This document shows, one piece after another, positions 1 through 64,000 of a stretch of 64,000 bases of DNA; the stretch's first letter is position 1; each line of letters begins with the position of its first letter. Below the pieces are notes generated by a model that saw nothing but the letters and a program-made list of their open reading frames with translations, ran no database searches and had not been told where the DNA came from. The position numbers and the translations under genes are program-made. Source of the DNA: Dyella sedimenti (lineage in GTDB: Bacteria > Pseudomonadota > Gammaproteobacteria > Xanthomonadales > Rhodanobacteraceae); NCBI RefSeq assembly GCF_022760995.1, contig NZ_JAKWJO010000001.1:496001-560000 (forward strand). Direction: 5' to 3'.

Positions 1-70
1 CGCATGGCGCAGCCCACCGGGCCGTGAACACGGCCGCAGGGTGGCGCGCTCGGGCGATGGCTTTCCCCAC

Positions 71-340
71 TCAGGCTCCTTCGTCGAACTTGCGGTCGAA
101 CAGCTCGACCACGGCGTTCAGGGCCGACTCCTCGTCGGGACCGTCGGCGCGCACGGTCAGCGGAGTGCCGATGCCCGCCGCCAGCATCATGACGCCCATG
201 ATGCTCTGCGCGTTGACCTCGCGCCCCTTGCTGATCAGCCACACCGTGGACTTGAACCCCTGCACCAGTTGCACCAGCTTGGCCGACGCGCGGGCGTGCA
301 GGCCCAGTTTGTTGGAAACGACAATGTCTTTTTCAAGCAT
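71..340 (-). CDS. ptsH: HPr phosphocarrier protein
   Basis: An 89-residue HPr-family protein, the usual length. It accepts phosphate from enzyme I on His15 (GLHARASAKL, residues 13-22) and passes it to EIIA proteins. The regulatory Ser46 (QSIMG) that HPr kinase/phosphorylase modifies is also present. It is the last complete gene of a minus-strand run: its ATG overlaps the end of the EIIA gene by 8 nt, and hprK lies two genes further upstream. Together these suggest a regulatory phosphotransfer chain rather than a sugar transporter, because no EIIB or EIIC gene is visible. Enzyme I (ptsI) would be expected just beyond the left edge. Cytosolic. Confidence 0.97.
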   Translation of the reverse strand: MLEKDIVVSNKLGLHARASAKLVQLVQGFKSTVWLISKGREVNAQSIMGVMMLAAGIGTPLTVRADGPDEESALNAVVELFDRKFDEGA

Positions 341-725
341 GATCGATGAAGATTCCCCCGCGGCCGCCAGTGGCCGCTATTTCCGCCAGCTCGTCCAATG
401 GTTTCTCGGCGTAGTTGAGCACGCGCAGCAGCATCGGCAGGTTGAGTCCCGAGACGCAGCGCAGGCGCACGCCCAGCGCGCCCAGCGACAGCCCGATGTT
501 GCAGGGCGTGGCGCCGTACAGGTCGGCCAGCACCAGCACGCCGTCGCCCTCGTCCAGTTCGCGCGCATGCCTGGCGGTGAGCGTGCGCATCACGTCGGGA
601 TCCGCCTGCGCGGGAATCTCGACCGCCTCCACCAGCAGCGGCAGCCTGGGCAGCACGTGCTGGGCGGCCGAGATCAGCGCCTTGCCGACCGCCTCGTGCG
701 TCATCAACAGCACGCCGACGCTCAT
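333..725 (-). CDS. PTS EIIA component, mannose/fructose (EIIA-Man) family
   Basis: A 130-residue protein of the EIIA-Man fold. It opens with a hydrophobic beta-strand leading to His10 (LLMTHEAVGKAL), the phosphorylation site in this family, and has the conserved segment DLYGATPCN near residues 68-76. The ATG at 725 gives the family length; longer reading in the same frame upstream is low-complexity out-of-frame coding. It sits between rapZ and ptsH, as in Xanthomonas and Xylella, and overlaps ptsH by 8 nt. With no membrane EII partner nearby it is inferred to be a regulatory acceptor of phosphate from HPr. Confidence 0.93.
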   Translation of the reverse strand: MSVGVLLMTHEAVGKALISAAQHVLPRLPLLVEAVEIPAQADPDVMRTLTARHARELDEGDGVLVLADLYGATPCNIGLSLGALGVRLRCVSGLNLPMLLRVLNYAEKPLDELAEIAATGGRGGIFIDHA

Positions 726-771
726 GGCGGCGTGCCGGTCCGTGGTAGCTGGAACATGGGCAGCATGGCTA

Positions 772-1671
772 TCACTCGAGTTCGCGATGGAAGGTAAGCA
801 CGCCATTGCGAAGCGCGCGGTAATGGGACGCCAGCTTCTCCACCAGGTAGACCGAGCGGTGGCGGCCGCCGGTGCAGCCGATGGCGATGGTGACATAGCT
901 GCGATCGTCCGCCTCGAAGCGGGGCAGCCAGGTGTCCAGCCAGCGCGCCGTGTCCGCGTAGTACTCGGCCACCAGCGGCTGGCTGTCCAGGTAGTCGCGC
1001 ACCGGCGCGTCCTTGCCCGACAACGGGCGCAGGGTGGGGTCCCAGTGCGGGTTGGGCAGGCAGCGGGCGTCGAACACGAAGTCGGCATCCAGCGGCAGGC
1101 CGCGGCGGAAGGCGAACGACTGGAACATCAGCGTCAGCCCCTCGGTGGCCCCGGCGTAGCCGGTGGCGATCAGGCGGCGCAGCTGGTGCACGTTCAGTTC
1201 GCTGGAATCGATCACCTTGTCGGCGATGGCCGAGAGCGGGCGCAATACGCGGCGTTCCTCGGCAATGGCGTCGGCCAGCGACAGGCCCTGCCAGGACAGC
1301 GGATGGCGGCGGCGAGTTTCCGAGTAGCGCTTGATCAGCACCTCGTCGCGGCAATCGAGAAAGATCAGGTGCGCCTGCACGCCGGCGGCCGCCAGCTCGG
1401 ACAGCATGGCCGGCATGCGCCGCAGGTCCTCGCTGGGATTGCGCACGTCCACGCCGACCGCCACGTGGCGATGCCGGCCGCCCTCGTGGCGGCTCACCGC
1501 GGTCACCAGCTGCGGCAGCAGCGCGGTGGGCAGGTTGTCGACGCAGTAGAACTCCAGGTCTTCCAGCGCGCGCAGCGCCACGGTCTTGCCGCCGCCGGAC
1601 ATGCCGCTGAGCACGATCAGGTGGATCGCGTCGGGCGGGCGCAGGGCCGGGCTGGAGGTCGTCTCGCTCAT
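772..1671 (-). CDS. rapZ: RapZ-family nucleotide-binding protein (YvcJ)
   Basis: A 299-residue P-loop protein with Walker A GMSGGGKT at 23-30 and the family C-terminal block CTGGRHRSV. In enterobacteria RapZ is an RNA-binding adaptor that directs RNase E to the sRNA GlmZ and so controls glucosamine-6-phosphate synthase; the target in Xanthomonadales is not established. The ATG at 1671 lies 4 nt after the hprK stop, so the two are probably translated together. The rpoN-hpf-hprK-rapZ-EIIA-ptsH order agrees with this identification. Confidence 0.95.
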   Translation of the reverse strand: MSETTSSPALRPPDAIHLIVLSGMSGGGKTVALRALEDLEFYCVDNLPTALLPQLVTAVSRHEGGRHRHVAVGVDVRNPSEDLRRMPAMLSELAAAGVQAHLIFLDCRDEVLIKRYSETRRRHPLSWQGLSLADAIAEERRVLRPLSAIADKVIDSSELNVHQLRRLIATGYAGATEGLTLMFQSFAFRRGLPLDADFVFDARCLPNPHWDPTLRPLSGKDAPVRDYLDSQPLVAEYYADTARWLDTWLPRFEADDRSYVTIAIGCTGGRHRSVYLVEKLASHYRALRNGVLTFHRELE

Positions 1672-1675
1672 GGGG

Positions 1676-2626
1676 TCACCAGGGAGGCAGCCGGCGCATC
1701 TGGTGCGCCTGGCGGTCGATGAAGGTCTGGGCCGGGTCGATGCCCTTGCTCTTGAGCACATGGTTGCGCACCGCCGCCTCCACCAGCACGGCGAGGTTGC
1801 GGCCCGGCGCCACCGGGATGGTGATCATCGGCACCTGCACCTCGAAGATCTCGCGGTGGCCGATGTCGCCGGTGAGGCGGGTCAGCCCGTCGGTGTCCTC
1901 GCCCTCGCGCAGTGGCTTCAGGTGCACCACCAGGCGCAGGTACTTGGATGGCTTGACCGCGGTGTGGCCGAACATCTCGCGCACGTTCAGCACGCCCAGG
2001 CCGCGCACTTCCAGCAGGTCCTGCAGCAGCTCCGGGCAGGTGCCATCGATCACGTCGGGGGCGATCAGGGTGAACTCGGTGGCGTCGTCGGCCACCAGCC
2101 GGTGGCCTCGGCTGATCAGCTCCAGCGCCAGCTCGCTCTTGCCCGAGCCCGATTCGCCGGTTATCAGCACGCCGATCGAGAACACTTCCAGGAACACGCC
2201 GTGCAGGGTGATCTTGGGCGCCAGCGTGCGTGCCAGGTAGTACTGCATCCAGGTGAGCAGTTCGTGGCCGCGCTTGGAGCTGATCCACAGCGGGGTGTTG
2301 GTTTCCTCCGCCACCTCGCGCAGGTCGGTGGGAATGGGCTGGTCCTTGGTCACGATCATCGCCACCGGCTGGTAGGCGGCGATCTTGTTGATGGCCTCCC
2401 AGCGCTGGCGCGAATCCAGCCCGTCGAGGAAGTTGAGCTCCTCGGTGCCGATGATCTGGATCTTGTTGGGATAGATGACGTTGAGGTAGCCGATCAGCGA
2501 CGGGCGGCGCGTGGTGGTGGCGGCGTGTTCGAGCACGCGCGATTCGCCGCGCATGCCGGAAACCCAGCGCAGCGCCATGCGCTCGTGGACGCCATCGTAG
2601 AGTTGTCGGGCGGTGAGCCGGTCCAA
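1676..2626 (-). CDS. hprK: HPr kinase/phosphorylase
   Basis: HPr(Ser) kinase/phosphorylase, 316 residues from the chosen start. Walker A GESGSGKS is at 157-164, followed by the HprK signature [14 protein letters not shown]. It phosphorylates and dephosphorylates Ser46 of HPr according to energy state. No ATG opens the frame. A TTG at 2626 is preceded by AAGGA with 6 nt spacing, and the protein then begins [13 protein letters not shown], which lines up with the usual family N-terminus (xxxTAREL). A second TTG at 2659 would add 11 residues with no good ribosome-binding site. Four bases separate its stop from rapZ. Confidence 0.94.
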
Positions 2627-2739
2627 GCCTTGTCCTTTGCGCCGCGAGGGGGAGCCCAATCGGTTCCGGGCGGCTGCATGGACATTGTGCCAGTTCGCAC
2701 CGGCGGACGCCTTGGATGGCGGAAAACGGGGGAGGGCAG

Positions 2740-2762
2740 GGCCCGCCCGGGACGGGCGGGCC
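2740..2762. terminator. GC-only stem-loop after hpf
   Basis: A perfect 10-bp G/C stem (GGCCCGCCCG / CGGGCGGGCC, loop GGA) begins 9 nt beyond the hpf stop on the minus strand. No U-tract follows, so it is a weak intrinsic-terminator candidate. It may instead stabilise the hpf 3' end or reduce read-through into hprK. Confidence 0.4.
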
Positions 2763-2771
2763 GGGGCGGGA

Positions 2772-3095
2772 TCAGCCGTACTTGCGTTCCTCGCGGGCGG
2801 CGCGCTGGTGCTTGTCGCAGATCTTCTCGCGGTGCTTGCGCAACTGGGTCACCAGCTTGTCGAACAAGACGTCGATGGAGACGTACATGTCGTTCTCCAG
2901 GGCCTCTGCGTGCAGGGTGGAGCCCGACACGGTCAACGTGCCTTCGGCGCGCTGCTGCAGCTTGTTCACGGAGAGCACGACACTGAGGCCGAGGATCCGG
3001 TCATCGAGGCGGTTGAGGCGGTCGAGCCGACTGTTCACGTGGTCTCTTAGCGCCGGGGTGACTTCGATCTGCTGACCGCTGAGCTGAACTTGCAT
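2772..3095 (-). CDS. hpf: Ribosome hibernation promoting factor (HPF/YhbH)
   Basis: A 107-residue S30AE/HPF protein of the short type, which binds the 30S subunit and promotes 100S dimers in stationary phase. It starts [20 protein letters not shown], the typical family N-terminus, and has a basic C-terminal tail ([13 protein letters not shown]). The start is fixed by AGGAGG seven nt upstream of the ATG at 3095. It lies directly downstream of rpoN, as in most gammaproteobacteria. A ptsN gene is often found after hpf in this locus, but here only a short non-coding gap precedes hprK. Confidence 0.96.
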
Positions 3096-3416
3096 GTTGC
3101 GCCTCCTCTGGTACTCGCCGCCGACGCGGCTGGGGTCGGTGCGCAGGCCGCGGCGGACGCGGCGGGGCACCTTTGAAAGCCCTGGGAATGTCGAGTGGAA
3201 CGTGTCCGGCCTCCTCACCAAGTCGTGATGGTCACTATGCACCCATATCGGGGGCATCCGCGTTATGCAAACCTTTACAACGTGCCATGACGGCGGCCGT
3301 CACCCGGGATCGTCCCGTCCATGATGATGAGGACGATTTTTCCGCCGCCAAGTTCCCGGGGCCGTTTGCCGCAGCGGTAGGTGCCTTCCCGATGCCGGCG
3401 GGTTGCCGCCGTGCGC
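3096..3416. other. Non-coding gap between rpoN and hpf
   Basis: No gene could be supported in these 321 bases on either strand. The stretch presumably carries the hpf promoter, since hpf has its own strong ribosome-binding site and is separated from rpoN. A TGGCACG near 3280-3286 (minus strand) resembles half of a sigma-54 promoter, but its partner TTGCA is 10 nt away instead of 4. Confidence 0.5.
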
Positions 3417-4880
3417 CTAGCCGGCGCGCTGGCGCTCGCTGGAGCTGGGAATGCGCATGGCCTCGCGGTACTTGGCGACGGTGCGTCGGGCAACCTGGAT
3501 GCCCTTGCGATGCAGTTCCTCCGCGATGGCCTGGTCGGACAGCGGCTTGCGCGGGTCCTCGGCATCGACCAGCTTGCGCAGCATGGCCTGGATGGCGGTG
3601 GCCGACGCGCTGCCACCGTCCTCGGTGGACACGCCGCTGGAAAAGAAATGCTTGAGTTCGAAGGTGCCGCGCGGCGTGTGGATGTACTTGCGCGTGGTCA
3701 CGCGGGAAATGGTGGATTCGTGCATGCCCACTTCCTCGGCCACCTCGCGCAGCACCAGCGGGTGCATGGCCTCGGGACCGTAGTCGAGGAAGGCGCTCTG
3801 CCGGCGCACGATGGCCTCGGCCACCTTGAGCAGGGTCTCGGCGCGCGATTCCAGGCTCTTGATCAGCCAGCGAGCCTCTTGCAACTGGCCGCGCATCCAG
3901 CTCGCGTCGGTGCCGCGCGCCTGGGCGATCAGTCCGCAGTAATGCTGGTTCAGGCCAAGCCGCGGCTGGCAATCCGGGTTGAGGCTGACGCGCCAGCGGC
4001 CGCCTTCCTTGCGGGCATAGACGTCCGGCGCCACGTATTCTACCGGGGTGACGTCCAGCGCCGCGCCGGGGCGCGGATCGAGGCTGCGGATCAACACCGC
4101 GGCGGCGGCGGTCTCGTCCTCGCTCGCGCGCAGCTTGCGCGCCAGGCGCGCGATGTCGTTGCGGGCCAGCAGTTCCAGCTCGCTGTCGACGATGCGCAAG
4201 GCCAGCTCGCGTTGCGGCGTGTCGGGATCGAACTGCTCCAACTGCACGCGCAGGCAGTCGCGCAGGTCCAGGCTGGCCACGCCGGTGGGGTCGAAGCGCT
4301 GCAGCATGCGCCGCACGTGCTCCACCTCGGCGGCGCTGGCCTTGAGGTCGCCGGGCAGGGCCGTGAGCAGCGATTCCATGCTTTCGGTGAGATAGCCGTC
4401 CGGGTTGAGCGCGTCGATCAGCACCGCCGCGATGGCGCGGTCGCGCACGCTCATGTGGCTCAGGTTGAGCTGCCACAGCAGGTGTTCCTGCAGGGTTTCC
4501 GGGGCGGCGCTCTGCGGTTCGAAGTTGTCGTCGTCGTGGCTGGCGCCGTTGCGCGAGGACGCGCCGCCGCCGGAGAAATCGATCGGGTCCTCGCCGGCGC
4601 CATCGCCATCGCTCCACTCGGGCGCCTCGGCGTCATCGACGGTGTCGCTGGCGCTGGTCCCGGCGCCGTTGGCCGGCACCGGCTCGATGATCTCGCGCTC
4701 GTCGCCGTCGGCGTTCTCCGGATTGTCGTCGGTGAACTCCAGCAGGGGATTGCTCTCGGCGATCTGCCGCAACTCGGCCTCCAGCTCCAACTGCGACAGC
4801 TGCAGGAGGCGGATGGCCTGCTGCAGCTGCGGGGTCAGCGTGAGCTGCTGGTTGAGTCGAAACTGCAGTCCGGGTTTCAT
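3417..4880 (-). CDS. rpoN: RNA polymerase sigma-54 factor
   Basis: A 487-residue sigma-54 factor. Region I is glutamine- and leucine-rich (MKPGLQFRLNQQLTLTPQLQQ), an acidic region II spans roughly residues 50-115, and the DNA-binding C-terminus ends with the RpoN box ARRTVAKYRE near residues 464-473, which recognises the -24 element. It directs transcription that depends on AAA+ enhancer-binding proteins. It lies 154 nt downstream of lptB and upstream of hpf, the standard order. Length and motifs are complete. Confidence 0.98.
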   Translation of the reverse strand: MKPGLQFRLNQQLTLTPQLQQAIRLLQLSQLELEAELRQIAESNPLLEFTDDNPENADGDEREIIEPVPANGAGTSASDTVDDAEAPEWSDGDGAGEDPIDFSGGGASSRNGASHDDDNFEPQSAAPETLQEHLLWQLNLSHMSVRDRAIAAVLIDALNPDGYLTESMESLLTALPGDLKASAAEVEHVRRMLQRFDPTGVASLDLRDCLRVQLEQFDPDTPQRELALRIVDSELELLARNDIARLARKLRASEDETAAAAVLIRSLDPRPGAALDVTPVEYVAPDVYARKEGGRWRVSLNPDCQPRLGLNQHYCGLIAQARGTDASWMRGQLQEARWLIKSLESRAETLLKVAEAIVRRQSAFLDYGPEAMHPLVLREVAEEVGMHESTISRVTTRKYIHTPRGTFELKHFFSSGVSTEDGGSASATAIQAMLRKLVDAEDPRKPLSDQAIAEELHRKGIQVARRTVAKYREAMRIPSSSERQRAG

Positions 4881-5034
4881 GCCAGCCGGGTAGGATGAAC
4901 GTCGAGGTCATCCTAACTCCTGGCCCCGGGGTCGGCCATAGGTCAAAGGCGGAACCGCGTAGCAGCTCCGGACGACTGCGGCGGCCGGGGCGCGATGGTT
5001 GTCATGGACAGCGACCGGGGCGGCTGTGTTCCGG

Positions 5035-5754
5035 CTAGAGGCGGAATTCGCGGCCCAGGTAGACCTCGCGCACCTTCTCGTCGGCCAGGATGTGCGCCGG
5101 GGTGCCGCGCGACAGCACTTCGCCGTCGTTGAGGATGTAGGCGCGGTCGCAGATGCCCAGCGTCTCGCGCACGTTGTGGTCGGTGATGAGCACGCCGATG
5201 CCGCGCTCCTTGAGGTGGCGCACGATGCGCTGGATCTCGCCCACCGAAATGGGGTCCACGCCGGCGAACGGCTCGTCCAGCAACATGTAGCGGGGATGGG
5301 CGGCCAGGGCGCGGGCGATCTCCACGCGGCGGCGCTCGCCGCCAGACAGGCTGATGCCCTTCTGGTCGGCGATGTGGGCGATCTTCAGCTCGTCCAGCAG
5401 GCTTTCCAGCTCGTTGGCGCGGCGCTTCTCGTCCCAGCCTTCGCGCAGCTCCAGCACGGCCATGATGTTGTCGGCCACGCTGAGGCGGCGGAACACCGAG
5501 GCTTCCTGCGGCAGGTAACCGATGCCCAGCTTGGCGCGCTGGTGCATGGGCAGGCCGGTGATGTCCTGCTTGTCCAGCTTGATGACGCCGGCATCGGCCT
5601 CGATCAGGCCCACCACCATGTAGAAGCAGGTGGTCTTGCCCGCGCCATTGGGGCCGAGCAGGCCGACCACCTCGCCCTCGCGGATGGAGAAGGCGAAGTC
5701 GCGCACGACCTGGCGTGCCTTGAAGCTTTTTTGCAGACCTTCGGCGGAAAGCAT
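5035..5754 (-). CDS. lptB: LPS export ABC transporter ATPase LptB
   Basis: A 239-residue ABC ATPase with Walker A GPNGAGKT (34-41), signature LSGGE (136-140) and Walker B YMLLDEP (156-162). LptB2 powers LptFG, which lifts LPS from the inner membrane into the LptC-LptA bridge. The LptB-typical [21 protein letters not shown] segment confirms the subfamily. The ATG is 3 nt after the lptA stop, so the two genes are coupled. Confidence 0.98.
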
Positions 5755-5757
5755 CGA

Positions 5758-6369
5758 TCAGTGGCCCTCGGCCGGCTTGGTGGCGGGCTGCGGCGCCGGG
5801 GTGGTGGCGGGCTTGGCCGGCGCGGGCGCCGGGGCGCCCGGCTTCTGCTTGGGCAGGATCACGCCGTGCACCAGGCCGTCGCCGCCGGCCTCGCCGGTAA
5901 TCAGCGCGGTCTGCGTGTTGTAGGTGAGCTTCTCGCCGTGGAATTCGCCGCGGCCCTGCTGGCGCACCACCGCGTTGCCGGTAAGCACCGCGATGCCGTT
6001 GATGTTGTCGTAGTCGAGCTGGGCGGCGTCGCCCTGCATCAGGTTGCCGGCGTCGTCGAGCTGCTCGATGTGCGCCGGCTTGCCGGTGACCACGGCGCGC
6101 GACACCTGGGTGTCGGCGTCCAGGTACAGCTTGGCCAGGTCGCCGGTCAGCTTCATGGTGCCCTGGGTGGCCACCACGCTGCCGGTCAGGGTGGTGATGG
6201 TGTTGGGCGCGTTGAAGCCGTCCATGGACTTGGACGAGAAGTTCATCGGCTGGTTGCGGTCATCCTGCTTGGCCAGCGCCGGCTGCAGGGCGAGCAGCCC
6301 CAGGCACAGCAGGCCGAGGTGCAGCTTGGGACTTCTTGGGGCGCGGCGGGAACGAGCCGGTGACTTCAT
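5758..6369 (-). CDS. lptA: LPS transport periplasmic protein LptA
   Basis: A 203-residue OstA/LptA-domain protein that forms the periplasmic LPS bridge between LptC and LptD. A signal peptide (KLHLGLLCLGLLALQPALA) precedes the beta-jellyroll domain; the tail is Pro/Ala-rich (about residues 165-203). The ATG at 6369 is preceded by GGAG at a suitable distance and gives a clean signal peptide. It lies inside the end of lptC, so the two genes overlap by 110 nt in different frames. Confidence 0.93.
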   Translation of the reverse strand: MKSPARSRRAPRSPKLHLGLLCLGLLALQPALAKQDDRNQPMNFSSKSMDGFNAPNTITTLTGSVVATQGTMKLTGDLAKLYLDADTQVSRAVVTGKPAHIEQLDDAGNLMQGDAAQLDYDNINGIAVLTGNAVVRQQGRGEFHGEKLTYNTQTALITGEAGGDGLVHGVILPKQKPGAPAPAPAKPATTPAPQPATKPAEGH

Positions 6370-6928
6370 CGAACAGCTCCAGATGATTGGTGTTGAGGTT
6401 GGCACGCATGCCGACCCCGTTAAGTGTACGTGCGCCCTGCTTCATGTGCGCCGGGGCATCCGTCACCATGCGGTTTTCCTTGGGCCAGGCGGTCACCTCG
6501 GAGGTATGCATTTCCGCCGCGTCGGTGTCGCCGAAAGCCGCCCGGTGCATGTAGACCGGCCCCTGCAGCTTGAGCAGGGTACCGCTCTTGTCGACCCAGG
6601 CGTAGAGCGAATCGCCCAGCCACGGCGGCACGCCCGGCTGGTTGGAGGGCAGCTCGAACTTGGGCGTGTTGATGTACAGCGACTCGTCGTTCTCGCGCCG
6701 TTCCAGGTGCGGGGCGACCATCTGGAAGCTGGGCTGGCCATCCACGTCGTAGGACCACAGCCGGAAGTTGGTCAGCGTGTAGCCCGAACGGGGCGGCCCC
6801 ACGAAGTCGTTGGTCCGGGGGGCGGGCGCCAGCCACCAGTACAGCATCTGGGCCGCGCCGGTGGCCAGGCCGACCAGGACGATGGCCACGGGCAGGCCGC
6901 GGTCGCGCAGGTAGGTGCGCAGGCTCAC
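6260..6928 (-). CDS. lptC: LPS export protein LptC
   Basis: A 222-residue LptC-family protein with a single N-terminal membrane anchor (LPVAIVLVGLATGAAQMLYWW) and a periplasmic jellyroll that receives LPS from LptFG. The start is a GTG at 6928 overlapping the kdsC stop (GTGA). After the conserved domain it continues into a Pro/Ala/Lys-rich tail of about 30 residues encoded within the start of lptA. That tail may be a dispensable consequence of the overlap. Confidence 0.93.
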   Translation of the reverse strand: MSLRTYLRDRGLPVAIVLVGLATGAAQMLYWWLAPAPRTNDFVGPPRSGYTLTNFRLWSYDVDGQPSFQMVAPHLERRENDESLYINTPKFELPSNQPGVPPWLGDSLYAWVDKSGTLLKLQGPVYMHRAAFGDTDAAEMHTSEVTAWPKENRMVTDAPAHMKQGARTLNGVGMRANLNTNHLELFDEVTGSFPPRPKKSQAAPRPAVPGAARPAAGAGQAG

Positions 6929-7470
6929 AGCCAGCGCTCCCGCTCGGCGCCGGCCTTGCCCTGGGCGAGCAGGATCATGTCGGCTACCTCGCGCGCCGCA
7001 CCCTGGCCGCCGTTCAGGCGGGTGCGCCAATGGGCCTGCTCGGCCACCCAGGGATGGGCGTTGGCCACGGCGACGGCCAGTCCGACATCGCGCATGGGCG
7101 CCAGGTCGGGCAGGTCGTCGCCGACGAAGGCCGCCTGCTCCGGCGCCAGCGCCAGGGCTTCCAGCAATTGCTGCAGGCAGGCGCGCTTGTCGCCCTGGCC
7201 CTGGTAGACGTGGGCGATGTCCAGTTCCTCCGCGCGCAGGGCCACCGGATGGCTGATGCGCGCGGACATGATGGCCACCTGCACGCCATGGGCCATCAGC
7301 CGCTTCAGGCCCAGGCCGTCGTGCACGTGGAACACCTTGGTCTCATGGCCGTCCTCGGCGTACCACAGGCGGCCGTCGGTCAGCGTGCCGTCCACGTCGA
7401 AGATGGCGAGGCGGACCTTGGCGGCACGGGCAAGGACGTCGGCGGGGAGGTCGGAGAGGTAGCTGGGCAC
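6925..7470 (-). CDS. kdsC: 3-deoxy-D-manno-octulosonate 8-phosphate phosphatase KdsC
   Basis: A HAD-superfamily phosphatase of about 181 residues that removes phosphate from Kdo-8-phosphate to give Kdo for lipid A-core assembly. The catalytic motif FDVDGTLTDG is near residue 25 and a later GDDLPDLAPM block supplies the acidic HAD loop. No ATG gives the usual N-terminus. The GTG at 7470 (VPSYLSDLPADVL) matches the family length; an ATG at 7539 and a GTG at 7572 are alternatives without better ribosome-binding sites. It follows kdsD, the preceding enzyme of the same pathway. Confidence 0.93.
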   Translation of the reverse strand: MPSYLSDLPADVLARAAKVRLAIFDVDGTLTDGRLWYAEDGHETKVFHVHDGLGLKRLMAHGVQVAIMSARISHPVALRAEELDIAHVYQGQGDKRACLQQLLEALALAPEQAAFVGDDLPDLAPMRDVGLAVAVANAHPWVAEQAHWRTRLNGGQGAAREVADMILLAQGKAGAERERWL

Positions 7471-7632
7471 TGGCGGGGACCGTCGGTAGTCAAAGGGGAG
7501 GGGGATGGGGGCGGGCACGAAAACCGGATGCCGGGGCATGTCATGAACGCATGGCGGGAAGCAATGGTGCACTCGCCCGGGTGGCGGGCATGCATGCTTG
7601 CGCCCCCGCTACCCATCTCCCAACCCCCTGGA

Positions 7633-8643
7633 TCACACCACGCGTGCGCGCAGCAGATCGTGAATGTTCAGCGCGCCCACCACCTGCTGCTCGTCGTTGA
7701 CCACCAGCAGGGCGTGGATCTGGTGTTTCTCCATCAGCTGGGCCGCCTCGATGGCCAGCTTGTCCGCGCTGATGGTCTTGGGGCCGCGGGTCATCAGCTC
7801 GGCCACGGTGGCGCCGCGCAGATCCAGGTCGTCGTCGTCCAGCGCGCGGCGCAGGTCGCCGTCGGTGAACACGCCCAGCAGGTGCTTGCTGGCGTCGATC
7901 ACCGCGGTCATGCCCAGGTGCTTGCGGGTCATTTCCATCAGCGCTTCGGTCAGCGTGGCATTGGGCGGTACCGCCGGGATGCCTTCGCCGGTATGCATGA
8001 CGTCGCTGATGTGCAGCAGCAGGCGGCGTCCCAGGCTGCCGGCCGGGTGCGAGCGGGCGAAATCCTCCGAGGTGAAGCCGCGCGCCTCCAGCAGGGCGAC
8101 GGCCAGGGCATCGCCCATTACCAGCGCCGCGGTAGTGCTGGCGGTGGGGGCCAGGCCCAGCGGGCAGGCCTCGGCGGCGATGCTGGCGTCCAGGTGCACG
8201 TTGGCCTGCTCGGCCAGCGAGGACTGCGCATTGCCGGTGATGGCGATCAGCGGGATGCCCTGGCGCTTGATCACGGGAAGGATGAACAGCACCTCGTCGG
8301 TCTCGCCGGAGTTGGACAGGGCCAGCACCACATCCTGCGGCAGGATCATGCCCAGATCGCCATGGCTGGCCTCGCCCGGATGGACGAAGAAGGCCGGCGT
8401 GCCGGTGGAGGCCAGGGTGGCGGCGATCTTGCGGCCCACGTGGCCGGACTTGCCCATGCCGGTGACCACCACGCGCCCGGAGCAGCCCAAGATCAGCCGG
8501 CAGGCCTCGACGAACTCGGGGCCGACGCGGGGCTCCAGGGCGCGGATGGCGGCCGCCTCGGTGGCGATCACGGTGCGCGCGTTGCGCACGATGGAGTCGG
8601 CGTCGAGCGCGTGATGGCTGGCGGTGGCGGCGTGGGCGTTCAT
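7633..8643 (-). CDS. kdsD: Arabinose-5-phosphate isomerase KdsD
   Basis: A 336-residue enzyme converting ribulose-5-phosphate to arabinose-5-phosphate, the first step to Kdo. It has an SIS sugar-isomerase domain (about 40-175; VVTGMGKSGHVGRKIAATL and LSNSGETDE) followed by two CBS domains (about 205-335; VFTDGDLRRAL). The ATG at 8643 has a GAGGA ribosome-binding site. It is the first gene of the kdsD-kdsC-lptC-lptA-lptB-rpoN run and is divergent from ibaG. Confidence 0.96.
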   Translation of the reverse strand: MNAHAATASHHALDADSIVRNARTVIATEAAAIRALEPRVGPEFVEACRLILGCSGRVVVTGMGKSGHVGRKIAATLASTGTPAFFVHPGEASHGDLGMILPQDVVLALSNSGETDEVLFILPVIKRQGIPLIAITGNAQSSLAEQANVHLDASIAAEACPLGLAPTASTTAALVMGDALAVALLEARGFTSEDFARSHPAGSLGRRLLLHISDVMHTGEGIPAVPPNATLTEALMEMTRKHLGMTAVIDASKHLLGVFTDGDLRRALDDDDLDLRGATVAELMTRGPKTISADKLAIEAAQLMEKHQIHALLVVNDEQQVVGALNIHDLLRARVV

Positions 8644-8899
8644 GTGTCCTCGGGTGCAGGGCCAGCAGGTCGTCATGGTCCTGAATGGCGGCGACGGTGC
8701 GGGATATCCCGTCAAATCATGATCTTGGCGGTCGGTGGCGTCCGCGGGAAGGAGGCCGCCGCCAGCTCGTGTCGTTTCTGCGACAGAGGTTTTCCATTAC
8801 CATGGCATATTCGCATTTTAACGTCATAGTCGATGCTGTTGGGTTCCGCTGGCGCGGAGCTCCACACCGTTGACGAGAACCCCGCAACTGGAACAACCC

Positions 8900-10442
<1,543 letters not shown>

Positions 10443-10452
10443 GGATGGATCG

Positions 10453-10481
10453 AAAAAGGCCGCGAAAGCGGCCTTCTTTTC
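10453..10481. terminator. Terminator after murA
   Basis: Stem AAGGCCGC/GCGGCCTT with a GAAA loop (10456-10475) followed by CTTTTC. An A-run on the left side allows function in both directions, serving murA on plus and the DUF3108 gene on minus. Confidence 0.85.
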
Positions 10482-10490
10482 GCTTCCCTT

Positions 10491-10564
10491 GTAGGAGCGC
10501 ACCCAGTGCGCGACCACCGACGACAGCCATCGCCTCGTCGGTCGCGCACTGGGTGCGCTCCTAC
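10491..10564. repeat. REP-like palindrome pair
   Basis: A 25-bp arm (10491-10515, GTAGGAGCGCACCCAGTGCG plus CGACC) is repeated as an exact inverted copy at 10540-10564. It is one of at least six loci in this window carrying the same family of extragenic palindromes. Its place between murA and DUF3108, both ending here, is typical of REP elements. Confidence 0.9.
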
Positions 10565-10581
10565 AGGCAGACGGCGGGATT

Positions 10582-11298
10582 TCAGTTGCCGCTCTTGTAG
10601 CTCACCAGTTCCAGCGTGAGATTGCCGCCGTCGCCCTGCGCCAGCTTCACCGGCATCGGATACTTCTGCGGCGCATACCAGGCGCTGAAGGCATTGTCGC
10701 TGTCGTTGCGCACGACGCGCTCGGTCTGGAAGCTGCCCGCGGGGACCTTCACGGCTTCCTTGGCAGCCACCTTGAATTGCTGGGTTTCCACGCTGCGCTT
10801 CACCGCGACGGGCAGCGCCAGCGCCTGCTTGCCGTCGCGCAGCGCCAGCCCGATGGCGTAGGGCATGGTGTTGCGGTCGACCAAGCCGGGGGCGCCGGCA
10901 TAGTTCATCGGGCCCTTGCCGTCGTTCACCGTCACCTGGTTGGTGGACCAGTCCACCTCGGTATGGCGCTGCTTGGTCTTGAAGCCGGCGTCCATGCTGT
11001 AGTCGTAGCTGACGGTTTCCGGCGCGCCGTTGTTCCAGCGGAACCGGGTGGTCTCGGAGGAGTTGGCGCCGAGCGCGGCCGCGAGGCCCGCTGTGCCCTG
11101 GGTCTGGTTGCGGTATTCCCACTGGCCGTTGCCGGCGGGCTTGAGCGTCACCACGGCCTGGCCGATTTCCTGGCCACCCTGCGATACCCGGTAGGTCGCG
11201 GTGAATGGCGCGGGCGCGGTGGCCGCCACGGCGGTGGTGGTAGCGAAGGCCAGCACAAGGCCGGCGGCGAGGATGCGAAGGGTAGTGGGCTGGGTCAT
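10582..11298 (-). CDS. DUF3108 family exported protein
   Basis: A 238-residue protein with a signal peptide (LAAGLVLAFATTTAVAAT) and a DUF3108 beta-rich domain covering the rest, including the family's PAGSFQTERVV segment. It is predicted periplasmic. The biochemical role is unknown; the fold is related to lipid-binding beta-barrel-like proteins. It lies immediately downstream of purN on the same strand, an arrangement common in Xanthomonadales, but nothing ties it to purine synthesis. Confidence 0.9.
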   Translation of the reverse strand: MTQPTTLRILAAGLVLAFATTTAVAATAPAPFTATYRVSQGGQEIGQAVVTLKPAGNGQWEYRNQTQGTAGLAAALGANSSETTRFRWNNGAPETVSYDYSMDAGFKTKQRHTEVDWSTNQVTVNDGKGPMNYAGAPGLVDRNTMPYAIGLALRDGKQALALPVAVKRSVETQQFKVAAKEAVKVPAGSFQTERVVRNDSDNAFSAWYAPQKYPMPVKLAQGDGGNLTLELVSYKSGN

Positions 11299-11344
11299 GG
11301 GGACCGCAGTCTACGTGTTCAGCCTGAACGACTTGTAGGGACGC

Positions 11345-12010
11345 TCAGTCGACCAGTTCGCCGTGGCGCAGTTGCAGCGGGGCCGGCAGCGCACGGCCAT
11401 CGAGCGCCACGCCGTGGGGCGGCAGCAGCGCCAGGCGCCGTGCGGCGAGCAGGCGAAGCACGGCGGGCAACAGCTGGTGTTCGACGCCGAGCAGGCGCTG
11501 CGCCAGCCCGTGCTCGTCGTCGCCGGGCCGGACGTCGATGCGCGCCTGCGCGATCACCGGGCCGCCGTCGAGCTCGGCCGTCACGTAGTGCACGCTGGCG
11601 CCGTGCTCGGCGTCGCCCGCCTCGAGAGCGCGGCGGTGGGTATGCAGGCCGCGGTACTTGGGCAGCAGGGACGGGTGGATGTTGATCATGCGCCCGACCC
11701 AGGGCGTGAGCGCCTCGCCGTCGAGGATGCGCATGAAGCCGGCCAGCACCAGCGCGTCGGCGCCGCTGGCATCGAGCCGGCGGAACAGTTCGGCGTCGAA
11801 CTCGCGGCGGCTGCCGAAGGCCTTGGGATCGAGCGCGAAGGTAGGTATGCCGGCCCCGCGCGCCAGCGCCAGCGCGCCGGCGTTGGCCTTGTCGCTGCCG
11901 ACCACGGCGAAATCGACCGGCAGCGTGCCAGCGTCGCGGGCGGCGATCAGGGCCTGCAGGTTGCTGCCGCGGCCGGAGGCGAGCACGGCGACGCGAAGTG
12001 GGCTAGGCAT
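11345..12010 (-). CDS. purN: Phosphoribosylglycinamide formyltransferase
   Basis: A 221-residue GAR transformylase, the third step of purine synthesis, using 10-formyltetrahydrofolate. The N-terminal VLASGRGSNLQALI and the catalytic block MINIHPSLLPKYRGLHTH (Asn and His) are present, as is the later Asp-containing GASVHYVTAELDGGPVI. It lies downstream of purM, separated by a 28-bp palindrome. The C-terminal 30 residues are Leu/Ala/Arg-rich and less conserved. Confidence 0.97.
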   Translation of the reverse strand: MPSPLRVAVLASGRGSNLQALIAARDAGTLPVDFAVVGSDKANAGALALARGAGIPTFALDPKAFGSRREFDAELFRRLDASGADALVLAGFMRILDGEALTPWVGRMINIHPSLLPKYRGLHTHRRALEAGDAEHGASVHYVTAELDGGPVIAQARIDVRPGDDEHGLAQRLLGVEHQLLPAVLRLLAARRLALLPPHGVALDGRALPAPLQLRHGELVD

Positions 12011-12035
12011 GTCGATGCGAGACCGATCTGTCTCT

Positions 12036-12063
12036 CGTCATCCCGGCCAGTGCCGGGATGACG
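12036..12063. repeat. Perfect 12-bp hairpin repeat (CGTCATCCCGGC type)
   Basis: CGTCATCCCGGC-CAGT-GCCGGGATGACG lies between purM and purN. A degenerate relative sits in the middle of the composite element at 42590-42722, so this is a second, distinct extragenic palindrome family in the window. Confidence 0.8.
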
Positions 12064-12087
12064 GTTGGAGGAATGGCGTGGTACTAC

Positions 12088-13116
12088 TCAGCCGATGTGG
12101 ACGCGCTCGTCGCCCTGGGCGGCCACGATCTCGCCGATCACCGCGCTGGCCAGACCGTGCCTGGCGAGCAGGGCGGAGGCGGCATCGGCGGCGTCGCGCG
12201 GCAGGATCACGGTGAAGCCCACGCCGCAGTTGAAGGTGCGCCACATTTCCTCGCGGGCCACGTTGCCCTCGCGCATCAGCCAGTCGAACACCGGCGGCAG
12301 CACGATGGCGGCGGCATCCAGCCGGATGCCCAGGCCGTCCGGCACCACGCGGATGATGTTCTCCTTCAGGCCGCCGCCGGTGATGTGGGCCATGCCGTGC
12401 ACCGGCTGGCTCGCCAACAGCTCCAGCATGGGCTTGACGTAGATGGTGGTCGGCGCCATCAGGGCGTCGGCCAGGGTCACGCCGCCGAGGTCCAGGTCCA
12501 GCGGGTTGCCGGCGCGCTCGAGGATCTTGCGGACCAGCGAGTAGCCGTTGGAATGCGGGCCGGAGGAGGCCACGCCCAGCACCACGTCGCCGGCCGCGAT
12601 GGCCTCGCCGGTGAGCAGCCGCGACTTTTCCACCGCGCCCACGGTGAAGCCGGCCAAGTCGTATTCGCCCGGCGGGTACATGTCCGGCATCTCGGCCGTC
12701 TCGCCGCCGATCAGCGCGCAGCCGGCCAGCTCGCAGCCCTTGGCGATGCCGCCGACCACGGCCACCGTGGTCTCCACGTCCAGCTTGCCGGTGGCGAAGT
12801 AATCGAGGAAGAACAGCGGCTCGGCGCCCTGCACCAGCACGTCGTTGACGCACATGCCGACCAGGTCGATGCCGATGGTGTCGTGGCGGCCCAGCTGCTG
12901 GGCCAGCTTGAGCTTGGTGCCCACGCCGTCGGTGCCGGAGACCAGCACCGGCTCCCGGTAGCGGGCGGACAGGTCGAACAGGCCGCCGAAGCCGCCCAGG
13001 CCGCCCATCACCTCGGGGCGGAAGGTGCGCTTGACCAGCGGCTTGATGCGTTCGACCACGGCATTGCCGGCATCGATGTCGACGCCGGCGGCGCGGTAGG
13101 TGAGGGCGTCGGACAT
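12088..13116 (-). CDS. purM: Phosphoribosylformylglycinamidine cyclo-ligase (AIR synthetase)
   Basis: A 342-residue AIR synthetase (purine pathway step 5, ATP-dependent ring closure). Family motifs include [58 protein letters not shown] and the C-terminal [11 protein letters not shown]. The ATG at 13116 ([18 protein letters not shown]) is the usual family start; an upstream in-frame start at 13185 would add 23 unrelated residues. It is divergent from the DUF2066 gene and is followed by purN. Confidence 0.97.
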
Positions 13117-13265
13117 GAGGGCAACCCGGCGAGGAGAAACATCGAATTGTAGCAGCGTGGGCGTGTACTTTGCCGGGGCCGCCATCCGGAATGCGCCCGG
13201 TTCGATGGACGCTGCGGGCCGGATTGGGCAGACTTCCCCGCGTTTCCCCTCCGGATTCGCTCCCC

Positions 13266-14246
13266 ATGCGCCTGTCCCGCCTGCTGCTCGTCTGTCTCGT
13301 GCTGGGCCTCGCCCCGCTGCTGTCCGCGCATGCGCAGGGCCAGGTATCGCCGTATACGGTGGTGGTATCGGTGGCCGATACCAGCGACGGGGCGCGCAAC
13401 AACGCTTTCGGCGACGCGCTGGCCCAGGTGCTGGCGCGCACCTCCGGCGGCCAGGACCTGAGCGGCAAGCCGGGCTATGCTGATGCGCTCAAGGGGGCTT
13501 CGGGCATCGTGCAGCAGTACCAGTACCAGCGGGCCGCCACTGGCCTGAGCCTGCAGGTGACCTTCGACCAGGCCGCGGTGCAGCGCACCGTGTCCCAACT
13601 GGGCGTGGCCAGCGCCGGTCCCCGGCCGCCGGTGTTGCTGGTGGTGCGCGACGAGGACGGCAGCGTGCTGACCCGCGACGCCCTGGCCGCGTTGACCCAG
13701 GCGGTGGCCGCCCGCGGCTACGCCACGACGCTGGCCGACCCGGGCAAGACCGCCGATACGCCGAATACCAGCAGCGCCGGGCCGGACCAGGTGGCCGAGC
13801 TGGCACGCCAGTACAAGACCGGCCTGATCCTGCTGGGCCAGTTGCACGGCAACAGCGCCGACTGGGTGCTGGTGTCCGGTGGCCCGCAGCAGCGCTGGAA
13901 CAACAATGGCGCCAGCACGGCGGCCGTGCTGGCCGATGCCGGCAACGGCCTGGCCGACCGCCTGGGCAAGCAGCTGAACGTAATCGGCGCGGCCGCGGTG
14001 GACGGCAAGCTGTGGGTGTCCCAGGTCAACTCGGCCACCGACTACGCCAACCTGCTGGCTACCCTGCGCGCCGACCCGTCGGTGCGCCAGGTCGGCACCG
14101 TGGCCGCGCAGGGCGATGGCATCCTGTTCGCGGTGAAGTCCAGCCTGCCGATGGATGCGTTGTCGACCAACCTGTCGGCCGGCGGACGCCTATTGGTCGG
14201 CGATGCGCATGGCGGCGCGGACGCCAGCCTGCGCTGGATCCATTGA
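13266..14246 (+). CDS. DUF2066 domain-containing exported protein
   Basis: A 326-residue protein with a signal peptide ([21 protein letters not shown]) and the DUF2066 domain, found beside purM in many gammaproteobacteria (yfgO/purM neighbourhood). Predicted periplasmic; function unknown. It is followed 105 nt later by an AI-2E family permease and then hda, the usual conserved order purM-DUF2066-perM-hda. Confidence 0.9.
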
Positions 14247-14351
14247 GGCGTCCCGCCTTGCGCCGCCGGCAGGCGGCGTGCCGCCCGGGTGCGCTGGCGA
14301 TGCCAGGGCGCATGGGCCACACTGACTCACTCCACCCGACGACGTGCCCCG

Positions 14352-15527
14352 ATGACGCATGACACCTCACGCCGCTGGCAGATGTTGGCGATCGCTGCCG
14401 TCATCCTGTACGTGCTCTGGCTGCTGGCGCCGGTGCTGATGCCGTTCGCCATCGCGGGCATGCTGGCCTACCTGGGCGATCCGCTGGCCGACCGGCTGCA
14501 GCGCCTGGGGCTGGGCCGCACGCTGGCGGTGAGCATCGTGTTCATCGTGCTGCTGCTGATCGCCGTGGGCGCGCTGCTGCTGCTGATCCCGCTGATCTCC
14601 CGGCAGATCGACAACCTGGTGCAGAACCTGCCGCGCTACGGGGACTGGACCGTCAACGTGGCGTTGCCCTGGCTGCAAGCCAAGCTGCACCTGGACCCCA
14701 ACGCCTTCGATGTCGACCGGCTGGTGGACCAGTTCAAGTCGCATCTGGGTTCCATCGGCGACGCCGCCTCCACCGTGCTGGGCAAGATTTCCCGCTCCAG
14801 CATCGGCGTGCTGTCCTGGCTGACCAACCTGGTGCTGATCCCGGTGGTGGCGTTCTACCTGCTGCGCGACTGGGACCGCCTGGTGGCCTGGATCGACCGC
14901 ATGCTGCCGCGCTCGGTCGAACCCACCATCGCGCACCTGGCCCGCGAGGCCGACAGCGTGCTGGGTGCCTTCGTGCGCGGCCAACTGGCTGTGATGCTGG
15001 CGCTGGGCATCTTCTATGGCGTGGCGTTGACCGTGATGGGGCTGTCGGTCGGTCCGTTGATCGGCATGGTCGCGGGCCTGCTGAGCTTCGTGCCCTACCT
15101 GGGTTTCATCGTCGGCTTCGGCTCGGCCCTGGTCGCCGCGCTGGTGCAGTACGGCGACTGGAACCACGTGCTGATCGTGGTGGGCATCTTCACCGCCGGG
15201 CAGCTGCTGGAAGGCTACGTGCTGGTGCCGCGGCTGGTGGGCGAGAAGATCGGCCTGCATCCGGTGGCGGTGATCTTCGCGGTGCTGGCCGGCGGTTATC
15301 TGTTCGGCTTCCTGGGCATCCTGCTTGCCCTGCCGGCGGCCTCGGTGATCCTGGTGCTGCTGCGCTACCTGGCCGAGCGCTACCGCCAGAGCGACCTCTA
15401 TACGGAGGAGGGCAGCGGTGACCCGGTGCTCACCGAGGTGGACATCGAGGTGGACACCCCCGAGGGTACCGTGAAAACCAGCACGCTCGTCGACCGTGCC
15501 GACAAGGATGCAGCACCGCCCGCATGA
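14352..15527 (+). CDS. AI-2E family transporter (PerM-like)
   Basis: A 391-residue multi-pass membrane protein of the AI-2E transporter/PerM family. Hydrophobic segments lie near residues 12-35, 58-88, 160-180, 215-255, 258-290 and 300-350, with the family motif RLVGEKIGLHPVAVIFAVLAGG. The substrate is unproven; family members have been linked to AI-2 export or Na+/H+ antiport. The charged C-terminus runs into hda with an ATGA overlap, implying translational coupling. Confidence 0.93.
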   Translation: MTHDTSRRWQMLAIAAVILYVLWLLAPVLMPFAIAGMLAYLGDPLADRLQRLGLGRTLAVSIVFIVLLLIAVGALLLLIPLISRQIDNLVQNLPRYGDWTVNVALPWLQAKLHLDPNAFDVDRLVDQFKSHLGSIGDAASTVLGKISRSSIGVLSWLTNLVLIPVVAFYLLRDWDRLVAWIDRMLPRSVEPTIAHLAREADSVLGAFVRGQLAVMLALGIFYGVALTVMGLSVGPLIGMVAGLLSFVPYLGFIVGFGSALVAALVQYGDWNHVLIVVGIFTAGQLLEGYVLVPRLVGEKIGLHPVAVIFAVLAGGYLFGFLGILLALPAASVILVLLRYLAERYRQSDLYTEEGSGDPVLTEVDIEVDTPEGTVKTSTLVDRADKDAAPPA

Positions 15528-16228
15528 TCCCGCAGTTGCCGCTCGCCCTGCGCTGGCCCCGCCGCCAGCGTTTCGAACATTTCCATCCCGGCGCCAACGC
15601 CGCCACGCTGGCGGCCGTGGAGCAGCTGGCGCGCGGGTCCGGCACGCCCTGGCTCTACCTGGCCGGGACCGCCGGCAGCGGCAAGAGCCACCTGCTGATG
15701 GCGGCCTGCCAGGCGGCCTTCGAGCACGGCCGCACCGTGCAGTACCTGCCACTGGCCGGCCTGCGCGACCGCGCGGCGGCGATCCGGGGCGTGGCCGGCA
15801 GCGAATTCCTGGCGCTGGACGACCTGGGCGCCATCGCTGGCGACCGCGAGGCGGAACACGCGCTGTTCGACATCTACAACCGCGCCAGGGCGGAAGGCGC
15901 GGCCCTGCTGTTCGCCGCCGAGGCGCTGCCCGCGCAACTGGGCTTGGGCCTGCCGGACCTGCGCTCGCGCCTGGGCGCCTGCCAGCAGGCCCTGCTCAAG
16001 CCGCTGGACGACGCCGAGCGCCGCGCCGTGCTGCGCCAGCAGGCCGCCGCGCGCGGCATCGAGCTGGACGACACCGTGCTGGACTGGCTGTTCAACCGCT
16101 ACGCCCGCGACCTCGGCGCCCTGCTGGACCTGCTCGATCGCCTCGACCAGGCCTCGCTGGCGGCGCAGCGGCGTATCACCGTGCCGTTCCTGCGCGGGTT
16201 GCTGAAAGAGGCGGAGCCGGGAGCCTGA
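15524..16228 (+). CDS. hda: DnaA regulatory inactivator Hda
   Basis: A 234-residue AAA+ DnaA homologue lacking the DNA-binding domain IV. The N-terminus carries a sliding-clamp-binding motif (QLPLAL, residues 4-9) and Walker A GTAGSGKS (48-55). With the DNA-loaded clamp, Hda stimulates ATP hydrolysis by DnaA and limits re-initiation. It overlaps the upstream permease gene by 4 nt and ends before a REP pair and a bidirectional terminator. Confidence 0.95.
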   Translation: MIPQLPLALRWPRRQRFEHFHPGANAATLAAVEQLARGSGTPWLYLAGTAGSGKSHLLMAACQAAFEHGRTVQYLPLAGLRDRAAAIRGVAGSEFLALDDLGAIAGDREAEHALFDIYNRARAEGAALLFAAEALPAQLGLGLPDLRSRLGACQQALLKPLDDAERRAVLRQQAAARGIELDDTVLDWLFNRYARDLGALLDLLDRLDQASLAAQRRITVPFLRGLLKEAEPGA

Positions 16229-16240
16229 GGAAACGAAACA

Positions 16241-16304
16241 CTGTGGGAGCGCCCCCTGTGCGCGACAGGCCGGCCACAGTCGCGCACAAGGGGCGCTCCC
16301 ACAG
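16241..16304. repeat. REP-like palindrome pair
   Basis: Left arm CTGTGGGAGCGCCCCCTGTG (continuing CGCGAC, 16241-16266) and an inverted right arm (16279-16304) with one mismatch. It belongs to the same family as 10491-10564, here with GGGAG in place of AGGAG, and lies between convergent hda and suhB. Confidence 0.9.
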
Positions 16305-16314
16305 GACATCGATA

Positions 16315-16345
16315 CGAAAAAGGCGCCTTGCGGCGCCTTTCTTTC
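16315..16345. terminator. Bidirectional terminator between hda and suhB
   Basis: Stem AAAGGCGCC/GGCGCCTTT with a TTGC loop (16319-16340), flanked by A-rich and T-rich sides, placed between the convergent hda (+) and suhB (-) stops. Confidence 0.85.
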
Positions 16346-16351
16346 GACGGG

Positions 16352-17155
16352 TCAGGCCATCAGCAGCCTGGGCGTGGCGTTGGCGCTGATCGCATCGACC
16401 ATGGCCTGCGCCACGTGCAGGTTGCCGGCGACGATGTTGCCGCTCTCGGGGATGCCGTCGCGGCCGGCGAAGTCGCAGTAGCGGCCGCCCGCCTCGCGCA
16501 CCAGCAGGGCACCGGCCGCCATGTCCCAGGGCTTCAGGCCGATCTCGAAGAAACCGTCGTAGCGCCCGGCGGCGGTATAGGCCAGGTCCAGCGCGGCCGA
16601 GCCGGAGCGGCGGATGTCCTCGGCCTGGCCGAGCATGGCGCGGGTCATGGCCAGCTGCGCATCCAGGTGGGAGCGCTGGCGGTAGGGGAAGCCGGTGGCG
16701 ATCATCGCGCCGCCCAGGCCCTCGCGGCGGCCGACGCGGATGCGGCGGTCGTTGAGGTAGGCGCCGTCGCCCTTGCTGGCGGTGAACAGCTCGTCGCGCA
16801 GCGGGTCGAATACCACCGCGTAGACCGGCTCGCCCTTGTCGAGCAGGGCGATCGACACGCAGAAATGAGGAATGCCGCGCAGGTAGTTGTGGGTGCCGTC
16901 GAGCGGATCGATCACCCATACCAGCGGGCCCTTGCCGGCCGTGCCGCCTTCTTCGGCAAGGAAGGCGTGGGTGGGGTAGGCGCGCTTGAGTTCCTTGATG
17001 ATCTCGGCTTCGGCCAGGCGGTCGACTTCCGAGGCGAAGTCCATGCGTTGCTTCTCGACGACGTTGAGTCCGTCGATACGGTTCATGTAGCGCAGGATGA
17101 TGTTTCCTGCGGCGCGCGCGGCGCGCACCGCGACATTGACGGCGGGTCTTGGCAT
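16352..17155 (-). CDS. suhB: Inositol-1-monophosphatase family protein SuhB
   Basis: A 267-residue FIG-superfamily phosphatase. Metal-binding motifs are seen in order: FLAEEGG, then [25 protein letters not shown], and near the C-terminus [18 protein letters not shown]. It hydrolyses inositol-1-phosphate; in E. coli SuhB also joins the rRNA antitermination complex. The ATG at 17155 gives [18 protein letters not shown], the expected N-terminus. It is divergent from trmJ, a conserved pairing in gammaproteobacteria. Confidence 0.95.
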
Positions 17156-17299
17156 GGCTTCGGCTTTCAAAAGAACGGGGTTGCGGTCGCGAAGTCTAGC
17201 AGAGGCGGCGCCTTTGTTCAGGTCCGGCGAGGGTGGCGGTTTGACAGGGCGGCCGGCGGTTCCCAAGCTTGGCGGCCGTTTGCCGCCATCCGCCAGCCC

Positions 17300-18067
17300 A
17301 TGACCGCCCCGCCCGACCTTGCCGACCGCCTCCGCTACGTGCTGGTGCGCACCTCGCACCCGGGCAATATCGGCAGCGCGGCCCGCGCCATCCGCACCAT
17401 GGGCTTCCATCGCATGGCCCTGGTGGCGCCGCACCGGTTCCCCGACCGTGAGGCCTCGGCACTGGCCGCGGGGGCGGACGACGTGCTGGAAAACGCCATG
17501 GTCAGCGAGGGCCTGGTCGAGGCCCTGGCTGGCACCAGCCTGGCGCTGGGGCTGTCCGCGCGGCGCCGGGGTGTGGACCTGGAGGAGATCACCCCGCGCG
17601 AGGCGGCCCGGCGGGCGCTGGTGGCGGCCGCGCGCGGCGAGCAGGTGGCGCTGGTGTTTGGCAACGAGCGCACCGGGCTGGAGAACGAGGAACTGGCGCG
17701 CTGCCACGCCATGGTGCGTATCCCCAGCGTGGACGACTTCAGCTCGCTGAACCTGTCGCAGGCGGTTCAGGTGATGGCCTACGAACTGCGCGTGGCCTCG
17801 CTGGGCGAGGTGGCGGCGCCGGTGCGCGCCGATGCCGAACCGCCCGCCGACGCGGCGCGGATGGAGCGTTTCTTCGAGCATCTTGCCCAGGCGCTGGACG
17901 ACATCGACTTCCACAAGGGCCGCGCGCCGACCACGATCATGCTGCGCCTGCGCAAGCTGTTCCAGCGTGCCCAGCCGGACGAGCGCGAACTGCGCGTGCT
18001 GCATGGCATCCTGGCCGACGCGCAGCGCATGGCGGCGATCGCGAGTGGGAAGCTGGAAAAGGGGTGA
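17300..18067 (+). CDS. trmJ: tRNA (cytidine/uridine-2'-O)-methyltransferase TrmJ
   Basis: A 255-residue SPOUT methyltransferase that modifies the ribose of tRNA position 32. The N-terminus [22 protein letters not shown], the central [15 protein letters not shown] and the knot motif [20 protein letters not shown] are diagnostic. The ATG at 17300 is chosen because these motifs begin about 14 residues later, as in E. coli. Divergent from suhB. Confidence 0.96.
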
Positions 18068-18080
18068 GGGTCTTGGGGCA

Positions 18081-18163
18081 GTCGCGCACTGGGTGCGCTC
18101 CTACCGTATCGTCGGTTGTGGTCGCGCAAACCTCCTTATAGGAACGCACCCGGTGCGTGCGCG
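18081..18163. repeat. REP-like palindromes in opposite order
   Basis: GTCGCGCACTGGGTGCGCTC (plus CTAC, 18081-18104) followed by a diverged inverted copy (18139-18163, TAGGAACGCACCCGG core). The arms point outward compared with the pair at 10491-10564. They lie between convergent trmJ and the CBS-domain gene. Confidence 0.85.
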
Positions 18164-18183
18164 CCCCCCAGGCGATCCCCTCA

Positions 18184-19506
18184 TCAAAAACCATCCTCCT
18201 CCACATCGACAGCCGGCTTGCGGCTGACCAGCAGCTTGTCGATGCGAGCGCCGTCCAGGTCCATCACCTCCACCCGGAAGCCGCGCCATTCGAACGACTC
18301 GCCGGTCTGCGGGATATGCCCCAGCGCGGCCATCACCATGCCGGCGGCGGTGCGGTATTCGTGTTCTTCCTCGCCGGGCAGGGCGTCCACATGCAGCAGT
18401 TCGCGCAGGTCGTCGGTAGACAGCGAGCCGTCGATCAGCCAGCTGCCGTCCTCGCGCTGCACGATCGGCGGATGTTCCTCCTGGCCGCCGCCGCCCAACT
18501 GGGTGGCGCCCACGATGGCGGCGAGCAGGTCGTTCAGCGTGACCAGGCCCACGATGTCGCCGTATTCGTCCACCACCAGGGCGAGCTGGGTCTCGGCGTC
18601 CTTGAACTCCTCCAGTAGGTCCAGCGCGCGCGCGGTGGCGGGGACGTAGAGTGGCTTGGCCAACTGGCCGAACACGTCCGGCTTGCCCTCGGCGTAGCCG
18701 CGCAGCAGCCGCTTCACTTCCACCACGCCCACGATGTCGCTCTCGTCGCCCCGGTATACCGGGTAGCGCGAATAAGGCGTGCTGCGCAGGATTTCCTCGT
18801 TCTCCTCGTGGCTGGCCGAAGCATCGAGCCACACGATGCGCGTGCGCGGCGTCATCACGCTGTCGACGGTGCGGTCGCCCAGGCGCAGCACGCGGTTGAC
18901 CATGTTGCGTTCGTCGAGGTCGAGCACGCCGTGCTCGGCGCTTTCGGCCACCAGCAGGCGGATTTCCTCTTCCGTCGCCACGTCGCTGCCGCGGCTGCGC
19001 ACGCGGAGCAGGCGCAGCAGGGCGCCGCTGGAAAAGTTCAGCAGCCATACGAAGGGGGCGGCGATGCGGGACAGCAGCAGCATCGGCATCGCTACATGGC
19101 CCGAGATCACTTCCGGCGCGGACAGGGCCAGCCGCTTGGGCACCAGTTCGCCGATGACGATCTGGATGAAGGAGATGAGCGCGAAGCCCAGCACCAGGCC
19201 GATGATTCTGGCGTAGGGTTCCATCCAGGCCGCGCGTCCGCCATGGATGGCCGTGGCGATATGGTCGCCCAGCGCGTCGCCGGCCAGGGCGCCGGTGACC
19301 AGGATCACCAGCGTCATGCCCACTTGCACGGTGGAAAGGAAGCGCTCTGGCGCCTCGGCGTGGCGCAGGGCGGCGCGGGCGCGGCGGCTGTCGCGGGCCA
19401 TCTGCTTGAGGCGGGTCTTGCGCGAGGCGACCAGCGCCATCTCCGAGAGCGCGAAGAAACCGTTGAACAGCGAGAGGACGATGACGGTGACGATCTCGGT
19501 CAGCAT
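18184..19506 (-). CDS. CNNM/CorC-type membrane protein with CBS pair (hemolysin family)
   Basis: A 440-residue protein of the CNNM/HlyC-CorC family. An N-terminal DUF21 transmembrane domain (about residues 1-190) is followed by two CBS domains (about 205-330; MTPRTRIVWLDAS and LVVDEYGDIVGLVTLNDL) and a C-terminal CorC_HlyC domain (about 350-430). Family members are linked to magnesium/cobalt efflux or resistance; substrate here not shown. The ATG at 19506 begins directly with the first membrane segment (MLTEIVTVIVLSLFNGFFAL). Divergent from the DUF47-pit pair. Confidence 0.92.
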   Translation of the reverse strand: MLTEIVTVIVLSLFNGFFALSEMALVASRKTRLKQMARDSRRARAALRHAEAPERFLSTVQVGMTLVILVTGALAGDALGDHIATAIHGGRAAWMEPYARIIGLVLGFALISFIQIVIGELVPKRLALSAPEVISGHVAMPMLLLSRIAAPFVWLLNFSSGALLRLLRVRSRGSDVATEEEIRLLVAESAEHGVLDLDERNMVNRVLRLGDRTVDSVMTPRTRIVWLDASASHEENEEILRSTPYSRYPVYRGDESDIVGVVEVKRLLRGYAEGKPDVFGQLAKPLYVPATARALDLLEEFKDAETQLALVVDEYGDIVGLVTLNDLLAAIVGATQLGGGGQEEHPPIVQREDGSWLIDGSLSTDDLRELLHVDALPGEEEHEYRTAAGMVMAALGHIPQTGESFEWRGFRVEVMDLDGARIDKLLVSRKPAVDVEEDGF

Positions 19507-19631
19507 CGGGGCGGCCGTTCGCCAAGGTGGTCGCGTTTGTACATGAGACGCAGTGTAAGGCCAAGCCATGGCGCAGGGGTGGGTGCGACAGACCGGGCTG
19601 AGCGGCCGTGATGCGGCGCGGCAGGCGCGTC

Positions 19632-19649
19632 CTGTAACATATCTGTCAT
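19632..19649 (+). promoter_or_regulatory. Putative PHO box upstream of DUF47-pit
   Basis: CTGTAACATATCTGTCAT matches the PhoB-binding consensus CTGTCAT-AWAW-CTGTCAY at 16 of 18 positions: two 7-bp direct half-sites separated by a 4-bp A/T spacer. It ends 30 nt before the start codon of the phosphate-transport operon, a plausible position for activation. Confidence 0.65.
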
Positions 19650-19679
19650 TTCGGTCCTCGCACCCCAGGCAATAACTGC

Positions 19680-20309
19680 ATGTTTTCATTGCAAACGATT
19701 TTCGGCAAAGGCGACAAGTTCTACGGCCTGCTCGAGCAAAGCGCCGAGGCGGCGCGCGAGAGCGCCAAGGCCCTGCACGAACTGGTGACCCATAAGGACC
19801 ACGCACCGGTCATGGCCGCCTTTGCCGCCGCGCGCGCCAGGGAGAAGGCACTGGCCGGGCAGATCAGCGAGGAACTGGTGAACACCTTCGTCACCGCGCT
19901 GGACCGCGAGGATATCGAGGCGCTGAACTCCGCGCTCTACAAGATCCCCAAGACCATCGAGAAATTCGCCGAGCGCTACGAGATCGTGGCCGCGCGCGTC
20001 GCGGACGTGGATTTCGGTGCCCGCGCGCTGGTGCTGGAGCGGGCCACCGAGGTGGTGTCGGAGATGATCGGCGAACTGCGCCGCGGCCTGCGCATCGATC
20101 CGGTGAAGAAGCTGCAGGACCGCATGCAGACGCTGGAATCGGAGGGCGACCGCATGCTGCTGTCGCCGTATCGCACCCTGTATGTGGAAGGCAACGATGC
20201 CATGCGCGCCATGCTGGCGAAGGACCTGTTCGAGCTGATCGAGAAAGCCATCGACAAGTGCCGCGACGTCGGCAACACCGTCTATTCGATCGTGCTGAAG
20301 AACTCCTGA
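19680..20309 (+). CDS. DUF47 family PhoU-like protein (Pit accessory protein)
   Basis: A 209-residue all-helical DUF47/TIGR00153 protein related to PhoU. It starts MFSLQTIFGKGDKFYGLLEQS, typical of the family. These proteins are encoded next to Pit phosphate transporters and are thought to regulate them. Here the pit start lies 78 nt downstream on the same strand, and a PHO-box-like sequence precedes the gene, so the pair is probably a phosphate-responsive operon. Confidence 0.93.
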   Translation: MFSLQTIFGKGDKFYGLLEQSAEAARESAKALHELVTHKDHAPVMAAFAAARAREKALAGQISEELVNTFVTALDREDIEALNSALYKIPKTIEKFAERYEIVAARVADVDFGARALVLERATEVVSEMIGELRRGLRIDPVKKLQDRMQTLESEGDRMLLSPYRTLYVEGNDAMRAMLAKDLFELIEKAIDKCRDVGNTVYSIVLKNS

Positions 20310-20387
20310 GGCCGGCCCGATGACGCCCATCCAGTCGCGTCGCCCGGCCGCCTGCCGGGTCCAGGCCGTCGCGCGCGAGGTCCGTGC

Positions 20388-21509
20388 ATGAGCATCGGCC
20401 TTGCCATCGTCGTCGTGCTCATCGCGCTCGCCTTCACCTATATCAACGGGTTCCACGACACCGCCAATTCCATCGCCACGGTGGTGGCGACCAAGGTGCT
20501 CAGTCCCGGCCAGGCCGTGCTGATGGCGGCCGCCACCAACCTGGTCGGCGCCTTGTGGGGCACCGCCGTGGCCAAGACCATCGCGGCCGGCCTGATCGAT
20601 ACCCATGTGATCGAGGCGGGGCCGCAGTTGCTGATCTGCGCCCTGCTGGCCGCCACCGCGTGGAACCTGATCACCTGGTGGCTGGGATTGCCGTCGAGTT
20701 CCAGCCACGCCCTGGTCGGCGCCCTGGTTGGCGCGGCCATCGCCGCCTCGGGCAATGATTTCGCCTCGGTGATCTGGATGCAGGGCGGCGCGCACTGGTG
20801 GGAGGGCAAGGGCGTGCTGCCCAAGGTGGTGATGCCGATGGTGGTGTCGCCGCTGATGGGCTTCGTGATCGGCTTCCTGCTGATGGGGGCGATCTATGCC
20901 CTGCTGAGTTGGTTCTCCAGCCGCCAGGGCTTCCTGCGCCGGTTTGGCCGCACGCCGTTCGTCAACGCGTTCTTCGGCAAGGCGCAGATCGTCTCGGCCA
21001 GCGCCATGGGCCTGGCCCACGGCATGAACGATGCGCAGAAGAGCATGGGCATCATCGCGCTGGCCCTGGCTGGCGCCACCGCGGCGGGCCAGCTCGACCA
21101 CCTGCCGGCATGGCTGGGTTTCCTGCGCATCCATGGCTCCAGCGAGGGCGGCTTCGACGTGCCGGCGTGGGTGGCCGTGCTGTGCGCGCTGACCATGGCC
21201 GGCGGCACCGCCGGCGGCGGTTGGCGCATCATCAAGACGCTGGGCCACAAGATGGTCAAGCTGCATCCGATCAACGGCTTCGCGGCCGAGGGCAGCTCGG
21301 CGATGGTGATCCTCACCGCGTCGGCGTTCGGCATCCCGGTCTCCACCACCCACAACGTGTCGGCCTCGATCATGGGCGTGGGCGCGGCCAAGCGCTGGAG
21401 CGCCATCCGCTGGTCGGTGGTGGAGCGCATGGTGTGGGCGTGGATCCTGACCCTGCCGATCACCGCCCTGCTGGCCTATGGCTTCGTGCGGCTGGCGGCG
21501 TTGTTCTGA
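20388..21509 (+). CDS. pit: Inorganic phosphate transporter, PiT family
   Basis: A 373-residue inner-membrane PiT permease with two copies of the family signature: GFHDTANSIATVVATKVL near residues 19-36 and GLAHGMNDAQKSMGIIALAL in the second half. It moves metal-phosphate with protons or Na+. About 10 hydrophobic segments are seen. It is downstream of its DUF47 partner. Length is slightly short of E. coli PitA (499) because the central cytosolic loop is absent, as in many bacterial homologues. Confidence 0.95.
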   Translation: MSIGLAIVVVLIALAFTYINGFHDTANSIATVVATKVLSPGQAVLMAAATNLVGALWGTAVAKTIAAGLIDTHVIEAGPQLLICALLAATAWNLITWWLGLPSSSSHALVGALVGAAIAASGNDFASVIWMQGGAHWWEGKGVLPKVVMPMVVSPLMGFVIGFLLMGAIYALLSWFSSRQGFLRRFGRTPFVNAFFGKAQIVSASAMGLAHGMNDAQKSMGIIALALAGATAAGQLDHLPAWLGFLRIHGSSEGGFDVPAWVAVLCALTMAGGTAGGGWRIIKTLGHKMVKLHPINGFAAEGSSAMVILTASAFGIPVSTTHNVSASIMGVGAAKRWSAIRWSVVERMVWAWILTLPITALLAYGFVRLAALF

Positions 21510-21510
21510 G

Positions 21511-21567
21511 ATCGTGAACAGGCTCTGAGCCCCCGCCACGCTGTGGGAGCGCATCCCATGCGCGACA
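21511..21567. repeat. GAACAGGCTC-type motif and single REP arm after pit
   Basis: GATCGTGAACAGGCTCT begins 1 nt after the pit stop, and a REP arm (CTGTGGGAGCGCATCCCATG, 21541-21560, extending CGCGACA) follows. The first motif recurs inverted at 22066-22081 and, as AGAGCCTGTTCAAAATC, at 42540-42783. Confidence 0.65.
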
Positions 21568-21603
21568 GTCCTGTCGACGACTGGCCACGATCTAGGCTTG
21601 CGC

Positions 21604-22008
21604 CTACAGGGCGTCGCCGCCGGCGGCGACGATGCGCTCCAGCTGATCGCCCAGGGTACCCAGCTCCTCGATCAGGCGCTTGAGCTCGGCCGCATCCAGC
21701 AGCTCGTAGGGACGGTTCTCGCACAGGTGCAGGTAGGGCGAGCCGTCCAGGTCGGCCACGGCCAGGAAGCCGTTGCGCTGCTCCCAGTTGAAGCGCAGGC
21801 AGCGGCGCGGGTCGGCGCCGGCCAGCGGGCCCACGGGGGTGGAGATGCGCAGGTAGCGTCGGCCCACCTCGTCTTCCAGTTCGGCCAGGTAGATGCCCTG
21901 GTGGCGGTCATGCGGCAGGGTGAGGTCGAAGCTGATCAGGTACGGGTCGTTGTGGCGCAGCTGGTGCAGGCTGCCGATATGGGAGCGCACGGCTTCGAAA
22001 TGATGCAT
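21604..22008 (-). CDS. Conserved hypothetical protein (134 aa)
   Basis: A 134-residue soluble, acidic protein starting MHHFEAVRSHIGSLHQLRHND. It has no signal peptide or membrane segment. The alternation of a beta-rich centre (YLRISTPVGPLAGAD, NGFLAVADLDGSPYL) with a C-terminal helix (ELKRLIEELGTLGDQLERIV) vaguely recalls small type III-chaperone-like/YbjN folds, but no motif proves this. It is divergent from the alkyltransferase-like gene. Codon use matches neighbours, so it looks like a resident Xanthomonadales gene of unknown role. Confidence 0.75.
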   Translation of the reverse strand: MHHFEAVRSHIGSLHQLRHNDPYLISFDLTLPHDRHQGIYLAELEDEVGRRYLRISTPVGPLAGADPRRCLRFNWEQRNGFLAVADLDGSPYLHLCENRPYELLDAAELKRLIEELGTLGDQLERIVAAGGDAL

Positions 22009-22083
22009 GGCGTGGTCTCCTTGGCAGGCAGATCGAGCCTCGCTACTGTGCCACGACCCGGTGTAAAGAGGCTGTTCAAGATC

Positions 22084-22437
22084 ATGGACCCTGCCATCGA
22101 TGATGCGCATGCCCGCATCTACGCCGCCATCGCGGCGATCCCGCGCGGGCGTGTCGCCAGCTACGGCGCGATCGCCGCACGGGCGGGCCTGCCGGGCAGG
22201 GCGCGGCTGGTCGGGCGCGCCCTCGGCGAGGTGCCGGCAGGGATGGAGCTGCCCTGGTACCGGGTACTGCGTTCCAGCGGCCAGATCGCCTTCCCCCCGG
22301 GCAGCCAGGGCTTCCGCGAGCAAAGCCGCCGGCTCAAGGCGGAGGGCGTGGAGGTGCGCAACGGGCGCGTGTCGCTGGCCAGCTTCGGGCTGGACGCGGA
22401 CATCGATCGCGCCTTGTGGGGCATGCCCGGCGGCTGA
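22084..22437 (+). CDS. Alkyltransferase-like protein (ATL, YbaZ/Atl1 family)
   Basis: A 117-residue protein of the MGMT C-terminal fold. Residues 57-60 read PWYR where active O6-alkylguanine methyltransferases have PCHR, so the acceptor Cys is replaced by Trp. That is the hallmark of ATL proteins, which bind bulky O6-alkylguanine, flip it and hand it to nucleotide excision repair rather than reversing it. The helix-turn-helix segment GRVASYGAIAARAGLPGRARLVG fits. The ATG at 22084 lies just after a GAGGCTGTTCAAGATC repeat. Confidence 0.9.
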   Translation: MDPAIDDAHARIYAAIAAIPRGRVASYGAIAARAGLPGRARLVGRALGEVPAGMELPWYRVLRSSGQIAFPPGSQGFREQSRRLKAEGVEVRNGRVSLASFGLDADIDRALWGMPGG

Positions 22438-22454
22438 GCCCCTCGTTTCTCCGC

Positions 22455-22490
22455 ACATAAAAAAACCGGGGTCCTTGCGGACCCCGGTTC
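22455..22490. terminator. Bidirectional terminator between ATL gene and TonB receptor
   Basis: Stem AACCGGGGTCC/GGACCCCGGTT with a TTGC loop (22464-22489). A run of A residues to its left becomes a U-tract for the minus-strand receptor mRNA. Confidence 0.88.
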
Positions 22491-22512
22491 ATGGACGGCA
22501 AGGCCGCCAGGC

Positions 22513-25395
22513 TTAGAACGACTGGTTGTACTGGACGTAGAAGTAACGGCCCAGATCCAGCACCGGATCGATCGAGCTCGACGAGTTGAACGAGGCCGCC
22601 AGGAATTCGATTGGCGGGTGCTTGTTGAACACGTTGCGGATACCCACCGCCACGTTGGCCTTCCACGGCAGTTCGTAGCGACCCTGCACGTCGTTGAACA
22701 CGATTGCGCCGATGCGGTCCGCGCCCGGGCCGTAGCCCCAGTTCACGCTGTTGTAGTTGGGCATGTTGCAGTGTTCGGTGGCACTCCAGCACTCGTCCAG
22801 CACCGAGCCGTAGTAACGCACGTCCCAGGTGGCGCCCCACTTGCCCAGCTGCCAGTCCAGGCCCGCGTTCGCGCGCCACTTCGGATAGGAGAACTGGCCG
22901 GCGTAGTTGATGGCCTGCGCACCGGCCACGCTCTCCTGGGTCCACTCGTCCAGGTAGTTTGCGTCCAGGGTGACCTTGAACTGGCCGAACGAGAACTGCG
23001 GCAGGCGGTAACCCACGGCGAAGTTGTAGCCGGAGGTCTGGATCCAGCCCAGGTTCGCGCTGCCTTCGTGCAGGTTCACGACCTGGCCGTTGGCGTCACG
23101 CTGGAACTGCGAGCAGAAGTCCTGCACCGAGTACTGGTAGCACTGATCAAGCACGTAGTTGGCACCGATGCCGGTGATGACGTTGGTGATCTTGATCTTG
23201 TAGTAGTCCAGGGTGAAGTCCAGGCCTTCCACGTAGTGCGGGCTGTACACCAGGCCCGCCGTGCGGGTGGTGCTGTGCTCGGGCTGCAGGAACTGGTTGC
23301 CCGCGCCGGTCACGAACGGCGTGGTGCTCTGGTTGTTCGGGCCCGTGATCGGCTGGCCAGCCGTGTTGACCTGGCGGAAGTTGGCCGGCAGGCCCGCGGC
23401 CGCGCAGTTCCTGGCCACGGTCGGGTTCTTGGTGCTGCCGTACACGGCATCGCAGGGATCGGTGTAGTCGTCGAAGGTCTGCGAGCCACCACCGAACAGA
23501 TCACCCAGGGTCGGGGCGCGGAAGCCCTTGGCGAAGGTGCCGCGCACCAGCAGGTCCTCGAACGGCGACCAGGTGAAGCTGTACTTGTTGTTGGTCGTGC
23601 TGCCGAAGTTGCTGTAGTGCGAGTAGCGGCTGGCGATGTCGAACGACAGCGACTTGGCGCCCGGCAGGTCCTTCAGCACCGGGATGTTCAGCTCGATGTA
23701 GGCCTCGTTGGTGGTGTACGAGCCCGAGGTCGGGCCGGCGGCGAGGTCGGTGGTATAGCCGGCGCTGGCCATCTCGTCAGGATAGTCATAGCCGCTGGTC
23801 TGGCGATGCTCGATACCAGCCGCAAAGCTGAAGGTGCCCGCGCCGCCCGGCATTTCGAACAGGCCGCCGGTGATGTTGGCCGTGAAATCCTTGGAGGTCG
23901 ACTGCTGACGGGCCTGTTCCAGCGCGGCGATGTAGTTCAGCGCCTGCGAGGTGGAGGCGCTCGGGCCGCCCAGGATGTTGAACGGCACGCACTGGTTCAT
24001 CGCGATCGGCGCGTCCGGCGTACCGCACTGCACCTGGCCACCGCTGTTGAGGAACGACGGGCCCAGCGCCTTCTGCAGGTTCAGCAGGTTGATGTTGCCG
24101 GTGATGGTCTGGTCGATGTCGTACTTGTTGTAGTCGAAGCCGGCATCCCAGTTCCAGGTGTAGCTGCCGACCTGGAACACGCCTTCCAGGCCGCCGTCGA
24201 AGTGCAGGGACTTGGCGCTATCGTCGGTGACGCGCGGCATTTCGACGATGCGGCGGGCGAACGACAGATCCTGGCCCGGGATCGGGTTGTAGTAGCTCTC
24301 GCCGCTCAGGTAGACCGGGAAGTTCGGCTGGCTGGTGCTGGTCAGCGGATAGCCGGCAACCTGGGTCGACGAATCACGCTCGGCATACATGCCGGTCGCC
24401 TTGAACGTGATGTTGTCGGTCAGGTTGTAGCTGCCCTGGGTGAAGACCGACTTCAGCTCCGTGGGCAACTGCAGCATCATCTGCTGGGTGGGGTTGTAGT
24501 AGTCGTCCTGCGTCACACCTTGGTGGTAGTTGGCGAGGTCGCGCGAGTCAGCGCCTACACCCTGGCCATTCCAGCTGCCGGTATGGTTGAGGACGTAGGT
24601 TTTGCCGTCATAGCTGAAGCGACCCCACGGACCCGTGCCGCTGAGGCCGTAGATGCCATAGTCCGGGCCGTAAGTGGTAGCAGTCAGGTCGCGCGACTTG
24701 GCCCACACCGGATCGGTCTTGTTGTACGTGGCGGCGAACACGATCGAGGACTTCTCGCCGGTGCTGCCGACGGTGAACGAATAGGCCTGCTGGCGGCCGT
24801 CGCCACCCTGGTTCTGGCCGATCGAGCCGCTGACCGCGGCACCGTCGAAGTGGTCCTTCAGGATGATGTTGACCACGCCGGCGACGGCGTCCGAACCGTA
24901 GATGGACGAGGCGCCGTCCTTCAGGATGTCGATATGGTCGATCAGCGCGGCCGGGATGGTGGACACGTCGGTGAAGCCGTTGAGGCTGGTCATCCAACGC
25001 TTGCCGTTCACCAGCACCAGCGTGCGGTTCTCGCCGAGGTTGTACAGGTTGACGTACTGGCCGCCTTCCTCGGTGTTGGCCAGCAGCACCGCAGACTTGC
25101 TGAAGGTGGGCTCGCCGGCGATGGTCAGGTTCTGCAGGATGTCGCCGACGTTGGTCAGGCCGGTCTTCTGGATGTCGGCCTGGCTGATGCTGATGACGGG
25201 CTGGGCCGTCTCGACGTCAACGCTGCGGATGCGCGAACCGGTCACCGTGACGGTTTCGAGCTTCTTGGCGTTATCGGGACTGGACTGGTTGCCCGAGGTA
25301 TCCTGTGCGAACACAGTACCGGCAGCGGCGAACGTGCCGACGGCCAATCCGACTCGGATGGCTACGGCCAACTTGCTATTTCCAAATGGCTTCAC
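22513..25395 (-). CDS. TonB-dependent outer-membrane receptor
   Basis: A 960-residue TonB-dependent receptor. The signal peptide (VAIRVGLAVGTFAAAGTVFA) is followed by a TonB-box-like ETVTVTGSRI near residue 48, a plug domain (about 60-190, with LVNGKRW and KDGASSIYGSDAVAGVVNIIL), and a long beta-barrel ending in the terminal aromatic YNQSF that targets BAM. The start is GTG with GGGGAG 8 nt upstream. The substrate is not evident and no transport partner is adjacent. Large receptors of this subclass are abundant in Xanthomonadales. Confidence 0.95.
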   Translation of the reverse strand: MKPFGNSKLAVAIRVGLAVGTFAAAGTVFAQDTSGNQSSPDNAKKLETVTVTGSRIRSVDVETAQPVISISQADIQKTGLTNVGDILQNLTIAGEPTFSKSAVLLANTEEGGQYVNLYNLGENRTLVLVNGKRWMTSLNGFTDVSTIPAALIDHIDILKDGASSIYGSDAVAGVVNIILKDHFDGAAVSGSIGQNQGGDGRQQAYSFTVGSTGEKSSIVFAATYNKTDPVWAKSRDLTATTYGPDYGIYGLSGTGPWGRFSYDGKTYVLNHTGSWNGQGVGADSRDLANYHQGVTQDDYYNPTQQMMLQLPTELKSVFTQGSYNLTDNITFKATGMYAERDSSTQVAGYPLTSTSQPNFPVYLSGESYYNPIPGQDLSFARRIVEMPRVTDDSAKSLHFDGGLEGVFQVGSYTWNWDAGFDYNKYDIDQTITGNINLLNLQKALGPSFLNSGGQVQCGTPDAPIAMNQCVPFNILGGPSASTSQALNYIAALEQARQQSTSKDFTANITGGLFEMPGGAGTFSFAAGIEHRQTSGYDYPDEMASAGYTTDLAAGPTSGSYTTNEAYIELNIPVLKDLPGAKSLSFDIASRYSHYSNFGSTTNNKYSFTWSPFEDLLVRGTFAKGFRAPTLGDLFGGGSQTFDDYTDPCDAVYGSTKNPTVARNCAAAGLPANFRQVNTAGQPITGPNNQSTTPFVTGAGNQFLQPEHSTTRTAGLVYSPHYVEGLDFTLDYYKIKITNVITGIGANYVLDQCYQYSVQDFCSQFQRDANGQVVNLHEGSANLGWIQTSGYNFAVGYRLPQFSFGQFKVTLDANYLDEWTQESVAGAQAINYAGQFSYPKWRANAGLDWQLGKWGATWDVRYYGSVLDECWSATEHCNMPNYNSVNWGYGPGADRIGAIVFNDVQGRYELPWKANVAVGIRNVFNKHPPIEFLAASFNSSSSIDPVLDLGRYFYVQYNQSF

Positions 25396-25795
25396 GTGTG
25401 AACTCCCCTACATCGTGGTTAACAACGAATGGCAGGCTGCGGTGGCATTACCTGGGATACAGGCAAGGCTCCGCCTGCGAGCCTGTCTAATGACGAGCCC
25501 GGCACCTGTTGATTCGGCAAGAAGTTGCGATCCTCCCCTGCCTCCCTTCTTGGACCTTAAGTAGATCGATAACAAATTGTCAACAAATCATCGCTACTTT
25601 CGTCACGTATGAAACTATTTCCATCAAATACAGCGCGTTAGCATGGTTGTGAAGGCTGTGACACAGTCGTTTAGACGGGATTTTCACATTGTGATGACAT
25701 GGCAGCCATTTAGGGGTGATGAGAAAATCGCAAGAAAATGCGATTCCGTTCATTTTGAATATCGCCACGGCGATTCAAGGCAATAGCGATCACCC
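25396..25795. promoter_or_regulatory. AT-rich divergent promoter region (TonB receptor / recQ)
   Basis: 400 bases without a supportable gene. GC content falls clearly below that of the flanks. A perfect TTGACA on the minus strand (25578-25583) lies 183 nt before the receptor start, with only a weak -10 downstream. The palindrome-like TGTGACACAG near 25656 and TTTTCACATTGTGATGAC near 25680-25697 could be regulator sites, but none is identified. Confidence 0.4.
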
Positions 25796-27610
25796 ATGCT
25801 TCCTTCTGTACTGGACATTCTTCAAAGCGTTTTCGGCTACACCCAGTTCCGCGGCCAGCAACAGGCCATCGTGGAACACCTGGTCGAAGGGGGCGATGCG
25901 CTGGTGCTGATGCCCACGGGCGGCGGCAAGTCGCTCTGCTACCAGATACCGGCGCTGGCGCGGCAAGGCACCGGCATCGTGGTGTCGCCACTGATCGCCT
26001 TGATGCAGGACCAGGTGGATGCCTTGCGCGAGGCTGGTGTCGCGGCGGCCTACCTCAACTCCAGCCTGGATGCCGAAGAACAGCGCGAGGTGGAGCGTCG
26101 CCTGCTGGCGGGCGAGTTGAACCTGCTGTACGTGGCGCCCGAGCGGCTGCTGACGCCGCGCTTCCTTGGTCTGCTCGAACGGACGGAGGTGGCCCTGTTC
26201 GCCATCGACGAGGCGCATTGCGTGTCGCAATGGGGACACGATTTCCGGCCGGAGTACCGCGAACTGGCCGTGTTGCACCAGCGCTATCCGGAGGTGCCGC
26301 GCATTGCGCTCACCGCGACGGCGGACGAGCGTACGCGCGAGGAAATCGTCGAACGCCTTGCACTGCAGCAAGCGCGCCAGTTCGTCTCCAGCTTCGACCG
26401 TCCCAACATCCGCTACCGGGTGGGGTTGCGCCATAATGCGCGCCGCCAGCTGACGGATTTCCTGGCGCAGCGGCGCGGGGATACCGGCATCGTCTATGCG
26501 TTGAGCCGCCGCAAGGTAGACGAGACGGCTGCCTGGCTGGCCGAGGCCGGCATCGATGCGTTGCCCTATCACGCGGGCCTGGACGCGGCCACGCGCCATG
26601 CGAACCAGCGGCGCTTCCTGCGGGAGGACGGCCTGGTGATGGTGGCCACGGTGGCCTTCGGCATGGGCATCGACAAGCCCGACGTGCGTTTCGTGGCGCA
26701 CCTGGACCTGCCGCGCAGCATGGAAGGCTACTACCAGGAAACCGGCCGCGCCGGGCGCGATGGCCTGCCGGCCGATGCATGGATGATCTATGGCCTGTCC
26801 GACGTGGTGACGATGAGCCAGATGATCGCCCAGTCCGAATCGGCCGACGCGCGCAAGCGCATCGAACGCCAGAAGCTGGAGGCGCTGCTGGCCTATGCGG
26901 AGACCACGCAGTGCCGCCGTGGGCTGTTGCTGGCGGCTTTCGGCGAGGTGTTCGAGGGGCCGTGCGGACGCTGCGACAACTGCATCGAACCGCCAAGGAC
27001 CTGGGACGCCACCGTGCCCGCGCAGAAGGCCTTGTCCGCCGTCTATCGCAGCGGGCAGCGCTATGGCTCGGGGCACGTCATCGACATCCTGCGCGGCGAG
27101 CGCGGCGGGCGCGTCGACGAGCTTGGCCACGATCGTCTTTCCACCTTCGGCATCGGCGCCGACATGGACGAGAAGCAGTGGCGTTCGGTATTCCGCCAAT
27201 TGCTGGCGATGGGCCTGCTGGAGGCCGATGCGGAAGGCTACGGCACGCTGCGGCTGACCAAGGCCAGCCGCGACGTGCTGGTAGGCAATCGCGAAGTCCG
27301 CTTGCGCGAAGACGCCCAACCTGTCCGCGCTGTGCGCAAGCGCCGCGACAGCCTGCTGGTGACCGGCGGCAGCCTGGGCGTGGAGGCCTACGAGCAGCCG
27401 CTATGGGAGGCCCTGCGCAAGCTGCGCACGCAACTGGCGAAGCAGCACGGCGTGCCACCCTACGTGATCTTTCATGACGCGACCCTGCTGGCGATGCTGC
27501 GCGCATTGCCCTCGAACGAGGAAGAACTGGCGGCCATCAGTGGCGTGGGTGCGGCCAAGCTCGAGCGCTACGGGCGCGACTTCCTGGCGGTGATCAACGC
27601 GCAGGAGTGA
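25796..27610 (+). CDS. recQ: ATP-dependent DNA helicase RecQ
   Basis: A 604-residue 3'-5' helicase. Motif I TGGGKS (41-46), DEAH box (motif II), the SATADERT-like [14 protein letters not shown] (motif III) and RAGRDG (motif VI) are present. They are followed by a zinc-binding region ([24 protein letters not shown]) with four cysteines and a C-terminal HRDC domain (about 525-600). It acts in recombination and fork repair. The ATG at 25796 gives [20 protein letters not shown], the expected N-terminus. Confidence 0.97.
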
Positions 27611-27641
27611 CGCTGACCCCTCCATGGAGAGGAGGAAGGGG

Positions 27642-27899
27642 CTATCCCGCCAAACGCCAGCGCGTGCCTTCACCCGATACCCGGGAATGCGCCAGCGCCT
27701 GCTCGGGAACGAAGCGCCACAGTGCCAGTTCGCCCGGCAGGCGCGCCTCGGGGCAGGCCATGCGGGTGGCGACCAGGGCCGCCTCGGCGGTCTCGTGGCG
27801 GCCGATCTCGCGTGCCTCGCACAGCGTGCGCCATTGGCGGCCATGGCGGATGATGCGGAAAAGCCCGTTCTTCGACGGGTAGACGTATTGCGCCAACAT
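27642..27899 (-). CDS. Small conserved hypothetical protein (85 aa)
   Basis: An 85-residue basic, soluble protein starting MLAQYVYPSKNGLFRIIRHG. It has no signal, membrane segment or known motif. The run TLCEAREIGRHETAEAALVATRMACPEA has a protein-like pattern with codon use like neighbouring genes. It lies 31 nt from the recQ stop on the opposite strand. Function unknown. Confidence 0.6.
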   Translation of the reverse strand: MLAQYVYPSKNGLFRIIRHGRQWRTLCEAREIGRHETAEAALVATRMACPEARLPGELALWRFVPEQALAHSRVSGEGTRWRLAG

Positions 27900-28048
27900 G
27901 GGACATCGAAGGTCGATGGGGGATGCTGCGCAGCCTGCCAGCCTTGCGTGACTGGCTGGTTATTCCCATGCGACGGTTCCATGGCGCGAAGGCGGCGGGA
28001 CGGTGGCGGCCGTCATCTACATCAGCATGGCGTGAAGGGCGCGCCATG

Positions 28049-28080
28049 AAAAACGGCCCGCATCGCTGCGGGCCGTTTCC
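28049..28080. terminator. Terminator downstream of M28 peptidase gene
   Basis: Stem AAACGGCCCGCA/TGCGGGCCGTTT with TCGC loop (28051-28078). The left A-run yields a U-tract on the minus strand, ending the peptidase transcript. Confidence 0.82.
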
Positions 28081-28100
28081 TCGCCTGAATCCGTGGACGG

Positions 28101-29762
28101 TTACTTGCGTTGCGCCGCGGTGGCGTCGCGGGCGGCGCGGAATTCCGAGTCCTTGCTCCAGTTGGGCCAGGTATCGGAATTGGCCAGGTCGCTGCCCAGC
28201 TTGTAGAGGATCTGCAGGTCGCGGGCCATGCCGGTGAACGTCCAACTGGCCTGCCATTCGTCCGATGGCTGGTGGTAATGCCTGGCCACGTAGTCGTCCT
28301 CGGCGGCCTTGCCGGCGGCGAGGCCGCCGTCCACCCAGTCGTTGCCCGAGCCGAACGAGATCGCCGGCACGCCGCGCTTGGCGAACGAGAAGTGATCGGA
28401 GCGGAAGAAATGGCCCGCTTCCGGCTTCGGGTCCGGCGAGTAGACCAGGTTCCACTGCTTGGCGGTATCAGTCAGCTCGTCCAGCAGGTCGAGCTTGGCG
28501 CTGCCGGAGATGGTGAAATTGCGCGCCGGGCCGTGCGGGTCGAGCGCGTCCATGTTGATGTCGGCCACCGTGGTGGCCAGCGGGTAGAGCGGCTTGGAGG
28601 CGTAGTACTCCGAGCCCAGCAGGCCCTTTTCCTCGGCGGTGACGTTGAGGAACACCACCGAGCGCTCCGGCCTGGGCTGGCTGGCGAAGGCGCGGGCCAG
28701 TTCGATCAGGGCGGCAGTGCCGGTGGCGTTGTCCACGGCGCCGTTGTAGATGCGGTCGCCCTTGGCGTCGGGCGCGCCGACGCCAAGGTGGTCCCAGTGC
28801 GCGCTGTAGATGACGGTTTCGTCGGGGCGCTTGCTGCCCTCGATGCGACCCACGATGTTGTGCGAGGTGATGACCTTGGAGTCGATCCTGTAGTTGGCCG
28901 AGAAGCTCTCGCCCTTCAGCTCCACCGGCTTGAAGTCGCGCGTCTGGGCCTGTTTCTTCAGCGCCTCGAAATCCAGGCCGGCGGCCTTGAACAGGTCCAC
29001 CGCCACATCGCGCTGGATCCACGCCTCGACCGGCGTATGCACGCTGGAGGGATGGTCGCGCACCACGTCGAACTGGGTGTTGGTGTTGGAATTGGCCACG
29101 GTGGCCCAGCCATAGGAGGCCGGCGCGGTCTCGTGCACGATAAGCATGCCGGCGGCGCCCTGGCGGGCGGCTTCCTCGTACTTGTAGGTCCAGCGGCCGT
29201 AGTAGGTCATGGCCTTGCCGCCGAAGTCGCCGACGCCGGTCTCGAAGTCGGGGTCGTTGATCAGCACCACGGCGATCTTGCCGTGCAGGTCCACACCCTT
29301 GAAGTCGTCCCAGTGGCGCTCCGGCGCCTTCACGCCGTAGCCCACGAACACCAGCGGCGCCTTGTCGATCGAGACCGCCTTGGAGCCGTCCAGCGCGGCG
29401 CGCACGGCGATTTCCTTGCCCTGGGTGAGCTTTTCGGTCTTGCCGTTGACCGTGAACGACAGCGAGGGCGTGCCGGCGATGTCGGACTGCAGCAGCGGCA
29501 CCGCCTGCGTCCATTCGCGCTGGCCGTTCTTCAGGTCGCCGCCCGGCTGCACGCCGGCGGCCTTGAATTGCGCGACCACGTAGTCGATGGTCTTGGCCTC
29601 GGCGGGCGTGGCCGGGCCGCGGCCCTCGAAGGCGTCGGAGGAAAGTGCCTTGTCCTCCTCGGACAGGCGATGCGGATCGATGGTCGGGGTGGTCGGAGCG
29701 GCCGCGGCGAACAGGGCCGTCGTTACGGACAGGGCGAGCAGGGACAGGGCCAATCGCTTCAT
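28101..29762 (-). CDS. Exported M28 family zinc aminopeptidase
   Basis: A 553-residue metallopeptidase with signal peptide (RLALSLLALSVTTALFAAAA), an inserted PA domain (about 150-290) and the M28 catalytic domain. Zinc ligands and catalytic residues are seen as SAHWDHLG (His), GAVDNATG (bridging Asp), TAEEKGLLGS (Glu-Glu), NMDAL (Asp) and YHQPSDE (His). It probably trims peptides in the periplasm. The ATG at 29762 places the signal peptide at the N-terminus. Divergent from the HU-like gene. Confidence 0.95.
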   Translation of the reverse strand: MKRLALSLLALSVTTALFAAAAPTTPTIDPHRLSEEDKALSSDAFEGRGPATPAEAKTIDYVVAQFKAAGVQPGGDLKNGQREWTQAVPLLQSDIAGTPSLSFTVNGKTEKLTQGKEIAVRAALDGSKAVSIDKAPLVFVGYGVKAPERHWDDFKGVDLHGKIAVVLINDPDFETGVGDFGGKAMTYYGRWTYKYEEAARQGAAGMLIVHETAPASYGWATVANSNTNTQFDVVRDHPSSVHTPVEAWIQRDVAVDLFKAAGLDFEALKKQAQTRDFKPVELKGESFSANYRIDSKVITSHNIVGRIEGSKRPDETVIYSAHWDHLGVGAPDAKGDRIYNGAVDNATGTAALIELARAFASQPRPERSVVFLNVTAEEKGLLGSEYYASKPLYPLATTVADINMDALDPHGPARNFTISGSAKLDLLDELTDTAKQWNLVYSPDPKPEAGHFFRSDHFSFAKRGVPAISFGSGNDWVDGGLAAGKAAEDDYVARHYHQPSDEWQASWTFTGMARDLQILYKLGSDLANSDTWPNWSKDSEFRAARDATAAQRK

Positions 29763-30047
29763 GGGGCGGTACCTGGCGTGGAAACGGACCTCGATAGTAG
29801 AGAGCGCCGCCGCCATGGGTCCATAGCCGCCGGTCGGCCTGGGCCTCCCGGGGATGCGGGAAAACCCCTTGAAAACAGGTCCGGAACGCGCCGGATAGTG
29901 ACTTTCTTCACCCCTGTCAGCCCGAGGCGGCAAAAAAACTGCATTTTTTCCGTTCTGCAGCTTGGCGCGATGGGCTGGCATGCCATACATTCCGCATGCC
30001 GAGAGGCATTCCAAACACCATCACTTTTGATGACCACGGGGAAATGT

Positions 30048-30446
30048 ATGGCGAAGGCGCAGAAAGCAGCAGCGAAGAAGAAGGCCGCTCCGAAGGCGGC
30101 TCCGAAGACCGCCGCCAAGGCAGTCGTTCACAAGCCGATCAAGGAAGCATTGAGCAAGTCGGGCCTGGTCGCCCACATCGCTGAAACCAGCGGCGTGATT
30201 GCCAAGGACGTGCGCGCGGTGCTGGCGTCGCTCGAAGCGGCCGTGGCCAGCTCGGTGCACAAGAAGGGCGCCGGCCACTTCACCCTGCCGGGTCTGCTGA
30301 AGATCACCGCCGTCAACGTGCCGGCCAAGCCCAAGCGCAAGGGCATCAACCCCTTCACCAAGGAAGAGCAGTGGTTCGCCGCCAAGCCGGCCACGGTGAA
30401 GATCAAGGTTCGCCCGCTGAAGAAGCTGAAGGACGCCGCGCTCTGA
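30048..30446 (+). CDS. HU-family DNA-binding protein with Lys/Ala-rich N-terminus
   Basis: A 132-residue HU/IHF-fold protein. Residues 1-27 form a Lys/Ala/Pro tail (MAKAQKAAAKKKAAPKAAPK) resembling eukaryotic H1 tails; the HU domain follows (KPIKEALSKSGLVAHIAETSG, then LPGLLKITAVNVPAKPKRKGINPFT, the DNA-binding arm). Such extended HU proteins are typical of Xanthomonadales and are thought to compact DNA. GGGGA precedes the ATG at a good distance. Confidence 0.92.
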   Translation: MAKAQKAAAKKKAAPKAAPKTAAKAVVHKPIKEALSKSGLVAHIAETSGVIAKDVRAVLASLEAAVASSVHKKGAGHFTLPGLLKITAVNVPAKPKRKGINPFTKEEQWFAAKPATVKIKVRPLKKLKDAAL

Positions 30447-30472
30447 GCGTAGCCATTCGATAACATCGGACG

Positions 30473-30500
30473 CCAGGTGCGGCCTTTGCGTCGCACCTGG
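30473..30500. terminator. Stem-loop between HU-like and PepSY genes
   Basis: CCAGGTGCG/CGCACCTGG with a 10-nt loop lies between the convergent stops. No U-tract follows, so termination is only plausible. A second GC stem (GGCCCCGCCGTCGCGGCGGG-like) sits just to the right, around 30511-30532. Confidence 0.4.
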
Positions 30501-30578
30501 TGGCATGGCCGGCCCGCCGCGACGGCGGGGCCTCCGGGAAGGGCGGACTCTCTATCCACCGGGGCGCCGCCGCACCGC

Positions 30579-31001
30579 TCAGCGGCGATCGCTGCCGATT
30601 ACCCGGCCCGTCTCCGGATCCACCTGCAACCTGATGCTCTGGCCCGCGGGACTGTCCGCCTTGGCCGTCCATACGCCGTCGCTGAAATCCACGTCGTGCA
30701 CATGCGTGTAGCCTTCGGTGGAGAGCGCCGCGCGCACCTCGCTTTCGCTCAGCCGGGAGACCTGGGTGTCCGGGAAGGCCTGCCCGGTCCTGGGGTCGAC
30801 GCGGACTTTCACGCGCTTGCCGTTCGCGCTGCGGGCCTTGGCTTTCCATACCCCATCGCTGAATTCGAGACCGTGCACCTCGGTGTAGCCCTGCTGCTCG
30901 AGCGAAGTCTGCACTTGGTGCTGTGTCAGCGCCTCCTGCGCCATGGCGGCGCCGCAAACGCCCAATGCCGCCGCGATGGTCAATGAAGCGAGCTTCTTCA
31001 T
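30579..31001 (-). CDS. Exported PepSY-like protein with two repeats
   Basis: A 140-residue secreted protein with signal peptide (LASLTIAAALGVCGAAMAQ). The mature part is two similar 55-residue units, each with a helix (ALTQHQVQTSLEQQGYTEVH; LSESEVRAALSTEGYTHVHD) followed by F-SDGVW-AKA and a strand ending in DP-TG. This is the PepSY/YpeB-type fold, often involved in inhibiting or modulating periplasmic enzymes. No partner is evident; it is divergent from the export operon. Confidence 0.8.
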   Translation of the reverse strand: MKKLASLTIAAALGVCGAAMAQEALTQHQVQTSLEQQGYTEVHGLEFSDGVWKAKARSANGKRVKVRVDPRTGQAFPDTQVSRLSESEVRAALSTEGYTHVHDVDFSDGVWTAKADSPAGQSIRLQVDPETGRVIGSDRR

Positions 31002-31234
31002 GGATGCCTCTTTGCTGGAGGGGAGGCACGAGTTTTGGCATGCGCCGAAACAACATGCGGTGAATGCGCGGAAAGCCATGGCCAATCCACCGTCAAGGCG
31101 GGTAGTGGATGGCCGTGCCGCACGCGTTTGATATGGCGCAGGGCCATTCGTGACGTAAGCGTCACGATGAGACAGGTATTTTTTTCCGACAGGAACCGCG
31201 CGGTGCCGCGCACTCGCCGCACAGGGGTTGAGCC

Positions 31235-32740
31235 GTGCCAAGCACAGCAAGGAAACAAACCAGTGGCGACGAGGCGAGGGGCGGGGCAGAGTCCTCGGAC
31301 GGACGACTGGCCTGGCCCGGCTGGCTGCTGGGGGCGGCCCTGCTGGCCGGTTGCGCGAGCATGGCGCCGCCGCACCAGACGCCGCCCATGGCCGTGCCCA
31401 ACGCATGGCCGGGCGATGTGCAGCCCGGTGCGCCCGAGGGCGCGCCGCGCGCGGTCCAACTGGATTGGCGTGGTTATTTCGTCGATCCCAGGCTGCAGCA
31501 ACTGATCGCCACGGCGCTGGACAACAACCGCGACCTGCGCGTGGCCATGCTGCGCGTGGACGAGGCGCGCGCGGCCTATCGCATCCAGCGCTCCGAGCAG
31601 TTCCCCGCCATCGGCCTGGGGGCGCAGGGCACCCGGGCGCGCGTGCCGGGCGACCTCAATGTGACCGGCCAACCGGTGATCAGCACCGATTACGAATTCT
31701 ACGTGGGCCTGAGCAGCTGGGAGCTGGACCTGTGGGGACGCGTGCGCAGCCTCAAGGAGGCGGCATTGCAACAATACCTCGCCACCGACTCGGCGCAACG
31801 CGCGGTACAGCTGACCCTTGTCGCGCAAGTGGCCAACAGCTACCTGGCGCTGCGCGAGCTGGACGAACGCCTGGCGCTGACCCGGCAGACCATAGCGACG
31901 CGGCAGGAGTCCTACCGCATCTTCAGCCGGCGGCATGAGGTCGGCTCGGCCTCCAAGCTGGAACTGACCGACGTGCAGACCCTGCTGACCCAGGCCCAGG
32001 CCTTGGGCGCGCAGCTGGAGCAGGAACGCGCCACTCAGGCACATGCCCTGGCGCAGCTGGTCGGCGCACCGGTGGACCTGGCGCCTGACGACACGCGTTT
32101 CGACGACGACAGCGTATTCGCGCCGTTGCAGGTGGGGTTGCCTTCCGACCTGCTGGCCGACCGTCCGGACATCCAGGCGGCCGAATACCGCCTGAAGGCG
32201 GCCAATGCCAATATCGGCGCTGCCCGTGCGGACTTTTTCCCCCGCATCGCGCTCACCGGCAGCTTCGGCACCGCCAGCGCGCAGCTCGATGGCCTGTTCC
32301 AGGCAGGCAGCCGCAGCTGGGCGTTCGTGCCCAGCGTGACCCTGCCGGTGTTCGATGCCGGGCGCCGCCAGGCCGGCCTGGCATTGTCCGAGGTGCGCCG
32401 CGACATCGCGGTCGCCGACTACGACAACACCGTGCAGAACGCCTTCCGCGAGGTGGCCGATGCCCTCTCGGCCCGGCAGTGGCTGGTCGAGCAGGTGCGC
32501 ATCCAGCGCGAGACGGTGGCGGCGCAGACCGAGCGCGCGCGCCTGGCCAAGCTGCGCTACGACAGCGGTGCCATACCTTACCTGGAAGTGCTCGATGCCC
32601 AGCGCGCCCTGCTGTCGGCCGAGCAGGAGCTGGTGCGCGCGCGGCGCGCCCTGCTGTCCAGCGAGGTCAGCCTGTATGCCGCCCTGGGGGGCGGCGTCTC
32701 CACGCCCGCCGAAGCGGGCGTGCCCCATCAAGGTCCCTGA
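31235..32740 (+). CDS. Outer-membrane efflux lipoprotein (NodT/OprM family)
   Basis: A 501-residue TolC-like outer-membrane factor. The lipobox LLAGC (Cys40) indicates lipidation; two OEP repeats follow, with hallmark segments SSWELDLWGRVRS, LLADRPDIQAAEYRLKAANANIGAARADFFP and the coiled-coil SARQWLVEQ. The start is GTG. It forms the outer-membrane exit duct for the adjacent HlyD-type adaptor and ABC permeases; 15 nt separate it from the adaptor gene. A 9-bp hairpin is embedded in its last codons. Confidence 0.92.
   Translation: MPSTARKQTSGDEARGGAESSDGRLAWPGWLLGAALLAGCASMAPPHQTPPMAVPNAWPGDVQPGAPEGAPRAVQLDWRGYFVDPRLQQLIATALDNNRDLRVAMLRVDEARAAYRIQRSEQFPAIGLGAQGTRARVPGDLNVTGQPVISTDYEFYVGLSSWELDLWGRVRSLKEAALQQYLATDSAQRAVQLTLVAQVANSYLALRELDERLALTRQTIATRQESYRIFSRRHEVGSASKLELTDVQTLLTQAQALGAQLEQERATQAHALAQLVGAPVDLAPDDTRFDDDSVFAPLQVGLPSDLLADRPDIQAAEYRLKAANANIGAARADFFPRIALTGSFGTASAQLDGLFQAGSRSWAFVPSVTLPVFDAGRRQAGLALSEVRRDIAVADYDNTVQNAFREVADALSARQWLVEQVRIQRETVAAQTERARLAKLRYDSGAIPYLEVLDAQRALLSAEQELVRARRALLSSEVSLYAALGGGVSTPAEAGVPHQGP
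32701..32722. other. Stem-loop in the 3' end of the outer-membrane factor gene
   Basis: CACGCCCGC-CGAA-GCGGGCGTG forms a perfect 9-bp stem with a CGAA loop within the last codons. It may set relative expression of the first operon gene against those downstream, or simply reflect GC-rich coding. Confidence 0.4.
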
Positions 32741-32755
32741 GGCGAAACCAGACCC

Positions 32756-33835
32756 ATGGCTATCTCTCCCGTGCTCAAGAAAAGACTGCTGCTGGTGGCC
32801 GGCCTGGTGGTGATCGTGCTGCTGGGCACGTTCGCCTGGCAGAAGTGGGGCCAATCCGGGCCTGGCGAGGGCTTCATCAGTGGCAACGGGCGCATCGAGG
32901 CCACCGAGATAGACGTGGCGGCCAAGATGCCGGGACGTGTCCAGGACATCCTGGTGCGCGAGGGTGATTTCGTCAGCGCCGGCCAGACCCTGGCCCGGAT
33001 GCAGGTCGACGTGCTACAGGCGCAGCGGGCCGAGGCGGTGGCCGGCGAGCAGCAGGCGCGGCACCAGGTGGCCGCGGGCGAGGCGCAGGTGGCATTGCGC
33101 CAGAGCGACGTGGCGGCCGCCCAGGCCCAGGTCACGCAGCACGAGAGCGAACTGGCCAATGCGCAGCGCCGGCTCGCGCGCTCGCAGACGCTGGCGAAGG
33201 AGGGTGCCTCCTCCGAGCAGGAACTGGATGATGATCGCGCCCGGGTCAGCGGCATGCAGGCCACCGTGGCGGCCGCCAAGGCCAGGCTTGCCTCGGCGAA
33301 CGCCGCGGTGGAGGCGACCAAGGCCCAACTGGTGGGCTTGCGTTCGTCGGTGGAGGCAGCGCGGGCGACCATCGCGCGCGTCGACGCGGACATCGCCGAC
33401 AGCGACCTCAAGTCGCCGCGCGACGGCCGTGTGCAGTACCGCGTGTCGCAGCCGGGCGAGGTGCTGGGCGCCGGCGGCAAGGTGCTCAACCTGCTGGACC
33501 TGTCCGACGTCTACATGACCTTCTTCCTGCCCGAGACGGTGGCCGGCAAAGTGGCCATGGGCAGCGAGGTGCACATCGTGCTGGACGCCATCCCGCAATG
33601 GGTGATCCCGGCCAAGGTCTCGTTCGTGGCGAGCGCCGCGCAGTTCACTCCCAAGACGGTGGAAACGGCGAGCGAGCGGCAGAAGCTGATGTTCCGCGTT
33701 CGCGCGCAGATCCCGCCGGCGCTGCTGCGCAAGCACCTGGAGCAGGTGAAGACCGGTGTGCCGGGCGTGGCCTGGGTGAAGCTCGATCCGGACAAGGATT
33801 GGCCCCCGCAGCTTGCCGTCAAGCTGCCGGAGTAG
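32756..33835 (+). CDS. HlyD-family membrane fusion protein (YhiI-like)
   Basis: A 359-residue periplasmic adaptor with one N-terminal membrane anchor (LLLVAGLVVIVLLGTFAWQ), a biotinyl-lipoyl half (GNGRIEATEIDVAAKMPGRV), a long coiled-coil hairpin (about 90-215, Ala/Gln-rich) and a second lipoyl half (LKSPRDGRVQYRVSQPGEVL). It links the inner-membrane ABC permease to the outer-membrane factor. It resembles E. coli YhiI, encoded beside rbbA and yhhJ. The next gene starts 3 nt after its stop. Confidence 0.93.
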   Translation: MAISPVLKKRLLLVAGLVVIVLLGTFAWQKWGQSGPGEGFISGNGRIEATEIDVAAKMPGRVQDILVREGDFVSAGQTLARMQVDVLQAQRAEAVAGEQQARHQVAAGEAQVALRQSDVAAAQAQVTQHESELANAQRRLARSQTLAKEGASSEQELDDDRARVSGMQATVAAAKARLASANAAVEATKAQLVGLRSSVEAARATIARVDADIADSDLKSPRDGRVQYRVSQPGEVLGAGGKVLNLLDLSDVYMTFFLPETVAGKVAMGSEVHIVLDAIPQWVIPAKVSFVASAAQFTPKTVETASERQKLMFRVRAQIPPALLRKHLEQVKTGVPGVAWVKLDPDKDWPPQLAVKLPE

Positions 33836-33838
33836 CCG

Positions 33839-36592
33839 ATGGCCGGCGCAGCCGCGATGCCAGCCGCGTCGACGGGGTACGTGGGAACCCTGCGCGCGGT
33901 CCGCTTGCGTTACGGCAAGACCGTGGCGCTCAAGGGCGTGGACCTGGACGTGCCGGCCGGGTGCATGGTGGGGCTGATCGGGCCGGACGGCGTGGGCAAG
34001 TCCAGCCTGATGTCGCTGATCGCCGGCGCGCGCGCCGTGCAGGAGGGGCAGGTGGACGTGCTCGGCGGCGACATGACCAGCAAGCACCATCGCGACCGGG
34101 TGTGCCCGCTCATCGCCTACATGCCGCAAGGCCTGGGCAAGAACCTGTATCCCACGCTGTCGGTGGAGGAGAACCTGCAGTTCTTCGCGCGGCTGTTCGG
34201 CCATGGTGCCGCAGAACGCCGTCGCCGCATCGACGACCTGACCCGCAGCACCGGGCTGAACGACTTCCTGGACCGGCCGGCGGGCAAGCTCTCCGGCGGC
34301 ATGAAGCAGAAGCTGGGCCTGTGCTGCGCGCTCATCCACGACCCGGATCTCTTGATCCTGGACGAGCCTACCACCGGCGTGGACCCGCTGGCGCGTGCGC
34401 AGTTCTGGGACCTGATCACGCGCATCCGGCGCACCCGGCCCGGCATGAGCGTGATGGTGGCCACCGCCTACATGGACGAGGCGCAGCGCTTCGACTGGCT
34501 GGTGGCGATGGACGATGGCCGCGTGCTGGCCACCGGCACGCCCGCCGAGTTGCTCGAGCGCACTGGCAGCGCATCGCTGGAAACCGCCTTCATCGCGTTG
34601 TTGCCGGAGGAGAAGAAACGCGGCTACGCGCCGGTGGTGATCCCGCCGCTGGTGACGGACGACCACGACATCGCCATCGAGGCCAGGGATCTCACCATGC
34701 GCTTCGGCGATTTCGTGGCGGTGGACCACGTGAACTTCCGCATCCGGCGCGGCGAGATCTTCGGCTTCCTTGGCTCCAACGGTTGCGGCAAGACCACCAC
34801 CATGAAAATGCTGACCGGCCTGCTGCCGGCCAGCGATGGCCAGGCCTGGCTGTTCGGCAAGCCGGTCAATTCCAGCGACCTCGACACGCGCCGTCGCGTG
34901 GGCTACATGTCGCAGGCGTTTTCCCTCTATGGGGAACTGACCGTGCGGCAGAACCTGGTGCTGCATGCGCGCCTGTTCCACGTGCCCGAGGCGGACGTGC
35001 CCCCTCGGGTGGAGGAAATGGTGGAGCGTTTCAACCTGGGCGAGGTGCTGGACAGCCTGCCCGACAGCATCCCGCTCGGCATCCGCCAGCGCCTGTCGCT
35101 GGCGGTGGCGATGGTGCACAAGCCGGAGCTGCTGATCCTGGACGAGCCCACCTCCGGCGTGGACCCGGTGGCGCGCGACAACTTCTGGCGATTGCTGGTG
35201 GAGCTGTCGCGGCGCGACCACGTCACCATCTTCATGTCCACGCACTTCATGAACGAGGCCGAGCGCTGCGACCGCATGTCGATGATGCATGCCGGCAAGG
35301 TGCTGGACAGCGACGTACCCGCCGCGCTGGTGGCCAAGCGCGGCGCCGCCACGCTGGAAGAGGCCTTCATCGGCTACCTGGTCGATGCGGGCGGCGGCAG
35401 CCCCACCACGGACGAGGTTGCCCCGTCCGCGGCGGCGGAGCCGGACCACGCCATGCACCCGCCACGCCGCTTCAGTCTGCAGCGCATGTTCAGCTACCTG
35501 TGGCGCGAATCGCTGGAATTGCGCCGCGATCCGGTGCGCGCCACGCTGGCGCTGGCCGGCTCGGTGATCCTGATGTTCGTGATCGGCTACGGCATGAACA
35601 TGGACGTGGAAAACCTGCGCTACGGCGTGCTGGACCGCGACCAGACCGGTTTGAGCCACAACTATGCGCTGAACCTTTCCGGCTCGCGCTATTTCATCGA
35701 GCGGCCACCCATCGCCGACTACGCCGACCTCGATCGCCGCATGCGCACCGGCGAGCTGTCGCTGGCCATCGAGATCCCGCCGGGGTTCGCGCGGGACGTC
35801 GCGCGCGGCAAGGGCGCGGACATCGCCGCCTGGATCGACGGCGCCATGCCGGCCCGCGCCGAGACGGTACGCGGCTACGTCTTGGGGATGCACCAGCAAT
35901 GGCTGGCGGTGCAGGCGCGCGAGCGGCTGGGCCTGTCGGCCGTGGCCCCGGTCGATATCGAGACGCGCTTCCGCTACAACCCCGACGTGAGAAGCCTGCC
36001 GGCGATGGTGCCCGCGGTGATCCCGATGCTGCTGCTGATGTTGCCGGCGATGCTCACCGCGCTGGCGGTGGTGCGCGAGAAGGAAATGGGCTCCATCGTG
36101 AACCTCTACGTCACGCCGGTCACGCGCATCGAGTTCCTGCTGGGCAAGCAATTGCCCTATGTGGTGCTGGCGATGGTCAATTTCCTGACCATGAGCCTGC
36201 TGGCGGTGACCGTGTTCGGCGTGCCGGTCACCGGCAACTACTTCGCGCTGCTGCTGGCCACGCTGGTGTTCTGCATGATCTCCACGGGCATGGGCCTGTT
36301 GTGCTCGGCGGTGACGCGCAGCCAGATCGCCGCGATGTTCTTCGCCATGATCGGCACCATGATCCCCGCCATGCAGTTCTCGGGCCTGACCGATCCGGTG
36401 TCCGCGCTGGAAGGCTTCGGCCGGTTCATGGGCCGGATCTATCCGGCCACCTACATGTTCACCATCAGCCGCGGCGTATTCAGCAAGGCGCTGGGGCTGG
36501 GCGACCTGCGCGATGCGTTCTGGCCATTGCTGCTGGCGATGCCGGTGATCATGGGCGTGGCGGTGGCGCTGCTACGCAAGCAGGAGCGCTGA
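33839..36592 (+). CDS. RbbA-like fused double ABC ATPase/ABC-2 permease
   Basis: A 917-residue fusion. ABC1 has Walker A GPDGVGKS (48-55), signature LSGGMKQK and Walker [17 protein letters not shown]2 has Walker A GSNGCGKT near residue 315, a degenerate signature PLGIRQR as in E. coli RbbA, and Walker [14 protein letters not shown]. An ABC-2 permease domain with about six membrane segments occupies residues 550-917. RbbA was described as a ribosome-associated ATPase, but operon context here argues for an exporter. Only 1 nt separates it from the next permease. Confidence 0.93.
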
Positions 36593-36593
36593 C

Positions 36594-37718
36594 ATGCGCT
36601 GGCTGACGAACATCTACCGGCTGGGCGTCAAGGAGCTATGGAGCCTGGTCCGCGACCCGATGATGCTGATCCTGATCGTATATACCTTCACCGTGTCGGT
36701 GTATACCTCGGCCTCGGCCGTGCCCGAGGCCCTGCACAATGCTTCCATCGCCATCGTCGACGAGGATGGTTCGCCCTTGTCCCAGCGCATCCTTACCGCG
36801 TTCTATCCACCGCAGTTCACCCGGCCGGCCATGATCGGCCTGGGCGAGATGGATGCCGGCATGGATGCGGGGCGCTACACCTTCGTGCTGAACATGCCCC
36901 CCAACCTCCAGCGCGACGTGCTGGCCGGGCGCCCGGCGGCGATCCAGCTCAATGTCGATGCCACCCGCATGAGCCAGGCGTTCACCGGCAGCAGCTATAT
37001 CCAGCAGATCGTATTGAGCGAGGTCAACGAATTCGTCGCTCGCTACCGGGGTTCCGGCGCGCCGCCGGTGGACCTGGTGCTGCGCGCGCGCTTCAACCCA
37101 CAGCTGGAGAAGGCCTGGTTCGGCGGCCTCATGCAGATCATCAACAACGTCACCATGCTGTCGATCATCCTGACCGGCGCCGCGCTGATCCGCGAGCGCG
37201 AGCACGGCACCATCGAGCACCTGCTCGTCATGCCGGTGACACCGACCGAGATCATGCTCGCCAAGGTCTGGTCGATGGGACTGGTGGTATTGATCGCTGT
37301 TGCCGCTTCCCTCCACTTCGTGGTGCAAGGACTGCTGCACGTGCCGGTGCAGGGGTCGGTGCCCCTGTTCCTGGCCGGCGCGGCGCTATGCCTGTTCGCC
37401 ACCACCGCGATGGGCATCTTCATGGCGACGGTCGCGCGCAGCATGCCGCAGTTCGCCCTGCTGCTGATCCTGATCCTGATTCCCCTGCAACTGCTGTCCG
37501 GCGGCACCACGCCGCGGGAAAGCATGCCGGCGCTGGTGCGCGACCTGATGCTGGCGGCGCCGACCACACATTTCGTCGAGCTGGGCCAGTCCATCCTGTT
37601 CCGCGGGGCCGGGCTTTCCGTGGTTTGGAAGCCGTTCCTGGTGCTGCTGGTGATCGGCAGCGTATTGTTCGCGCTGTCGCTCCGACGATTCCGCAAGGCT
37701 ATCGGGCAGATGGCATAA
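36594..37718 (+). CDS. ABC-2 type permease (YhhJ-like)
   Basis: A 374-residue inner-membrane permease with an N-terminal membrane segment, a large periplasmic domain (about 45-175) and five C-terminal segments, including the ABC-2 signature region RDLMLAAPTTHFVELGQSIL. It pairs with the permease half of the RbbA-like protein to form the translocation channel. It is the last gene of the outer-membrane factor/HlyD/RbbA/YhhJ operon. The exported substrate is not known. Confidence 0.93.
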   Translation: MRWLTNIYRLGVKELWSLVRDPMMLILIVYTFTVSVYTSASAVPEALHNASIAIVDEDGSPLSQRILTAFYPPQFTRPAMIGLGEMDAGMDAGRYTFVLNMPPNLQRDVLAGRPAAIQLNVDATRMSQAFTGSSYIQQIVLSEVNEFVARYRGSGAPPVDLVLRARFNPQLEKAWFGGLMQIINNVTMLSIILTGAALIREREHGTIEHLLVMPVTPTEIMLAKVWSMGLVVLIAVAASLHFVVQGLLHVPVQGSVPLFLAGAALCLFATTAMGIFMATVARSMPQFALLLILILIPLQLLSGGTTPRESMPALVRDLMLAAPTTHFVELGQSILFRGAGLSVVWKPFLVLLVIGSVLFALSLRRFRKAIGQMA

Positions 37719-37757
37719 GCGGCCACCGCAAGACGCATCACATCGAGGGCATGACCC

Positions 37758-38213
37758 ATGAGCAACGCAAGCGACCTTCCCCTGGCCCTCTACAAGGCCA
37801 ACACCGAGTTCCAACTGCGCATCAACAAACTGGTGATGGAGAACTGGAAGAAGTGGCTGGAACTGTCCACCCGCGCGGCCGACGATGGCATCGCCGAGTC
37901 GCAGGCCCGCGTGGAGGCGCTGCTGAAGGCGCAGGATTGGGCCGCGTTGTCGACCCTGCCGGCGGATGGCTTCTGGCGCATGCTGCAGCAACGCATGGGC
38001 GACGCCAACGTCACCGGCCAGATCGCCGCCAACGTGCAGGCGCACTTCGCGCAGGGCCTGCGCGATGCCGTCGAGACCTGGCAGAAGGACACCGCGCGGG
38101 CGATGGGCGGCGCGGGCGATGCCGCCGCCGCGGCGCCATGGAACGACCTGATGGCGCAATGGGGGCACCTGTGGCCCTGGGCCGATGGCAAGGGACCGGC
38201 GCGCGGCAAGTAG
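37758..38213 (+). CDS. Phasin-family granule-associated protein
   Basis: A 151-residue mostly helical protein starting MSNASDLPLALYKANTEFQL with amphipathic helices and no signal peptide, matching the phasin (PHA-granule surface protein) pattern. It lies 33 nt upstream of the DUF3141 gene, and the two form a unit. Phasins coat polyhydroxyalkanoate inclusions, but no phaA or phaB gene is visible here. The call rests on length, helix pattern and context. Confidence 0.75.
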   Translation: MSNASDLPLALYKANTEFQLRINKLVMENWKKWLELSTRAADDGIAESQARVEALLKAQDWAALSTLPADGFWRMLQQRMGDANVTGQIAANVQAHFAQGLRDAVETWQKDTARAMGGAGDAAAAAPWNDLMAQWGHLWPWADGKGPARGK

Positions 38214-38246
38214 TCGGCCGTATCCGGCAACGCATGGGAGCAAGCC

Positions 38247-40457
38247 ATGAAGCAACCGCAGACCGCATCGGCCGGCCAACTGCCCGGCCTGGGCCACGTG
38301 CCGTGGCTGGAGGGTGCGCTCGCCTACACCGTCGATGCCTGGCAACGGAGCGTGCTCTACGCCGACGTGATGCGCGAGCGCGGCAACCAGTACCAGGCAC
38401 ACCTGCGCGAGAAGATCCCCAACGTGCTGGATTTCCCCAGCGAACTGGTGATGTCCGGCCTGGACCTGCCGCGGCCGGTGAACTACGGGATGGTGCGCAT
38501 CCTGCCGGCGGCAGGCAGCCCTTCCGACCCGGCGAAGCGTCCATTCGTGGTGGTCGATCCGCGCGCCGGGCACGGCCCGGGCATCGGCGGCTTCAAGCCG
38601 GACAGCGAGATCGGCGCGGCGCTGAAGGCCGGGCATCCCTGCTATTTCGTCGGATTCCTGCCCGATCCGGTGCCCGGGCAGACGGTGGAGGACGTGATGC
38701 GCGCCGAGGCGGCGTTCCTGCGCCGCGTCGCCGAGCTGCATCCGGACAGCCCCGGCAAGCCGGCGGTGATCGGCAACTGCCAGGCCGGCTGGCAGGTGCT
38801 GATGACCGCGGCGGTGTGGCCGGAGCTGTTCGGGCCGATCATCGTGGCGGGCGCGCCGCTGTCGTACTGGGCGGGCGAGAACCCGATGCGCTATGCCGGC
38901 GGCCTGATGGGTGGAAGCTGGCTGACCGCCGCGACCAGCGACGCGGGCGCGGGCCGCTTCGACGGCGCCTGGCTGGTGCAGAACTTCGAGAACCTCGATC
39001 CGGCCAATACGCTGTGGGCCAAGCAGTACAACCTCTACGCCAAGGTGGATACCGAGGCGCCGCGCTACCTGGGCTTCGAGAAGTACTGGGGCGGCCACGT
39101 GTTCCTCAACGACGTGGAGATGCAGTACATCGTCGACAACCTGTTCATCGGCAACCGGCTGTCCTCGGCCGAACTGTTCACCTCCGATGGCGTGCGCATC
39201 GACCTGCGCAACGTCCGCTCGCCGATCGTGGTGTTCTGCTCCTACGGCGACAACATCACCACACCGCCACAGGCGCTGGGCTGGATCACCGACCTCTACC
39301 AGGACGACAACGACATCGTCGGGTACGACCAGACCATCGTCTACGCCACGCACGACTCCATCGGCCACCTCGGCATCTTCGTTTCCGGCAGCATAGGTCG
39401 CAGGGAGCACCGCGAGTTCACCAACAACATCGATTTGATCGACCTGCTGCCGGCCGGCCTTTACCAGGCCACCGTGGAGGACAAGGCCGCGGACCTGCCG
39501 CATGGCGAACTGATCGAGGGCCCGTACCTGCTGTCGGTCCGCCGGCGTGGGATCGAGGACGTGCGCGCCATCGTGCAGCCCGATCCGGCCAGCGACCGCC
39601 ACTTCGCGGCGGCGCGGCGGCTGTCGGAAATCAACCTGGCCCTATACCGCAATTTTCTGCAGCCATGGCTGCGCGCGGTATCCACGCCGTCGTCGGCACG
39701 CTGGCTGCAGGCGCTGCATCCGTTGCGGGTGGGCTACGAGTGGTGGTCCGACGAGCATCCGCTGGCGCCCATCGTGGCCAGCCTCGCCGAACAGGTGCGC
39801 GAGGAACGCCTGCCGGTGGATCCGGACCATCCGCTGTGGCAGGCGCAGGCGAGGAACTCGCAGGTCATCGCGCAGGCGCTGGATCGCTTCCGCGACCGGC
39901 GCGACGAGATCTATGCCCTGCTTTTCCATCTCCTGTACGGCTCGCCGTGGTTGCAGGCGCTGGCAGGGCAGAGCATGGGCGACCATGCGTCGCCGCGCCC
40001 GCACCCCGGCGACTCGCCGGAGCACCGGGCCTTCCTGGCCGGTGAAATGGCGCGGCTGCATGCGCAGATGGGCGAGGGCGGCCTGGCCGAGGCCGCCATT
40101 CGCGCGCTGTTCTATGTGCTCAGGCAGCGCGGCGAGGGCGATGAGCGGCAATTCCGCTATGCGCTGCGCCTCCAGCAGGAGAAGGGCCGCCCTCCAGTCG
40201 ACATGGGAGCCTTCCGTCACTTGGTGCGCAGCCAGGCGCGCCTGCTCCGCCACGATCCGCAAGCGGCCATCGACGCCCTGCCGGTCCTGCTGGCGCGGGC
40301 CGAGCCTGGCGCCGTGGCCGAAGCCGCGCATGCGCTAGCGCAGGTCATCAACCTGGGCGATCCGCCGAGCGGGCAGGAACAGGCTAGCCTGCAGCAGATG
40401 CTGGACCTGTTCGACCGCGCGCGGCAGGCAGCCGGGCACGAAGCGCCGGTGCATTGA
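38247..40457 (+). CDS. DUF3141 protein with PHA-synthase-like alpha/beta-hydrolase domain
   Basis: A 736-residue cytosolic protein of the DUF3141 family. Residues 60-400 form an alpha/beta-hydrolase core. A GNCQAG box places Cys178 at the nucleophile elbow, Asp335 lies in YGDNITTP and His374 in DSIGHLGIF; their spacing resembles the Cys-Asp-His triad of poly(3-hydroxyalkanoate) synthase PhaC. The C-terminal 300 residues are helical and unassigned. Paired with a phasin, it may act on acyl-CoA or polyester; activity is inferred only. Confidence 0.85.
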   Translation: MKQPQTASAGQLPGLGHVPWLEGALAYTVDAWQRSVLYADVMRERGNQYQAHLREKIPNVLDFPSELVMSGLDLPRPVNYGMVRILPAAGSPSDPAKRPFVVVDPRAGHGPGIGGFKPDSEIGAALKAGHPCYFVGFLPDPVPGQTVEDVMRAEAAFLRRVAELHPDSPGKPAVIGNCQAGWQVLMTAAVWPELFGPIIVAGAPLSYWAGENPMRYAGGLMGGSWLTAATSDAGAGRFDGAWLVQNFENLDPANTLWAKQYNLYAKVDTEAPRYLGFEKYWGGHVFLNDVEMQYIVDNLFIGNRLSSAELFTSDGVRIDLRNVRSPIVVFCSYGDNITTPPQALGWITDLYQDDNDIVGYDQTIVYATHDSIGHLGIFVSGSIGRREHREFTNNIDLIDLLPAGLYQATVEDKAADLPHGELIEGPYLLSVRRRGIEDVRAIVQPDPASDRHFAAARRLSEINLALYRNFLQPWLRAVSTPSSARWLQALHPLRVGYEWWSDEHPLAPIVASLAEQVREERLPVDPDHPLWQAQARNSQVIAQALDRFRDRRDEIYALLFHLLYGSPWLQALAGQSMGDHASPRPHPGDSPEHRAFLAGEMARLHAQMGEGGLAEAAIRALFYVLRQRGEGDERQFRYALRLQQEKGRPPVDMGAFRHLVRSQARLLRHDPQAAIDALPVLLARAEPGAVAEAAHALAQVINLGDPPSGQEQASLQQMLDLFDRARQAAGHEAPVH

Positions 40458-40741
40458 CCGCTGCGTCACGTCGCGTCCGACGGGTGCGTGCTTCACGGCC
40501 GGGCCGCGTGGCCGGCGCGGGGTTCCCCGTCCTGTCACAAAGGTCTAGTTAGCTAGGCGATCCTGGCTGGCTCTTCCGGGAGCCGGTGGATCGAACTTGC
40601 AGTGAGGCAGAGGATGAGCGAGCGGAACGGGGCGGCAGGCCAGTCCGGATACGGCGAGGCCGGCGCCACCTGCACAACCAGGGCTTGCTCCGGACGGCCA
40701 TGCGGGCCGTTTCGGTGGCCGGCATCGGGCGAGGCGGCCTG

Positions 40742-41410
40742 ATGCGCTACGCGGTGTACTTCTGTCCTGCCCCGGCGAGCGCGTTGGCCGCGCTGGGGCG
40801 CGATTGGCTAAGCGCCGAACTTGCGCCGAACGGTATTCCCGGCATCGCGCGCGAGCGCTGGAACCGCCTGCTCGCCGACGTGCGCCGCTATGGCTGGCAC
40901 GCGACGCTGCGTTCGCCTTTCGAACTGTCGCCCGACCATGACGTGGACGACCTGCGTCGCGCGCTGGCCGAGGTGGCCGGCAGGCATGGGCCGATCCAGT
41001 TGAGCCTGCGCTGTGCCCGGCTGGCGGGCTTTCCCTGCCTGCGCCCGGTGAGCGAGAGCCGCGCGGTGAATGCGCTCGCGGCGGCCTGCGTGGAAGCGGT
41101 GGAGCCGTTGCGCGCACCGCTCGCCGATGCCGACTTCCAGCATCGCGCCGCTGGGCTCGACGTGATCGAAACCCACTACCTTGGACGCTACGGATATCCC
41201 TACGTGTTTGAACGTTACCGGTTCCATATGACGCTGTCCGCGCCCGCCACCGTCGAGGAGGAGCGGGCACTGCAGCGCTGGCTGTCCATTCGTGCCTCCA
41301 TGCTGCCCGCGGCACGCATCGATGCCCTGACGCTATGCGTCGAATCTTCGCCGGGCGCGGCTTTCGAGCCACTGGAGCGTATCGCCCTGCGCAAGACCTC
41401 GGCGGCATGA
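40742..41410 (+). CDS. DUF1045 phosphonate-operon 2H phosphoesterase-like protein
   Basis: A 222-residue protein of the DUF1045/TIGR03223 family, normally found in C-P lyase (phn) operons. Two H-x-T motifs of the 2H phosphoesterase superfamily are intact: WHATLRSPF (His53, Thr55) and FHMTLSAP (His162, Thr164). The ATG at 40742 begins MRYAVYFCPAPAS, the usual family start. Its stop overlaps the start of a ruined phnN gene (ATGA), and no other phn gene is present, so it is an orphan survivor of a lost or dispersed operon. Confidence 0.88.
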   Translation: MRYAVYFCPAPASALAALGRDWLSAELAPNGIPGIARERWNRLLADVRRYGWHATLRSPFELSPDHDVDDLRRALAEVAGRHGPIQLSLRCARLAGFPCLRPVSESRAVNALAAACVEAVEPLRAPLADADFQHRAAGLDVIETHYLGRYGYPYVFERYRFHMTLSAPATVEEERALQRWLSIRASMLPAARIDALTLCVESSPGAAFEPLERIALRKTSAA

Positions 41411-41955
41411 GCGCCGGGCGCCTCTACTATGTGATGGGGCCGTCCGGGGCGGGGAAGGACGGCGTGCTCGGCTGGGTGCGGGAAAACGGCCTTCGCACGG
41501 CGTGGTATGCGCGAACCGCTACGGCACCCTGGTGGAGCATGTCGGCGGCGAAAGCCATATCGGCCTGAGCCCGGCGGATTTCGATCTGCGGGAATAGCGC
41601 GGGCTGTTCGCCATGACCTGGCAGGCGCATGGGCTGCGCCACGGGCTAAGCCGGGAAATCGAGCATTGGCTGTGGCAAGGCGCCGACGTGCTGGTCAACG
41701 GCTCGCGTGCCGCCTTGCCGTTGGCGAACGCGCGCTTCGAGCAACTGGGTCCCGTGCTCATCACCGCCAGCCGCGAAACCATGGCCAGTCGCCTGTGCGA
41801 GCAAGGCGGGGGGGACGGCCGAGCAGATCGAGCAGCGCGTGGTGCGCCATGAAAGCTAGGCCATGCCCGACAAGACGCTGACCATCGTCAATGAAAGCAG
41901 CCCGCTGGAAGCCGGGGCGGCCGCCTTGCTCCACGCCATACGGCGTTGTGGCTAG
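41407..41955 (+). pseudogene. phnN: Decayed phnN (ribose 1,5-bisphosphate phosphokinase)
   Basis: The start overlaps DUF1045 by ATGA. Frame 1 encodes MSAGRLYYVMGPSGAGKDGVL, with the P-loop GPSGAGKD. Homology then moves to another frame near 41505-41515 (RYGTLVEHVGGESHIGLSPADF), meets an in-frame TAG at 41596-41598, continues (MTWQAHGLRHGLSREIE, VLVNGSR), returns to frame 1 at a seven-G run (41808-41814) and meets TAG at 41857-41859. A last piece (MPDKTLTIVNES) ends at 41955. Two frameshifts and two stops make a functional kinase very unlikely. Confidence 0.88.
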
Positions 41956-42080
41956 CCAGGGGCCAGGTCGTCGATCGCATCCATGGATTGCTCACACCGG
42001 CTTGACGCCGGCGCGCGGAACCTGCCCTCGGCCCGCCGTGCAGGCTGGTATCCCTGGCGGCATGACCTGGGGAGATCGAG

Positions 42081-42539
42081 ATGAAAAAGAAAGTGTGGAT
42101 CGTGGTGGCCAACCGTGCCGTGGCGCGCTTGTTCCAGGCCAGCCAGCCTACCGGGCCGCTGGAAGAACTGGAGGCATTCATTCATCCGGAAGGCCGGCTG
42201 CAGGAAGGCGACCTGGTGACGGATCGCCCCGGGCGCACCTTCGACAGCGTCGGCGCCGGGCGCCATGCCGAGGATCCGGACACCGCCGCCACCGTCTCCG
42301 AGGCGAACCATTTCGCTATCGAGCTCAGCCGGTTCCTGCAGAAGGCGGGCGCCGAACGCAAGTTCGATGCCTTGGTCCTGGTCGCCGCCCCGGCTTTTCT
42401 CGGCATCCTGCGCGAACGCCTCGATGTGTCCACGCGCGAGCGCGTCATCCTGGAAGTGGACAAGAACCTGGTGCAGCACGGTCCCGCGGAGATACGCGGT
42501 CACCTGCCTGAGCGCCTGTATTCCATCCTCGGCGCGTAA
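42081..42539 (+). CDS. Host-attachment family protein (PF10116)
   Basis: A 152-residue soluble protein beginning MKKKVWIVVANRAVARLFQA with GGAG upstream of the ATG. It matches the family named protein required for attachment to host cells, related to the eRF1/baeRF fold (WIVVANRAVARLF; FDALVLVAAPAFLGILRERL). The family name comes from Agrobacterium attachment genetics; the molecular role is unclear. It lies among stress- and storage-type genes here. Confidence 0.85.
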   Translation: MKKKVWIVVANRAVARLFQASQPTGPLEELEAFIHPEGRLQEGDLVTDRPGRTFDSVGAGRHAEDPDTAATVSEANHFAIELSRFLQKAGAERKFDALVLVAAPAFLGILRERLDVSTRERVILEVDKNLVQHGPAEIRGHLPERLYSILGA

Positions 42540-42783
42540 GAGCCTGTTCAAAATCTTGGTGGGCCCTCCTCCCCCCTGCACGCAGCCTTTGTAGGAGCAC
42601 CCTGTGCGCGACGCCTTTCGCCTCATGGCTCGTCGTCCCGGCGCCTCCGCAAAAAGGGCGCCAGGATGACGAACGATGCGGACCGAGGCAAAAGGAGGTC
42701 GCGCACAGGGTGCGCTCCTACAGAGGAGACCGATGAGCGTCAGCGGGGAGGGGCCGAGCGACGATTTTGAACAAGCTCTAAGA
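42540..42783. repeat. Nested palindromic element (MITE-like)
   Basis: Three inverted repeats sit inside one another. The outermost is AAGAGCCTGTTCAAAATC (42540-42557) against GATTTTGAACAAGCTCT (about 42764-42781). Inside are REP arms at 42590-42612 and 42698-42722. At the centre, CGTCGTCCCGGCGCC pairs with GGCGCCAGGATGACG (42631-42671). No gene is seen in the 360 bases from 42540 to 42899; the Hsp20 gene begins beyond it on the other strand. Confidence 0.75.
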
Positions 42784-42899
42784 CGCCGGTTGGCGCGCGG
42801 AGAGTGGATCGCGATGGGGTACCACCACAAAAGGATGGCGGCACGAGGCCGCCATCCCGCCACGCGGGCGAAGAAACCGCACCATCCGACTGCCGCTGA

Positions 42900-43364
42900 T
42901 TACGCGGCCTGGCTCTCCAGGCGGCGTACGTCGGCGCCGCGCGGGCTCTCGGTGCCGATGGCGATCCTGCGAGGCTTGAGCGCCTCGGGGATGTCGCGCT
43001 TGAGGTCGATGACCAGCAGGCCATCCTGCAGGTTGGCGCTCACGACCTGCATGTGATCGGCCAGCTCGAAGCTGCGCGTGAACGGCCGGTTGGCGATGCC
43101 GCGATGCAGGACCTCGCCGGCATGGTCGACGTGGCGCTCGCCGTTGACGGTCAGCACGTTGTCCTGCACGGAGATCTGCAGGTCGTCGCGGGTGAAACCG
43201 GCCACGGCCATGGTGATCCGGTACTGGTCATCGCTGAGCTTGACCGAGTCGAAGGGCGGCCAATTGTCCCCCTGGGTGCGGGAGGCCGTTTCGAGCAGCT
43301 CGAAGACCCGGTCGAAGCCGATGCTGGCCCGATGCAAGGGCGAAAGATCGAAAACAGTACGCAT
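42900..43364 (-). CDS. Small heat-shock protein, IbpA type (Hsp20)
   Basis: A 154-residue alpha-crystallin-domain chaperone that holds unfolding proteins. The N-terminus MRTVFDLSPLHRASIGFDRV is close to E. coli IbpA; the crystallin domain spans about 40-130 (DQYRITMAVAGFTRDDLQI) and a C-terminal K-PRRIAI supplies the I-x-I-like contact. The ATG at 43364 is preferred over 43370 because AGGA lies 7 nt upstream and the IbpA N-terminus aligns there. A ROSE-like thermometer overlaps the ribosome-binding site. Confidence 0.93.
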   Translation of the reverse strand: MRTVFDLSPLHRASIGFDRVFELLETASRTQGDNWPPFDSVKLSDDQYRITMAVAGFTRDDLQISVQDNVLTVNGERHVDHAGEVLHRGIANRPFTRSFELADHMQVVSANLQDGLLVIDLKRDIPEALKPRRIAIGTESPRGADVRRLESQAA

Positions 43365-43366
43365 AG

Positions 43367-43448
43367 CCATATCCTCTCGTAGCAACATGGTTCAGGGACT
43401 GTACCGCGCCGTCGGCGCGGCGCCCGCCGATCCCGTAGCGATCGGCGG
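43367..43448 (-). promoter_or_regulatory. ROSE-like RNA thermometer in the Hsp20 5' UTR
   Basis: The leader of the Hsp20 mRNA folds into three consecutive stem-loops: 43448-43424 (CCGCCGATC/GATCGGCGG), 43420-43404 (CCGCGCC/GGCGCGG) and 43390-43367. In the last, UUGCU pairs across an ACGAG loop with the Shine-Dalgarno AGGA, leaving a bulged U and a G-G apposition, then a UG/AU/CG stem ending CCAU/AUGG. UYGCU facing the ribosome-binding site is the signature of ROSE elements that control small heat-shock genes. Confidence 0.75.
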
Positions 43449-43547
43449 AGCAGAAAAATAATCAGCCTCCGGGCGATTGCAAGATCGCCGTCGCGATGCG
43501 TTTAGACACCGTTGACCTTTGCGAAAACGGGCCTGGGCAAGCTGCCG

Positions 43548-43751
43548 TCAGGACGCCGGCGGCTTGCCGATCAGCTCGGAGGCCATGGCATGGATACGGC
43601 GGGCGAAGGCGATGCCCGCGGTAAATCGCGCCTTGGCCTCGGCCTCCTGCCGGGCATCGCCCTTGGCCAGTTGGATCTCCGTCGACAAGGTCTCGTAGAT
43701 GCCGCGGATGGCATCCAGGTAGGCGTCATCGATGGTTTTCTGCTCGTCCAT
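43548..43751 (-). CDS. Small conserved hypothetical protein (67 aa)
   Basis: A 67-residue helical, acidic protein (MDEQKTIDDAYLDAIRGIYE to the end), predicted as two amphipathic helices with a likely coiled-coil centre (IQLAKGDARQEAEAKARF). No signal or membrane segment. It stands alone between the Hsp20 gene and the cysteine-dioxygenase-like gene. Function unknown. Confidence 0.6.
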   Translation of the reverse strand: MDEQKTIDDAYLDAIRGIYETLSTEIQLAKGDARQEAEAKARFTAGIAFARRIHAMASELIGKPPAS

Positions 43752-43900
43752 CAGGGTTCCTCGGCAACGGCCGCCATATGGGTGGGTCCAAGGATAAATG
43801 CGTCATAACGCCACAGTCATGGCTGATTGGCGCAGGGAATCGGCTTCATCCTATCGGCTATGCATGTCCTCGACGCCCTTGGCACCGTTGGAACCCCCTC

Positions 43901-44476
43901 ATGCATGACCTGCCCGCGTTACGCCGCGCTGCCTGGACGCAACGCCTTCTCACCTGCATGGACGGCCTCGCCGGCGCATCGAGTGGCCTCGACGCCTCGT
44001 ACCTGTCGGAGGCGCTGGCCTCGATCGCCAGCTGGGATGGATGCCCGCACGCGCAGGACGTCTTTCGTGGCGAGGCGTTCTCCTATCGCCGCATACCCTT
44101 GACGCGCCGGGACGCGCAGGCTTACGAGGCCCTGCTGATCGCCTGGCCGCCCGGCCACGCCACGCCCATCCATGACCATGGCGGGCTTTGGGGTCTGGTG
44201 TTCGTGCTGGATGGCGCCCTGGACGAGGAAGCCTTCGCGGTATCGGCTGATGACGGCCTGCGCCTCGACTACCGCGGAGCCATGACGGCGCAGCCCGGCG
44301 ACTGCCTGTGCGTGACCGATGCGGACTATGCGCACCGTTGTCGCAATCCATCGCCGACGCATCCCGCCCTGTCCCTGCATCTCTACGGCGGATGGCTGGA
44401 CGGCTATCGCCGTTTTGACGAGGAAGCGGGGCGCTGGACCGCTACGGCGCAGCAATCGGTACGTGAGCATGAGTGA
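43901..44476 (+). CDS. Cysteine dioxygenase type I-like protein
   Basis: A 191-residue cupin of the cysteine dioxygenase family. The Fe(II) ligands are His91 and His93 (PIHDHGG) and His145 (DADYAHRC). Family enzymes oxidise cysteine or other thiols to sulfinates. The ATG at 43901 gives the usual length. It runs into the downstream flavoprotein gene with only a few bases between, and the pair is probably one operon; the true thiol substrate is not determined. Confidence 0.87.
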   Translation: MHDLPALRRAAWTQRLLTCMDGLAGASSGLDASYLSEALASIASWDGCPHAQDVFRGEAFSYRRIPLTRRDAQAYEALLIAWPPGHATPIHDHGGLWGLVFVLDGALDEEAFAVSADDGLRLDYRGAMTAQPGDCLCVTDADYAHRCRNPSPTHPALSLHLYGGWLDGYRRFDEEAGRWTATAQQSVREHE

Positions 44477-44483
44477 GGGAGCC

Positions 44484-45866
44484 ATGTCGGATATCGCAAT
44501 CATCGGTGGCGGCGCGGCAGGCGCAGCCGTGTTCGGATCGCTGTTGCGCCGGGGCGCGGCGGGCACCGTGCACTGGATGACCGGAGAGACGCCGGTGCCG
44601 GGCCGCGGCGTGGCCTACGGCACGCAGGACGAACGGCACCTGTTGAACGTTCGCGCCAGCCACATGGGCCTGTACGTGGACGAGGACGAGGGCTTCGCCC
44701 ATTTCTGCGCCCGACAGCGCCCGGGATTCCCTGAGACGGATTTCGCCTCGCGGTGGCTGTTTGGCGACTTCATCGAAAGCCAGCTTACGTCACGCATGGC
44801 CGAGGCGGCGGCGAAGGGCCAGCCATATGTCCTCCATGGCCTGGAGGCCGTAAGCGTCGCGCCACATGGTGGCGGCTACGAGGTGAAACTGGCAAATGGC
44901 GATGCGTTGCGGGTGGGCGCCGTCGTGCTGGCCCTGGGCATCCTGCCGCCGCTTCCCTTTTCTGGCACCACCGCGCGGGCACTCGCCAGCGGGGCTTATG
45001 TGGTGGACCCATGGAACTTGCCGCAGTACCCGTCCCGCCCGCCGCATCGCGTGATCGTCATCGGCACGGGCCTTACGGCGGTCGATACGTTGCTGTCGGC
45101 ATCCGCATGGTGGCCGGATGCCGAGTTCATCGCCGTCTCGCGGCATGGCCTATGGTCATCCGTGCATGCGCAGGCGCCCACTACCGTCTTTGCATCGCAA
45201 GCGGAGGTGAACGCGGCACTGTTGTCATGCCGAAGTCCGCTGGCGATGCTCAGAGTGATCCGTCGTACCTTGCGCGACCATCCCGGCCTCGATTGGCGCA
45301 GCCTGATCGATGGCATGCGGCCCCATAATCCAACACTCTGGCAAGGCATGAGCGAGGCCGGGCGTCGCCGGTTCCTGCGCCATCTGCGCTGGCTATGGGA
45401 CGTTTCGCGCCATCGCGCGCCGCCCCGGTCGGCCGCGGCCATCCAGCGCTTGCTGGACAGCGGGCGATTGACGCTGAGGGCGGCACGGGTCGTCGGCATC
45501 GATGGGGATGGCCCGCTGGATGTCATGATGCGGACGCGCGCGAGCGGCGAGCCGACCGTCTTGCAGGCAGACATGGTCGTGCAGGCAACCGGCCTGAACC
45601 TGTCAGTCGCTCTTTCCGACCGGCCGCTCATCATGCAGCTACTCAGGGATGGCCTGGTCAAGGCGGACCCATTGCAACTGGGACTGTCCGCCGAGCCCGA
45701 TGGGCGGCTGATCGACGCACAGGGCCATGCCCGGCCGGGGCTTTACGCCATCGGTCCCATGCTGTGCGGCAACCTCTGGGAATGCATAGCCATGCCGGAG
45801 ATACGCTCCATGGCCAATGAGTTGGCGTATGCCTTGAAAAAGGCCGCGTCCCTTGTTGTCGCCTAA
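44484..45866 (+). CDS. FAD/NAD(P)-binding oxidoreductase (NAD_binding_9 type)
   Basis: A 460-residue flavoprotein. The N-terminal Rossmann motif IIGGGAAGAAVFG (about 6-18) binds FAD, a second GTGLTAVDTLLSA near residue 190 binds NAD(P), and a C-terminal ATG box-like VVQATGLNLSV follows. Homologues are annotated FAD-NAD(P)-binding or hydroxyacylglutathione-hydrolase-like. Coupling to a cysteine-dioxygenase-like gene suggests a role in sulfur-compound oxidation. ATG at 44484 has GAGG upstream; an ATG at 44469 is possible. Confidence 0.83.
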   Translation: MSDIAIIGGGAAGAAVFGSLLRRGAAGTVHWMTGETPVPGRGVAYGTQDERHLLNVRASHMGLYVDEDEGFAHFCARQRPGFPETDFASRWLFGDFIESQLTSRMAEAAAKGQPYVLHGLEAVSVAPHGGGYEVKLANGDALRVGAVVLALGILPPLPFSGTTARALASGAYVVDPWNLPQYPSRPPHRVIVIGTGLTAVDTLLSASAWWPDAEFIAVSRHGLWSSVHAQAPTTVFASQAEVNAALLSCRSPLAMLRVIRRTLRDHPGLDWRSLIDGMRPHNPTLWQGMSEAGRRRFLRHLRWLWDVSRHRAPPRSAAAIQRLLDSGRLTLRAARVVGIDGDGPLDVMMRTRASGEPTVLQADMVVQATGLNLSVALSDRPLIMQLLRDGLVKADPLQLGLSAEPDGRLIDAQGHARPGLYAIGPMLCGNLWECIAMPEIRSMANELAYALKKAASLVVA

Positions 45867-45895
45867 AGCCCGATGGCTATTGGTATCAGGATCAA

Positions 45896-47734
45896 ATGGT
45901 GAGCAAACATTTGTCCGGAAATTCACGTGACAAACGTAGTTTGTTTCGCGCGCGCGCGGTAGCTGGCTTCCTGCTTATCGGGGCAGGCTTTGGTCTGTTG
46001 ATAGGACGTTATCAGTACCTACAGATATGGCGCCACGATGAGTTGGCCCTGCGTTCGGAAAGCAATCGTGTAAAAGTGCGTGCGATACCGCCGGCACGCG
46101 GGTTGATTTATGACAGGAATGGAATATTGCTGGCTGAGAACGTGACGGCATTCCGCCTGGAAGTCATTCCCGAGCAAGTGAATGATATGACATCGACCCT
46201 GTCGGCGATTTCCAGTGTTGTACCGATCGACGATGATGAGATCGATTTGTTCCGAAGGAGATTAAGCCAAAATCGTCACTTTGATAGTGTGCCATTGAAA
46301 ATGCATTTGACCGAAGACGAGGTCGCTCGTTTCGCGGTCAATCGATGGCGCTTTCCTGGCGTGGATGTGGTGCCCTATCTATCGCGTCGATACCCACATG
46401 GACCACTGCTTGCCCATGTAATTGGTTACGTGAGTCGTATCGATGTGGATGATCTGAAGCGAATCGATGCAGACATCTATAAGGGGACTAGCCATATCGG
46501 TCGCGACGGTCTGGAGCGTTCGTATGAAGATGTACTGCATGGCAAGCCGGGCTACGAATTGGTTGAGATGAACGCGGATGGCCGTGTTCTAAGGATACTT
46601 GAGAGGCATGAGCCCATACCGGGGGAAAATCTTTACCTGAGCATCGATATGGCCATGCAGAAGGCTGCAATGGACGCTTTTGAAGGGAGGCCGGGATCGG
46701 CAGTCGTTATCGATCCGCGTAATGGCCAAGTGATGACCATGGTCAGTGTGCCCAGCTTCGATCCCAATCTTTTCGTTATGGGTATCAGTCGCACCGATTA
46801 TGCGACCTACCTGGAGGATGAGAGGAAACCATTGCTCAATAGAGCATTGAAGGGGGCTTATCCACCAGGTTCGACAATCAAGCCATTTCTGGCGCTTGGA
46901 GGCCTGGAAATGGGCATCCGTAGGCCAGAGGACACGGTGCTGTCCACTGGCGAATTTTGCATTCCCGGGCAGCGGCGTTGCTACCGTGATGACAAGAAGG
47001 GTGGCGATGGCTTGGTGGACATGGTCAAAGCTATTCGGCTTTCGACCAATACGTATTTTTATAAGCTTGCGCTGGATATGAACATCGACCGGATGACCGA
47101 GTGGATGGGAGCGCTTGGCTTTGGAAGAAAGACGGGCATCGACCTGCTGGGGGAGGCCGAAGGGATTTTGCCATCACGTGAATGGAAGGCTTTGCATGGC
47201 AGGCATGCTTGGTTTTCGGGGGATACCGTTATTGCAGGAATCGGCCAAGGCTATTGGAATGTCACCACGCTCCAGCTCGCGCATGTTACCGCAACCTTCG
47301 CTGCGCGCGGCGTGCCCTATGCGCCGAGATTGGTGATGGCTGCCGCTTCCTTTAAAGAGCCTCCGAGACTGTTACCCAGTCCGCCCAAGGGGCCGACGTT
47401 GATCCGCAATCCAAGCCACTGGGATGTTGTGAATCTTGGTATGGAGGCGGTTATCGAGGAAGGAACAGCCAAAGGCCTGTTCGATGGTTTTCCACACGTG
47501 GTTGCGGGGAAGAGTGGTACCGCGGAACGTTTTTCGCGCCGTACCAACGATTATGATCGCAATAAAGACAATGCCTATCTTGCAGCACGTCATCGCGCAT
47601 GGTTCATAGGTTATGCGCCCGCTGAAGCGCCACGCGTCGTTGCAGCGGCAATGCTTGAAGCTGGCGCCTGGGGAGCTCAGGACGCAGGTCCGATTGTACG
47701 GAGAATCCTTGAAGCCTGGCTAGAGATAAAGTGA
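45896..47734 (+). CDS. Penicillin-binding protein 2 (accessory MrdA-type transpeptidase)
   Basis: A 612-residue class B PBP of the PBP2/MrdA type. One N-terminal anchor (about 19-37), a non-catalytic pedestal, and the transpeptidase domain with S326-T-I-K329, S383-T-N385 and K539-S-G541. It would cross-link peptidoglycan during elongation in the periplasm. Unlike the usual setting beside rodA and mreBCD, it stands alone. Its codons are visibly richer in A/T (TTT, AAT, GAT, ATA) than neighbouring genes, suggesting horizontal acquisition. Confidence 0.93.
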   Translation: MVSKHLSGNSRDKRSLFRARAVAGFLLIGAGFGLLIGRYQYLQIWRHDELALRSESNRVKVRAIPPARGLIYDRNGILLAENVTAFRLEVIPEQVNDMTSTLSAISSVVPIDDDEIDLFRRRLSQNRHFDSVPLKMHLTEDEVARFAVNRWRFPGVDVVPYLSRRYPHGPLLAHVIGYVSRIDVDDLKRIDADIYKGTSHIGRDGLERSYEDVLHGKPGYELVEMNADGRVLRILERHEPIPGENLYLSIDMAMQKAAMDAFEGRPGSAVVIDPRNGQVMTMVSVPSFDPNLFVMGISRTDYATYLEDERKPLLNRALKGAYPPGSTIKPFLALGGLEMGIRRPEDTVLSTGEFCIPGQRRCYRDDKKGGDGLVDMVKAIRLSTNTYFYKLALDMNIDRMTEWMGALGFGRKTGIDLLGEAEGILPSREWKALHGRHAWFSGDTVIAGIGQGYWNVTTLQLAHVTATFAARGVPYAPRLVMAAASFKEPPRLLPSPPKGPTLIRNPSHWDVVNLGMEAVIEEGTAKGLFDGFPHVVAGKSGTAERFSRRTNDYDRNKDNAYLAARHRAWFIGYAPAEAPRVVAAAMLEAGAWGAQDAGPIVRRILEAWLEIK

Positions 47735-47770
47735 GTTTGGGCGCGGCGTGAATAAGCAGTCATGGGATAT

Positions 47771-47798
47771 GAAGCCGCTGGAACATTCCAGCGGCTTC
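47771..47798. terminator. Perfect 13-bp hairpin between PBP2 and the GG-leader gene
   Basis: GAAGCCGCTGGAA-CA-TTCCAGCGGCTTC lies 36 nt after the PBP2 stop and 23 nt beyond the end of the convergent small gene. It probably separates the two transcripts; no long U-tract follows on either side. Confidence 0.55.
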
Positions 47799-47820
47799 TA
47801 GCTAATGTAGCTGCACGCGT

Positions 47821-47976
47821 CTAGGATTCGTATGCCCAAAATTCAGTCCACCAGCCATGTGCGTAGCAACCATCCGGGCCACACCAGAAGTCACCAAACG
47901 CAACTCCTCCCTAAATCAGATTGGTTTCTTCTGTATTTAACTCCACCATTTCCTCTTTCTTGCTTGTCGCATTCAT
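47821..47976 (-). pseudogene. Double-glycine-leader peptide gene interrupted by TAG
   Basis: AAGGA lies 7 nt before an ATG at 47976. The frame encodes 21 residues ending EEMVELNTEETNLI, then TAG (47911-47913), then reads on in the same frame for 29 residues starting GGVAFGDFWCGPDGC and ending at a TAG at 47821-47823. Leader pattern plus Gly-Gly is that of bacteriocin/RiPP precursors cleaved by C39 peptidase-transporters. The core would have 4 Trp, 2 Tyr and 2 Cys. The stop is one base from TGG, TCG, CAG or AAG. Dead gene or read-through; undecided. Confidence 0.5.
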
Positions 47977-47979
47977 TGG

Positions 47980-48640
47980 CTTATCCTTGATCTGAGTTGA
48001 TGGCCGCCGATCGGCATATGAAAGACTCTGTGTGTCTACGTTTATAGGAAATCAGATGAGTCTCAAAAGTAGTTTGTCTGCTTCCAAGATGACTCATGGG
48101 GTCCATTGAAAATGAGCGACGTCCTCTCGGGTAGTGGGTGACCGCACCGGCACGAAGGTTGCTGATGTCGCAGATGACAAGCCAAGGACTGAGCGCAGTA
48201 GTGCGCATTCCTCCGTTACGTACCACGCACGCACCGCAATGGGGGAGTTTCGGCAGCGGAACTTGGCCTTGGCGCAGTGATACGAGCGCTATGGCGTTGG
48301 AATGATCGAGTAGTCTTTATGGATGCACAAACTCGCGTGTGCCCAAGTGCGCAGGAGCACTCCGGGCAATAGTCGAGTTGTCATAAATGGGGTTGTGAAG
48401 TGAACCACGGGGACCATTGCGGTACGCATTCGATAGGCACAAAAGCGTCAATCCGTCTCACGGCATGTCGTCATAAAGGCCGTTTCCCAAGCGATTGGCA
48501 CTATCCGTCGGAAAAATGGCACTCGATGCCGGCAGGGCGTGCCTAACATTTCGCCGCTCTGATTTTCATGCCCAGGCGAGGGCATGAAACATCGCACGGC
48601 CGTCGATCACTACGCTGTTCCTGTGGCCATGCTGGCCCGG
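47980..48640. other. Low-coding region upstream of the GG-leader gene and DoxX
   Basis: About 660 bases with no supportable gene. GC content is lower than in the flanks. An 81-codon minus-strand frame (47981-48226, GTG start) lacks protein-like character. Possible scars include a short ATG frame at 48239 ending at 48280. A direct repeat near 48495-48523 and small stem-loops before DoxX are listed separately. Confidence 0.5.
48495..48523 (+). promoter_or_regulatory. Putative operator: TGGCACT direct repeat upstream of DoxX
   Basis: TTGGCACT (48495-48502) and ATGGCACT (48516-48523) are spaced by 21 bp, two helical turns, a layout typical of AraC-family binding sites. The GlxA/AraC-type regulator is encoded two genes downstream, which makes it the natural candidate to bind here. 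Confidence 0.45.
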
Positions 48641-48651
48641 AACCCATGCCA

Positions 48652-48672
48652 GCCATGTCTTGCGGACATGGC
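48652..48672 (+). other. Stem-loop just before the DoxX ribosome-binding site
   Basis: GCCATGTC/GACATGGC (8-bp stem, TTGCG loop) ends 10 nt before the GAAGGAA of DoxX and is followed by CTTTCCCT. It may be a leader structure affecting DoxX translation or transcription. Confidence 0.4.
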
Positions 48673-48693
48673 CTTTCCCTCGAAGGAAACATC

Positions 48694-49092
48694 ATGACTG
48701 GATTGCAGCCAATCCTGCGAAGTCCCGCATATCTCACGCTGGCCAAGCTCATACTCACCTCCATGTTCTGGTTCAGCGGATTCGCCAAGCTCATCGATTT
48801 CCAGGGGACGGTGGAGGAGTTCCAGCATTTCAATCTTTACCCCGCCGGGGCACTCGTTTTCATTGTCATCGTGATCCTGCTGATTGGATCCATTCTGGCA
48901 ATATGGGGTGGTCATCATGCATGGATAGGGGCGGGGGCGCTTGCCTTCTTCACCCTGCTGACCATTCCCATCGCGCACGATTTCTGGAATATGACCGGCA
49001 CGGAGGCCTTCAAGGAAAAGCTGGTGGTCATGGAGCATCTCACGGTCGTCGGAGCCCTGATGCTGATGGCGCCAGCGGAAGGGAAGCCATAG
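48694..49092 (+). CDS. DoxX family membrane protein
   Basis: A 132-residue four-helix inner-membrane protein (segments about 12-33, 52-74, 77-97 and 108-128) of the DoxX/DoxD family, with the early motif LTSMFWFSGFAKLIDFQGT. Members take part in redox or thiol stress, but the reaction is usually unknown. GAAGGA precedes the ATG at 48694. It is followed 42 nt later by a GlxA-type regulator, suggesting a regulator-target pair. Confidence 0.88.
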   Translation: MTGLQPILRSPAYLTLAKLILTSMFWFSGFAKLIDFQGTVEEFQHFNLYPAGALVFIVIVILLIGSILAIWGGHHAWIGAGALAFFTLLTIPIAHDFWNMTGTEAFKEKLVVMEHLTVVGALMLMAPAEGKP

Positions 49093-49134
49093 ACCCTGTC
49101 ATCCGTTGCAAGCACACAGGCCGGCGTGAACAGC

Positions 49135-50148
49135 ATGAAGCATCCACGATCCATTGCGCTCCTCTGCTTTCCGCCGGTCGATATCCTCGATGTTGCAGGA
49201 CCGCTTGAAGTCTTTCGCCTCGCCAACCTGCTTTCGCGGGATCCGCCCTATGCCGTTACGGTCATCAATGCCAGGGACGAGGCGATGCTGGAGACCGAGG
49301 CCGGAGTCAGCCTTTCCACGCATGCGACCGTCGCGCAACTGTCGTCGCATAGAGGGCGATTGGAAAAAACCGACACCCTCATCGTGACGTCGGGCCTGTC
49401 TGCCATCAATTGCTATCCGACCGATGCCTTGGATTGGATCGTCCGGCACCAGGACCAGTTCCGACGCATCTGTTCGGTTTGCCTGGGAGCCTTTCCACTG
49501 GCTGCCTCCGGCGTGCTCGACGGGCGGCGGGTCACGACGCATTGGCGGTTGCTCGACTTGTTGTCTAGCCTGCACCAGACCATCGATGTGGACGAATCGC
49601 CGATCTGGGTCAAGGACGAGAAGTTCTACAGTTCGGCCGGTCTTTCGACTGGCATCGATCTCACCTTGAGCCTGGTCGAGGAAGACCTTGGCCACAAGCT
49701 GGCGAACGATATCGCCAAGGAGATGGTGCTCTACGTCCGGCGTTCCGCCACGCATTCACAGAACAGCCTGCACCTGGAACGCCAGAACACGCCCAACAAG
49801 CGCCTGCAGGCTTTGCAGGTGTGGCTGCTGGAAAACCTCGACAAGCACCTCACCATCGAAAGGCTCGCCGAGCGGCTTTCCGTGAGCCGGCGTACGCTGA
49901 TCCGGCTATTCCACGCCGAACTGAAGACCACGCCGGGCCAGCACATCGAAACCCTCAGGCTCGATGCCGTCGCGCGCTATCTCGCCACCACCGACTGGAG
50001 CCTGGAATACATCGCCAGCAAGAGCGGATTCGCCAGCGTGGACGTGATGCGTCGGGCGTTCCAGAAGAAGCATGGCGTTCCCTTGGCGACTTATCGTCAA
50101 ACCGCGAAGGCCGCGCCGCCATGGCGCACCGATGCGGTGACCTCCTGA
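49135..50148 (+). CDS. GlxA-family transcriptional regulator (DJ-1/PfpI-AraC)
   Basis: A 337-residue regulator. Residues 5-170 form a DJ-1/PfpI-like domain (IALLCFPPVDILDVAGPLEVF; the elbow SVCLGAFPLAASG places Cys in a ligand-sensing position). Residues 225-325 form an AraC-type double helix-turn-helix (LTIERLAERLSVSRRTLIRLFH; LEYIASKSGFASVDVMRRAFQKKHGV). It likely senses a small reactive metabolite and controls DoxX. ATG at 49135 is chosen; a GTG at 49126 is possible. Confidence 0.9.
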   Translation: MKHPRSIALLCFPPVDILDVAGPLEVFRLANLLSRDPPYAVTVINARDEAMLETEAGVSLSTHATVAQLSSHRGRLEKTDTLIVTSGLSAINCYPTDALDWIVRHQDQFRRICSVCLGAFPLAASGVLDGRRVTTHWRLLDLLSSLHQTIDVDESPIWVKDEKFYSSAGLSTGIDLTLSLVEEDLGHKLANDIAKEMVLYVRRSATHSQNSLHLERQNTPNKRLQALQVWLLENLDKHLTIERLAERLSVSRRTLIRLFHAELKTTPGQHIETLRLDAVARYLATTDWSLEYIASKSGFASVDVMRRAFQKKHGVPLATYRQTAKAAPPWRTDAVTS

Positions 50149-50404
50149 GAGGACGCCAGTCCGCTGTGCCGCTCGAAGCTGTAGGGGCGCATGGCATGGA
50201 GCATCAGCCATCGGCACTGGCACGTATTCTCTGAGGAACGTGCATGTGCGACTCCCTAGTAATCGTGCTGGCTACAATGGCCCTCGCGACTTACCCATCT
50301 TGACTCCCGTTTTGCATGTATGACTAAAGGCGCTTAGCGAGGAGGAAAGCACAAAGCCTGCGAATTCCGATTAGGCCAAACTCATATTCTGGCCATGTCG
50401 GAAC

Positions 50405-50508
50405 TGGACCGCCCAGATTTTTGTAGACACTCACGAGCCGTGTTGCGCGTAGCGCCTGAACCGCCCAGAGTTTCCTAGACACTCAGGAACCGCTCTGCGC
50501 GTAGCGCC
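50405..50508. repeat. 52-bp tandem duplication of an IS terminal repeat
   Basis: Positions 50405-50456 and 50457-50508 are two head-to-tail 52-bp units. Each starts with TGRACCGCCCAGA and ends with GCGCGTAGCGCC, with about 80% identity. The outer copy is the left inverted repeat of the IS3-like remnant. Confidence 0.8.
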
Positions 50509-50831
50509 GTTCAAACTGTCGCGCTCCTCGGTCACGCGCTTGAGCTCAGCCTTCAGGCGCCGTACTTCCGCCGAATCCTTTGCCGTCGATTGCAGCACCG
50601 AATCGCTGCCGCCGCGTGTGCCGCGTTCTTCGCCTTGCGCAGCCACTCGTAAAGGCTGTGACTGGATACTCCCAACCGCTTGGCCACTTCGGCCACTGGA
50701 TAGCCACGCTCGGTCACCTGCTTGACCGCTTCGGCCTTGAACTCATCCGTGTATTGCTTGCTGATCATAAACACCTCTGTCGTTGCCATGAATTATGGCT
50801 TCGAGATGTCTACAAAAAACTGGGCGGTCCA
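50405..50831 (-). mobile_element. Decayed IS3-family element with orfA fragment
   Basis: Ends TGGACCGCCCAGATTTTTGT (left, 50405) and its inverted counterpart ending GGGCGGTCCA (right, 50807-50831) are nearly identical 25-bp repeats. Inside, minus strand, an orfA begins at 50768 (MISKQYTDEFKAEAVKQVTE, a helix-turn-helix transposase N-terminus). It shifts frame after WLRKAKN near 50620; the rest of orfA (RRLKAELKRVTEERD) lies in the other frame and stops at the internal deletion. orfB is absent, so the element cannot move itself. No flanking 3-bp duplication is seen. Confidence 0.85.
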
Positions 50832-50864
50832 GCCTCCCAACTTCCTGGGGCGGTTCACGGCCGT

Positions 50865-51170
50865 CTACGGCTTCTTGCACTCAACAACCAAAGAACGGCT
50901 CGCAGTGGTTCCGCCGAAGAACGAGCCATTGCCACCTCCGGCCACGGCCCCTTGTTCGCCATTCTTCGAAACGACGTCGTAACCGGCACTGCCACAAATG
51001 TCACCAGCCTTCTTGTAGCAAAGCCCCCAATCTAAAGCCGCGCCACTACAGCCAATCGTGTATGCCTCGCGGCCGTCTGGTCCGTAGGTCTTTGAGGACG
51101 TCGCGCAGCCGGCAACTGTGACGGAAGACACCACGAGAATAATCGTGGCGCAGATCGGTTGAAATCGCAT
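50865..51170 (-). CDS. Small hypothetical lipoprotein
   Basis: A 101-residue predicted lipoprotein: signal peptide with lipobox VAGC (Cys22) followed by ATSSKTYGPDGREAYTIGCSG. Four further Cys residues (IGCSG, GLCYKK, DICGS, VECKK) could form two disulfides in the periplasm. GGGGAGCGGG precedes the ATG. The function is unknown; similar small Cys-rich lipoproteins occur widely in beta- and gammaproteobacteria. It stands between the IS remnant and the reverse-transcriptase gene. Confidence 0.75.
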   Translation of the reverse strand: MRFQPICATIILVVSSVTVAGCATSSKTYGPDGREAYTIGCSGAALDWGLCYKKAGDICGSAGYDVVSKNGEQGAVAGGGNGSFFGGTTASRSLVVECKKP

Positions 51171-51295
51171 GTTCCCGCTCCCCTTTCACGGTTAATTGCT
51201 CAAGCCCAACCTAAAAGCTGGCCCAATAAGCTTGCCGTCAATGCAACACGGCGGCAATGCCCGCCATCCCAGTCAAAAGGAACTGGAGGACATCA

Positions 51296-52090
51296 CTACC
51301 GGAAGTCCCGAGCCGCCACGCCCGAGCTGGATAGCTTTGCCACAAAGTCGCCATAGGCAAGATGACCCTGCATCTTGGCTAAGTCTTCCGGTTTGACGTG
51401 CCCCTTCTTCTTAGTGAGATGGTCGTATGCCCGCAACCTATTTCTGTAGCCCTTGGTCAGGCGCACTTCGCTGCCACTCACGAGTAAGCCATGGACCTTC
51501 AGGCGCTTGGGTGCGATTGCGATAGATGTCTTCTGACTGGCTAGTTGCCAAGGCCCGCCTTCAAAAAGAGCAGTGATCCGGCTGTGTAGTTCGCTCGGAT
51601 ACTCATTTTCTCCAGAGAAGACGATGTCATCTGCGTACCTGCTTAGCTTGACGTCATAGTCGTTGGCTATCTGGCTGAGGAAATCATCCAGCTCTGAGAA
51701 GCAGATGTTGGAAATGACTGGACTTGTTGGCGCACCTTGAGCAAGGAACCCTCGCAAGCAGGCGAGCGTTGCTATGAGCTCTGCTCCCTCGTCTGGGAAG
51801 CCGATCCCCTGCAGCGCATCAACGACGCGGTGCTGCGGTGTTGATTGGAAGAAGTCCCTGATGTCGACAGACAGGACCCATCTTGCATTAACGTGCACTC
51901 GTGCCGCGTCGACATGCGAGCGCCCTGCAACGAAGCCAAAGACATGATCGGTACCCAACTTTGGGCCATCTAAGTAGCCTCCGAATAAGATCGTCTTAGC
52001 AGGCTGGGCCATCATTGGATGCACTTGCTTAGGCTGAAGCTGCCTATTTCGTCGCCGGTCTTCGTCCGCTGACACGAAGTTTGGGCGCAT
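51296..52090 (-). CDS. Retron-type reverse transcriptase, N-terminally truncated
   Basis: A 264-residue reverse-transcriptase domain. Motif A is SVDIRDFF (Asp76), the GAPTSPVISN motif is at 119-128, and the catalytic YADD at 152-155; a retron-like GLLVSG follows. DAARVH (61-66) sits where retron enzymes have NAxxH. The first motif of the family (IPKxxGGxRxI) is missing, and the frame upstream runs into the tRNA-Phe terminator. The 5' end, with any msr-msd RNA, therefore appears lost. C-terminus looks complete. Activity doubtful. Confidence 0.75.
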   Translation of the reverse strand: MRPNFVSADEDRRRNRQLQPKQVHPMMAQPAKTILFGGYLDGPKLGTDHVFGFVAGRSHVDAARVHVNARWVLSVDIRDFFQSTPQHRVVDALQGIGFPDEGAELIATLACLRGFLAQGAPTSPVISNICFSELDDFLSQIANDYDVKLSRYADDIVFSGENEYPSELHSRITALFEGGPWQLASQKTSIAIAPKRLKVHGLLVSGSEVRLTKGYRNRLRAYDHLTKKKGHVKPEDLAKMQGHLAYGDFVAKLSSSGVAARDFR

Positions 52091-52162
52091 AAAGACTGTT
52101 ACTCGGACTGAGCACTTTTCGAACGGCAACCGAGCGGCAACCAGAGAAGGCGAGTACAAAAA

Positions 52163-52195
52163 TGAAAAGGGCCTGCATCGCTGCAAGCCCTTGAA
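52163..52195 (-). terminator. Terminator of tRNA-Phe
   Basis: On the minus strand AAGGGCTTGCA-GCGA-TGCAGGCCCTT forms an 11-bp stem with one G-U pair, followed by TTCATTTTTG, directly after the tRNA 3' end. Confidence 0.85.
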
Positions 52196-52200
52196 ATCAA

Positions 52201-52276
52201 TGGTGGCCGGGGACGGAATCGAACCGCCGACACGGGGATTTTCAATCCCCTGCTCTACCAACTGAGCTACCCGGCC
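52201..52276 (-). tRNA. tRNA-Phe (GAA)
   Basis: A 76-nt cloverleaf with encoded CCA. The acceptor stem is GGCCGGG/CCCGGCC, the D arm contains AGCTCAGTTGGTAGAGC, the anticodon stem GGGGA/TCCCC frames the loop TTGAAAA (anticodon GAA, Phe), and the T arm GGTTCGATTCC is standard. The accessory patch with IS and reverse-transcriptase remnants lies on its 3' side, the usual integration side. Confidence 0.97.
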
Positions 52277-52342
52277 AGGATGGCCACGGGCATCGAAGAT
52301 GCCGCGTTGAGCCGTGCATTAGATCGGAACTGGCCGGTTGCG

Positions 52343-52621
52343 TCAAGACTCCGTACCGGGGGCGACATAGCCTTCCGGTTGCTTCACCTCGCCGCCGAAC
52401 AGGAATTTCTCCATCTCGCCGCTCAGGAACTGGCGGGACTTGGGGTCGAGCGGGTTGAGGCGGTATTCGTTGAGCAGCATGGTCTGGTGGGCCAGCCATT
52501 GCTGCCAGGCTTCCTTGGAGATCTCGGCGTAGATGCGCTGTCCCAGCGGGCCGGGCCAGGGTGCGAAGTCCAGGCCTTCGGCGTCGCGGCCCAGCTTGGC
52601 GCAGTGAACGGTACGACTCAT
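52343..52621 (-). CDS. yggX: YggX family oxidative damage protection protein
   Basis: A 92-residue Fe(II)-trafficking protein: [20 protein letters not shown] with the conserved Cys7, then [23 protein letters not shown] and the family ending. It limits iron-catalysed damage and helps Fe-S enzymes. It directly follows mutY, an arrangement conserved across gammaproteobacteria, whose product itself carries a 4Fe-4S cluster. The ATG at 52621 matches the family N-terminus. Confidence 0.95.
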
Positions 52622-52644
52622 GGATGACGGCTCGCGGTGGCGGT

Positions 52645-53676
52645 TCAAAGGTCCTGCAGCAGGGTGCGTACGGGGGCAGGCAGGCCGAGGGCGGCCCGCT
52701 CGCCGGCGTCGCACCAGCGCAGGGCGGGATTATCGGCGATGCGCGGGTGCGCTGTCGCCGCGTCGAATAGCAGCGGCTCCACCTGCAGGCGGTAGTGGCT
52801 GAACACGTGCATGAAAGAGGGAAGTGTTTGCGCGTCGTCGATCTTGGCCAGGGCCTGCGCGGCGCGCCATGCGCCGTCGTGGTCGCCGGCCTCGGGCAGG
52901 CTCCACAGGCCGGACCACACGCCCTGCGGTCCACGCCGTTCCAGCAGGATGCGGCCCTGCGTGTCGCGCAGGATCAGCATCACGGTGTCGCGCGTGGGAA
53001 GGGCCTTGGCCGGCTTGGCGCTGGGCAGTTGGGCGGTGAGGTTGTCGCGTTTGGCCACGCAGGTGGCGGCGAAGGGGCACGCCTCGCACAGCGGACGCGA
53101 GCGCACGCAGACGGTGGCGCCCAGGTCCATGATGGCCTGGGTGTAGTCGGCAACGCGCCCGGCTGGCGTCAGCGCGCCGGCGTGCTGCCATAGCGCTTTT
53201 TCCACGGCGCCCTGGCCGGGATGGCCGTGGATGCCGAGATAGCGGGTAAGCACGCGTTTGACGTTGCCGTCGAGGATGGGAAAGCGCAGGCCATGGGCCT
53301 GGGCCAGGATGGCGCCGGCGGTGGAGCGGCCGATGCCGGGTAGGGCGGCCAGCGCCTCGAAATCGCGCGGCAACTCGCCATTGTGCCGCTCCACGCATAG
53401 CTGCGCGGCGCGCTGCAGGAAGCGCGCGCGGCGGTAGTAGCCCAGGCCTGACCACAGCGCGAGCACAGTGTCCTCGTCGGCCGCGGCGAGGTCGCGCAGC
53501 GTGGGCAGGGCCGCCACGAAGCGCTGGAAATAGGGGATGACGGTGACTACCTGGGTCTGCTGCAGCATCACTTCGGACAGCCATACGCGGTAGGCGTCGC
53601 GTGGATGCTGCCAGGGCAGGTCTTTGCGGCCGTGTTCGTCGAACCAGGCCAGCAGGGCAGAGGCGAAGGGATTCAT
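52645..53676 (-). CDS. mutY: A/G-specific adenine DNA glycosylase
   Basis: A 343-residue DNA glycosylase removing A mispaired with 8-oxoguanine. Glu35 (SEVMLQQT) and Asp136 (LDGNVKRV) are the catalytic residues, the helix-hairpin-helix [12 protein letters not shown] is at 112-123, and Cys190, 197, 200 and 206 bind a 4Fe-4S cluster. A C-terminal Nudix-like domain (about 225-343) reads 8-oxoG. Its ATG overlaps the stop of the AsmA-like gene (ATGA). Confidence 0.97.
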
Positions 53677-54767
53677 GGCGTCTTGCGTGGCGTCGCGGGC
53701 TTGGCGTCCGCGGGCTTGGCGGCGGACGGTGGCGTGGCGCTGGTCGCGGCGGGCGCGGGCACATCGTCGCCAGTCTGGATGGTGAGTCCTTCGATGTGGA
53801 TGTCGCCGGCATCGATGTTGGCGATCTCGGCATGTCCGCTGCCCGGCGGTACGGAGAGCCTCGGGCCGTCATCGTGGTTGAGCAGCGCCCACCAGTCCGC
53901 CATGGCCAGCGGCGGCAGGCGCAGGTCCGCATGGTTGTCGGGGCCATCGAGCTTGAGCGACAGCATCAGGGGGTTGCTCTCGTTGGCCGGCGTCAGGGCG
54001 ACCGAGGCGGCGTAGATGCCGGTGCGGGCGTGGTCGATCTTGCCGTTGAGGCTCGCCGAGGCGTCGGCCGCGCCACGCCATCGCGCGTTGCCGGCGAGTT
54101 GCAGGGTGACCGTGGTGTCGCGGGCCAGGCGCAGGGCGATGTTGTCCAGCCGCAAGGCACCGCCATCGATGCGCGGGGTGAGCGACAGGTGCAGCGCCAT
54201 GGGCGTGTCCTGGGCATCCTTGGCGGTGATGGTGAGCACGAACGGATGGGCGGGAGCGAGTCGGCCCGCGTCGAGCGCCACGTCGCCCAGCAGCATCTGG
54301 TTGCCGCGCACCAGGCTGCCGCGCGTGATGTGGATGCCGGCGTCGATGCGGGGGATGTCGGCGGGCAGCGTGGCCGGGCCGGAAGGCAGGTCGGCCAGCC
54401 ACGATTGCAGCGCGTCCAGGTCCACGCGCGGCGAATCGATACGCATCTGGGAGATCACCGTTTCGCCGCGGAACAGCGTGCGCCACGGTAGCGCCAGCGT
54501 GCCGCGCGCGGCGAGCAGGATCGGCATGCTGGCGCCTTGCGCGTTGAGCGTGATGCCTTCCAGCTCCAGCGCCGGGCGCGGGAACAGGGCGGGCGTGGCG
54601 GGACTGGCGAGGTTGAGTTCCAGCCCGGCATGGCGCGCCTGCGATTGCAGCATGGCGGTGATGCGCTCGGGTTGCAGCAGCACATGCACCGCCACCAGTG
54701 CCACCGCCACCAGCAGCAGCATGGCGCTGCTGGCGATGAGCAGGCCGAGTCGGAGCCAGCGCGGCAC
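53673..54767 (-). CDS. AsmA-like inner-membrane-anchored protein
   Basis: A 364-residue protein with one N-terminal membrane helix (LGLLIASSAMLLLVAVALVAVHVLL) followed by a periplasmic beta-rich domain of AsmA/TamB type and a Pro/Ala/Lys tail of about 25 residues. AsmA-like proteins are proposed to move phospholipids toward the outer membrane. It is short compared with E. coli AsmA (617). It lies between ftsY and mutY. The start is GTG. Confidence 0.8.
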   Translation of the reverse strand: MPRWLRLGLLIASSAMLLLVAVALVAVHVLLQPERITAMLQSQARHAGLELNLASPATPALFPRPALELEGITLNAQGASMPILLAARGTLALPWRTLFRGETVISQMRIDSPRVDLDALQSWLADLPSGPATLPADIPRIDAGIHITRGSLVRGNQMLLGDVALDAGRLAPAHPFVLTITAKDAQDTPMALHLSLTPRIDGGALRLDNIALRLARDTTVTLQLAGNARWRGAADASASLNGKIDHARTGIYAASVALTPANESNPLMLSLKLDGPDNHADLRLPPLAMADWWALLNHDDGPRLSVPPGSGHAEIANIDAGDIHIEGLTIQTGDDVPAPAATSATPPSAAKPADAKPATPRKTP

Positions 54768-54779
54768 CGGCGGGGCTCC

Positions 54780-55928
54780 TCAGTCCTGGCCCAGGCTGGC
54801 GGGCAGCAGGCCGTCCACGTAGGCCTGCGCATCGAACGTGCGCAGGTCGGTGGCGGTTTCGCCCAGGCCCACGTAGCGGATCGGCAGGCCGAACTCGCGG
54901 GCCAGCGCGAACACCACGCCGCCCTTGGCGGTGCCGTCCAGCTTGGTCACCACCAGGCCGGTGACGCCGACGACCTGGCGGAACTGGCGTACCTGGCTCA
55001 CCGCGTTCTGGCCGGTGGTGCCGTCGATCACCATCAGCACTTCGTGCGGGGCCCCGGGATCGAGCTTCTTCAACACGCGGGCGATCTTGCCCAGCTCGTC
55101 CATCAGGCCGCCCTGGGTGTGCAGGCGGCCGGCGGTGTCGGCGATCAGCACGTCGGCGCCGCGCGAGCGCGCGGCCTGCAGCGCATCGAAGATCACGCTG
55201 GCGGCATCCGCGTCCTGGCCCTGCGCGATCACCGGCACGCTGTTGCGCGCGCCCCAGGTCTTGAGCTGCTCCACCGCGGCGGCGCGGAAGGTGTCGCCGG
55301 CGGCGAGCAGCACCTGGCGGCCCTCGTCGCGGTAACGGCGGGCGAGCTTGCCGATGGTGGTGGTCTTGCCGACGCCGTTGATGCCCACGGTGAGGATCAC
55401 GAAGGGCTTGGGCGCGTCCACGTGCAAGGGTTGCTGCACGGGCGTGAGCAGTTCAACCAGCGACTGGCGCAAGGCGGCCAGCAAGGCGCCGGCATCGGCG
55501 AACTGGCGCTTGTGCATGCGCTTGCGCAGGTCCTCGACCAGCGCGGTGCTGGCCTCGATGCCGACGTCGGCGGTGATGAGGGTGGTCTCCAGCTCGTCGA
55601 GCAGGTCGTCATCCAGCTTGGGGTGACGGTTGAACAGGGAGGACAGGCCGCGGGCGAATGCGCTGCCGGCCAGGCGTTCGCGCCAGCCGCGCCTGGTCGG
55701 GCCGGCCGATGCGGCGATGGCGGTGCGCTCGAAGGCTTCATCCTCGACCGGGGCCTCGGCGGGCGGCGGAGTCTCGACCAGCGCCTCGCCCAGGGCGGGG
55801 CTGGCGTGGTCGAGCGACGCGGCATCCGTGGCGTGGACGAAACCGGCCTCGGGCGCGTCGGCCGGCGCGGGCACGGCGGGCTGGCCCGGAGGCGTCTCGG
55901 CGGGTTTCTTCTTCCAGAACTTGAGCAT
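54780..55928 (-). CDS. ftsY: Signal recognition particle receptor FtsY
   Basis: A 382-residue SRP receptor. An acidic, Pro/Ala-rich A domain (about 8-80) precedes the NG domain. GTPase motifs are [10 protein letters not shown] (182-191), [11 protein letters not shown] and [10 protein letters not shown]. With Ffh it brings ribosome-nascent chains to SecYEG. The order ftsY-AsmA-like-mutY on minus, with divergent rsmD-coaD, is the known gammaproteobacterial arrangement. Confidence 0.97.
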
Positions 55929-56002
55929 TGCGGCGGTGATTCAAAGACAATGGACGGCATGCTACCACCCCCATCCGTACTCACCGCTGAGCCGGTGGCC
56001 GC

Positions 56003-56575
56003 ATGAGCGGCCGAGGCCCTGGGCGCATCCGCATCATTGGCGGCCAGCTGCGCAATTCCCGCCTCGACGTCCACGAGTTGCCGGGCCTGCGGCCCACGCC
56101 CGAGCGGGTGCGCGAGACCTTGTTCAACTGGCTGGCTCCGGTGATCGCCGGTGCGCGCTGCCTGGACCTGTGCGCGGGCAGCGGTGCGCTGGGCATCGAG
56201 GCGCTGTCGCGCGGCGCGGCGGCCGTGCAGTTCGTGGAGCGCGATCCGCTCGCGGCGCAGGCCCTGCGCGCGAACTTGCGGCGGCTGAAGGCGGTGGGCG
56301 GGCAAGTGGCGCAGGCGGATGCGCAGGCTTATCTACAAGGCGCGGCCCAGCCCTTCGGCGTGGTGTTTCTCGATCCGCCGTTCGCGCTGGACCTGTGGGC
56401 GCCGCTGGCGCAGCGCCTTGAGCAGGGCGGCTGGCTCGCGCCATCGGCCTGGATCTACGTGGAATCACCGAGGGGCGCGGTGCCCGCGCTGCCGGTCTCC
56501 TGGGCGCTGCACCGGGAAGGCGGGGCGGGCGAGGTGCGCTATGCGCTTTACCGTCGCCAGCCGGCCATTTCCTGA
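56003..56575 (+). CDS. rsmD: 16S rRNA (guanine966-N2)-methyltransferase RsmD
   Basis: A 190-residue Rossmann methyltransferase with the SAM motif LDLCAGSGALGIEALSRGA and the N6/N2-type catalytic VFLDPPFALDL. It methylates G966 of 16S rRNA. Divergent from ftsY and 84 nt upstream of coaD, the conserved context. Confidence 0.96.
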   Translation: MSGRGPGRIRIIGGQLRNSRLDVHELPGLRPTPERVRETLFNWLAPVIAGARCLDLCAGSGALGIEALSRGAAAVQFVERDPLAAQALRANLRRLKAVGGQVAQADAQAYLQGAAQPFGVVFLDPPFALDLWAPLAQRLEQGGWLAPSAWIYVESPRGAVPALPVSWALHREGGAGEVRYALYRRQPAIS

Positions 56576-56602
56576 CCTGGGCGTATGGTCCGCATGGGCT
56601 AG

Positions 56603-57187
<585 letters not shown>

Positions 57188-57381
57188 CGCCGCAGCGCAG
57201 CACGCCTGCCAGTGTCGGCCAGGGCTGGCGTCGTGTATCCTCGCCCGCATCCTGCGGACAGGACAGTCGCTCGCCGGACCGGGGAAGCGCAAGGCTCGCA
57301 CGGCGGTGTCGCCATGGCGGCCGTATGGTCCAGCCATCCAATGGATTCATTGTCCAGATTCCACCATCCAAGGTGACCACC

Positions 57382-57873
57382 ATGTACAAGTACGCTCTCC
57401 TCGCCGCCCTCGCGATCACCGGCCTCGCCGCCTGCAGCCAGCAGGAAGAAGCCCAGCAGCCGACCGAGCAGGTGCAAGCCGTTTCCAAGCCGACCGATCC
57501 GAACGACTCCAAGGCGTGGAACGCCTACCTGGGCCAGATCGTCCAGAAGAACATGCAGGGCATGACGGCCGACCGTCCGTTCCCCTACCTGGTGCCGGCG
57601 GGCGACACCGACGACGCCAATGCGCTGCGCCAGCGCCAGCTCGAGCAAGTGCAGGACACCGTCGCCCGCGGCGTGCTGCCGGGCAACATGCTGGTGTTCG
57701 CCGGCCCGGATTCGGCCAAGACCGGCGACTTCGTGACCGCGGCGTTCAAGGACGCCAAGCCGGGCTCGTTCAAGGACGTAATCGTGCTGGTGATCGGCGA
57801 TGCGGGCGACAAGGACCGCGTCACCGCCGCGCTGCAGCCGACCGGCGCTACCGTGCGCTACGTGAACATGTAA
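57382..57873 (+). CDS. Hypothetical lipoprotein (163 aa)
   Basis: A 163-residue protein with signal sequence and lipobox LAAC (Cys18, MYKYALLAALAITGLAAC), then a Gln/Glu-rich linker and a compact domain with strands such as GNMLVFAGPD and DVIVLVIGDAGDKDRV. Charged residues near position 20 (QQEE) suggest outer-membrane sorting is possible. No known domain was recognised. Located between coaD and a ferredoxin gene. Confidence 0.75.
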   Translation: MYKYALLAALAITGLAACSQQEEAQQPTEQVQAVSKPTDPNDSKAWNAYLGQIVQKNMQGMTADRPFPYLVPAGDTDDANALRQRQLEQVQDTVARGVLPGNMLVFAGPDSAKTGDFVTAAFKDAKPGSFKDVIVLVIGDAGDKDRVTAALQPTGATVRYVNM

Positions 57874-57899
57874 GCCGGTTCGCCGAAGCGATCCATCGG

Positions 57900-57934
57900 G
57901 GCCCGCGGCATTCGTGCCGCGGGCCTTTCTTTTG
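57900..57934 (+). terminator. Terminator after lipoprotein gene
   Basis: Stem GGCCCGCGGCA/TGCCGCGGGCC with a TTCG loop followed by TTTCTTTTG. A UUCG loop makes it very stable. Confidence 0.9.
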
Positions 57935-57962
57935 GGCGTTGCCGGGCTCATATCCATGCCCA

Positions 57963-58045
57963 TGTGGGAGCGCACCCTGTGCGCGACAAGCCTACGAGGC
58001 GTTAGCGCCGCTGCCCGGTAGTCGCGCACAGGGTGCGCTCCCACA
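57963..58045. repeat. REP-like palindrome pair
   Basis: Left arm 57963-57987 (TGTGGGAGCGCACCCTGTGC plus GCGAC) and an exactly inverted right arm 58021-58045, separated by 33 nt. Same family as at 10491, 16241, 18081, 21541 and 42590. Confidence 0.9.
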
Positions 58046-58073
58046 GCGAATTTTTGCGGCGCCCAGCATGTAA

Positions 58074-58334
<261 letters not shown>

Positions 58335-58366
58335 TCCGTCGGCATGGCGTGGACGAGGGGCATGCG

Positions 58367-60286
58367 GTGAGCAACGACAAGCGCGAAGACGAGAAGCTGG
58401 GCATGGGTGTGGCCATGACCCGGCGCGATTTCCTCAACAGCGCGCTGCTGGGCTCGGGCGTGGCCCTGCTCGGCGCGGCCTGTCCGGCCCACGTGCTGGC
58501 GCAGGCCGCCCCGGTGGGTGGAGACGCGGCCAAGGCCTTCAATGGCTACGGCGGCATCGGCGACTATGCCCAGGCCAACGGCAACACCTACGCGGTGGTG
58601 CAGTCGGCGCACAAGATCCGCGATGGCATATACCAGGCCGCGCCACCGCATCCCGAGGACACCGGCGAGGCCTATGACCTGGTGATCGTCGGTGGTGGCC
58701 TCACCGGGCTGATGGCCGCGCACCAGTACGCCAAGCTCAGCGGCGGCGGCAGGAAGGTGCTGATCCTGGACAATCACCCGATCTTCGGGGGCGAGGCGCG
58801 GCAGAACGATTTCCTGGTCGATGGCGTGCACCTGATCGGCCCCCAGGGCTCGAACGACTTCTACCCGCCCGAGCCCGGCTCGGGCGTGGTGGACGAGTTC
58901 TTCACCGACTTCGCCATCCCGCGCGAATACTCGCTGCAGGACTGGGACGCCTCGCTCAAGCCCTTGCGCTTCTCCCAGGACAACTACTCCAACATGGACG
59001 GTTTCCAGGAGGACATGGTCGACGTCGCCTACTACTTCGGTGAGAAGGACGGCGCCAAGACCCCGGGCTGGCAACTCAACATCTGGAGCGACCAACTGGC
59101 GCGCACGCCCTTCGGCGAGGCCGAACGCCGGGATCTGCTGCGCTGGCGTGCCGACGTCGGCCACAGCGGGCAGGACGATCCGCGCTTCCTCGACACCATC
59201 ACCTACCAGCACTACCTGGAGGTGGTGAAAGGCTATGACCCGCAGGTGACCCGGTTCGCCCAGCCCATGGTGGGCCTGCTGGGGGGCGTGAGCGCGGACG
59301 CGGTGTCGGCACGGGTGGGCCACGGCCTGGTGACCTCTGCCGGCCCTGGCGAACGGCACCTGACCATGTCCTACCCCGGCGGCAACGCTACCTTCGCCAG
59401 GTACCTGATGAGCGGGCTGGTGCCTGGCTCGATGGGCGCGGATACCAGCTTCGCCGGCATCCTCTCGGGCAAGGTGAACTTCGCGCTGCTCGACCGCCCC
59501 GGCCAGCCGACCCGGGTTCGCCTGGGCGCCACCGTGATCCAGGTGGCCCACGAGCAGCTGGCGGGCCAGGGCGAGACGGTTGGCGTCGTCTACGAGAAGG
59601 GCGGGAATACCTATCGCCTGCGTGCCCGCGCGGTGGTGATGGCCTCGGGCGGCTGGGTCAACAAGCACGTGCTGGCGGACCTGCCCGATGCCATCCGCCA
59701 GGCCTATGGCGAGTTCAGCTATGCCCCCGCGCTGATCGCCAACGTGGCCGTGCGCCACTGGCGCTTCCTCTACCGGCTGGGGGCGCCGGCCGTCCGCTGG
59801 ATGGATGACGGCACCCTGTTCGGTTTCGCCGCCAATATCCGCCGCAATATCGTGGCCCCCGGACACCAGCCGCCGTTGCATCCGGACCGGCCGGCCTTGC
59901 TGACCTTCTACATGGGCCTGTACACGCCCGGCTACGACGCCCACACCCAGGGCGTGCTGGGCCGCACCCGCCTGCTTGCCACCAGCTACGCGCAGTACGA
60001 GCGGCAGATCCGGATGCAGATGGCACAGATGTTCGCCGGCACCGGCTTCGACCCCGCCCGCGACATCGCCGGCATCGTGCTCAACCGCTGGGGGCACGCG
60101 CGGGTGATCCAGCCGCCGGGCTTCTACTACGGCCGGGACGGCAAGCCACCCGCGCGCGAGGTGGTGGCCAAGGGCTACGGCCGCATCATCATCGCCCACT
60201 CCGAATTGAACGGCGCGCAGAACTACCGGGGGGCTTTCGAGCACGGCGCCCGCGCGGCGCGCGAGGCGCTCAAGCTCACCGCCTGA
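58367..60286 (+). CDS. Tat-exported FAD-dependent oxidoreductase (spermidine dehydrogenase-like)
   Basis: A 639-residue flavoprotein. A twin-arginine signal (MTRRDFLNSALLGSGVALLG) directs the folded enzyme to the periplasm. The FAD-binding Rossmann motif LVIVGGGLTGLMAAHQYAKL follows near residue 108, and the sequence resembles NAD(P)-binding/spermidine dehydrogenase (SpeDH-like) proteins. The GTG at 58367 is preferred since GAGGGG lies 6 nt upstream; GTG at 58349 is an alternative. The donor substrate is unproven, and polyamine is only a family-based guess. Confidence 0.85.
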   Translation: MSNDKREDEKLGMGVAMTRRDFLNSALLGSGVALLGAACPAHVLAQAAPVGGDAAKAFNGYGGIGDYAQANGNTYAVVQSAHKIRDGIYQAAPPHPEDTGEAYDLVIVGGGLTGLMAAHQYAKLSGGGRKVLILDNHPIFGGEARQNDFLVDGVHLIGPQGSNDFYPPEPGSGVVDEFFTDFAIPREYSLQDWDASLKPLRFSQDNYSNMDGFQEDMVDVAYYFGEKDGAKTPGWQLNIWSDQLARTPFGEAERRDLLRWRADVGHSGQDDPRFLDTITYQHYLEVVKGYDPQVTRFAQPMVGLLGGVSADAVSARVGHGLVTSAGPGERHLTMSYPGGNATFARYLMSGLVPGSMGADTSFAGILSGKVNFALLDRPGQPTRVRLGATVIQVAHEQLAGQGETVGVVYEKGGNTYRLRARAVVMASGGWVNKHVLADLPDAIRQAYGEFSYAPALIANVAVRHWRFLYRLGAPAVRWMDDGTLFGFAANIRRNIVAPGHQPPLHPDRPALLTFYMGLYTPGYDAHTQGVLGRTRLLATSYAQYERQIRMQMAQMFAGTGFDPARDIAGIVLNRWGHARVIQPPGFYYGRDGKPPAREVVAKGYGRIIIAHSELNGAQNYRGAFEHGARAAREALKLTA

Positions 60287-60469
60287 CCGGGGCGCGGCCT
60301 TTCCTCCGGGATGGGCGCGCTCACTCGGTGCCTACCATCCATGGCGGCGCGTCGATCGCCGCTATGCGAGGTCCAATGCTTGCGCGGGAAGAGATGCGTC
60401 ATTCGATGTAATCTTGCTGCGGAGCCGCATTTCGTGTTCCGCCTCCGCAATGCCGCAAGGATTCCCCGC

Positions 60470-62179
60470 ATGATGAACAGGGTTGCCCCCGTATCGAGGA
60501 CGCCGGCCGTCTGGCTGTCCGCCGCGCTACTGGTCTTCGTTTCGTCCTTCGCCTGCGCCGATGCGCCCGCGCCCGCCGCACGCCCCGGCCATGCCGCCAT
60601 CGCCAGCGCGAATTTCCACGCCACCGAGGCCGGCCTCGAAGTACTGGCCAAGGGTGGCAACGCCTTCGACGCGGCCATCGCGGTGGCCTCCACACTGTCG
60701 GTGGTGGAACCGGAAAGCTCGGGCATCGGCGGCGGCTTCATGGCCGTGCTGCATCGTGCGGACGGGCGCGAGGTGTTCCTCGATGCCCGCGAGACCGCGC
60801 CGGCGGCGGTCGATCCGAAGGACTACCTCGACAAGAACGGCGAGCCCAACCGCGACACCGCGTTGAACGGCCCGCTTTCCGCCGGCATTCCCGGCGAGCC
60901 GGCCGGCCTGGCCTGGCTGGCCGCGCACTACGGCAAGCTGCCGTTGTCGGCGTCGCTGGCGCCGGCCATCCGCATCGCGCGCGACGGCTTCGAGCTGGAC
61001 GGCCGCCTTGCCGACGCCATCGCCGGCCGCGAGCAGGACATCCGCCGCTGGCCCGCTTCGGTGGCCAAGTACCTGCCGGACGGCAAGGTGCCCACGAAGG
61101 GGCAGCATTGGCGCGATCCGGACCAGGCGCGCACGCTGGAGCTGCTGGGCGCGCACGGCTTCGATGGCTTCTACCGCGGCGAGGTCGCCGGGAAGCTGGT
61201 GGATGCCGTGCATGCCGCCGGCGGCAACTGGACGGCCAAGGACCTGGCGGGCTACCAGGTGAAGGAGCGCGCGCCGATCGTGGTGGACTACCGCGGCTAC
61301 CGCGTGGTCACCGCGCCGCCGTCGTCCTCGGGCGGCGTGGCGCTGGCGGAGATCCTCAACATCCTGTCTGGCTACGACCTGGGCAAGCTGGACGAGGCCC
61401 ATCGCACACACCTCGTGATCGAGGCGATGCGCCGCGCGTTCCGCGACCACAACGACTACCTCGGCGATCCGGACTTCGTGAAGATGCCGCTGGACATGCT
61501 GCTGTCGCCCTACTACGCGGCGGGCCTGCGCCAGACCATCCTGCCGGACAAGGCCACGCCCTCGTCCATGCTGCCGGTCAGCACCGGTACCGATCCGGGC
61601 ATGCACACCACGCATTTCTCGGTGATCGACAAGGACGGCAACATCGCCTCCATCACGCTGACCGTGAACTACACCATGGGCTCGACCTTCGTGGCGGCGG
61701 GCACCGGCGTGCTGCTCAACGACGAGATGGACGATTTCGCGCTGGTGCCCAACAAGCCCAACGTCTACGGCCTGCTCGGCAGTGTTGCCAATGCGCCGGC
61801 GCCGGGCAAGCGCATGCTGTCGTCGATGACGCCGAGCATCGTGTTCGGCGCCGACCGCGTGGGCGTGATCGGCTCGCCGGGCGGCTCCACCATCATCACC
61901 CAGGTGCTGGAGGGCGTGCTGGCCTTCATCGACGGCAAGGATGCCGCGGGCATCGTGGGCCAGAAGCGCTACCACCACCAGTACATGCCCGACCGCGTGG
62001 ACGTAGAGCCGGGCGCGTTCGACCCCGCCACCGCCGACGCGCTGACCCGCATGGGCCATACGCTGAAGGAGCGCAGCCCCTGGGGCTACATGAACGTGGT
62101 GACCTGGGACCTGAAGACCAACAGGCTCGACGCGGCCAGCGACCCGCGCCGCGAGTCGGGCCTGGGCAAGGTGCAATAG
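60470..62179 (+). CDS. ggt: Gamma-glutamyltransferase
   Basis: A 569-residue Ntn hydrolase with signal peptide ([20 protein letters not shown]). The precursor self-cleaves before Thr380 ([14 protein letters not shown]), the nucleophile that begins the small subunit. The substrate-binding [10 protein letters not shown] and the oxyanion region [12 protein letters not shown] are present. It hydrolyses glutathione and transfers gamma-glutamyl groups in the periplasm. Length is as in E. coli. The next gene starts 9 nt later. Confidence 0.95.
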
Positions 62180-62187
62180 GATCCGCC

Positions 62188-63030
62188 ATGCAACTGTGGT
62201 CGTTGATGGGCAATTCGCAGAAGCTCGATGGTGGCGCCATGTTCGGCAATGCGCCGAAGGCGCTGTGGTCGCGCTGGATCGCGCCGGACGAGCAGAACCG
62301 CATCCCGCTGGCCTGCCGCTGCCTGTTGGTGAAGGACCTGGACGGCCGGAACGTGTTGTTCGAGACCGGCATCGGCGCGTTCTTCGCGCCGGCGCTGCGC
62401 GAGCGCTACGGCGTGGTGGAGGATCGCCACGTGCTGCTCGACTCGCTGGCCGGGGCCGGGTTGGGTCATGAGGACATCGATGCGGTGGTGCTGTCGCACC
62501 TGCATTTCGATCACGCGGGCGGATTGCTCGCCGCGTGGGAGGAAGGGCAGCCGCCACGGCTGCTGTTCCCCAAGGCCACCTATCTGGTCGGCGCCGCCCA
62601 CTGGCGGCGCGCCCTGGAGCCGCATCCGCGCGACCGCGCCTCCTTCGTGCCCGAGCTGCCGCCGCTGCTGGAAGCTAGCGGGCGGCTGCAACTGGTGGAG
62701 GGCGAGCACGCGCAGGCGCTGGGGCCGGCGGTGCGCTTCAGCTATTCGGACGGCCATACGCCGGGGCTGATGCTGGCGGAGGTGGGCGGAATGGCGTTCT
62801 GCGCCGACCTGATCCCTGGCCGCTTCTGGGTGCACCTGCCCATCACCATGGGCTACGACCGCTATCCGGAAGCGCTCATCGAGGAGAAGCAGGCTTTCCT
62901 CGACGACAAGCTGGCGCGCGGGGTACGGCTGTTTTTCACCCACGACCACGCATGCGCCGCCGCCGTCGTGACGCGCGACGAGCGCGGGCGCTATGGCACG
63001 ATGGACGAGCAACGCGAATTGCGAAGCTAG
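62188..63030 (+). CDS. Metallo-beta-lactamase-fold hydrolase
   Basis: A 280-residue MBL-superfamily protein with the zinc motif [11 protein letters not shown] (HxHxDH), a further His in SDGHTPG, Asp in FCADLIPG and a late His in FFTHDHACA. No signal peptide, so it is probably cytosolic. The substrate may be a thioester, lactone or glyoxalase-II-type compound; this cannot be told from the sequence. It is coupled to ggt by 8 nt, which hints at glutathione-related work. Confidence 0.85.
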
Positions 63031-63064
63031 CGGAATGAACCCGCGACAGGGGAGGGGAGCCGAT

Positions 63065-64000
63065 ATGCAGCAAGGGTTGCGACGCGTACTGGGAGCCTTG
63101 CTGTTGCTGGGCGGCGCCGGCCTGGTGGCGATGACCGAGCAGGGCCTGCTGGATCATCGCCACGCCGCCGACCGGCATGGCGGGCAGATCCTCGACCTGG
63201 GCGATGCCGGGCCGAGCGCGGGCCAGCATGGCTACCTGGTGCGCGTGGCCGGCCGGGTCAACGTGGTGGAGGCGCCCTACGACCCCGAGTTCGGGCAGCG
63301 CGCGCAGGCCCCGGTGCTGATCCGCCACGTGGCGATGTTCCAGTGGCGCGAGATACGCCTGGGCGGCGACGTTCACTACGAGCAGGACTGGGTCGAGCGA
63401 CCGGTCGATTCGCGCCACTTCGAGCATCCGGCCGGGCATGCCAATCCCGAAAGCTTTCCGATCCAGGGCAAGCAGTTCGATGCGGGGCGGGTGCGCGTGG
63501 GCGGCTACACCTTGTCGCCCACCCTGCTGCACGCCCTGCCGGGCAGCGAGGTGCTGCAACCCGACATGAAGTCGCTGCCGTCCAACCTGGCCGCGAGCTT
63601 CTCGCTCTACGACCATTACCTGACCACCAGCAGCCATCCGGATCAGCCGCGCCTGGGCGACCTGCGGGTGAGTTGGGAAACCGTGCCGGCACAGGAGGTC
63701 ACCGTCTTCGCGCAGATCAACGGCGACCAACTGGTGCCGGCCGCGCATGCCACCGACGGCAAGGGCTATGACGTGCAGGTGGGTGACCGCAGCCTGGCCG
63801 ACGTGGTGCCCGACGTGCCGCAGGCGCCGTCCTTCGTGTGGCTGCGGCGCGTCGTGGCGCTGCTGCTGGCCATGTCCGGCGCGCTGCTGCTGTTGCCCGA
63901 GCGCCACCGCACGCACCACGACCTGCTGCTTGCCGCCGGCGCCGGCGCGCTGCTGGTGGGCGCGGTGGCCTGTGCGCTGTGGCTGGGTACGGACATGGCG
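63065..64000 (+). CDS. TMEM43 family membrane protein (partial, runs off right edge)
   Basis: At least 312 codons open to the end of the window. An N-terminal membrane segment (VLGALLLLGGAGLVAM) precedes a large soluble domain with H-ANPESFPI, a TMEM43-like motif (H-x-NP-x-x-FP), and two more hydrophobic segments start near residues 260 and 285. Human TMEM43 is a nuclear-envelope protein; bacterial members are uncharacterised. GGAGG lies upstream of the ATG. The remaining C-terminus is outside the window. Confidence 0.85.
   Translation, partial: MQQGLRRVLGALLLLGGAGLVAMTEQGLLDHRHAADRHGGQILDLGDAGPSAGQHGYLVRVAGRVNVVEAPYDPEFGQRAQAPVLIRHVAMFQWREIRLGGDVHYEQDWVERPVDSRHFEHPAGHANPESFPIQGKQFDAGRVRVGGYTLSPTLLHALPGSEVLQPDMKSLPSNLAASFSLYDHYLTTSSHPDQPRLGDLRVSWETVPAQEVTVFAQINGDQLVPAAHATDGKGYDVQVGDRSLADVVPDVPQAPSFVWLRRVVALLLAMSGALLLLPERHRTHHDLLLAAGAGALLVGAVACALWLGTDMA

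Follow-up and report, generated by a model that had tools for sequence, protein, structure and literature searches.

A stop-interrupted double-glycine peptide gene beside an extra PBP2 gene in Dyella sedimenti

The window analyzed here is a 64,000-nucleotide stretch of the Dyella sedimenti genome, and it contains a small peptide gene, interrupted by an in-frame amber codon, that converges on a gene encoding an extra PBP2. The features of the locus are:

45896–47734, plus strand: extra PBP2 (mrdA-like) gene, 612 aa, with PBP_dimer and Transpeptidase domains and intact STIK, STN and KSGT motifs
47771–47798, no strand assigned: perfect 13-bp inverted repeat between the convergent peptide and PBP2 genes
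47821–47823, minus strand: final stop codon of the peptide gene, TAG, read in frame
47824–47910, minus strand: Gly-Gly and a 27-residue core, VAFGDFWCGPDGCYAHGWWTEFWAYES, homologous to the G004 core (shuffle test below)
47911–47913, minus strand: amber codon (TAG) in the reading frame, at −3 of the double-glycine site; five comparators have Ser here
47949–47947, minus strand: ATG of Met10, the likelier start, giving the leader MVELNTEETNLI, as judged from 15-residue comparator leaders
47914–47976, minus strand: 21-codon leader frame of the original prediction, with its first ATG at 47976
48137–48307, plus strand: transposase gene remnant upstream of the peptide gene, at least 161 bp from the first ATG

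Read from 47976 to 47821, the minus strand gives MNATSKKEEMVELNTEETNLI, TAG, GGVAFGDFWCGPDGCYAHGWWTEFWAYES and a second TAG. The original prediction, made from this DNA alone, had described the frame, the amber codon and a Shine-Dalgarno sequence (AAGGA, 7 nt from the ATG at 47976), and all of these are as it described them, on what is the minus strand, which it left unstated; a recount of the 29 codons after the TAG likewise gives the 15 that it quoted and 14 more. Its 21-residue leader exists as a frame from the ATG at 47976, but because five comparator leaders are 15 residues long, Met10 is the likelier start, and translation probably begins at 47949–47947; the TAG falls at −3 of the double-glycine site. 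The frame can be taken as real because there is a homologue in another Dyella genome (G004; see below). The window peptide has no Pfam or NCBIfam match above cut-off, a promoter scan found no sigma-70-type match upstream of it, and the inverted repeat is absent from the intrinsic terminators listed by a terminator scan. With the TAG at 47911–47913 there is no uninterrupted precursor gene in the window. The transposase remnant is presumably of the IS3 orfB type, and G001 has this element with a complete frame of 272 aa.

Of 19 further genomes of the genus that were searched, one (G004) has a homologue without an interruption (50% identity, E 3.9e-10), in a stretch identical to that of Dyella sp. 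EPa41. A family-wide search (233 genomes, counting the window's own) at a threshold of E ≤ 0.1 gave matches in eight, and only those in the window's own genome (1.6e-33) and in G004 are convincing; the others (E 0.0108 to 0.0991) were judged not to be. Across the order (398 genomes, two-row profile) there are 17 genomes with E ≤ 0.05, the same two being the only strong ones and the next at 0.00328, and one of the weak matches (G423) is by eye a GG-leader frame with a different core. The homologue is detectable only at the protein level, and a DNA search with 180 bp of the locus against 61 genomes (relatives, own included) found the window's genome only. Pattern scans gave a single relative, Dyella sp. 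EPa41, among 74 stretches from a named genome collection, and none among 53 from viral contigs.

Aligned against each other, the two cores score 85, a value that none of 20,000 shuffled sequences reached (mean 28.9, sd 6.1). From the Gly-Gly onwards 15 residues are identical, four of them Trp, and eight of the 11 identical non-Trp residues differ in codon between the window and G004. Identical residues specified by different codons suggest that the protein sequence was maintained by selection over most of the period since the two diverged, and that the TAG probably arose late, after long selection on the peptide, as far as a comparison of two sequences can indicate. The original prediction held that the absence of a homologous core in relatives, or random substitution across the codons, would speak against it; the core is present in G004, and the pattern of kept residues and changed codons is not a random one. 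It also proposed looking at the counterpart of the TAG elsewhere, which is a sense codon in G004 and Ser in all five comparator leaders.

The G004 genes lie on one strand in the order fusion protein (HlyD_3), C39-ABC transporter, peptide, PBP2 and DUF3267 protein. Frames near the peptide that were run on Pfam comprise the transporter, the fusion protein, PBP2, the DUF3267 protein, a rhomboid protein and one without a match, and no modifying enzyme was recognized among them; nothing was thus seen in support of the RiPP label that had been offered as one option. The double-glycine leader reading itself is borne out by the intact homologue. Five double-glycine leaders, found by a GG-peptide pattern scan at Dyella C39 transporter loci, are all 15 residues long with Ser at −3:

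MQELTAEQTEMISGG: the G004 homologue, ending in the double-glycine
MKELNLEEINEVSGG: a second G004 precursor
MQELTIEQTDAVSGG: another precursor in the window's own genome
MREISILEIDLVSGG: G001
MRALSLRELELISGG: G005

These are the five retained of 17 rows in the scan, the remaining 12 being discarded as fragments of larger genes or as frames antisense to them; of the six Dyella transporter loci, two (L059 and L061) gave no GG peptide in it. The second G004 precursor (L012 4842–5009, minus strand) lies beside a gene for a rhomboid-domain membrane protein.

A transporter of this kind is found at E ≤ 1e-150 in five of the 20 genomes of the genus, and an orthologue at ≥90% identity only in the window's genome (G000) and G004. 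Three C39 domains of the window's genome score above the Pfam cut-off, and the orthologue of the G004 transporter, sought as the original prediction had advised, is intact on contig C2, away from the window peptide: it is 90% identical and without a stop, the C39 triad residues are present in both proteins, and the accompanying fusion protein is 81% identical to that of G004. Directly downstream of the C2 transporter is an intact precursor of another type. At this locus (L017 4146–6880, minus strand) the precursor is followed by a 120-aa frame and two DUF3267-type frames, of which the first has a Pfam match and the second is 59% identical to it, and there is a further frame that we take to encode a CPBP protease. 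Homologues of the transporter, the fusion protein and the DUF3267, CPBP, rhomboid and 120-aa proteins are all lacking at the window's peptide locus. Transporter matches elsewhere in the window (E 1e-12 to 8e-9; frames at 5.2–5.7, 33.9–34.4 and 34.7–35.2 kb) cover the ATP-binding part only and were rejected. The window peptide is an orphan in this sense, and the C2 transporter could in principle have served it in trans.

The closest known systems are the class II microcins, of which the microcin V type comprises a precursor, an immunity protein, a C39 ABC transporter, a membrane-fusion protein and TolC; a layout such as that in G004 is described in passages of PMC9746304 and PMC10233263. The G004 homologue corresponds to this class in its leader (ending GG or GA in the class) and in having a C39 transporter and fusion protein at the genome level. 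Further likenesses are the 15-residue double-glycine leader and small core, the position of the G004 transporter and fusion-protein genes upstream of the peptide, and weak, below-cut-off matches of other Dyella precursors to Pfam MccV or Bacteriocin_IIc. There are also departures: the core is at most 27 residues, Trp-rich and without likeness to the known cores of Pfam and NCBIfam, the window copy is interrupted by a stop, and the neighbour shared by the two loci is a 612-aa PBP2 instead of a small immunity protein of the membrane. The class II immunity proteins described in PMC10233263 and PMC9746304 have 51–216 aa. The neighbour of the window peptide is PBP2, and in G004 a 229-aa DUF3267 membrane protein that follows PBP2 could be an alternative candidate. 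The window locus is very probably an inactivated class II microcin-like precursor gene.

The TAG itself is best read as a recent inactivation by a nonsense change, which the original prediction had favoured. The G004 homologue has the core and a sense codon (Ser) at the same place. Loss of the transporter neighbour, the transposase remnant upstream and the lack of a promoter match fit with decay of the gene. These same observations argue against the suggestion that an intact precursor, exported in trans by the C2-encoded transporter, only seems to carry the TAG through an error of sequencing or assembly; the sequence does come from a single draft genome of 22 contigs, one genome only, the rest of the peptide gene looks sound and the C2 transporter is intact, but errors at one named codon of a draft assembly are rare and we think this improbable. 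Production of the core by read-through, the other option raised in the original prediction, is less well supported and more improbable still. It would account for a frame that is open to a sensible end with conserved core residues, but the sense codon in the G004 homologue indicates that read-through is not a conserved trait, and a CTA anticodon is absent from all 47 tRNA places in the window's genome, although an unusual tRNA could be missed. A dedicated suppressor tRNA was considered and set aside on the same tRNA count, and a start within the core is precluded by the lack of an ATG, GTG or TTG codon in the core frame. Ordinary genes in the window also end in TAG, as had been pointed out; both rpoN and the doxX frame at 49092 do so, and TAG ends nine of 35 long frames, a list chosen by length in which some frames are not shown to be genes. 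The third gene named in the original prediction, ggt, was located neither by a one-motif test nor in the scanned frames. Open length alone is uninformative, as 27% of base-shuffled versions of the post-TAG stretch, at equal length, stay open, and one might ask if this is a meaningless frame with a chance likeness to a GG-leader peptide. The shuffled core scores and, already by itself, a homologue found at E 3.9e-10 in the right operon contradict this, and we give it almost no credence.

The original prediction recognized the double-glycine peptide correctly but overlooked the gene next door. The extra PBP2 has both domains and the SxxK, SxN and KSGT motifs expected of PBP2 (MrdA), and its best PDB match is MrdA 7kis (E 8.9e-157). 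It ends 86 bp from the end of the convergent peptide gene; in G004 both genes are on one strand, with 155 bp between the peptide and the start of the extra PBP2 that follows it. The canonical mrdA of the window's genome is elsewhere (G000:C1:6148-7950) and is 75% identical to the extra copy. Eighteen of the 20 Dyella genomes encode a single PBP2; the other two, the window's own and G004, encode a second one, and it is these that carry the peptide, with the genes adjacent in both. The orientation and surroundings of the pair differ between the two genomes, and PBP2 is the sole neighbour common to both peptide loci. Under random placement the two peptide carriers coincide with the two PBP2 carriers in one of 190 draws in the genus, a figure whose weight is lowered by kinship. 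In the family, with up to five candidates scored per genome, two PBP2s are seen in four of 233 genomes, the additional ones being G256 and G213. Both G256 copies lie within identical 4,800-bp stretches; the second G213 gene, 47% identical, is on a contig of 7,877 bases (C29, L052) with a whole second set of gatCAB, mreB, mreC, mreD, mrdA and rodA, and is probably a contaminant. The genes around the pair differ from those in relatives: in G013, genes for the cysteine dioxygenase and the FAD protein (71% in DNA) are followed by another gene and no PBP2, and the peptide and extra PBP2 therefore seem to have been inserted in the window's lineage.

In a phylogenetic tree the extra PBP2s fall among those of the genus and its nearest sister genus, joined weakly (90/32), with end branches of 0.57 and 0.29 compared to a median of 0.055. 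The dN/dS values of extra versus canonical PBP2s are 0.174/3.17 and 0.126/1.40, with dS near or beyond saturation. The long branches, the intact motifs and dN well below dS suggest that these are fast-evolving yet working enzymes, which fits a target variant and also a specialized synthase. Both extra copies depart from the canonical PBP2s at twelve sites that are invariant among the latter, against 4.7 expected (p 8e-4 if rates are equal), and at four of these they share the new residue, but uneven site rates or shared ancestry could explain this and we set it aside as functional evidence.

How could these elements fit together? We consider it likely that a class II microcin-like precursor was silenced by a recent nonsense change, and the extra PBP2 may have been its partner. 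The change would have fallen at −3 of the double-glycine site. With the gene intact, a peptidase-ABC transporter would use its C39 domain to remove the 15-residue leader and would export the Trp-rich core through a membrane-fusion protein; genes for such a transporter and fusion protein are still present at another place in the genome, next to a different precursor. The antibacterial action that we infer for the peptide would be directed at PBP2 of the cell-elongation machine, with the extra PBP2 a variant of this target that let the producer survive and that may have stayed while the toxin was lost. Antibiotic producers can protect themselves with a second, insensitive copy of the target, and a divergent, catalytically intact second essential enzyme beside a possible inhibitor gene resembles this, although the putative inhibitor here would be a peptide, ribosomally made and secreted. 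It is plausible, if somewhat short of an even call, that the extra PBP2 is a copy of the target that protected its own cell and has outlasted the toxin. The full chain, in which a Trp-rich GG peptide inhibits PBP2, immunity comes from a target-variant PBP2, and the toxin was lost with the resistant target kept, is more tentative again.

Nearly as likely as a self-protecting copy is a role without relation to the peptide, with the extra PBP2 carried along as a passenger or acting as a cell-wall synthase under specific conditions. Stand-alone mrdA genes occur on Rhodobacterales plasmids and a Vibrio plasmid without such peptides; in eight plasmid PBP2 neighbourhoods (of 51 records) the pattern scan gave nine rows and no convincing GG peptide. 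Salmonella PBP2SAL similarly is an extra PBP2 alongside the canonical one in the same genome, a host-cue-regulated enzyme for which the abstract of PMC11834469 mentions no peptide gene. Unlike PBP2SAL, the Dyella extra PBP2s adjoin a GG peptide gene, and a passenger role sits less easily with the joint occurrence of peptide and second PBP2 in the same two genomes, adjacent and in differing arrangements. However, only these two linked cases are seen here, so the pair possibly reflects one ancestral event, which counts against a partnership.

The amber codon alone would mark an ordinary lost bacteriocin gene; the extra PBP2 next door is the more interesting part, and the pairing is the new element. 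None such was found in searches of an open-licence library on PBP2 or mrdA with bacteriocins, microcins or immunity. If the self-protecting reading is true, this would be a gene-encoded natural peptide inhibitor of PBP2 whose target is revealed by linkage. Class II microcin pipelines, as described in parts of PMC9746304 and PMC13174018, seek immunity proteins of up to 250 aa, a ceiling by which protection through a target copy would be systematically overlooked, and a scan of GG-peptide neighbourhoods for additional essential enzymes would then test this directly.

We note several other features. The Vibrio europaeus plasmid pVEu has its stand-alone mrdA (L142 4956–6818) beside genes for a phosphopantetheinyl-transferase, a hydrolase, a cupin and an aminotransferase, which may form a biosynthetic cluster whose PBP2 gives self-protection. 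Three Rhodobacterales plasmids (L145, L146 and L147) have in common a stand-alone mrdA with cytochromes c, L,D-transpeptidases and a DsbA-type protein. Within the window, a reverse transcriptase frame (51296–52261, minus strand; RVT_1; best PADLOC model RT_IX, E 5.4e-89) starts inside a tRNA-Phe gene (52201–52276, minus strand) and lies at its 3′ end, as if a reverse transcriptase cassette had entered there. A transposase orfA-like frame (HTH_Tnp_1; 50553–50789, minus strand) is located between the gene for an AraC-type regulator and the reverse transcriptase gene.
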